From: a virus | Virus record (IMG/VR): IMGVR_UViG_3300042691_007224 | Location: 1-26,292 of that record | Reading direction: 5' to 3' (one strand) | Length of the DNA: 26,292 nt | Part shown: positions 1-26,292 of the stretch, piece after piece | How the letters are laid out: every line of letters starts with the position of its first letter | Numbering within the stretch: position 1 is the stretch's first letter | Notes under the pieces: model-generated | What the model saw: only the letters and a program-made list of their open reading frames with translations | Database searches by the model: none | What the model was told of the DNA's origin: nothing | Translations under genes and position numbers: made by a program

Positions 1-1
1 A

Positions 2-52
2 GATGCTCGCGTTGCCAAGTTTCAAGCTACTGCGGCTGCATTGTCGCAGTAA
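2..52 (+). CDS. C-terminal end of upstream gene (probably portal protein), partial
   Basis: An open frame enters from the left edge and encodes 16 residues ending in ALSQ before a TAA stop. Too little remains to recognise a family. Its position directly before a scaffold and coat gene is where podoviruses with P22-like heads encode the portal protein, so portal is an inference from gene order only. Confidence 0.45.
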   Translation, partial: DARVAKFQATAAALSQ

Positions 53-101
53 TTGTAAAAACCGTACTGGCGAGGCTCACCAGGGAATCTAAGGATTCAT
101 T

Positions 102-863
102 ATGTCAGAAGAAATGTTAGCGGATTCTTCCGCGCTGGTACAATCTGAGTCGGCAACAGTTGATACCAATGTTACACAGCCGGAAGAAGCACCTGTAGAA
201 CAACCTAAATTGTTCACGCAAGAAGAACTAGACGCGGTAGTTGGTAAACGCTTAGCTACTGAGCGCAGGAAAATCGAGCGTGAACTAAGAAATAAGCCTG
301 CGCCAGTTGCACCTGTGGAGCCTGTAACACCTGACCAGTTCAGTGATGTGGAGGCATACGCATCGGCAAAGGCGGAACAACTCGCTGAACAGCTACTTGA
401 GAAGCGGGAAAGGGCTAAACGAGAGCATGAAATTAACGAGTCATTCCATGAACGAGTGGAAACGGTTCGGGATAAATACGATGATTTTGATTCAGTCGCA
501 TTTAGCCCAGATGTGCCAGTCACTAACGCAATGGCCGAGATAATTCGAAGCTCTGATGTAGGCCCCGACTTAGCTTACTACTTGGGTAAAAACCGAGAAG
601 AAGCTGTGCGAATTTCTGAAATGACGGTTGCACAACAAGGTGCGGCATTAGCAAGGCTGGAAGCGAAGTTATCGAGCGCTCCACCTGTTAAGAAAACATC
701 CAGCGCCCCCGCGCCCATTTCGCCCGTTAATACTCGCGGTGCAACCGCACCCGTTTATGACACAACAGACAGCCGCTCTACTAAAACAATGAGCGCGTCC
801 GAGTGGATAGAACGAGAGAATCAACGCGAAGCGGCAGCGATAAAGGCAAAATACGCTAACTAA
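102..863 (+). CDS. Capsid scaffolding protein
   Basis: This 253-residue protein has the features of a phage scaffold: an acidic low-complexity N-terminus, a charged coiled-coil stretch at about residues 38-60 (FTQEELDAVV followed by KRLATERRK), a Pro-rich linker, a second long helix at about 80-125, and a basic C-terminus ending IKAKYAN. Scaffolds guide coat assembly into a procapsid and then leave or are degraded; the basic tail is typically the coat-binding part. The start is supported by AAGGA nine bases upstream of the ATG. The gene lies 14 bases before the coat gene, the usual arrangement. The family is inferred from composition, motif pattern and position; no catalytic motif such as a protease triad is evident. 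Confidence 0.8.
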   Translation: MSEEMLADSSALVQSESATVDTNVTQPEEAPVEQPKLFTQEELDAVVGKRLATERRKIERELRNKPAPVAPVEPVTPDQFSDVEAYASAKAEQLAEQLLEKRERAKREHEINESFHERVETVRDKYDDFDSVAFSPDVPVTNAMAEIIRSSDVGPDLAYYLGKNREEAVRISEMTVAQQGAALARLEAKLSSAPPVKKTSSAPAPISPVNTRGATAPVYDTTDSRSTKTMSASEWIERENQREAAAIKAKYAN

Positions 864-877
864 ACAAGGTATATACA

Positions 878-2080
878 ATGGCTAATAATATCCTAACCCC
901 TGATATGATTAACCTTAAGGCGCTACAAATCCTTGAGAATAATCTTGTCGTCACTCGCAATGTGAACCGTGAATACGATAGTTCCTTTGCAAACGAAGGT
1001 GCTAAAATCGGTGCAACTTTGCGCATTCGTAAACCCGACCGCGCTTTAGTTACTGATGGTGCCGCCTTGCAAGTGCAAGACGAAAACCAACAGTACACCA
1101 CATTGACTGTATCCAGTCAGAAGCATATTGGCATTAACTTCACCACTGCCGAGCTTACAATGTCGTTAGACAAGTTCGCTGACTTGGTGTTGAAGCCTCG
1201 TGTTAGCCAATTGGCTGCTTCCGTAGATGCCGATGTCGCCAGTTGCTTCTCCAGCATTTACAACTCTGTGGGTACTCCTGGTACTACTCCTGCCACTTCT
1301 GCTGTGTTGTTGTCTGCCCAGCAAAAGTTGAATGAGTTTGCTTCGCCCATGAACAACCGTTTCGCTGTGGTTAACCCCGCTGCAAATGCCGGTTTAGTGG
1401 AAGGCATGAAAGGCTTCTTCAACCCCACCGATGTAATCAGCAAGCAGTTTAAAAGCGGCATGATGGGTACTGGTGTTCTGGGTTATGATGAAATTGCCAT
1501 GTCTCAGTCCATCAACAGCTTCACCACTGGTGACTGGGGCACTTCAATCACTGTAACCTCTACCGTGACCACCCAAGGTGCTACCACTTTAGGTATCAGC
1601 TTCACTGGTTCGAGCAAGACTTGGAATGTGGGTGATGTGTTCACTATCGCCGGTTGTTACGCAGTTAACCCTCAAACTCGCCAAAGCACAGGCGCGCTTC
1701 AACAGTTCACGGTTACTGCTGCTGCCACTGGTTCGTCCACTGCTACACTGAGCATCAGCCCCGCATTGTACGACTCCAATCAAGCACTGGCTACTGTAAC
1801 ATCCTTACCTGCTGCTAGTGCCGCGATTACCATGTTGGGAACTGCTGCCACTGCTTACCCTCAGAATATCGTTTACCACAAAGACGCTATTACCTTCGCG
1901 ACTGCTGACTTGTTAATGCCCACTGGTGTACACATGGCTTCCCGTCAAGTACACAACGGTATCAGCTTGCGTTTGGTGACTCAGTACGATATTAACAATG
2001 ACCGTATGCCCACTCGTATTGATGTGCTTTACGGTTACTCTGTGATTCGTCCTGAAATGGCGTGTCGTCTGTGGGGCTAA
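878..2080 (+). CDS. Major capsid (coat) protein, P22-like
   Basis: A 400-residue HK97-fold coat protein resembling P22 gp5. The N-terminal part carries an E-loop-like stretch (about residues 50-80) and the pattern INFTTAELTMSLDKF. A Thr/Ser-rich beta insertion at about residues 222-325 (WNVGDVFTIAG onwards) corresponds in place and character to the telokin-like I-domain of P22 coat. The C-terminal segment (ISLRLVTQYDI, then YGYSVIRPE) matches the P22-type end (ALWYGVNATRPE in P22). Several hundred copies would form the icosahedral shell. AAGG eight bases before the ATG supports the start. The stop codon lies inside a GC-rich hairpin. Confidence 0.9.
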   Translation: MANNILTPDMINLKALQILENNLVVTRNVNREYDSSFANEGAKIGATLRIRKPDRALVTDGAALQVQDENQQYTTLTVSSQKHIGINFTTAELTMSLDKFADLVLKPRVSQLAASVDADVASCFSSIYNSVGTPGTTPATSAVLLSAQQKLNEFASPMNNRFAVVNPAANAGLVEGMKGFFNPTDVISKQFKSGMMGTGVLGYDEIAMSQSINSFTTGDWGTSITVTSTVTTQGATTLGISFTGSSKTWNVGDVFTIAGCYAVNPQTRQSTGALQQFTVTAAATGSSTATLSISPALYDSNQALATVTSLPAASAAITMLGTAATAYPQNIVYHKDAITFATADLLMPTGVHMASRQVHNGISLRLVTQYDINNDRMPTRIDVLYGYSVIRPEMACRLWG

Positions 2081-2087
2081 TAGCCCC
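2073..2087 (+). other. Perfect hairpin spanning the coat gene stop codon
   Basis: GGGGCTA and TAGCCCC form a palindrome centred on position 2080, and the coat stop TAA (2078-2080) sits in its loop. No T-run follows, so it is not a classical terminator. It could stabilise the coat mRNA, act as a processing site, or limit coupling to the next gene. Confidence 0.5.
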
Positions 2088-2116
2088 GTAGTTCCTCAAC
2101 TTTAAAGGTATTGATT

Positions 2117-2527
2117 ATGGCTCTTCCTTCTATCGGTGGTGGTCGTCAACTAGGTGATGGTAACTTAAACGAAGTCATCCTTGGCACCCAACCCACCCCT
2201 GCTACTGCTACAACTGGTGCTACTTTGACCATTGCTCAGTTACTTACTGGCATTATCAATGGTTCACCTGGTACTACTGCATCAGCTTACACTTTACCCA
2301 CTGTCGCCTTAACCGAGGCTGCACTGGTAAATGCTAAAGTTGGTTCATCCTTCGATTTCAGCGTGTGCAATATCAACGGTAGCTCGTCTGGTGTAATCAC
2401 CATGACTGCGGGTACTGGCTGGACTATCACTGGTCTTGCTACAATCGCTGCTACTGCGGGTACTACTGGTCGATTCCGCGCCTATAAAACTGGCGTTGGT
2501 ACTTGGACTTTGCAGCGTTTGGCTTAA
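2117..2527 (+). CDS. Small beta-rich virion protein after coat (possible head decoration)
   Basis: A 136-residue protein rich in Thr, Ala, Gly and Val with no charged core, predicted almost entirely beta. The ATG at 2117 is preferred over an upstream TTG because AAAGG lies eight bases before it. Its end (ATIAATAGTTGRF then TGVGTWTLQRL) resembles the C-terminal part of the protein at 4714 (ILAATAGKWATLV then DGTNWVI), a pattern common in phage surface domains. The place right after coat and before a terminator suggests high expression, as expected for a decoration protein. No family is recognised with certainty. Confidence 0.55.
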   Translation: MALPSIGGGRQLGDGNLNEVILGTQPTPATATTGATLTIAQLLTGIINGSPGTTASAYTLPTVALTEAALVNAKVGSSFDFSVCNINGSSSGVITMTAGTGWTITGLATIAATAGTTGRFRAYKTGVGTWTLQRLA

Positions 2528-2544
2528 TTTCCTCATGGTTGTTT

Positions 2545-2566
2545 CCCCGCTTCGGCGGGGTTTTTT
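2545..2566 (+). terminator. Rho-independent terminator after the head genes
   Basis: Stem CCCCGC / GCGGGG with a stable TTCG tetraloop, followed immediately by six T. It separates coat and its small neighbour from the head-completion genes, so coat would be made in excess if termination is partial. Confidence 0.9.
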
Positions 2567-2580
2567 AATAAGGGTGTTCG

Positions 2581-3291
2581 ATGGCTACTGCTGGCGACCA
2601 GATTAATAGGGCACTTCGGTTATTAGGTGTACTGGCTGAAGGTGAAACACCATCCTCGGAAATGTCAGCCGATGCTTTAACAGCATTGAACCAAATGCTC
2701 GACTCATGGAGCACCGAGCGGTTAGCGGTTTACAATACCCACGACCAAGTTTTTACATGGCCTGCTAATACCGCAAGCCGTACATTGGGGCCAACAGGTG
2801 ACTTCGTAGGCTTTCGCCCTACTACATTGGACGATAGCACCTACTTTCGCGATGCTTCCAGTGGTATATCCTACGGGATTCGGTTTATCAACCAACAGCA
2901 GTACAACGGTATTGCGTTTAAAACAGTCACTAGCACCTATCCGCAAGTGATGTGGGTTAACCCGAACAATCCTGATATTGAAATGACAATCTACCCAGTG
3001 CCTACTAAATCGCTGGAGTTTCATTTCGTTAGTGCTGAGGCGCTTACCCAACCTGCAACACTGGCTACAAGTCTATCGTTCCCACCTGGTTACTTGCGCG
3101 CATTCGCGTACAATCTGGCTTGTGAAATAGCGCCTGAGTTCGGTGTAGAACCTTCCGCCCAAGTGCAGCGTATCGCCATGACCAGTAAGCGCAACCTTAA
3201 GCGCATAAACGACCCTGGCGACTTAATGGCACTGCCTTACTCCTTAACTGGCAACCGTCAACGGTTTAATATCTTCGCGGGTAACTTCTAA
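2581..3291 (+). CDS. Head completion / tail accessory protein, P22 gp4-like
   Basis: A 236-residue protein with the gp4 pattern: helical N-terminus DQINRALRLLGVLAEG, then LTALNQMLDSWSTERL, a middle beta region longer than in P22 gp4 (166 residues), and a C-terminal helix with LRAFAYNLACEIAPEFG, which parallels the P22 segment VFHNLACRIAPDYA. gp4 family proteins bind the portal ring, close the filled head and form the platform for later tail proteins. The gene follows the terminator by 14 bases, with AAGGGTG as a weak ribosome site, and its TAA overlaps the next ATG by one base. Confidence 0.85.
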   Translation: MATAGDQINRALRLLGVLAEGETPSSEMSADALTALNQMLDSWSTERLAVYNTHDQVFTWPANTASRTLGPTGDFVGFRPTTLDDSTYFRDASSGISYGIRFINQQQYNGIAFKTVTSTYPQVMWVNPNNPDIEMTIYPVPTKSLEFHFVSAEALTQPATLATSLSFPPGYLRAFAYNLACEIAPEFGVEPSAQVQRIAMTSKRNLKRINDPGDLMALPYSLTGNRQRFNIFAGNF

Positions 3292-4721
3292 TGAAGTCGC
3301 CTATCCTCGGCTCAAGCTATGTGGCGCGCAGTACAAATGCTGATGATAACCGCATGGTTAACTTGTTCCCTGAGCTACTGCCTGAAGGTGGTAAAGAAGC
3401 GGCATTCCTTCAACGTGCACCTGGGCTGCGGTTGCTGGCTACTGTGGGTAACGGTCCTATTCGTGGGATGTGGTCTTACGGTGGGCTGTGCTATGTGGTA
3501 TCTGGAACTACTTTATACAAGGTGACTACCGCCTATGCAGCGACAGTTATTGGTGGTATAGCGGGTTCCGGCTTAGTAAGCATGGCTGATAACGGGGTGC
3601 AGTTGTTCATTGCTGCTGGCACCTACGGTTATATTTACGACAATGGGGCGTTAACGCTAACGCAGATAACTGACCCTGATTTTATGGGTGCTACCCAAGT
3701 AGGGTATCTTGACGAAATGTTTGTGTTCACCCAACCCAATAGTCAAAATGTGTGGGTGACTGCGTTATTGGACGGTACCAGTGTAGACGGGCTTGACTAT
3801 GCGGTTGTAAACGGTGCGCCTGATAACCTTACCGCTATGATTATAGACCACCGCGAAGTGTGGTTATTCGGCAGTAATTCGTGCGAAGTGTGGTACAACA
3901 CTGGTTCATTAGGTTCACCGTTAGACCGCATACAAGGCGCTTTCAATGAGATAGGCTGTGCTGCTACCTTCTCGGTAGCCAAGCTCGACAACAGTGTGTT
4001 CTGGCTAGGTTCAGATGCTCGCGGTAAAGGCATCGTTTACCGAGCTAACGGGTACACAGGGGTTCGCGTGTCTACTCATGCGATGGAGTGGCAAATTCAG
4101 CAGTACAATGATATTTCAGACGCGGTTGCATACACCTATCAGCAAGACGGCCACGCATTCTATGTGCTTACTTTTCCCAGTGCAAATGCCACTTGGGTAT
4201 ACGATGCGTCTACTCAAATGTGGCATGAACGCGCAGGGTTTGTAAACGGGAACTTTGTGCGGCATCGTAGTAACTGCCAAGTGGCGTTCAATGGTGAAAC
4301 CATCGTAGGCGACTACGAAAACGGTAAACTCTACGCTTTGGACTTGAACACCTATGACGATAACGGTTCGTCTCAGAAGTGGCTCCGTTCATGGCGCGCA
4401 CTGCCTACGGGTGCAAACACTCTAAGACGCACAACTCACCATTCGTTACAGTTGGACTGTGAAACAGGTGTTGGGCTTAACGATGGTCAAGGTAGTGACC
4501 CGCAAGTGATGCTGCGATGGTCAGACGATGGTGGGCACACTTGGTCTAATGAGCATTGGCAAAGCATGGGTAAAATAGGTAAGTACGGTACTCGCACAAT
4601 ATGGCGAAGGCTCGGCATGACAACCAAACTCCGCGACCGTGTTTATGAAATATCAGGCACAGACCCTGTGAAGATTACGATAACAGGTGCCGAGTTGTTA
4701 CTGAGTAATACCAATGCCTAG
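3291..4721 (+). CDS. Packaged-DNA stabilisation protein, P22 gp10-like
   Basis: A 476-residue protein, close to the 472 of P22 gp10. The N-terminus reads SSYVARSTNADDNRMVNLFP, the family pattern of new-residue plus D-N-R-xVNL. Repeated beta-strand blocks suggest a propeller-like fold (SNSCEVWYNTG, CAATFSVAKLDNSVFWLG, HAFYVLTFP, TWVYDASTQMWHERAG). gp10 family members form the tail plug that keeps DNA in the head and connects gp4 to the tail tip. One-base overlap with the previous gene and an 8-base overlap with the next imply translational coupling. Confidence 0.85.
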   Translation: MKSPILGSSYVARSTNADDNRMVNLFPELLPEGGKEAAFLQRAPGLRLLATVGNGPIRGMWSYGGLCYVVSGTTLYKVTTAYAATVIGGIAGSGLVSMADNGVQLFIAAGTYGYIYDNGALTLTQITDPDFMGATQVGYLDEMFVFTQPNSQNVWVTALLDGTSVDGLDYAVVNGAPDNLTAMIIDHREVWLFGSNSCEVWYNTGSLGSPLDRIQGAFNEIGCAATFSVAKLDNSVFWLGSDARGKGIVYRANGYTGVRVSTHAMEWQIQQYNDISDAVAYTYQQDGHAFYVLTFPSANATWVYDASTQMWHERAGFVNGNFVRHRSNCQVAFNGETIVGDYENGKLYALDLNTYDDNGSSQKWLRSWRALPTGANTLRRTTHHSLQLDCETGVGLNDGQGSDPQVMLRWSDDGGHTWSNEHWQSMGKIGKYGTRTIWRRLGMTTKLRDRVYEISGTDPVKITITGAELLLSNTNA

Positions 4722-5292
4722 CCCCACCCAGATTGTACCACCCAGGGTACCATTTACCGACACCCGTACCGGTACCATTTCGCGTGAATGGTACCGTTTC
4801 TTTTTGCACATATTCGATGTTACAGGTGGCGGCAGCGGTAGTGTAACCATACCGGATTTACAAGCCGCGCCATTGTTTCAAAAGCAAGTAGAATATCCCG
4901 ACACAACACCACCATCCAGAAATGTGACGGTCGAAGTTGATACTACACCTATGCCGAACATAGGCGGGTTATGGGCGGCATTGAACGCTATTCCTACAAC
5001 AAGCGCACCTGTAACCAAAACTGCCGACTTCACAGTGGCATCTACCGACCAGTGGTTGATTAACAACAAAGCAGGTTCTACTTGCACCGTAACGCTACCT
5101 AGTGCGAGTGATTCCATAGGGCGCGTGTTATACTTGTTGAACTATCAAGCACACACAGTGATATCTGCGTCTTCCGATGTGGTACCTGTGACAGGCGGTG
5201 CAGCCGGAACAGCGATACTAGCAGCCACTGCCGGAAAGTGGGCAACATTGGTATCTGACGGCACTAACTGGGTAATTACCCAATCGAATTAA
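4714..5292 (+). CDS. Small tail/structural protein with SREWYRFF motif
   Basis: A 192-residue protein. The N-terminal pattern PPRVPFTDTRTG then ISREWYRFFLHIFD is common to a group of podovirus structural proteins of unknown detail. Residues 60-100 are a Pro/Thr linker. The C-terminal 90 residues are beta-rich (ADFTVASTDQWLINNKAG, CTVTLPSASDSIGRVLYL, TLVSDGTNWVI), a pattern seen on phage surface proteins. It overlaps gp10-like by eight bases and lies upstream of the tailspike, so a role in the tail is likely. Exact function is unknown. Confidence 0.65.
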   Translation: MPSPTQIVPPRVPFTDTRTGTISREWYRFFLHIFDVTGGGSGSVTIPDLQAAPLFQKQVEYPDTTPPSRNVTVEVDTTPMPNIGGLWAALNAIPTTSAPVTKTADFTVASTDQWLINNKAGSTCTVTLPSASDSIGRVLYLLNYQAHTVISASSDVVPVTGGAAGTAILAATAGKWATLVSDGTNWVITQSN

Positions 5293-5301
5293 GAGGCTTA
5301 A

Positions 5302-5640
5302 ATGGCGAATGTAAACCTAAAGGTACTTGTCCCCGCTAAGATAGTGGAGAACGCTCAAACTACCCAGTACACATCCACTAATGTGACTACTGAAATAGGC
5401 GCGATTGAAGTCACCAACTACAGCGGTACTGCTGCTACTATCAGTATCAACCTTGTAACTTCGGGCGACACACCAGGCAACCAGAACCTAGTAATCAAAA
5501 CCAAGAGTATTGCAGCCGGTGCTACCTATACTTTTCCTGAGCTATGGTGCCAGTACCTTGCACCAGGGGATTACATTTCGACAATAGCCAGTGCCGCTAC
5601 ATCGCTTAACATTCGCATTTCAGGACGGGAGTTCACCTAA
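5302..5640 (+). CDS. Small beta-sandwich-like structural protein, unknown
   Basis: A 112-residue protein with Thr/Ile/Val-rich alternating strands (IGAIEVTNYSGTAATISINL, LVIKTKSIAAGATYTF, LNIRISGREF), suggesting a compact beta domain. AGAGG about six bases before the ATG supports the start. It sits between the SREWYRFF protein and the tailspike and overlaps the tailspike start by one base (TAATG), so it is co-translated with tail genes. I do not recognise a named family. Confidence 0.55.
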   Translation: MANVNLKVLVPAKIVENAQTTQYTSTNVTTEIGAIEVTNYSGTAATISINLVTSGDTPGNQNLVIKTKSIAAGATYTFPELWCQYLAPGDYISTIASAATSLNIRISGREFT

Positions 5641-7514
5641 TGACTGTAAGCCTATCAATGCTCGCAGGAGCAGGTGCCCAGTTCTTCGATAACAATGGTG
5701 TGCCTTTATCAGGCGGGTTACTTTACACCTACTTAGCAGGCAGTGTTACACCTGCTACGACTTACCAAACATCATCGGGTAGTGATGGCGCGTCTAACAG
5801 CAACCCCATCGTGCTTGACTCGGCAGGGCGAGTGCCTTACCAGATATGGTTGACCGATAACACAGACTACAAGTTTATACTTAAAACGAGTGGTGGTGTC
5901 ACTATTCGCACTGAGGATAACATCTACAGTTCGGGTGAAAATGCTTTGCCGTTATTAGCGGCTTCTTCTGGCTCTAGCTTAATCGGATTTATCCAATCTG
6001 GTACAGGTACGGTTGCCACCACGGTGCAGGCTAAACTGCGAGAATTTGTTAGCGTTACTGATTTTGGAGCAAGCCCGACGGCGTCGACATCCCAAAATGC
6101 TGCTGCATTTCAAGCTGCTTTCTCAAGCGGTGCTCCTTATGTGGTCGTTCCTGACGCGGTTTTTGATTGTGGCAATACTATTCTTAGCATTGACCATGAC
6201 GATTTTACGCTGGTGGGAATCGGGACTGTATCCATCGACAAATCTAACAACACGTTTACATCAGGGCCTGTTATCAAGGCAACCATTGCATCAGATGGTA
6301 ATAATGGTATCAGCCTAAAAAACATCGGTGTCGACTCGAAATTGGTTTCATTAACAGAAGGCATTGTTGTCGTAAATTGCCGTGATGTTATTCTCGAAAA
6401 TGTGACGGTTATCGGCTCTGATACGAACAACCATTGCTGCCTGATTGAGAATGTTCAGAACGCCACAACAAACGGATTCGTTTCATTCGGAGGCACCCAA
6501 GGCTTTGCAATCAAGGCCGTTGACTTCTTTGTAAACAATGTCACTAGCTACGACACTATAACCTACGGGTTTACAGCGCGTTACTCACCATCAGCGCCAT
6601 GCAATAACGGATTTATTAACAACATTAACTGCCAAACAAACCTGCGAGCGCGCAGCGGTGGGTTCATTTTGATGAACGACCAAAGCGGTGCAGCAATGAG
6701 TGATATTGTTGTCAATAACGTGATTGTCGAAACTTGCACCAACGGCATCTATATTACGAACACAGGCAACACCACAAAGGCAACTCGAATAAAGTTTTCA
6801 AACATAATACTGCGTGATATTAACGGCTTCGCATTCCAAACTTTTGGAGACGTTGACTCCGTTAGCATTGATGGCATTGAGTTCAAAGACTGCACTGGCA
6901 CCATTTTCACAAACTTGGCAACTGGTACCACTCGTTTAACTGTCTCAAACCTTAAACAAGATAACTCCGGTGTCGCGCTCGTCTCTGGTAGCGAGCATGT
7001 CTTTAACGCTTGGACGAAAGCAGGGGGCGGTGGGTTTTTTGGTCAAAATACATCGGCCAACCTTCAATACTTCGATATGGATGTCACGGTTACTCCATTT
7101 GTCAACATTACTGACGCCAGTGGAACCGGCACTCTTGCGCCAAAATGCGAGTTCCCAACCGATGCTTTTATAGGTGAAAACGGTCTTTTGTACCCGATGC
7201 GGCTTCGTGTCAATAGGGTAAAAACTATCGCTGACACGATGGCTCAAAACGATGAGCAAGCTATTTTCAGTCTGGTCTCTACAGTAGACAATGTGGCCGA
7301 AATCGCAATATCTGTTTTGTCTTCGGTTGGTCGCCAGTCTGCTAAGTATTTAATCTGCGGAACTACTGTCACACGACTCGCAGGCAGCCCTGCAAGTGAA
7401 AACATTTTCGATATTGTCTTGTCTGGAAGCGAAGTTCGGTTTAAATGGGTTTGGGCCGTAACGGAAACAGTCTATTTTGACGCGGTTTACTCGCTATTCG
7501 GTGAAGATGTTTAA
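5640..7514 (+). CDS. Tailspike / tail fibre with podovirus particle-binding domain
   Basis: A 624-residue receptor-binding protein. Residues 1-100 match the podovirus tailspike head-binding pattern: GAGAQFFDNNGVPLSGGLLY, then NPIVLDSAGRVP, IWLTDNTDYKFILK and a TEDNI end. Residues about 134-150 (REFVSVTDFGASP) are the usual entry to a right-handed beta-helix of the pectate-lyase type; residues 150-450 are strand-rich with many Asn/Gly turns, as in trimeric spikes that bind or cleave surface polysaccharide. No catalytic residues can be assigned by eye. Codon choice changes near 6040: the head-binding part looks like its neighbours, the rest does not. This fits replacement of the receptor-binding part by recombination. 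Confidence 0.85.
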   Translation: MTVSLSMLAGAGAQFFDNNGVPLSGGLLYTYLAGSVTPATTYQTSSGSDGASNSNPIVLDSAGRVPYQIWLTDNTDYKFILKTSGGVTIRTEDNIYSSGENALPLLAASSGSSLIGFIQSGTGTVATTVQAKLREFVSVTDFGASPTASTSQNAAAFQAAFSSGAPYVVVPDAVFDCGNTILSIDHDDFTLVGIGTVSIDKSNNTFTSGPVIKATIASDGNNGISLKNIGVDSKLVSLTEGIVVVNCRDVILENVTVIGSDTNNHCCLIENVQNATTNGFVSFGGTQGFAIKAVDFFVNNVTSYDTITYGFTARYSPSAPCNNGFINNINCQTNLRARSGGFILMNDQSGAAMSDIVVNNVIVETCTNGIYITNTGNTTKATRIKFSNIILRDINGFAFQTFGDVDSVSIDGIEFKDCTGTIFTNLATGTTRLTVSNLKQDNSGVALVSGSEHVFNAWTKAGGGGFFGQNTSANLQYFDMDVTVTPFVNITDASGTGTLAPKCEFPTDAFIGENGLLYPMRLRVNRVKTIADTMAQNDEQAIFSLVSTVDNVAEIAISVLSSVGRQSAKYLICGTTVTRLAGSPASENIFDIVLSGSEVRFKWVWAVTETVYFDAVYSLFGEDV

Positions 7515-7535
7515 CTTATAAATGGTAATTACATA

Positions 7536-7967
7536 ATGACCACAGCCTTAACCACACTACCTGTAACCGCACTAAAAGAGGCATTGTTGCAGATGCCTCA
7601 AGTCGAACCTGTTACCGAGCACATTTTCCACGGTGGTATGTACTGCCGTCAAGTGTTCAGGGAAGCCGGTATGCTTGTGGTGGGAAAAGTGCATAAAAAA
7701 GAACACTTTTACATGATTATAATGGGTACGGTCGCAATTACCACAGACGATGGTACAATAGAAGCATCGGCTCCTTATTTATTTTGCAGTAAGCCTGGTA
7801 CCCGAAGGGCGGTGTTGTCACTTACTGATACCTTAACCATGACAATTCATCGAGCAGATAGCGTTACCGTAGAAGATGCTGAGGATGAATTAGTCGAACC
7901 TGACACAGACAGTCCGTTTGGTGCAGGTAATGTGCTGAAACAGTCATTATTGGAGAAAACACAATGA
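7536..7967 (+). CDS. Cupin-like phage protein, unknown role
   Basis: A 143-residue protein with a single cupin-like core: GGMYCRQVFREAGMLVVGKVHKKEHFYMI gives a G-x-H-x4-H-like motif 1 (HKKEH), followed by GTVAITTDDG and a later LTMTIHRAD strand. Small cupin-like proteins occur beside tail fibre genes in several podoviruses, but their role is not established. Its ATGA overlap with the next gene places it in the virion operon. It could be a minor virion or folding factor; an enzyme role is not shown. Confidence 0.55.
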   Translation: MTTALTTLPVTALKEALLQMPQVEPVTEHIFHGGMYCRQVFREAGMLVVGKVHKKEHFYMIIMGTVAITTDDGTIEASAPYLFCSKPGTRRAVLSLTDTLTMTIHRADSVTVEDAEDELVEPDTDSPFGAGNVLKQSLLEKTQ

Positions 7968-8665
7968 CATTTTTCGTGGCAGGTGCCTCATTAGTAGGTG
8001 CTGGTGTAGGAATGTACAGCGCTCGCAAAGCATCTAAGGCACAAATCAAAGCCGAGAAGGATTCACTCGCCCGACAAGAAGAACTGCAAGCACCATTCCG
8101 AGAAGCAGGGTTAACTAGCCAGAACCGATTGCTGGATTACATGGGGCTTGGTAAAGACCCTAAAGCGGAAGGCTTCGGCAGGTATGCCCGTGATTTCAGC
8201 ATGAGCGATTATCAGGAAGACCCTGGCTACCAGTTTCGACTGAGGGAAGGGCTTAAAGCATTAGATCGGAAAGCAGCCATGCGTGGTGGTTCGTTAGGCG
8301 GTAACGCTCTTCGAGCAGGGCAAGAGTACGCGCAGGACATGGCGTCTCAGGAGTACCAGAACGCATTTAATCGTTATCAGATTAACCGAAGTAACCAACT
8401 GCAACCATTGCAAAGTTTAATGGGCGCAGGACAAACATCAGCCAATATCCTAACAGGTGCCGCTGACAAGGCATACGGTGCAATGGGTGACGCTAGGGCT
8501 TCGGGTTACCTGGGCATGGGTAACGCACTTAACCAAGGCATTAGCGGTCTTACCAACTACTACCAAGGCAACCAAGCACTGAATGCTTACAACGCACGAA
8601 CTAACGCACTCCAATCCGGTAGAGGATTGGGCGATTTTAATAATACCAGTAGTGGAATAGTGTAA
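7964..8665 (+). CDS. DNA ejection protein, P22 gp7-like
   Basis: A 233-residue protein with a hydrophobic Gly-rich N-terminus (FFVAGASLVGAGVGMYSA) followed by a charged helix (KASKAQIKAEKDSLARQEEL), the motif DPGYQFRLREGLKALDRKAA, then GGSLGGNALRAGQEYAQ and Gly/Asn/Gln-rich helices. The DPGYxFRxxEG and GxxxSGxxL-like patterns are typical of internal virion proteins annotated as DNA transfer protein gp7 or gp14-like. These proteins leave the particle with the DNA and help form a conduit through the host envelope. ATGA overlap with the gene before and TAATG with the gene after indicate coupled translation of the ejection set. Confidence 0.75.
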   Translation: MTFFVAGASLVGAGVGMYSARKASKAQIKAEKDSLARQEELQAPFREAGLTSQNRLLDYMGLGKDPKAEGFGRYARDFSMSDYQEDPGYQFRLREGLKALDRKAAMRGGSLGGNALRAGQEYAQDMASQEYQNAFNRYQINRSNQLQPLQSLMGAGQTSANILTGAADKAYGAMGDARASGYLGMGNALNQGISGLTNYYQGNQALNAYNARTNALQSGRGLGDFNNTSSGIV

Positions 8666-9996
8666 TGGCTATTAACGAACTAATCGCTAGTGGCGGAACG
8701 CCTGTCACCATTGATAACCCCATTAAGAATGCACTGGCTATCTCACAGCTTCGCGGTAACGACTTGCAAAGCATGGAAGCAGAACGCGCCATTCGCAACC
8801 GAAATGTGGTTAACGCACTAGCTAAAAAGTACACCGACCCACAAGGTAAAACTGACTTAGAAGCAATGCGCAAAGAGTTGGCTGGTCAAGGTGACTGGGA
8901 TTTGAGCACAGGTGTAGCCGAGAGGCAGAAGGCGCAGTACCAAGAAGAAATGGCACAAGCCAAGTCGCGTCAAGACACGCGAAACCAGCAACTTATGCAA
9001 GGCTTAATCACGCCTATGCAGTGGCATAAGGCCAACCATTCGGACGCATTCACGGGCAAAATGTTGTCTGATGCAGGCATTGATGCTGGGCAGTCGATGG
9101 CTACCATTGAAGGAATCAGAACCCCTGAGCAGTTGGAGAACTTCAAAGCAAGTGCGGTACTCGGTGCCGATAAGTTTTTCGAGCACCTGAACAAACAAGC
9201 GCAACTCGGTGAAACTTCTCGTCATAACCAAGCCACTGAGCGTGACGCGGCTGGACGACTGGCCGAGGACATTCGCTGGCACGACATGCAAGACCGCAAC
9301 CGTGACCAAACAACTAAAGGACTGTCACCCGAAGATGAAGAACTACTCGGGGTAGCAGTTAACGAAGGAAGGGTACCCCGTGAATGGCTGAATAACCCTA
9401 CTATCACTAGGTCAACAATTGCTACCTTGAAGGCCGACCCTAAAGCCAACCTAGTGCAGCAAGAGTTAGACCGGCAAGCCGAGAGACTAAGCACTAAAGA
9501 CCGCGCTAAGCGCGAGGCTGCGTACCCTAAAGCAACACAGTCGTATCAGGCGGCAATGGACTCACTGAACAACACGCTACTTGACATTGATAAAATGTAT
9601 CAGCATGAAGGCTTAGAGCGAATAACTGGCCCTATTGCATCAATGACGTTTAATTTGGCAGAAGATGCTGTTAACGCTCAGACATACCACAATAACCTAG
9701 TGGCTGCGAGTGCAATTAACAAAATCAGCGATATGCGCGCTAACTCACCTACAGGTGCCGCGCTAGGTAACACATCGGATGCTGATATGCGCTTGATTAA
9801 AGAAGCCGCTACTAAGTTAAACCAGGCAGAAAGTAAAGAAAAATACCAACAGGCACTGTTGGACTATAAACGAACAGTGGAAGAAGTCAAAAAACGCACT
9901 GAAGATGCGTACAATGAGACCTACGCTTACCGTGGGCTTACCAAGCCTGCTGCCGTTGGTGGATGGGGCACAGCTACCGTAGTGGGAGATAAATAA
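8665..9996 (+). CDS. Internal virion / ejection protein (second of three, gp20-like position)
   Basis: A 443-residue, Gln/Ala/Lys-rich, almost wholly helical protein with coiled-coil stretches (about residues 50-110 and 250-320) and no membrane segment. It follows the gp7-like gene with a one-base overlap and precedes a larger ejection protein with the same overlap. In P22 order (gp7, gp20, gp16) it takes the gp20 place. Sequence similarity to gp20 itself is not evident to me, so the name rests on composition and position. Confidence 0.65.
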   Translation: MAINELIASGGTPVTIDNPIKNALAISQLRGNDLQSMEAERAIRNRNVVNALAKKYTDPQGKTDLEAMRKELAGQGDWDLSTGVAERQKAQYQEEMAQAKSRQDTRNQQLMQGLITPMQWHKANHSDAFTGKMLSDAGIDAGQSMATIEGIRTPEQLENFKASAVLGADKFFEHLNKQAQLGETSRHNQATERDAAGRLAEDIRWHDMQDRNRDQTTKGLSPEDEELLGVAVNEGRVPREWLNNPTITRSTIATLKADPKANLVQQELDRQAERLSTKDRAKREAAYPKATQSYQAAMDSLNNTLLDIDKMYQHEGLERITGPIASMTFNLAEDAVNAQTYHNNLVAASAINKISDMRANSPTGAALGNTSDADMRLIKEAATKLNQAESKEKYQQALLDYKRTVEEVKKRTEDAYNETYAYRGLTKPAAVGGWGTATVVGDK

Positions 9997-12005
9997 TGCC
10001 TACTTACAGCATAGCCGCGCCCGATGGTAAGACATATCAAATTGATGGCCCTGAAGGTGCAACAACTGAGCAAGTCAAAGCTGAAGTAATGCGCCAGCAC
10101 CCTCACCTAAGCGCACCCGTTGAGAAGGTTAGCGCGCCCGCAGAGAAGGTTAGCACCCCTCGAACTTACAAGTTGTCGCAGGTACCGTTAGAGTCACTTG
10201 CAAACGCGCCTAGCAGTATTGCTAAGACGGCAAAGGGGTTAGGCACGATGGTGGGTGGTGTAGTGGGTTCACCTGCATTCGCATTCGTGAAAAGAGAAAC
10301 CCTTGAAGACTATCCTACCCTTCAAGCAATGTGGGATGTTTCACCAGGCATGGTTAATACTCTAGGTGGTGCCGCTGTTAAAGGTGGCACTGCTTTAGCC
10401 GGTACACTGCCAGGCTTAGACCGCAAGCAACTGGATGAGATGCTTGCCAGCAAAAGCGACATTCTCAAGACTGCTATCGACTCGGCTAATGCAGCAGGTG
10501 GCGCACTGGCTGAACGCTACGGTGGGTACGAGAACATAAAGCGTACAGCCGCAGAAGACCCCGCAGGCGCGTTACTAGATATTACAGGACTACTGCAAGG
10601 CGGTGCGGGGTTAGCGCGCAAAGCAGGCGCAGGTGCCGCAGTAAATGCTATCAAAAGTAGCCCAGTCGGGCGAGCTGTGGAAAGTGCAGCCAGTTCATCG
10701 AAAAACGCGCTACTGGATGCAGCAGGTTGGACATTCGATACACTAACAGGGCAGCGCATACCTGTGGCTACAGGTAAAATGGCGCGGGATATAGTAGGCG
10801 CTGAAAACCTAGCGGCCACTAAAAACGCACTGCTTACTGCTGACGAAGGTGTAACCGCGCCACAAGCTGTTATAGGGTACGGTGTGAACGCTCCCCGTGT
10901 AGCAGCACTCGAACCAGGTGATGCGGCATTCCGCACAGCCAAGCGCGAACAACAGGTAGACGAACGCCTTACTCAGTTGCAAGAACAAACGCCCGACATG
11001 CAAGCAGCACTTCAAAAGAGAAAGGACGAAGTAGCACCATTCTGGCAAGAAGGTGATACAACGGTTAAACCTCTTTCACCTAAACTCCACGATATAATCA
11101 CTAATTTGATTTCACCTGAACAATTAAGCGTCCTTCGAAAAGAGGCTGCTGCTAAAGATTTAGATTTCGACGACCTCAATACTAGAATGAGTACTACAAC
11201 AGGTGCGCGAATTTACCCTACCGTGTCGGGTAAATCATTACATAATCTTAAAAAAATGCTTGCCGATATTGCATACGGTAAAGTTACCGATAGTGCTTCA
11301 AAGATTACTCAGGGTACAGCCCGTACAGTTTTAGGTAAATACCAACCTGAGCTATACGAACACATTCCTGCTTATGGTGTAGCTGATGAATTACACAGGC
11401 AATTTTCAGCACCAGTTAATCAGTCGGTAGTGATGAACTATGTGACCAACAAGCTGAACAACTCGCTATCTGATGTGAAGGAAGGCGCGTCTAGCTTCGT
11501 TAACCTAACCGACTCACTGGACGACATGCCCACAGGTGTTAGAACTGCACTAGAGGAAAGCGGGTTTAAAACCCAAGGTAAAACACTGGGTGACTTGTTA
11601 CCTGATAGCGCCAAAACCGCGATTGAGGATGTGAACACCCAACTCAAACGCGACCAGAAAATGAAAGACTACTCGGCACAAGGCGGTAGTAAAGAACTGC
11701 TCAAAATTATCAAACCTACGCCTAAGATAGTCGATTATTACCCACTTAATACCGCTTACAATGTGGCAATTAGGTCACTTAACAAGATAGGGTTAAGCGT
11801 GTCTGAGGCGACTATCTCGAAACTGAAAGAAGCCGCTAAAACACCCGAAGAATTCGCGAAAGTACTTGACACTTTACCAGCTAGTGAAAAGTCAGCGGTG
11901 ATAAAAGCACTGAAAGATGTTAAAATGAGCAAAGGTGCATTGCCTGCCGCAGCAGGTAACGCTTTAGCACCCGATAAAGAAAACCAAAACTCACTCACCA
12001 AGTAG
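9996..12005 (+). CDS. Large internal virion / ejection protein (third of three)
   Basis: A 669-residue protein opening with the common phage pattern MPTYSIAAPDGKTYQIDGPE and EQVKAEVMRQHPH, a small beta-grasp-like N-terminal domain. A short repeat follows (SAPVEKV, SAPAEKV). Residues 75-230 hold amphipathic Gly/Ala-rich segments (GLGTMVGGVVGSPAF, AAVKGGTALAGTLPG, DITGLLQGGAGLARKAG), as expected for a protein that inserts into or crosses membranes during DNA ejection. The rest is helical. I see no lysozyme or transglycosylase motif. Bases 11050-11420 use more A/T-ending codons than the rest. The start is supported by GGGAG and the TAATG overlap. Confidence 0.65.
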   Translation: MPTYSIAAPDGKTYQIDGPEGATTEQVKAEVMRQHPHLSAPVEKVSAPAEKVSTPRTYKLSQVPLESLANAPSSIAKTAKGLGTMVGGVVGSPAFAFVKRETLEDYPTLQAMWDVSPGMVNTLGGAAVKGGTALAGTLPGLDRKQLDEMLASKSDILKTAIDSANAAGGALAERYGGYENIKRTAAEDPAGALLDITGLLQGGAGLARKAGAGAAVNAIKSSPVGRAVESAASSSKNALLDAAGWTFDTLTGQRIPVATGKMARDIVGAENLAATKNALLTADEGVTAPQAVIGYGVNAPRVAALEPGDAAFRTAKREQQVDERLTQLQEQTPDMQAALQKRKDEVAPFWQEGDTTVKPLSPKLHDIITNLISPEQLSVLRKEAAAKDLDFDDLNTRMSTTTGARIYPTVSGKSLHNLKKMLADIAYGKVTDSASKITQGTARTVLGKYQPELYEHIPAYGVADELHRQFSAPVNQSVVMNYVTNKLNNSLSDVKEGASSFVNLTDSLDDMPTGVRTALEESGFKTQGKTLGDLLPDSAKTAIEDVNTQLKRDQKMKDYSAQGGSKELLKIIKPTPKIVDYYPLNTAYNVAIRSLNKIGLSVSEATISKLKEAAKTPEEFAKVLDTLPASEKSAVIKALKDVKMSKGALPAAAGNALAPDKENQNSLTK

Positions 12006-12013
12006 GATTCATT

Positions 12014-12070
12014 ATGCCTGTTAAATCTAAACCAGCTAACCCACCTAAGGGGAAGCCCAAGGGTAAATGA
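12014..12070 (+). CDS. 18-residue Lys/Pro-rich minigene
   Basis: A very short frame encodes MPVKSKPANPPKGKPKGK, six Lys and five Pro in 18 residues. Support for translation: TAGGATTCATT before the ATG is nearly identical to the ribosome site of the scaffold gene (TAAGGATTCATT at 90-101), and the TGA overlaps the ATG of the next gene as ATGA. It may be a real basic peptide, or a leader that couples translation of the membrane protein downstream. No family can be assigned. Confidence 0.5.
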   Translation: MPVKSKPANPPKGKPKGK

Positions 12071-12465
12071 ACAAGAGTCTGACGTTAATAGGGGTGGTCT
12101 TAATGGTTTACTTCACCCCGTTAGGTGACTCGTTCACTTGGCAGACCGAGTTAGCAGCTCGGTCTGCTTTGTCATTGTCGTTAGCGTTGTTTGCTTTGTC
12201 TTTATCGCGTAAACCATGCGCATTGGTTGTAGCAGGGTGTGAGGTAGTCGCCTTGTTCTATAATGTAGTTATGGTTGTCGGCTATTCATTAGATGTAGTA
12301 ATCGTAGACCGATATTATGAGGTTGTAATGACCACACTACTTGTAACAGAAATAGCGGCCTTGATATTAGGATTACTAAGCAATGAGCTTAGACGACTAC
12401 AATACCATCCTGAGCGTAGCGGTTACGGTAACGGCACTACTACGCGCAATAACGTCTTGGGTTAG
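12067..12465 (+). CDS. Multi-pass membrane protein of the lysis region
   Basis: A 132-residue protein with about four hydrophobic segments (residues 4-18, 30-46, 51-74 and 88-106) and a polar basic tail. It opens the lysis cassette, upstream of a small holin-like gene and the endolysin. A holin or anti-holin role is possible but four segments and the long tail do not fit the best-known classes. The start overlaps the stop of the 18-codon minigene. Confidence 0.55.
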   Translation: MNKSLTLIGVVLMVYFTPLGDSFTWQTELAARSALSLSLALFALSLSRKPCALVVAGCEVVALFYNVVMVVGYSLDVVIVDRYYEVVMTTLLVTEIAALILGLLSNELRRLQYHPERSGYGNGTTTRNNVLG

Positions 12466-12473
12466 GGCCTACA

Positions 12474-12719
12474 ATGAATCATCTCGAACATGCGGAACAC
12501 TTGAACCCCTTAATGGAGAGACTGCTGCACTGGATAGCAGTGCCGATAGCCAGCGTGGGAGTAGTGGCACCACAGATTGACGAAAAGGTGGAAGTAGCAA
12601 AGCACATAATGGCGTCACCGTTAGCCAGTTATGCAAGTGCGGCTAGTGCGGTTTACTTAACGCTAATGGTCATTAAAACGGCTCGTGAAATCTACCTTTC
12701 ATGGAAGAACAAGAAATGA
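12474..12719 (+). CDS. Holin-like small membrane protein
   Basis: An 81-residue protein with two hydrophobic segments (residues 17-33, LLHWIAVPIASVGVVA, and 49-68, LASYASAASAVYLTLMVIK) and a basic C-terminus ending SWKNKK. This is the size and layout of class II holins, which let the endolysin cross the inner membrane. AGGG lies seven bases before the ATG. Its TGA overlaps the endolysin start (ATGA), linking it to lysis. The holin call is inferred from topology and neighbours. Confidence 0.65.
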   Translation: MNHLEHAEHLNPLMERLLHWIAVPIASVGVVAPQIDEKVEVAKHIMASPLASYASAASAVYLTLMVIKTAREIYLSWKNKK

Positions 12720-13186
12720 CACGCTTCGATGAATGCTTCACTCGACTACTGGGTAACGAAGGCGGTTATGTGAATAACCCGAAAGACCCTGGTGGTGAAA
12801 CGAACTGGGGAATCAGTAAGCGTTCATACCCTACATTGGATATAAAGAGCCTAACCCAAGATGATGCTAAGGCAATCTACAAGCGCGACTTTTGGGATAA
12901 ATGCCGATGCGACGACCTACCCGTTGACCTAGACTTCGCACTATTTGACTGTGCGGTGAACAGCGGGGTTAAGCAGGCAATAATACTGCTACAACGGGCA
13001 TTGGGTGTGACCGAAGATGGTGTGTTTGGTAAAATGACCGAACACGCTGTGAGCAAATTCTACCCTGACACAATCACAGCCAGATACCTGGGGTGTCGGT
13101 TGCGGTTTATGACCGAGCTACGCCCGTGGGATACCTTCGCTAAAGGATGGGCGCGAAGAATAGCAGAGCAACTGGTAAGCCTATGA
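12716..13186 (+). CDS. Endolysin, glycoside hydrolase 108 type (N-acetylmuramidase)
   Basis: A 156-residue lysozyme of the GH108 / PG_binding_3 family. The N-terminal motif GNEGGYVNNPKDPGGETNWG carries the catalytic Glu at residue 15; the helical core DAKAIYKRDFWDKCRCDDLP and DFALFDCAVNSGVKQA follows, then the C-terminal part with LGVTEDGVFG typical of the binding domain. It cleaves the glycan chain of peptidoglycan to release progeny. No signal peptide, so it needs a holin. The ATG at 12716 is preferred over 12701 because it overlaps the previous stop as ATGA and has GGAAG eight bases upstream. Confidence 0.9.
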   Translation: MTRFDECFTRLLGNEGGYVNNPKDPGGETNWGISKRSYPTLDIKSLTQDDAKAIYKRDFWDKCRCDDLPVDLDFALFDCAVNSGVKQAIILLQRALGVTEDGVFGKMTEHAVSKFYPDTITARYLGCRLRFMTELRPWDTFAKGWARRIAEQLVSL

Positions 13187-13605
13187 GCCTAGACCCAATC
13201 ACTGCGCTACTGGATATAGGCAAGACTGCACTCGACAAGTTCATACCCGACCCGCAAGCTAAGGCGCAGGCAGTATTGGAACTAGAGAAGCTACACGCGG
13301 CAGGTGACAGCGAGAGACTTAGCGCACAGGTGCAGCTAATCTTAGCCCAGACCGAAATAAACAAGGTGGAAGCGGCTAGTACATCGGTATTTGTCGCAGG
13401 CTGGCGGCCTTTTATCGGGTGGGTGTGCGGTACAGCGTTGGCCTACGACTTCATTGTCGAACCGTTTTTAAGGTTTACAGCAAGTGTGTTATTTGGGTAC
13501 TCAGGAGCATTCCCGATAATCAACACTGACGCGCTAAGTACAGTGCTGATGGGAATGTTAGGGCTTGGTGCCATGCGCACCGTCGAGAAGATTAAAGGTG
13601 TGTAA
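13183..13605 (+). CDS. Holin, 3-TM type (GTA_holin_3TM-like)
   Basis: A 140-residue protein with a soluble N-terminal helical part (PDPQAKAQAVLELEKLHAAG and SAQVQLILAQTEINKVEA) followed by hydrophobic segments including VFVAGWRPFIGWVCGTALAY. The QAEINKxEAxSxSxFVAGWRPxIGW pattern is diagnostic of the 3-TM holin family first described for gene-transfer-agent release. The start at 13183 is chosen because it overlaps the endolysin stop (ATGA). Together with the gene at 12474 the cassette has two holin candidates flanking one endolysin. The last 14 bases are antisense to a leftward micro-ORF. Confidence 0.8.
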   Translation: MSLDPITALLDIGKTALDKFIPDPQAKAQAVLELEKLHAAGDSERLSAQVQLILAQTEINKVEAASTSVFVAGWRPFIGWVCGTALAYDFIVEPFLRFTASVLFGYSGAFPIINTDALSTVLMGMLGLGAMRTVEKIKGV

Positions 13606-13672
13606 TGCTTACAGTGATAAGCATGACTAACCCTAGAAGTAAAAATGCAATTGCACGATATTCATCTTTCAT
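13592..13672 (-). CDS. 26-residue single-pass membrane micro-ORF
   Basis: A short leftward frame with an ideal ribosome site (GGAGG, six bases before the ATG). The peptide starts MKDEYRAIAF and continues with an uninterrupted hydrophobic stretch of about 14 residues, ending SITHL. It lies downstream of the minus-strand small-gene operon and its end is antisense to the holin gene end. The combination of GGAGG and a membrane segment argues against chance, but the frame is short. Confidence 0.4.
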   Translation of the reverse strand: MKDEYRAIAFLLLGLVMLITVSITHL

Positions 13673-13698
13673 TAGTTGCCTCCGAAATGTAATTAGGT

Positions 13699-13808
13699 CC
13701 GCGTCTTTCCGCGGTGTCAGCCGCTTGTCACGGCAGGGATACCCGAACCTAGGTGGCCTCCATCGGGAACCCCCCCCAACGGCCTAGGTAATACCTGTAA
13801 ATTCAGGT
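13699..13808. other. Structured non-coding block between convergent operons
   Basis: The 240 bases between the holin stop and the next minus-strand gene hold four hairpins in a row: CCGCG/CGCGG (13699-13714, six-base loop), GCCG/CGGC (13720-13734), CCCGA/TCGGG (13742-13767, inside it ACCTAGGT), and ACCTG/CAGGT (13793-13808). A run of eight C lies at 13770-13777, and CCTAGGT occurs twice (13748 and 13783). None has a T-run, so intrinsic termination is not shown. It may be a structured RNA, an mRNA 3-prime end for two convergent operons, or a DNA site. Confidence 0.5.
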
Positions 13809-13846
13809 TGCATGTTGAGCATAGTTTAGAGGCTTGCCGGTTTGTT

Positions 13847-13999
13847 TCAATTATCAGCTAAAACGATTTTTTCAAGGACTTTGCAAACCTCCTCGGACTC
13901 AGAGACTAAATAGTCAGGCATGTGGTCTTTAACTCCGAAAGACCAGCCTTCAATTGCTGATAGTAACCGCATAATTTTTAAGGCGTCTTCTTTGTTCAT
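13847..13999 (-). CDS. Small helical protein of unknown function
   Basis: A 50-residue, acidic, two-helix protein: KEDALKIMRLLSAIEGWSF, a central HMPDYL, then SEEVCKVLEKIVL. The pattern (LLSALEsW, then lPDYL, then a leucine-rich helix) looks like a small protein found in many phages and prophages without known role; that memory is not checked. AGAG is a weak ribosome site. It is separated from the upstream gene by a palindrome with a T-rich tail, so its expression may be attenuated. Confidence 0.65.
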   Translation of the reverse strand: MNKEDALKIMRLLSAIEGWSFGVKDHMPDYLVSESEEVCKVLEKIVLADN

Positions 14000-14028
14000 G
14001 TTTATTACTCTGTGGTTATCTTAATAAA

Positions 14029-14047
14029 ATGCGGAAACTTTCCGCAT
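14029..14047 (-). terminator. Perfect palindrome with T-rich tail, probable terminator on minus strand
   Basis: ATGCGGAAA-C-TTTCCGCAT forms a perfect palindrome; read leftward it is followed by TTTTATT. As RNA it would fold as a 7-bp stem with a 5-base loop. It lies between the DUF551-like gene and the 50-residue gene and may end or reduce transcription there. Confidence 0.6.
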
Positions 14048-14056
14048 AAGTGGTTG

Positions 14057-14275
14057 TTATGAGTGTTGCCGCTTTTCGTGCTCGCTTGTCCATCCGGGCG
14101 GCATGTCCATGTCAAGCCAGTGTGTAACTTCGTGTGCACCTGTAAATCTACCATTTGGCTTTCTTGCGCACATCCGAAGCGGATCATCATTGTAATCAAG
14201 CAAAGAGTTCGGCCTAAAGCACAAAACTTCGGTGCCAATAGGCGGTAAATAATCGTCAACAGAAACCCATTTCAT
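14057..14275 (-). CDS. DUF551-like small protein
   Basis: A 72-residue protein with the DUF551 pattern: MKWVSVDDYLPPIGTEVLCF (W-x-S-V-x-D-x-LP-x2-G-x2-V) and a later HxVTHWLDMDMPP (V-T-H-W-x-x-x-P-P). DUF551 proteins are very common in phages and prophages; their function is unknown. An upstream TTG in frame would add nine residues, but ATG at 14275 places the W-S-V motif at the usual N-terminus and has GAGAG upstream. Confidence 0.8.
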   Translation of the reverse strand: MKWVSVDDYLPPIGTEVLCFRPNSLLDYNDDPLRMCARKPNGRFTGAHEVTHWLDMDMPPGWTSEHEKRQHS

Positions 14276-14288
14276 AGTTAAATCGCTC

Positions 14289-14369
14289 TCATAACAAGTC
14301 AATGTTGCGGACGCGGTGTAAGTCGCGCCCAGTCGTTACGGTGTCGCTGCAAATGTGGCAGTATTTCAT
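14289..14369 (-). CDS. 26-residue CxxC micro-protein
   Basis: A short frame encodes MKYCHICSDT followed by 16 residues including GRDLHRVRN. It has a single CxxC pair plus His, so metal binding would need a dimer. The ATG overlaps the stop of the gene before it as ATGA, and GGAGG lies ten bases upstream, which supports translation. It fills what would otherwise be a gap in a tightly packed operon. Confidence 0.5.
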   Translation of the reverse strand: MKYCHICSDTVTTGRDLHRVRNIDLL

Positions 14370-14551
14370 CTTCTAGCCGCCTCCCAAGCCGCTTGACCGT
14401 GTTTATCGTAATGACCTGCTAACCAGGCACCCCATTGGTGTATCTCACCGTGTTTACTGTAAGGGCACTTGGTACCAGGTAACGCCTTCACACCTTCTGC
14501 AATGGCGCAATGTGACTCCCATTTCAAATTATCGTTTAAAGCGTTCATCAT
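14366..14551 (-). CDS. Small protein with CPY...W..G pattern (RMF-like in pattern)
   Basis: A 61-residue protein: an Ala-rich helix (HCAIAEGVKAL), then KCPYSKHGE, then a helix HQWGAWLAGHYDKHG. The spacing A-x2-EG ... CPY ... W-x2-G-x2-D recalls the ribosome-modulation-factor fold found in small phage proteins, but the similarity is short. A second ATG three bases in is equally possible. It overlaps the preceding gene by 23 bases. Confidence 0.6.
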   Translation of the reverse strand: MMNALNDNLKWESHCAIAEGVKALPGTKCPYSKHGEIHQWGAWLAGHYDKHGQAAWEAARR

Positions 14552-14849
14552 CTTTCCCCAGTGTACCTAGCATCATGGATTTACTCTGAAACACGTGGAA
14601 TTTGTTTCCACCGTTGTAAACATGCCACTCGAACGATGACGGGTTGTAATCAATCCTGACGTTCTTAAAGCGTTTGCGGAGTTGATTTAGTTCGTCTTGT
14701 GTCGGGTGTGGTTCACGGAAATTACTAACTTCTACAATTTTACCACCTGCCTTTTTAAACGCTTCCACATCAGCATTTAACTGCCGTCTAATCGCGTCTT
14801 TATTTTCAATCTCGGTGCGGACTGATAATCTAGCGTATAAACTGTTCAT
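14529..14849 (-). CDS. Hypothetical protein, 106 residues
   Basis: The ATG at 14849 has AGGGTGA five bases upstream and overlaps the stop of the previous small gene (ATGA), so it is preferred over an in-frame TTG 18 bases earlier. The N-terminal third is helical and charged (IENKDAIRRQLNADVEAFKK) followed by AGGKIVEV; the DVEAFxxxGGKI pattern appears in several small phage proteins. The C-terminal half is mixed alpha/beta and basic. No function can be assigned. Confidence 0.65.
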   Translation of the reverse strand: MNSLYARLSVRTEIENKDAIRRQLNADVEAFKKAGGKIVEVSNFREPHPTQDELNQLRKRFKNVRIDYNPSSFEWHVYNGGNKFHVFQSKSMMLGTLGKDDERFKR

Positions 14850-14959
14850 TGTTTCACCCTGTAACAAAGCGCCATTAGCTCGCCTCTCGACTTAGCCACA
14901 TACTCGTGACCGTTAAACTTGGCGTAATATAGGCCGTTGGTGTAAGGCTTCATAAGCAT
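14846..14959 (-). CDS. 37-residue micro-protein
   Basis: A short frame with a textbook ribosome site (GGAGG, seven bases before the ATG). The peptide starts MLMKPYTNGLYYAKF and reads like a small beta/alpha protein (NGHEYVAKSRGELMALCYRV). Its stop overlaps the next ATG (ATGA), and its second ATG (14953) overlaps the MazG-like gene stop the same way. Overlaps at both ends and GGAGG make this a likely real gene despite its size. Confidence 0.65.
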   Translation of the reverse strand: MLMKPYTNGLYYAKFNGHEYVAKSRGELMALCYRVKQ

Positions 14960-15381
14960 ACTATTTCCTCCTTAACGAACACACCGTTGGGTAACAATTC
15001 ACCCTTACGGTCTTTGATTATGTTGTAAGCGTGCTCGATGCAGTCGTCTAACTTTAACCCTTCGGTTGCAGCAATGTAACTCAATAAATCAGGGACTTTG
15101 CCTGACACAATATCAGCAGTGTGCATTTCGGTAAGCATCATCACCATGGATTCAAGAATATCTAACGCATCATAACACTGAGCGTGTTTTGCTAAGTCAC
15201 ATGCAATGTAATAGCACACCATTACATCACCGATAGCGTCACAAACTGACTCGGTGTCGTGTTTAATAAGTGCGTCTGCCAGTTCGCCTAACTCACTAAC
15301 GGCTTTTAAGCATTGAATGCGCGTGGTGCTATTAGGTATTATCTTTCGGTCTTTCGCCCATTGAATTATTAAGTCTTTCAT
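14950..15381 (-). CDS. MazG-like nucleotide pyrophosphohydrolase
   Basis: A 143-residue all-helical protein with the MazG / all-alpha NTP-PPase metal motif: ExxE in SELGELADAL (E30, E33) and DxxxD in DAIGDVMVCY (D48, D52). These residues bind Mg2+ for hydrolysis of (d)NTPs to the monophosphate and pyrophosphate. Phage MazG proteins may clean the nucleotide pool or lower alarmone levels; which applies here is not shown. GAGG eight bases before the ATG supports the start. It is the first gene of the minus-strand small-gene operon, right after a promoter with an operator-like repeat. Confidence 0.8.
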   Translation of the reverse strand: MKDLIIQWAKDRKIIPNSTTRIQCLKAVSELGELADALIKHDTESVCDAIGDVMVCYYIACDLAKHAQCYDALDILESMVMMLTEMHTADIVSGKVPDLLSYIAATEGLKLDDCIEHAYNIIKDRKGELLPNGVFVKEEIVCL

Positions 15382-15410
15382 TTATTGTGCCTCATTGATT
15401 GGTTTAGATA

Positions 15411-15439
15411 ATAGTATTACACGGTATTACATTCGTCAA
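15411..15439 (-). promoter_or_regulatory. Sigma-70-like promoter for the MazG operon with operator in its spacer
   Basis: Read leftward: TTGACG (15439-15434), 17-base spacer, TACTAT (15416-15411). The spacer and -10 contain two tandem TGTAATAC words with a 10-base period (rc of 15424-15431 and 15414-15421). The -35 box overlaps the end of the SNF2 gene. The same word occurs in the 21.6-kb and 26.2-kb control regions, which suggests one shared regulator. Confidence 0.65.
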
Positions 15440-16839
15440 CTTTTATTTTCACGATATTTTTTAATTGCGTTTCTCAAACCTTGTTGCGTTTGGGCTTTGT
15501 CGTCAAGCGCCATTGCTTGCGCTTGGTCAAGGGTATCGGCCATTAGAATGCGGTGACACTTGATAGGTACACCCGCGCCTTGTCGCCTCAATCGGGCATT
15601 GAATTGCTCGTAAAGGTCAAGGCTCCAGTTAAGGCCAAACCAAGTGAGTATATGCCCAGTTTTCTGTAACCCGTCAATGCCGTGGCCCATACTAGCAGGG
15701 TGCCCTATCATTAGCGCGCAGTCACCCGTCTGCCATCGGTGCATTGCGTTGACCAATGATGCTTCGGTCTTGCACTCGGTTAGGTTGATGGGTCGAAGGT
15801 GTTTAAACCGCTCCATAATGCGTTGGGCATCGCTGCGGTATGAGTAAGCGCACAGCACAGGGCTGCCTTGGGCTTCATCAACTATTTCTTCCAAAGCGTC
15901 TAGTTTAAGGTCGTGAATTGCTTCCCACATAGGCAAGCCTGGCATTGGGTACATGCAGCCGTTGCTGAACTGCAAGCACTTGTTAGTCAAGCTTGCTTGG
16001 TTGAACACTTCAACAGTAGCACCACTGTCTAGTTGCAGGAAAAACTCTTTTTCCATTTTGTCGTACATGGCGCGAAGTGACGGTGGCATTACGATTTCGA
16101 TGTTGTTCACAATCAAATCAGGTAACGGGTTGTAATCCTCGGCTGACATCTCAAGGGTAATATCACCTATAAGCTCTTTAATGCGACTCTCGGTGTCGTC
16201 ATAGGGTATCTCTTTGAATGGACCAGCTTTGTAATAAAACCGCTGCCTGAATGCTGTTTTCGAAGTGCCCAGCCTAGCGCCACCGTCCACCACCAGATAT
16301 TGACCATGCAGGTCTTTGTAACCGTTGCTGGCAGGTGTACCAGTTAAACCAGTTATCCACTTCATGGCAGGTAATATCTTGCGAACTGACTTAACCCGCT
16401 GAGTGTTTGAGTTTTTACACTTACTGATTTCGTCCCAGACAATACCGTTGAACGGTAACGGCTTGTCTTTACTCACGAAATATGTATTCAGTGTCTCGGC
16501 CAACCACCCCAAGTTTTCATAGTTCACCAGGTAAACATTAGCCGGTTTCAGCAGTGCGCGGGTGCGTTGGTCGCGGGTGCCTGTCAACATGCTGAATGTT
16601 AGGTTCTTGGTGTGCTCCCATTTCGCGGCCTCCTGCTTCCACACCAGGCGAATAACGCGAATAGGTGCAACGATAATCACGGCATTCAAGAACCCAGTGT
16701 TTAACAGGTGGGCAATACTCGTCAAAGTAATCACCGTTTTACCCAGACCCATATCCAGCCACATCATTGTGGCGGCATGGGTGCATTGATGGTTTACGGC
16801 CTTCTTCTGGTACAGATGCAGCTTGTCAGGCGTTAACAT
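15436..16839 (-). CDS. SNF2-family helicase / ATPase
   Basis: A 467-residue superfamily 2 ATPase of the compact phage SNF2 type. Walker A DMGLGKT is at residues 29-35, the Walker B box is DEIS (136-139) in place of DEAH, motif III TGTPAS at 166-171, and the C-terminal lobe has GHPASMGHGIDGLQKTG (motif V) and QFNARLRRQG (motif VI, arginines 416-419). It would move on DNA using ATP and remodel DNA-protein complexes or replication/recombination intermediates. The start overlaps the VRR-NUC stop by seven bases; the two are commonly adjacent in phage replication modules. Confidence 0.9.
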   Translation of the reverse strand: MLTPDKLHLYQKKAVNHQCTHAATMMWLDMGLGKTVITLTSIAHLLNTGFLNAVIIVAPIRVIRLVWKQEAAKWEHTKNLTFSMLTGTRDQRTRALLKPANVYLVNYENLGWLAETLNTYFVSKDKPLPFNGIVWDEISKCKNSNTQRVKSVRKILPAMKWITGLTGTPASNGYKDLHGQYLVVDGGARLGTSKTAFRQRFYYKAGPFKEIPYDDTESRIKELIGDITLEMSAEDYNPLPDLIVNNIEIVMPPSLRAMYDKMEKEFFLQLDSGATVEVFNQASLTNKCLQFSNGCMYPMPGLPMWEAIHDLKLDALEEIVDEAQGSPVLCAYSYRSDAQRIMERFKHLRPINLTECKTEASLVNAMHRWQTGDCALMIGHPASMGHGIDGLQKTGHILTWFGLNWSLDLYEQFNARLRRQGAGVPIKCHRILMADTLDQAQAMALDDKAQTQQGLRNAIKKYRENKS

Positions 16840-17117
16840 TGGTCAACCATCTGCTGTATAGTCACCAATCCTTCGGTGACATTATCGATAACGAAAACAG
16901 GGCAACCTCTGCTAGTGAGTTTCAACGCCTCACGCTCCTGCAATGGGTTAGGCTTTTTACCGAGTTGTTTAAACTCGATAAAAAACACCCCACCGTTGGG
17001 TAGCACAAACATTCGGTCAGGTACTCCAGCATTACCAGGGCTTACGAACTTGTAGCACAGCAAGCCCTTCACCTTGGCGAAATCACACACCTTCTTTTCG
17101 ATTTGTTTCTCTAGCAT
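16833..17117 (-). CDS. VRR-NUC domain nuclease
   Basis: A 94-residue single-domain PD-(D/E)XK nuclease of the VRR-NUC family. The core is GNAGVPDRMFVLPNGG then FFIEFKQLGKKPNPLQ: D34, E48, K50 and Q60 are the expected catalytic positions. Stand-alone phage VRR-NUC proteins are thought to act on branched DNA such as Holliday junctions. The ATG at 17117 is preferred over one at 17186, which would run 35 codons inside the preceding gene; GGA is eight bases upstream. It is followed directly by the SNF2 helicase, its usual partner. Confidence 0.9.
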   Translation of the reverse strand: MLEKQIEKKVCDFAKVKGLLCYKFVSPGNAGVPDRMFVLPNGGVFFIEFKQLGKKPNPLQEREALKLTSRGCPVFVIDNVTEGLVTIQQMVDQC

Positions 17118-17322
17118 TTTCAAATTCCAACAATAATTCAATAAAGTGTTTGGCTTTCTCCAGGTCTTTAATTCCGCCTTTATCACGCCAGCGGGTTACA
17201 TACTTGATGACGCTACCCTCGATGAACGGTATGCTATTTCGGTGGATATACTCGACTGGTTGAATCGCTAACTTTGAATAATGATTACCACCTACCTGAT
17301 TTTTTAACGCAGTATCAGACAT
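17083..17322 (-). CDS. DUF3310 small protein
   Basis: A 79-residue protein with the DUF3310 pattern: NHYSKLAIQPVEYIHRN, then IPFIEGSVIKYVTRW, then DKGGIKDLEKAKHFIELLLE. The family is frequent next to replication genes in phages; it is sometimes labelled a nucleotide kinase, which is not established. It overlaps the polymerase end by 19 bases and the nuclease start by 35, a compact coupled order. Confidence 0.85.
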   Translation of the reverse strand: MSDTALKNQVGGNHYSKLAIQPVEYIHRNSIPFIEGSVIKYVTRWRDKGGIKDLEKAKHFIELLLEFENARETNRKEGV

Positions 17323-19115
17323 AATTTTTCAACCTCTTGAATGTAGTATTCGTAATCAATCGGTATAACGGCATCTTTAATATCATTGCAAGGTGTTACC
17401 TTCCACCCACACTCTACACCGATTTTGCGCCAGTCAGTTTTACCCTTAAGCGGTGGCATCCATTTAAACAATGAACCTCCATCAGTTGAAACATAGTAGC
17501 GGGTGATGCGTTGTAGCGGTTTATCGTCAATCGTTAAGTGGCTTGTGCGCGGCACTTTGACTTTAAGCATGAAGTCCATTTTATCAGGCCAGTTAATAAC
17601 CGTTTCTCGAATTGGCGCACCGTCTAGCAGCACCTTTTCAGCAACCTTCGGGATTACAAGCGCACTATGGTCTTGGTGCCACCCGCGCTTATACATGTAG
17701 GCACCTTTGAACTTGCGCTTACCGTCCACGGTCTCAGCTATGTAATTGTTCACATCTCGAATGAACATGCGCTTGTACTCGACTTGCTCCATCTTCAACT
17801 TGGTTACAGACTCCCAGCCTTCCACCACCTCGTTGAAAACATCACGCACACCCCTTGGGATTTTAACCGTGACACCATCCGTGTTAGCTTGGATAATGCT
17901 AATGTATTCCACATTCTCAATTAGCTTCTCGACCAGGTAGCACAGCAGCAGTTGCCCGTTAAGCGTAATCTGCATGGTCATTAGCGGGTCATAGAACACG
18001 CTGAATGGGTTGTTAGAGTCACCATAAACACCGTTCAATGCAAGCTTAAGCATTGCGTTCTCGGCAGTATTCTTGGGGTACTTCTTGCGTTCTTCTTTCA
18101 AGTTGGCGTAAATGTCGCAAAAAATATCAGGGTAATGTGCTGGCTTGAATCGTTGAGCAATAGCTGTGGACGGGTAGTAAGACTCCACATCAATATCGAT
18201 AATCGTGTGAGTGTCAGTAGATTCAACTACCTGCGACTCAATCGAGCCATGAATACCACCCAGCCCGAACACGAAGTCAATTCCACCAACTCGCGCAACT
18301 ACATCCTTAAAAACACCCTTTGTCTCAGTGATTGACTGCGATTTAAGCCACTTCAACACCCTATTAAATTCAGGTTGTTGAAACTTAATCCACGGTAGTA
18401 TGGCATCATTTAAATTTATCACAGGACGCTTGGTTTGTATGGGGGTGCGCCCGTTACGGTCGTAATCGTAACACTGGATGCCTGCCTGCTCTAACCGCAT
18501 GATGAAGAAGTCTTTGCCGATTTTGGTGTCGTTATGGTTCATGAAATCACGGTCGAACTTACGGCTTAGTTCTTCTCGGAACCGTATCATGTCTAACGAT
18601 TCAAGGTAGAACGCCTTAGTCATGCTCACGTCATGTTGGTTGTAGTGCTTCAACACTTGAATTTGGTCGCGGTTGAGCACAGTACCAGGTGGGAAAGGTA
18701 AATCCTCCACATTGTCGGCTTTCATGACGAACTCAAGCGCCTTTAGACTTGTCATTCGCGCCTTGTTGTCGAAGTGGTGAACCTTCAACAAGTCGATTTG
18801 AGGAATGAACCTGCTCGAAGGGTGTACATGATGCGTCCAGTCTTCCGACTCAATGACCGCCTGAGCCTTTTCGTAAATGATGCTTGGGTTAACTACACCC
18901 ATTTTCATAATCATGTGCAATATAGGGTAATCGAACCCCACATTGTTAAACCCAACCATTGTGGAATTGGTTTGCGACTGCAAAAACGCTAGAAACTCGG
19001 TTGAGTCATTGCGCCAAGGTGACACCTCGTAAAACAACTTAACAGGCGCGTCAACGGCTTCAAACGCGCAAGTGAACACATTAGGGTATGTCTCAATATC
19101 ATAAACCCATTTCAT
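17304..19115 (-). CDS. Family B DNA polymerase with 3-5 exonuclease domain
   Basis: A 603-residue replicative polymerase. The N-terminal exonuclease has Exo I DIE (D6, E8), Exo II GFNNVGFD (D62) and Exo III YNQHD (Y158, D162), so proofreading is likely intact. The polymerase domain has motif A DIDVESYYPS (from D307), motif B KLALNGVYG (357-365) and motif C ANTDG, where the first Asp of the usual DTD is Asn and the second (D413) is kept. No terminal-protein (TPR) insert is apparent. At 603 residues it is shorter than T4-like PolB. The ATG at 19115 has GGAG eight bases upstream; an earlier ATG at 19139 has none. Confidence 0.9.
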   Translation of the reverse strand: MKWVYDIETYPNVFTCAFEAVDAPVKLFYEVSPWRNDSTEFLAFLQSQTNSTMVGFNNVGFDYPILHMIMKMGVVNPSIIYEKAQAVIESEDWTHHVHPSSRFIPQIDLLKVHHFDNKARMTSLKALEFVMKADNVEDLPFPPGTVLNRDQIQVLKHYNQHDVSMTKAFYLESLDMIRFREELSRKFDRDFMNHNDTKIGKDFFIMRLEQAGIQCYDYDRNGRTPIQTKRPVINLNDAILPWIKFQQPEFNRVLKWLKSQSITETKGVFKDVVARVGGIDFVFGLGGIHGSIESQVVESTDTHTIIDIDVESYYPSTAIAQRFKPAHYPDIFCDIYANLKEERKKYPKNTAENAMLKLALNGVYGDSNNPFSVFYDPLMTMQITLNGQLLLCYLVEKLIENVEYISIIQANTDGVTVKIPRGVRDVFNEVVEGWESVTKLKMEQVEYKRMFIRDVNNYIAETVDGKRKFKGAYMYKRGWHQDHSALVIPKVAEKVLLDGAPIRETVINWPDKMDFMLKVKVPRTSHLTIDDKPLQRITRYYVSTDGGSLFKWMPPLKGKTDWRKIGVECGWKVTPCNDIKDAVIPIDYEYYIQEVEKLCLILR

Positions 19116-19153
19116 AATAGATACTCCGCGCCCGTCCATGGGCGCACAGGTGA

Positions 19154-19759
19154 TTAGGTCATCATGAATGGAGGAAGGCCAGCGGGAGCAGCAGTAGCGC
19201 CGAACACACCGCTTACATCAGGGGTAGCGTCACCACCGAAGCTCTCACCATCAGCAAGGAACTGTACAGCTACTAACTCACACCGAATACCTACACCATG
19301 GGTATTAGCTTGCACCCAAGGCTTAACCACGGCATTCACATAGCATCCACCGTAGATTTTCCCTGCTTCTGACTTGTAGGTCATGCTGTTGTTCGGGTCA
19401 ACTTTAACGCCTTTCTCGTCAAAAATCTGAGGGGCGTTTTTGTTGTTGGCTGAAATAACAATGTTGCCTTCGTACCCGTCATAGACTTTAAATGTCTTTT
19501 GGTTAACCTTAGTGCTGCCATCAGCATAACAACGCTTTTTGGCGTCAGCGTTGATGATATTCATTACATCAGCGGCCTTTTCCTTCCACTTATCTTGTGC
19601 GATTACTCCTACCTGCTTCATAAAATCGGCATACCCAGTGTGAGTGGGTGGTACGATAAACACAGCGTTATAGGTGGGGGTGCCGCCTTGTGTCGAAGAT
19701 TGGGGTTCTTTTAAGTGAGGGAACGAAATTCGGACATTACTTAATACGACAATACTCAT
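19154..19759 (-). CDS. DUF2815 single-stranded DNA-binding-like protein
   Basis: A 201-residue protein of the DUF2815 family, whose members look like OB-fold ssDNA-binding proteins of the T7 gp2.5 kind. Seen: SNVRISFPHLKEP at the start, YNAVFIVPPTH, a helical insert ending DAKKRC, YEGNIVISANNKNAPQIFD, and GGCYVNAVVKPWVQANTHG with AVQFL after it. The C-terminus is Gly/Pro/Ala-rich but not acidic, unlike many SSBs. It sits between DUF2800 and the polymerase as in many phage replication modules, and GGAG lies nine bases before the ATG. Confidence 0.9.
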   Translation of the reverse strand: MSIVVLSNVRISFPHLKEPQSSTQGGTPTYNAVFIVPPTHTGYADFMKQVGVIAQDKWKEKAADVMNIINADAKKRCYADGSTKVNQKTFKVYDGYEGNIVISANNKNAPQIFDEKGVKVDPNNSMTYKSEAGKIYGGCYVNAVVKPWVQANTHGVGIRCELVAVQFLADGESFGGDATPDVSGVFGATAAPAGLPPFMMT

Positions 19760-19763
19760 TTGT

Positions 19764-20948
19764 TTATTCTCCGGTTAACCATTTTGGAAGTTGAAATAGG
19801 CTACTTACATCAACCGTCACAGCCTGCCTAGGGTCTGATTCGGGTGCTACTGTTAGCTTACCTGCTTTAGTTACAACATACTCCTGCTTCATCGTTGCGA
19901 GTTGCCTAGCCGATAGGCTTTGCTTCTCACCGTTCTTTTCCCAAGTTAGCTTCTCAGCCTGCGCCACTGATACCAACTCAGTTTTATAAATGGCCGTCTT
20001 AGGTACGCCCATTTTCTTGAGTTTCTCGGCTATTTCGTCATCAGATAACGCCCACTGGCGACTACCGCGACCGTTCACCAGCTTAAACCCAGGCACACTA
20101 TTACCCGCCTGCAACCGCTTCAATACTTCTTCATCAGCACTTGCCAGCATTGTGCGAACAAGTGGTGCAGCTTCCAGTACCTTAGCCAGTTGTTCATCAC
20201 TCATAACAGAAGGGTCATTGATAGCAGCAGGGTCAAGCAATGACACATTCACAAGCTCAAGCGAGTGATTGACCAATGCAGGGCAGTTACCCTTAGCCTT
20301 GCACCACTTGCACTGTGACTCACCAGGTACCAACGGTGCGCTAGGGTCATCAGTGGCGGCAGCTTGCGCCTTAATATCAGGCACCTTAGCTAACAACTCG
20401 GCTATTGTAACAGTGTGCGAGTTGATTTGTGGGAACGCCTTGGGCTGGATAATTGTCATTTTAACCGTTTCAAAGCGCCCGTCTAGATGTTCAGTCAACT
20501 CACCCAGTGCGTAAATCTCCATCTGAGCATTATCGACAGCACTCACAGGAGTGAACCCGTCCTTGTAGTCGACAATCTCAAGCTCTGCACCGTCAACTAT
20601 GACAATATCACAAGTACCTGTTAAGTCGTCACGCCCTACGAAATGAAAAGGGTTAACGCGCTTCTCAGACGAGTAGTTGCGCCCCTTCGCATAATTGTAG
20701 GCTACCGCTACACGGGTGGCGCGTTCGGCATCTACAGTGAAAGAATCATCACCGCACAAAAATCCTTCACCTACCATTGACAAAGGGTCTACATCTTCTA
20801 ATAAGCAATGCTCTAGCACTGCATGGCTACGGGTACCATCTAATGCAGCCAAACCTGAGTTGTCGGGATATTTAGCTTCTTCGCGTACCGAACCAGGGCA
20901 CTTGCTCCAGCGGTGCCGCGAAGACGGGCTTAGTTTACTATGACTCAT
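19764..20948 (-). CDS. DUF2800 RecB/Cas4-like nuclease
   Basis: A 394-residue PD-(D/E)XK exonuclease-like protein. Motifs: WSKCPGSV (C17), GTRSHAVLEH (H42), GTCDIVIV (D114), EIVDYKDG (D127, K129), and QMEIYALG (Q142). CKWCKAKGNCPAL gives three further cysteines (213, 216, 222); with C17 they form the four-Cys pattern of the iron-sulfur cluster in Cas4/AddB-like nucleases. It probably resects DNA ends for recombination or replication. The ATG overlaps the stop of the gene before it (ATGA), and only four bases separate it from the ssDNA-binding gene. Confidence 0.9.
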   Translation of the reverse strand: MSHSKLSPSSRHRWSKCPGSVREEAKYPDNSGLAALDGTRSHAVLEHCLLEDVDPLSMVGEGFLCGDDSFTVDAERATRVAVAYNYAKGRNYSSEKRVNPFHFVGRDDLTGTCDIVIVDGAELEIVDYKDGFTPVSAVDNAQMEIYALGELTEHLDGRFETVKMTIIQPKAFPQINSHTVTIAELLAKVPDIKAQAAATDDPSAPLVPGESQCKWCKAKGNCPALVNHSLELVNVSLLDPAAINDPSVMSDEQLAKVLEAAPLVRTMLASADEEVLKRLQAGNSVPGFKLVNGRGSRQWALSDDEIAEKLKKMGVPKTAIYKTELVSVAQAEKLTWEKNGEKQSLSARQLATMKQEYVVTKAGKLTVAPESDPRQAVTVDVSSLFQLPKWLTGE

Positions 20949-21403
20949 AACGCCTCCACCTTGGCGTATAACTCGGCATACTTGTCAGGTGTTAGTTCGT
21001 TGATGTTCTCGAACCCTAGCGACTGAACTACTGTTTGAATTTCAGCGCCTTTGACTGGGCCTAGGGTGCGCCATTTAGTAGTAACCCACGCTATCATCTC
21101 GTTAGGTGTGGTGAAGGGTGCAGCGGCTACCACAGGAGCGGCTACCACAGGAGCGGCTACCACAGGAGCGGCTACCACAGGAGCGGCTACCACAGGAGCA
21201 GGAGCGGGTGGTGGAGTGAGCACAGGTTGCTGCACCACAAGCGCCGATGATGGGGCAACAGGAGCGGGTGGCGCTAACACAGGGGCTTGGGCTACTATGT
21301 TAGCCACTGCTTCTTGTTGTGCCTGCGGTAGTGTGTCTAATAGACGCTCTAGCACTCGAATATTACCAAGTACACATTCAGCCATAAGTTCAATATGTTT
21401 CAT
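20945..21403 (-). CDS. Repeat-linker protein of the replication operon, unknown
   Basis: A 152-residue protein with three parts: a helical N-terminus (residues 1-40, including RVLERLLDTLPQAQQEAV), a Pro/Ala/Val linker (about 41-97) with five copies of a five-residue APVVA unit, and a C-terminal helical domain of about 52 residues (NEMIAWVTTKWRTLG then LTPDKYAELYAKVEAL). The linker is encoded by five identical 15-base repeats. Two small domains on a flexible tether suggest an adaptor for proteins or DNA at the fork. The family is not recognised. GGAG lies eight bases before the ATG. Confidence 0.7.
   Translation of the reverse strand: MKHIELMAECVLGNIRVLERLLDTLPQAQQEAVANIVAQAPVLAPPAPVAPSSALVVQQPVLTPPPAPAPVVAAPVVAAPVVAAPVVAAPVVAAAPFTTPNEMIAWVTTKWRTLGPVKGAEIQTVVQSLGFENINELTPDKYAELYAKVEAL
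21123..21197. repeat. Five perfect 15-bp tandem repeats inside a coding region
   Basis: The unit GCGGCTACCACAGGA is present five times without a mismatch and keeps the reading frame of the minus-strand gene. It encodes the Ala/Pro/Val linker. Perfect identity points to recent expansion by slippage, so copy number may vary between related phages. Confidence 0.95.
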
Positions 21404-21602
21404 TGTTCATTCTCCAAAGATTAGTGATTGTTTTCGCAGGGGTTTCAGGTGGTGATATTGTTAATCGGTTATCTACCAGGGCGTTAAACAACTCCCTAGC
21501 TACATCACTGGGGGTGCCGTACTTACTGGCGAACTTCTTATATCGCCTGCATTCCGCCTCCTCCATTCTTACAGTGAAAACTACATTTTTAAGTTTCTTC
21601 AT
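21390..21602 (-). CDS. Ribbon-helix-helix DNA-binding protein, probable repressor
   Basis: A 70-residue protein with the ribbon-helix-helix layout: beta strand NVVFTVRM (7-14), helix A EEAECRRYKKFASKYG, turn TPSD, helix B VARELFNALVDN, and a flexible tail. Such proteins bind DNA as dimers, often on tandem sites 10-11 bases apart. It is the first gene of the replication operon and lies directly at a promoter pair carrying operator-like TGTAAT repeats, so autoregulation is the natural inference. GAGG lies before the ATG. The end overlaps the next gene by 14 bases. Confidence 0.75.
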   Translation of the reverse strand: MKKLKNVVFTVRMEEAECRRYKKFASKYGTPSDVARELFNALVDNRLTISPPETPAKTITNLWRMNNETY

Positions 21603-21626
21603 TTCAACGCCTCTTGTGTGTCGTTG

Positions 21627-21655
21627 TTGTAAATTGTAATACAGTGAATTACACT
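21627..21655 (+). promoter_or_regulatory. Rightward promoter of the primase-helicase gene
   Basis: TTGTAA (21627-21632), 17-base spacer, TACACT (21650-21655), followed by the ATG at 21688 with AAAGG seven bases before it. The spacer carries the same operator as the leftward promoter, so one bound protein could block both. Confidence 0.5.
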
Positions 21656-21661
21656 ATGCAA
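21633..21661 (-). promoter_or_regulatory. Leftward promoter of the replication operon
   Basis: Read leftward: TTGCAT (21661-21656), 17-base spacer, TACAAT (21638-21633). The -10 box matches the consensus at five of six positions. The spacer holds TGTAAT and TGTATT with a 10-base period. It faces the rightward promoter at 21627-21655 and shares the operator with it. Confidence 0.6.
21635..21653. promoter_or_regulatory. Operator-like inverted repeat TGTAAT-N7-ATTACA
   Basis: A 19-base element with arms TGTAAT and ATTACA, lying between the -10 and -35 boxes of both divergent promoters. Its first eight bases, TGTAATAC, recur at 15414, 15424 and 26231. A neighbouring gene encodes a ribbon-helix-helix protein, the likely ligand. 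Confidence 0.6.
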
Positions 21662-21687
21662 CAGCCAAAACAAAAAAAGGTTAAATC

Positions 21688-24138
21688 ATGCAACCAGTTC
21701 AACAACACCCCGCTTCAGTCGATGCTTATATCAGATACGGATGGTCACTTGTACCCGTACCACCAGGCACTAAAGGCCCCACGCACGAAGGATGGAACAA
21801 GCGAGAAAACGCGCTCAAGGAAGGCCAGCTACCGCCAGGCTGGGGCATCGGTATAGCCCACGCCTATAGCGGCACCATGGCGCTAGATATAGACGACTGG
21901 GACACGGCTCTAAACATGCTCTTAGACGATGGCATTAACTTAAACACGCTCTACAATGCTCCCGATGCAGTAATCATCGACAGTGGTCGTGCTGGGCGCG
22001 GCAAGCTGCTCTACATGATGCCGCTCGGTATCGTGCTCGAAAGCAAAAAAGTACAGAAAGCTGGGAAGGTAATCTTTGAACTACGGTGTGGCACTAGCAC
22101 AAACACCACTCTGCAAGACATCCTGCCGCCTACAATCCACCCTGAGACCAAACAACCTTACCGATGGGCAGGTAAAGGCCACTGGATGCGCCTGCCCGTG
22201 GTACCCACCGAACTGCTCGCTCTGTGGCAGAACATGCTTGTGAAAAACGCGCTACACACTATCGACAGCGGGGACGGGGTTAAAGTGTGCTGGGACGATG
22301 TCAAAGCCGCTCTAGCGTGCATTCCTGCCGACTGTGGGCGCCAGACATGGATAGAGTGCGGCATGGCCTTACACTCGACACAGCACGAACAAGCGTTTGA
22401 AGTGTGGAGTTCTTGGAGTGCAAGAGGAGGCGACAAGTACAAAGGGGAGCGCGAAATTTTAGGTCAGTGGGAGTCATTCAAGCCCGACCGAGCTATCCAC
22501 ATAGCCACCCTATTTCACCACGCAAAGGAACACGGTTGGGAGCGCCCACCACAAGACTACTCCCACCTATTCGCAGACATCACAGCAACACCTGACGAGC
22601 TACTCGACCTACGCCCTAGACCGCCCAAGCTCGATGTTGACCTACTGCCTCCGGTGTTGGCTAGGCGTGCTAGAGAAGTCGCCACTACTCGCGGCTGTGA
22701 TGTTACAGTTCCGGCTTGGGCGGCTCTATCGGCAGCGTGTGCGTGCATCGACTCGCGTTCTAGGTTAACGCTCTTAGGTGATTTCAAAGTGCCGCCTATT
22801 CTGTGGATGATGGTCATAGGCCCACCTGGTGATAAAAAGTCACCTGGCAGTGACCCGCTCTTTGGTGTACTGGAACAACTCGAACTGGAAGACCGGCCAA
22901 GCCATGCTCTAAAGATGCTGGACTACGAAGGTAGAGAAGCTGCTTGGGCATCTAGCCATAAGGCATACCTAGACTATTGTGCGTCACCTGAGTCGCTCCT
23001 AGGCGATGGTGCGCCTACTGTATTAGACCAGCCTGTTAAGCCTGCCGCGCTTGTGCTCAAAGTAACCGATGTGACCAGCCAGAAGCTTGTACGGATAGCC
23101 GCTGAGCGACCTAGAGGTGTCGCGTGTGTGCTCGATGAAATGGCCTCATGGGTTGCGAAAGTAACCGACCCGAAAAGTGGCGACGACCGTAGCTCTTGGG
23201 TGCAAGGTTACGAAGGCCGCACTTATCGCATGGACAGGGTAGGCGATGGCACACTATCGGCCGAGAACTTCGCGGTTTCTATCTACGGTAACATTCAGCC
23301 CGAAGTGTTTCTCTTACGCGCCAAGCAACTAGCTCAAGATGGCCTCTTGCAGCGTTTCATTCCAGCCGTAACAACTAAGCAAACCAAGGCGCACCAACTA
23401 GGCCAGATTATTCCCGACTTCTTGCAGAACAAGCCCCAATATGAGGCCGCCTTGCGCCTTGCATTCAGTATGCCGCCACAGAACTACACCCTAAGCGACC
23501 GAGCCGCGCACGACTACCATAACTTCCGCGTGTGGTTCTACGACCAAAAAGAGGACTACGAATTACTGGAACTAGCCGAGGGGTTCTTAACCGCTTACAG
23601 CAAACTAGAGGGCACTTGCGGCCGCCTGGCGCTTATTATGCACTGCGTCGAGCATCCTTTTAGCACAGTAGTGAGTGCCGAAACAATGCAGCGCGCCATT
23701 AGAATCACCCAAGAATATATTGTGCCAGCGTTACGCTATACCTTGTGCGAGTTTGCAGGCCTGGACAAGTTCGATAATTGGGTAGTTGACTGGGTGTGTG
23801 TGCGTGCGGTAGACCATGATAGTTTTACCCTATGCGATATTCGCGCAAGCGCAAGGGCGCAGCTAGCAGGGATGCATCAGTGGCAGCAAGAACAGAAAAT
23901 ATTTGCAGCGTTAGGCAGGCTTGAAGACGAGAATTACATTAAGCGCCTGGACGATGGCGCTAAGGTTTTAGCGCACCGGGCAGAATGGGCGCTCAATAAG
24001 CGAATAGTCGAGCAGTTTAAAGAGTATATTGTGGCAGTTGTCGCAGCTAAGGCACGCGATAGGGCGCACCAGTACCGGCACAGTCGAAAAGGTACCCCAC
24101 CGCCAAGGGTAGCCGCACAACACTTGCTGGAGGAATGA
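21688..24138 (+). CDS. Primase-helicase: PrimPol + PriCT-2 + DUF3987
   Basis: An 816-residue fusion. Residues 10-175 form an archaeo-eukaryotic-type primase/polymerase domain: RYGWSLVPVPPGTKGP, acidic DIDDW (D67, D69), SGRAGRGKLLY where a SxH-like motif is expected, and FELRCGTST ending PPTIHPETKQPYRW. Residues about 200-265 match PriCT-2 (VKAALACIPADCGRQTWIECG). Residues 315-700 match DUF3987, a helicase-like ATPase with Walker A GPPGDKKSP (378-386) and an acidic box VLDEMASW near residue 480. It would lay primers and unwind DNA for the polymerase encoded on the other strand. It is transcribed alone and ends at a bidirectional terminator. Confidence 0.85.
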   Translation: MQPVQQHPASVDAYIRYGWSLVPVPPGTKGPTHEGWNKRENALKEGQLPPGWGIGIAHAYSGTMALDIDDWDTALNMLLDDGINLNTLYNAPDAVIIDSGRAGRGKLLYMMPLGIVLESKKVQKAGKVIFELRCGTSTNTTLQDILPPTIHPETKQPYRWAGKGHWMRLPVVPTELLALWQNMLVKNALHTIDSGDGVKVCWDDVKAALACIPADCGRQTWIECGMALHSTQHEQAFEVWSSWSARGGDKYKGEREILGQWESFKPDRAIHIATLFHHAKEHGWERPPQDYSHLFADITATPDELLDLRPRPPKLDVDLLPPVLARRAREVATTRGCDVTVPAWAALSAACACIDSRSRLTLLGDFKVPPILWMMVIGPPGDKKSPGSDPLFGVLEQLELEDRPSHALKMLDYEGREAAWASSHKAYLDYCASPESLLGDGAPTVLDQPVKPAALVLKVTDVTSQKLVRIAAERPRGVACVLDEMASWVAKVTDPKSGDDRSSWVQGYEGRTYRMDRVGDGTLSAENFAVSIYGNIQPEVFLLRAKQLAQDGLLQRFIPAVTTKQTKAHQLGQIIPDFLQNKPQYEAALRLAFSMPPQNYTLSDRAAHDYHNFRVWFYDQKEDYELLELAEGFLTAYSKLEGTCGRLALIMHCVEHPFSTVVSAETMQRAIRITQEYIVPALRYTLCEFAGLDKFDNWVVDWVCVRAVDHDSFTLCDIRASARAQLAGMHQWQQEQKIFAALGRLEDENYIKRLDDGAKVLAHRAEWALNKRIVEQFKEYIVAVVAAKARDRAHQYRHSRKGTPPPRVAAQHLLEE

Positions 24139-24139
24139 A

Positions 24140-24168
24140 AAAGGGGCTTAACGCCCCTTTATTTTTTT
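24140..24168. terminator. Bidirectional rho-independent terminator
   Basis: Stem AAAGGGGC / GCCCCTTT with loop TTAAC; rightward it is followed by A and seven T, leftward by five T. It ends the primase-helicase transcript and the converging leftward operon. Confidence 0.9.
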
Positions 24169-24213
24169 GATTATCAATGCCGTGATTACTGCGGCTAGTA
24201 GAATAGTAATCAC
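24148..24213 (-). CDS. 21-residue membrane micro-peptide (GTG start)
   Basis: A GTG-started frame overlaps the stop of the HTH gene (GTGA). The peptide has a 14-residue hydrophobic stretch (ITILLAAVITALII) and a basic end KKIKGR, the layout of single-pass membrane peptides. Its stop lies inside the terminator stem. No clear ribosome site other than GAGG upstream inside the HTH gene; translation would depend on coupling. Confidence 0.35.
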   Translation of the reverse strand: MITILLAAVITALIIKKIKGR

Positions 24214-24383
24214 TTCAGACCCTCAATATAAGCCTTGTAGACAGCAGGCGCCATTAAGCGGGTGAGTTCTAGCAGCTCCTGTAGCCGTTCGACGCTTGGG
24301 TGTGGTTTGCGAAGTCCTCTACGCCATAAACGAATGGCGTTGACTGTTACGCCCAACGTTCGGGCTTGTTCTTTATCGTTCAT
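24210..24383 (-). CDS. Small helix-turn-helix protein
   Basis: A 57-residue protein: EQARTLGVTVNAIRLWRRG is a typical helix-turn-helix (A-x3-G-V-x2-N-x-I-x2-W), followed by PSVERLQELLELT, the third helix of Cro/XRE-like domains. It could be a Cro-like regulator for this phage. It overlaps the stop of the preceding gene (ATGA) and is at the end of the early operon from 26.2 kb. It lacks a long dimerisation tail. Confidence 0.7.
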   Translation of the reverse strand: MNDKEQARTLGVTVNAIRLWRRGLRKPHPSVERLQELLELTRLMAPAVYKAYIEGLK

Positions 24384-24571
24384 AGTCTTACCTCACATTC
24401 GCGACATGTGCACTTAGCACCATTGGCTTTGAGTGCTCGCCCTAGTTGCCAAGCTTCTTCGTACACCTTTCGGCTTATTCTGTTTTCACAATAAAGGCGT
24501 GTACCTTCTCGATAATGACCATGGTATCCAGCCACCTTAATTCGTTCTAAAAGGTTTTTTCTTGCGTTCAT
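24380..24571 (-). CDS. Small Cys-containing protein, unknown
   Basis: A 63-residue basic protein (MNARKNLLERIKVAGYHG, YREGTRLYCENRISRKVYEEA) ending in KCTCRECEVRL, where C-x-C-x2-C could bind a metal. The pattern YHGxxREGTRLYxENRIS appears to recur in small phage proteins, from memory. AAGG lies nine bases before the ATG. Function unknown. Confidence 0.65.
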   Translation of the reverse strand: MNARKNLLERIKVAGYHGHYREGTRLYCENRISRKVYEEAWQLGRALKANGAKCTCRECEVRL

Positions 24572-24582
24572 AGTCTTAAACC

Positions 24583-24915
24583 TTAGTATGATTCAAAATT
24601 TGCATTGACGGTTACGCCCAACAAGCGCGCTTGTTCTTTATCGTTCACCAAGTAAAGTGCAACGGGTTCGATGTTGTGCTCATGCGCGGGGTAAACTTCG
24701 CGCAGTTGTTCAGGATTTCGAGTGTTTGCATTGTTTAATTCTCTTCGTTTGATTACTCGATAAATGCCGCCACCGTTTTCACGGTACGCCCTCAGATTAT
24801 CCTTAAACGCTTTATAATCACGCGTGTGAAAATCGCCGCCGCATTCGTGGAAGTCTTCATCATTCCAGCCGTGACCATAGTTGCCTTGAATTACCCGGTA
24901 ATAGGTGTATTTCAT
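24583..24915 (-). CDS. Hypothetical protein, 110 residues
   Basis: An aromatic-rich protein opening MKYTYYRVIQGNYGHGWNDE with a helix KAFKDNLRAYRENGGG and strand IYRVIKRREL. The pattern YxVIQGxYGxGW, then LRxYREN and YRVIxRRE, is seen in phage proteins of unknown role. The ATG overlaps the preceding stop (ATGA), so it is co-translated with the gene upstream. Confidence 0.65.
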   Translation of the reverse strand: MKYTYYRVIQGNYGHGWNDEDFHECGGDFHTRDYKAFKDNLRAYRENGGGIYRVIKRRELNNANTRNPEQLREVYPAHEHNIEPVALYLVNDKEQARLLGVTVNANFESY

Positions 24916-25214
24916 ACCGCCACCATGTAAGTGATGTCATGCGCAAGTAGTATTTGCTCGAATGATTGGCCGTCATATGCAACGGTTTTAAGCTCCTGTG
25001 TGTTGTTACAGGCTGCGGCAAACGCTGCGGTTGTTTTATCGTAACCGTAGCCGTCAGCGCTACCTGATACCATTTGAGTACCGAAAATGTGCAAGTAGCA
25101 GGTAACACGGCTTGCGCCATACTTGAATGCCAACGTTCCCAATTGTTTACCGTCTTTTAACATTACACCGGCTTTGACATTTTTAAATGCTTTTACGTGT
25201 CTATCGTATATCAT
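24912..25214 (-). CDS. Hypothetical protein, 100 residues
   Basis: A mixed alpha/beta protein with the motif SGSADGYGYDKTTAAFAAAC (residues 51-70), a Gly-rich GYDK block that I believe recurs in small proteins of many phages, without known function. The ATG has AGAGGA about seven bases upstream, within a leader that is nearly identical to the one before the clamp-like gene. It ends in an ATGA overlap with the next gene. Confidence 0.65.
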   Translation of the reverse strand: MIYDRHVKAFKNVKAGVMLKDGKQLGTLAFKYGASRVTCYLHIFGTQMVSGSADGYGYDKTTAAFAAACNNTQELKTVAYDGQSFEQILLAHDITYMVAV

Positions 25215-25234
25215 GGTTTTTCCTCTGGTTGTGT

Positions 25235-25252
25235 TGCCCCATTATTGGGGCA
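25235..25252 (-). other. Intergenic hairpin before a conserved ribosome-site leader (copy 1)
   Basis: TGCCCCA / TGGGGCA with a four-base loop lies between the 72-residue gene and the next start, followed leftward by CACAACCAGAGGAAAAACC and the ATG. The same module precedes the clamp-like gene at 26031-26046. There is no T-run. It may protect or set translation of the downstream gene. Confidence 0.6.
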
Positions 25253-25256
25253 TCAT

Positions 25257-25475
25257 TTATGAAATGGTTTTGAGTTGAAGCATACCGTAAAACCGCCTAC
25301 CGGTCTCCTTGGTGTCGCAAGCATAGGTGTATGTATACGCTGCTTGGACTTCATCGTCCCAAGCAACGACTTCCATGATGTCAACGGATTTATGGTAGCA
25401 CCAATCTGCGCGGGGGTTTTCGAACATATCGTCTAGAGCCTGGTATCTTTCCATCTGTACAAAGTCGATGTTCAT
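25257..25475 (-). CDS. Hypothetical acidic protein, 72 residues
   Basis: An acidic, aromatic-rich protein (MNIDFVQMERYQALDDMF, VDIMEVVAWDDEVQAAYTYT) with no recognised motif. ACCAGAGGAA upstream of the ATG repeats the leader words of its two neighbours. It is part of the leftward early operon, where host-takeover proteins are often encoded; that is context, not evidence of function. Confidence 0.6.
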   Translation of the reverse strand: MNIDFVQMERYQALDDMFENPRADWCYHKSVDIMEVVAWDDEVQAAYTYTYACDTKETGRRFYGMLQLKTIS

Positions 25476-25491
25476 TTTGTGGTTCCTCTGG

Positions 25492-26004
25492 TTAAAGTGG
25501 TGCTGGATATGATTCTAAATATGCTCCGCGTCTACGCTGCCCCATTACAAGCGCGACAGCGTTACCGTTAGCGAGAATCGCCTCGCCTGCACTGAAGCCC
25601 AATTGAGCACCGTCAGCACCCATTAACTTGAACGCTTTCTCTGCATCTGTCAGATATTGCCATTCGAACAGGCATTGCGGGTTAGGGTGCAGGTTATCAC
25701 TGCCAGGTATTACCCGACGCCAGTCGGGATATTTGCCATCAACTGGCGTGTAGGTTACCTGCCCGAGGGATGTCGCGGTCAACGGTATTTCTTGGCCTTT
25801 CTTGGCCATTTTGACAGCCGCGTCTGCCGCTTCGCGAGGGATGATTAAATCAAAACCAGGTTCACCCGTTTTAATGTAAAGGATACGATGTCCGTCCGTG
25901 GCCACAAGGTAGCCTGTTGGGTCTGAATAGATGCCGTTAAGGTAGAAACGAACGTCTTTTTTGGCTGCGAATAGTAGCAAGGCTTGTAGTTGTTCTTTTT
26001 TCAT
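25492..26004 (-). CDS. Single-domain DnaN-like sliding clamp candidate
   Basis: A 170-residue protein resembling one domain of the bacterial beta clamp. Seen: VRFYLNGIYSD (19-29), YLVATDGHRILYIKTGE (32-48), LIIPREAADAAVKMAKKG (53-70), then VTYTPVDGKYPDWRRVIPGS (83-102). In DnaN domain 2 the matching words are L-N-G-V, LVATDGHRLA, IP-x-K and DGKFPDYRRVIP. A full clamp has three such domains per subunit; here only one is encoded, so a ring would need more subunits or it has another role. The ATG at 26004 (AGAGGA upstream) is preferred over 26037, which lies in a hairpin. Confidence 0.6.
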   Translation of the reverse strand: MKKEQLQALLLFAAKKDVRFYLNGIYSDPTGYLVATDGHRILYIKTGEPGFDLIIPREAADAAVKMAKKGQEIPLTATSLGQVTYTPVDGKYPDWRRVIPGSDNLHPNPQCLFEWQYLTDAEKAFKLMGADGAQLGFSAGEAILANGNAVALVMGQRRRGAYLESYPAPL

Positions 26005-26030
26005 GGTTTTTCCTCTGGTGTGTTGTTGAT

Positions 26031-26046
26031 GCCCCATTGCTGGGGC
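26031..26046 (-). other. Intergenic hairpin before a conserved ribosome-site leader (copy 2)
   Basis: GCCCCA / TGGGGC with a four-base loop, followed leftward by ACACACCAGAGGAAAAACC and the clamp-like gene start. It is a near copy of the module at 25235-25252. Confidence 0.6.
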
Positions 26047-26055
26047 TTTAGGTGG

Positions 26056-26166
26056 TCAGATGTACTCGACGACAATCCAGCCGCGAGCCAGCCATTTTCG
26101 CAGGTCGCGCAAAGCTACCTTTTTGCTTCTTTCGTAGTTGTAGCACTCGATGATTGCGTGGGTCAT
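26056..26166 (-). CDS. 36-residue micro-protein, first gene of the early operon
   Basis: A short frame encodes MTHAIIECYNYERSKKVALR followed by DLRKWLARGWIVVEYI, a basic helix-rich peptide. CTGAGGC lies ten bases before the ATG, much like the leader of the MazG-like gene. It is the first frame after a strong promoter at 26200-26228, about 35 bases from the expected transcript start. No family is recognised. Confidence 0.55.
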   Translation of the reverse strand: MTHAIIECYNYERSKKVALRDLRKWLARGWIVVEYI

Positions 26167-26192
26167 TTTGTTTTGCCTCAGTTGTTGGTTGA

Positions 26193-26230
26193 TGTTGACA
26201 GTGTAAACAGTACAAGTGACAGTGTCAACA
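26193..26230. promoter_or_regulatory. 38-bp quasi-palindromic operator
   Basis: Outer arms TGTTGACA and TGTCAACA are perfect eight-base inverted repeats; inner TGT/ACA and a central GTAC also pair. TGACAGTGT occurs twice in direct order (26196 and 26217), 21 bases apart, two helical turns. The -35 and -10 of the leftward promoter are built into the arms. Confidence 0.65.
26200..26228 (-). promoter_or_regulatory. Strong leftward early promoter
   Basis: Read leftward: TTGACA, a perfect -35 (26228-26223), 17-base spacer, TACACT (26205-26200). It leads into the 36-residue gene and the clamp-like gene. Rightward, GTGACA (26216-26221), 17 bases and GAAAAT (26239-26244) could form a divergent promoter toward the window end, with TGTAATAC in its spacer. 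Confidence 0.7.
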
Positions 26231-26292
26231 TGTAATACGAAAATAGTTTTATCACTGGCATGGTAAAAAGAAATTGGAAAAATGAAAAAAAA

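Follow-up and report, generated by a model that had tools for sequence, protein, structure and literature searches.

A probable ribbon-helix-helix autorepressor with two phased operators in an uncultivated P22-like phage group

A short word, TGTAATAC, recurs in the non-coding DNA of the window, by which we mean the whole stretch analysed here, a linear IMG/VR virus fragment of 26,292 bases. Its repetition raises the questions of which protein might read it and which genes that protein would control. The preliminary description placed the word at 15.4 kb (in tandem), 21.6 kb and 26.2 kb, and proposed that it forms a phage-wide regulon. An exact search of the whole window gives the same four copies and no others, at 15414-15421 (-), 15424-15431 (-), 21635-21642 (+) and 26231-26238 (+).

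Distribution and genomic context of the repeated word

Shuffled windows contain 0.93 copies of TGTAATAC on average, with four or more in 3 of 100, and four copies are reached in 0.3% of order-2 Markov sequences. The window holds an exact tandem at 15.4 kb; two copies within 12 bp occurred in none of 300 random (order-2 Markov) sequences. All four copies are intergenic, although by a plausible gene map intergenic DNA makes up only 1,389 bp, or 5.3% of the window (p ~1.5e-4 for three of three independent places). The copy at 21.6 kb sits in the 85 bp separating two divergent genes, those for the ribbon-helix-helix (RHH) regulator and PrimPol, and the pair at 15.4 kb lies within the 54-bp gap that separates helicase from MazG. 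The genes concerned are as follows.

21390-21602, minus strand: predicted RHH regulator of 70 residues, heading the leftward replication operon; assigned from homologues, an alignment and a structural model
15436-21403, minus strand: leftward replication operon after the RHH gene, comprising g20945, a DUF2800 nuclease, an Enc34-type SSB, a polymerase, DUF3310, a VRR nuclease and an SNF2-type helicase
21688-24138, plus strand: PrimPol/DUF3987 primase-polymerase, the divergent predicted target gene (Pfam Prim-Pol, PriCT_2, DUF3987)
14950-15381, minus strand: MazG-like protein, the first gene after the predicted second operator (Pfam MazG, E 4.5e-4, just below the cut-off)

The structural genes of the window (coat, scaffold and tail accessory factor) are P22-like. 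Megablast found no match to the window among annotated phages, and a search for the helicase in bacterial genomes found none, hence there is no sign of prophages. The only annotated relative found was DSL-LC05 (OR003940), 76.7% identical over the helicase, and the order of the replication operon is kept both there and in the other relatives.

Downstream of MazG, the window encodes a protein with a SutA RNA-polymerase-binding domain (14529-14867, minus strand; Pfam E 2e-8, above the cut-off) and a ribosome-modulation-factor-like protein (14366-14551, minus strand; E 0.0018), such that three consecutive genes (MazG, SutA-type and RMF-like) relate to starvation or hibernation control. The SutA-type and RMF-like genes are shared with the near-identical contig L072, and tblastn of the other relatives returned no convincing match. 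On the other side of the array, several relatives (L004, L005, L006, L011 and others) carry a mini-ORF of 12-17 codons, 30-60 bp before PrimPol, whose stop overlaps the PrimPol start (ATGA). It contains GACAACTGCATTGTC and is preceded by a strong hairpin, GCCCTGACCTTGTGAGTCAGGGC, an arrangement resembling a leader peptide or attenuator.

Two sites built from phased boxes within promoters

TGTAATAC is this phage's variant of the actual unit, a pseudo-palindromic box, TGTnnnACA, that recurs at 10-11 bp intervals. Read in this way, the window contains two candidate operators, each coinciding with promoter elements.

21625-21663, no strand assigned: main predicted operator, in which four TGTnnnACA boxes succeed one another in exact steps of 10 bp, TGTTGTAAA-t-TGTAATACA-g-TGAATTACA-c-TATGCAACA
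21627-21655, plus strand: predicted promoter toward PrimPol, TTGTAA (21627-21632), 17 bp, TACACT (21650-21655), read from the sequence
21633-21661, minus strand: predicted promoter toward the RHH gene and replication operon, TTGCAT, 17 bp, TACAAT, read from the sequence
15413-15431, minus strand: second predicted operator behind the helicase gene, tandem boxes TGTAATACC-g-TGTAATACT with a 10-bp step
15411-15439, minus strand: predicted promoter of the downstream unit (MazG, SutA-RBD-like, RMF-like), TTGACG, 17 bp, TACTAT, with 9/12 matches

The array at 21.6 kb matches TGTnnnACA at 21/24 positions, where 60 random sequences reached a maximum of 20 (mean 16.9), and its three-box score is 16/18 against a maximum of 15 among the same random sequences. 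The two promoters at this site stand face to face and overlap fully, with the -10 and -35 elements of both inside the array. At 15.4 kb the two boxes occupy the promoter spacer and cover the -10; scored only against TGTnnnACA, this pair reaches 10/12, which is not unusual in random sequence. The preliminary description had also read 17-base spacers of σ70-like promoters at both sites, agreeing at 12-13 of 17 positions. The spacers read as it described, and a direct recount of the 15.4-kb spacer against the two 21.6-kb spacers gives 13/17 and 12/17 identical positions. Promoter-like matches in the region number 14, against 16.6 in shuffles, and are thus not above chance, and the PrimPol promoter (8/12 matches) falls under the threshold of the promoter scan; because of this count, the assignment of promoters at both sites rests on their conservation in relatives.

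Conservation and exclusivity in relatives

The comparison drew on 132 loci gathered through PrimPol and helicase searches, in which RHH homologues were found through their neighboring genes. The RHH protein is too short and divergent for a direct search, and querying viral contigs with it gave no confirmed relatives. By position, an RHH homologue divergent from PrimPol is present in at least 78 of the loci. Among six loci examined that lack a BLAST hit, a clear RHH-like protein occupies this place in five and is doubtful in the sixth (L068).

A de novo search of 39 nonredundant regions upstream of the RHH gene, using one-per-sequence EM (a run allowing any number of sites was dominated by A/T tracts), returned the inverted repeat TGTATCACA-n-TGTGCTACA. 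When a pair model was trained on half of the regions, 37/39 held-out regions scored above the 95% null and 32/39 above the 99% null (control, 0.3/19). An independent search of different DNA, behind the helicase, recovered the same word as TGTGATACACTG; this search used loci with a gap at that boundary, an earlier run having been dominated by the ribosome-binding sites of coupled genes. When the RHH-promoter matrix is applied to the helicase-downstream regions, 17 of 24 score above the 99.9% null. At the RHH promoter, relatives keep the phased-box architecture seen at 21.6 kb together with TTGCAC/TTGACA, a spacer of 16-19 bp and TACACT; at the helicase boundary they show TGTGATACAC-TGTGnnACA. 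One box shares bases with the -10 element, and some of the conservation seen is therefore that of the promoter.

Strong pairs (score >17) were counted across nonredundant relatives totaling 1.21 Mb. There are 39 ahead of RHH or PrimPol and 31 behind helicase or MazG (one of them in a wider 900-bp window, which may be chance), against eight elsewhere. The two places hence hold 70 of 78 strong pairs, compared with 4 of 23 for a reversed-matrix control (4 there, 19 elsewhere). In 23 records 36-43 kb long, exact tandem-box patterns likewise fall only at these two places, with none in the reversed control; two of these positions were checked and the rest placed by coordinate arithmetic from the earlier loci. 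The word is therefore kept at the same two promoters in relatives, and strong pairs avoid coding DNA rather than recurring there at random, the two outcomes on which the preliminary description had staked its claim. Patterns of the window's own operator type were also found elsewhere in viral contigs, at nine and twenty places, and were set aside as unrelated, since except for L072 none of these contigs encodes the proteins in question.

The second site moves with gene organization. In around half of the relatives the next gene is translationally coupled to helicase; among these, the second site lies behind MazG in several and none was found in some. In L075, L077, L078, L087 and L006, MazG is coupled to helicase and the operator has moved behind MazG, such that the site marks an operon boundary rather than a fixed gene. 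In L125, L127 and L134 the downstream unit opens instead with a similar coiled-coil-like protein of 65-69 residues (PTAExLALRELEEAKR...AYL), which replaces MazG. The second operator is identical in L072, which is weak evidence given that this contig is 96% identical to the window.

In a blind scan of the window with the relatives' matrix, the 21.6-kb site ranks third among pairs of any orientation (it is the best inverted pair, with spacers up to 3) and the 15.4-kb site ranks low. These low ranks arise because the box centers differ, being TGTAATACA in the window versus TGTAKCACA in relatives.

Phasing of the recognition unit

Around the -10-proximal box of the RHH promoter, TGTnnnACA matches reveal a partner peaking at -11 (26/36 within -10 to -12) and a further partner peaking at -21 (22/36 within -20 to -22). 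At the helicase promoter the partner peaks at +10 (23/28 within +10 to +12). Off-phase control offsets gave 0/36 and 0/28, respectively. Both sites are arrays of pseudo-symmetric TGTnnnACA boxes at steps of 10-11 bp, and the window follows this rule with its exact 10-bp steps at 21.6 kb. Calling the repeats 'inverted' or 'direct' makes no real difference, because the box is pseudo-symmetric and repeated once per helical turn.

This phasing bears on the simplest reading of the word, that it is a strong σ70 extended -10 consensus (TGTGnTACACT) read by no regulator. TACACT and TACAAT are usable as -10 elements and TGnTACACT as an extended -10, and both sites do overlap promoters. However, a second and often a third box is added at 10-11 bp steps, on the upstream side at the RHH promoter and on the downstream side at the helicase promoter, with none off phase, and only the eight strong pairs mentioned above occur elsewhere in the 1.21 Mb, though these genomes must hold other promoters. 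A promoter consensus fails to explain the phasing and exclusivity of the boxes, and we regard it as improbable.

An isolated third copy

The third place named in the preliminary description differs from the other two.

26231-26238, plus strand: isolated TGTAATAC copy adjoining a minus-strand promoter, TTGACA-17-TACACT; unlikely to be an operator

This copy lies outside any spacer, two bases upstream of the -35 of TTGACA-17-TACACT, which is the best promoter-like site of the region. That proximity is what speaks for a regulon of three sites; against it, the box is single and unphased, around 0.9 copies per window are expected by chance, and no conserved third site appears in the relatives or in DSL-LC05. 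No phased partner was found in the sequence around 26.2 kb, the 1.21 Mb of relatives held no third conserved site, and the complete DSL-LC05 genome holds exactly two sites, scoring 25.0 and 23.8, with no third strong site (next best, 12.9). We consider a third operator improbable and do not count this copy, which is probably a chance occurrence, as it is single, unphased, without a conserved counterpart and expected at close to this frequency. Of the three early control regions originally proposed, those at 15.4 and 21.6 kb are conserved, and the one at 26.2 kb lacks both a phased partner and a counterpart in relatives.

The minus-strand promoter beside it (26200-26230) falls within a repeat, TGTTkACACTGTCAmy, whose two copies are spaced by 21 bp. 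It also includes the palindrome TGACA-C-TGTCA; some other protein may use this sequence as an operator.

The 70-residue protein as the candidate reader

The product of the gene behind the main array is very probably an RHH protein. The window protein itself matches none of the RHH families. Its relatives show weak matches to several, namely HicB (10/37, best 3.2e-4), NikA, RHH_10, RelB and ParG; one of the 37 matches the PHROG 'Arc-like repressor' (E 0.004) and one matches ParG (E 0.096). The monomer model features an extended N-terminus followed by helices at 15-28 and 31-43, with core pLDDT >90; the RHH strand requires a dimer. The best PDB folds for this model are the RHH antitoxins ParD and FitA, at E ~5-8, which is not significant on its own, and a search of the family profile against PDB sequences gave only noise, with ParD at E 1.5. 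Within the family alignment R12, G29, R36, A41 and R46 are invariant. R12 falls in the N-terminal extended stretch and G29 ahead of helix 31-43, so that a basic strand residue and a small residue at the start of helix 2 are both present; we assume these roles, in the strand and at the second-helix start, from knowledge of the RHH family. RHH remains the best assignment because of the relatives' weak matches, the model, the invariant residues and the phased symmetric boxes at the gene's own promoter.

The boxes might instead be a real operator read by some other protein, be it a regulator of the host or a different repressor of the phage, in which case the RHH gene would just happen to head its operon. 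Binding by the RHH protein is predicted from sequence, and the annotation of DSL-LC05 includes a repressor protein C as well as a putative regulator. Against this, the RHH gene always lies directly behind the best site, and the sites are not scattered over the genome as those of a host factor would be. RHH proteins such as Arc, CopG and Omega, moreover, usually have operators made of symmetric boxes phased at one helical turn. We judge another reader unlikely. A replication origin or partition site, i.e. iterons or a centromere bound by the RHH protein with regulation secondary, could also account for an array adjoining a primase gene, and RHH proteins are known to bind centromere arrays. In each phage, nevertheless, the boxes fall on -10/-35 elements, and another promoter 6 kb away has a shorter site of its own, making this reading very unlikely. 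Both proposals are less economical than an RHH autorepressor.

A predicted two-operator feedback circuit

The candidate operator at 21.6 kb and the promoter of the RHH gene itself overlap, an arrangement conserved in relatives and expected of an autoregulated repressor. From these sequence data, we think it likely that the protein is an autorepressor acting on the phased boxes to close the RHH/replication, PrimPol and 15.4-kb promoters, forming a two-operator negative-feedback circuit. Each TGTnnnACA box would take one RHH dimer, whose two-stranded ribbon would enter the major groove there, and neighboring dimers would line up along the boxes at their 10-11 bp spacing. At the four-box array, one such protein array could shut both the RHH/replication operon and PrimPol, and the two boxes at 15.4 kb would shut off the next unit, which consists of MazG and small genes, at its promoter, coupling it to the same signal as the replication genes. 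The protein would build up early in infection and so cap expression of the replication genes and the downstream unit.

Computation gives the sites, their phasing, conservation, exclusivity and linkage to the RHH gene. Binding, repression and its timing are what we infer from them; repression is favored over activation because the boxes lie inside the core promoter. Of the phage-wide regulon controlled by one polymerase-blocking protein, as first proposed, the placement of the operators inside core promoters holds, and its extent reduces to two conserved sites. Similarly, the family of the 70-residue protein is very probably as first named, and its binding of the word stands as a prediction.

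More tentatively, the -35 and -10 hexamers of both face-to-face promoters may double as boxes of a single RHH array. If true, both polymerases and the repressor would compete for one 40-bp stretch, a compact promoter design, and this design would have been kept across an uncultivated phage lineage, with the box center drifting with the protein.

The principle of an RHH autorepressor on phased boxes is already known. These data provide a testable regulatory function and exact candidate operators for a family of hypothetical proteins that, across a large group of uncultivated P22-like phages, are encoded at the start of the replication operon. We came across no earlier description of regulation in this group in the literature searched. 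They also supply around 40 distinct natural protein-operator pairs for studying changes in RHH specificity.

Comparison with known systems

CopG, Omega and ParG bind cooperatively to arrays of short boxes spaced at about one helical turn or less, and are autoregulatory. The phased short-box array described here resembles theirs, and one relative of the protein gives a weak ParG match (E 0.096). Those systems differ in their plasmid context, and no partition ATPase was found beside the RHH gene in the window's Pfam map.

Arc and Mnt of Salmonella phage P22 are small RHH proteins whose adjacent dimers occupy phased pseudo-symmetric sub-sites overlapping promoters. They are located in the immunity-I region, where they repress transcription around their own genes and control ant. 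The window phage shares P22-like coat and tail genes, and one relative of its protein matches an Arc-like repressor; its gene, in contrast, heads a replication operon, is divergent from PrimPol and is associated with the box TGTnnnACA. This is a likeness of layout, in which kinship at the sequence level is at most tentative.

Overlapping divergent promoters also form a genetic switch on plasmid pLS20, in which DNA looping plays a part, according to the title of that work (PMC4207663). The window differs in presenting two arrays 6 kb apart, with no evidence of looping.

A further comparison is with DSL-LC05, which derives from a lake metagenome, may represent a new family and is predicted to be lytic (PMC10611076). 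Its genome record carries no annotation of the sites or of an RHH function, and the word 'repressor' is absent from the text of the paper (PMC10611076). Its gene order is nonetheless that of the window, its RHH gene corresponds to the 'hypothetical protein' WJZ48135.1, and both operator sites are present.

Follow-up and report, generated by a model that had tools for sequence, protein, structure and literature searches.

The 85-bp gap (21603-21687) between a gene for a small ribbon-helix-helix (RHH) protein and a primase-helicase gene, in the window of 26,292 bases analysed here (the whole of a virus record), carries two predicted promoters that diverge, overlap and share a candidate operator adjoining the RHH gene, an assignment that is well supported by comparison of sequences (Table 1). 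The site appears on these grounds to be real and conserved, and ordinary in kind. A preliminary description had proposed overlapping divergent promoters and a common operator beside an RHH gene, and this reading is borne out by a 39-bp dyad, by conserved pairs of -10 hexamers and by an RHH-like structural model: divergent overlapping promoters, shared operator and regulator gene occur together at the level of sequence only. The explanation that we consider probable is a divergent early promoter, both arms of which would be shut by its own RHH product acting through the 39-bp dyad.

Table 1. Genes, predicted promoters and candidate sites in the window.
Feature	Position	Strand	Remarks
Candidate operator dyad, 39 bp, centre 21644	21625..21663	.	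Outer GTTG/CAAC, inner TGTAATACA-G-TGAATTACA; based on sequence, shuffles and relatives
Inner palindrome TGTAAT-N7-ATTACA	21635..21653	.	Given in the preliminary description; based on sequence
Rightward promoter, predicted (primase side), TTGTAA-N17-TACACT	21627..21655	+	Start predicted at ~21662; -10 position conserved
Leftward promoter, predicted (RHH/replication operon), TTGCAT-N17-TACAAT	21633..21661	-	Start predicted at ~21626; -10 position conserved
70-residue RHH protein gene, proposed operator binder	21390..21602	-	Shine-Dalgarno-like AAGAGG at 21615-21610
Prim-pol / PriCT_2 / DUF3987 primase-helicase, 816 aa	21688..24138	+	Shine-Dalgarno-like AAGG at 21677-21680
152-aa protein, gene 2 of leftward operon	20945..21403	-	Position conserved in relatives
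DUF2800 / PD-(D/E)XK exonuclease	19764..20948	-	
Enc34-type ssDNA-binding protein	19154..19759	-	
DNA polymerase	17304..19139	-	Synteny with DSL-LC05 (family B in that annotation); no match in Pfam
SNF2-type helicase	15436..16839	-	Immediately precedes candidate second site
Candidate second site, TTGACG-N17-TACTAT (9/12)	15411..15439	-	TGTAATAC repeated in spacer; ahead of 143-aa leftward ORF, after SNF2
Promoter-like site, TTGACA-N17-TACACT (10/12)	26200-26228 (region 26195-26228)	-	Upstream of leftward genes at right end; part of the dyad ranked second in the window

Read directly from the sequence, the rightward hexamers are TTGTAA (21627-21632) and TACACT (21650-21655), and the leftward ones, on the minus strand, TTGCAT (21661-21656) and TACAAT (21638-21633), each pair with a 17-bp spacer; TGTAAT (21635-21640) and ATTACA (21648-21653) stand 7 bp apart. 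Letters and coordinates had been given correctly in every case for the two promoters and the palindrome. Each predicted promoter matches the consensus at 8 of 12 positions (4+4 and 3+5), below the cut-off of 9/12 used in the mechanical promoter scan, and both are hence absent from its list. Such features are frequent by chance: when the 85-bp gap was shuffled 2000 times with dinucleotides preserved, both strands carried one or more 8/12 sites of this type in 14.5% of cases, and a palindrome with 6-bp arms (gap 3-12) arose in 23.5%, so that the quoted promoters and palindrome taken alone are not significant. These figures would favour the view that the gap is A+T-rich DNA in which a short palindrome happens to coincide with weak hexamers, an account contradicted by the larger dyad and its conservation, which leave it hardly credible. 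The two promoters also mirror each other exactly about position 21644 (21627+21661 = 21650+21638 = 2 x 21644), a point absent from the preliminary description. In a perfect palindrome the presence of one promoter entails that of its mirror image, so promoter pair and operator do not constitute independent evidence.

The dyad itself extends over arms 21625-21643 and 21645-21663, with 15 of 19 positions paired and thus 4 of 19 differing between the halves; the palindrome described earlier is its middle, the inner dyad measuring 19 bp against 39 bp for the complete one. Of the approximately 52,500 centres in the window it has the highest score, which none of 2000 shuffles reached. The above-chance status of the site rests on this dyad and on conservation, not on the quoted letters.

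Conservation was assessed in relatives collected via the primase, and RHH members were found there by means of an RHH family profile; used as a direct query, the RHH protein of the window had no match in viral contigs. The primase search of viral contigs returned 70 loci (45-56% identity in the best segment), and one annotated phage relative was found, DSL-LC05 (OR003940.1). The RHH gene is divergent from the primase gene in 54 of the 70 loci and colinear with it in 9, the upstream sequence being too short in 6 and the arrangement different in 1. Alignment of 49 of the 54 divergent loci (RHH-primase gap of at most 1000 bp; L045, L058, L060, L061 and L065 were left out for longer gaps) with the window and DSL-LC05 comprised 43 distinct sequences, of which L003 is incomplete at its left end. 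A common element, approximately GTTG...GTGTAnCACA..TGTGnTACnnT..GTGCAAC, was evident beside the RHH start, and the window aligns with it. Its position beside the RHH start is also kept in loci whose primase gene is 280-998 bp distant.

Outward-facing pairs of -10 hexamers 16-20 bp apart are present in 36 of the 43 sequences and absent from the other 7. A spacing of 17-18 bp was found in 31/43, as against a mean of 1.1 and a maximum of 5 in 300 rounds of shuffling, a comparison that overstates significance because related sequences are not independent; every other single offset from 8 to 31 bp was represented by 0-5 sequences. When representatives with less than 70% RHH identity were considered (n=21), 14 of them, the window included, retained a pair at 16-19 bp. 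The operator is the top match of a 35-sequence profile (L003, L033, L040, L049, L054, L056, L059 and L070, 8 of the 43, being omitted) in the window and in 13/13 scanned relatives, 11 of which had contributed to the profile. The exact pattern TGTANCAC-N0-4-GTGNTAC, found in 4 of 18 relatives, is too strict. Dyads in the relatives are weaker, with 8-13 of 18 pairs compared to 14 in the window, and several loci have their best dyad elsewhere.

The details of the hexamers also suggest working promoters. Most relatives feature TGn-extended -10 elements, whereas the window lacks TGn and its -35 elements are poor. Among rightward promoters, TTG at a spacer of 16-18 bp occurs in 7 of 10 without TGn, the group to which the window belongs, but in 3 of 26 with TGn (Fisher p 0.0013, a value that ignores relatedness), and an exchange of this kind is the pattern expected of promoters that function. 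It bears, together with the strict 17-18 bp spacing of the outward -10 hexamers, on another reading of the dyad, as a replication origin or iteron site next to the primase gene, with the -10-like words a by-product of A+T-rich repeats. The site does lie amid replication genes, and TTGTAA is repeated there in both inverted and direct orientation. Spacing and exchange suit promoters better, however, and the composition profile has no sharp turn of skew at the site, so that we regard an origin as very improbable.

The 70-residue product of the first leftward gene is predicted from its structural model to adopt an RHH-like fold. Members of the RHH (MetJ/Arc) superfamily possess a strand-helix-helix core some 45 residues long and bind DNA as dimers by means of a two-stranded sheet. 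It is 20-36% identical to 29 other members of the family and possesses all three invariant arginines. In the AlphaFold model, core pLDDT exceeds 90, and helices at residues 15-26 and 31-43 follow an N-terminal stretch. DSSP assigned no N-terminal strand in this monomer model, which counts against the fold, although it would be expected of a strand that pairs only in the dimer. Structure comparison with VIA, the result of which is based on only two chains, gave a moderate match to chain 9lew_G of a DinJ-YafQ complex (Z 5.5, 48 residues, 1.9 A); DinJ is an RHH-type antitoxin. Foldseek retrieved no significant match to the model in the PDB, and sequence searches of Pfam, PHROGs and the PDB yielded no match to the protein. 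Matches of its relatives in these three libraries are mostly weak or spurious: among the 30 RHH members, weak profile matches were to HicB (6, best 0.0021), NikA-like (3), and RHH_10, RelB and ParG (1 each), and a single relative had a weak Arc-like PHROG match. A toxin-antitoxin interpretation was set aside because the partner, the Pro/Ala-rich 152-aa protein, has no toxin match in Pfam or PHROGs. A short tandem repeat (ggagcggctaccaca) at 21120-21200 of the window encodes Ala/Pro/Val-rich repeats in this 152-aa protein.

The candidate site might instead be bound by some other protein of host or phage, the RHH protein acting elsewhere, for example in segregation, at the start of replication or at another promoter. 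Inspection by eye of RHH strands and operator variants revealed no clear co-variation (L035 and L019 share the strand of the L006 group and have a different operator), as would suit such a binder. But where cargo displaces the primase gene, or where that gene lies on the other strand, the element remains beside the RHH gene, and this constancy matches the prediction of autoregulation; we therefore hold a different binder to be improbable.

According to the autoregulatory explanation, region 21603-21687 would direct early transcription to both sides by a host polymerase of sigma-70 type. Its two promoters, one per strand and set back to back, have outward-facing -10 hexamers 17 bp apart and would admit only one polymerase at a time. 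Leftward transcription would lead to the RHH protein, the 152-aa protein, exonuclease, ssDNA-binding protein, polymerase and helicase, and rightward transcription to the primase-helicase; as the preliminary description had stated, the replication genes of the window are indeed divided in this manner, with primase on one side and the exonuclease, ssDNA-binding protein, polymerase and helicase genes on the other. The balanced control that it had envisaged for the two sides is doubtful. With starts predicted only ~36 bp apart there is no space for two polymerases, so the promoters would exclude each other, and competitive rather than simply balanced output is the simplest expectation, by analogy with bidirectional promoters of E. 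coli (PMC12825309). The RHH protein would occupy the dyad, most likely as at least two dimers, covering both -10 and both -35 hexamers, and on accumulation would close both promoters, its own included, in an autogenous early repression like that of other phage RHH repressors. We infer promoter activity, the RHH protein as binder, repression, stoichiometry and timing, and assume that the protein acts as a repressor rather than an activator.

Occupation by one dimer, as first suggested, is doubtful as well when the inner 19 bp and the total of 39 bp are set beside AmrZ of Pseudomonas aeruginosa, an RHH protein which binds an 18-bp site as a dimer of dimers and acts at its own promoter (PMC3325190). 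By its length the candidate site is sufficient for two or more RHH dimers. Unlike the RHH protein of the window, AmrZ is not a phage protein and carries a C-terminal oligomerisation domain. Since RHH proteins can both activate and repress, as reported for AmrZ, the site could also choose direction, RHH protein on one arm blocking one promoter and leaving or helping the other. Outer and inner arms can be viewed as separate repeats, the two halves are not identical, and bias towards one of two mutually exclusive promoters affects the other, as indicated by a study of bidirectional promoters (PMC12825309). Near-perfect symmetry in the window nevertheless gives neither side an obvious preference, and a choice of direction seems to us unlikely.

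Repression by the RHH product remains the preferred explanation, and natural variants bear on what it serves. A replisome split over two strands, presented earlier as the purpose of the design, is doubtful in this role, given that 9 of 70 loci are colinear, with replication genes and primase on the same strand, and that cargo genes often stand ahead of the primase. Two colinear records, apparently one sequence in opposite orientations, keep the two-way RHH promoter, the other arm leading to small unrelated ORFs (by eye). A third, with its upstream neighbour in the same direction, has a palindrome in the spacer of the RHH promoter; an outward second -10 was not seen there by eye. It is accordingly the RHH gene together with its promoter that stays constant among these variants, whereas the division of the replisome does not. 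Examples of colinear loci are L046, L048, L050, L057 and L072, in which replication genes, SNF2 and primase are all on one strand, unlike in the window.

The interval between element and primase is itself variable. Small ORFs are found there in many relatives, the longest being more often, though not always, rightward, and in L022 (2513-3095) and L069 (5545-5982) an inserted rightward ORF resembles, by eye, an HNH-type endonuclease. A G+C-rich hairpin following an A-rich stretch lies just before the primase Shine-Dalgarno sequence in 31 of 41 distinct primase leaders (e.g. L004:1576-1742). It is terminator-like for leftward transcripts, and no such hairpin is present in the window. A possible role of the hairpin is to keep antisense transcription away from the divergent promoter.

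Further sites of related type could define a small regulon. The candidate second site downstream of the SNF2 gene in the window came to light through inspection by eye and a search for palindromes; the profile did not detect it. Words of the AGTGTATCACA type occur after or near the SNF2 gene in some relatives, and second sites after SNF2 were recognised by position and eye in the records of 5 of 13 relatives (G001, G009, G010, G014 and DSL-LC05). These second sites of the relatives have profile E-values of 0.25-4.7 each and are only suggestive; no site of this type, the two in the window (15411-15439 and 26200-26228) included, is significant alone. A tentative and rather unlikely extension is that this phage group uses the mirror-symmetric site as a switch for the direction of early transcription (exclusive promoters with 17-18 bp between -10 hexamers), the RHH protein being a timer and more distal half-site copies in the leftward operon making up a small regulon by which the replication genes are ordered. 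Identity to relatives is 71-81% for the SNF2 protein compared to ~50% for the primase, a marked gap in rate or origin. With the SNF2 protein as query, genome_contigs yielded no match that could point to a host or prophage.

In phage P22, the operator is located between divergent promoters. The immunity I region of that phage encodes the small RHH repressors Arc and Mnt, with Arc under autogenous control (PMC2629481), and is comparable to the window in its small phage RHH repressors and in autogenous control, which is proposed for the window. It controls an antirepressor gene, whereas the proposed targets in the window are replication operons, and no sequence relation is detectable save the weak Arc-like match of one relative. 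The bidirectional promoters of Warman and Grainger (e.g. E. coli PacrA/acrR) are opposed and mutually exclusive, with one side making the repressor of both, and share one common -10 element with starts mostly 18, or 10 and 23, bp apart (PMC12825309). The opposed promoters of the window, likewise expected to exclude each other, with one arm encoding the proposed repressor, fall outside that definition, their -10 hexamers being separate, with an offset of 17 bp, and their starts being predicted ~36 bp apart. Closest to the window are DSL-LC05 and the uncultivated relatives in IMG/VR, which resemble it in the order of genes, in the divergence of the RHH gene and in the element but differ in their mostly TGn-extended -10 hexamers and in the hairpin ahead of the primase. 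The DSL-LC05 paper (PMC10611076) contains no promoter analysis in its main text, where the word "promoter" is absent. A literature search combining RHH, DUF3987 and phage found nothing, and among papers listed by searches on RHH proteins with divergent or overlapping phage promoters the arrangement appears in no title or opening of an abstract.

Although the kind of switch is already familiar, an RHH family barely recognised by the libraries searched here gains a likely function and a candidate target site, and phages known almost only from metagenomes gain testable coordinates for early transcripts. If the two promoters truly exclude each other, competition at one site would set how much primase is made relative to the other replication proteins.
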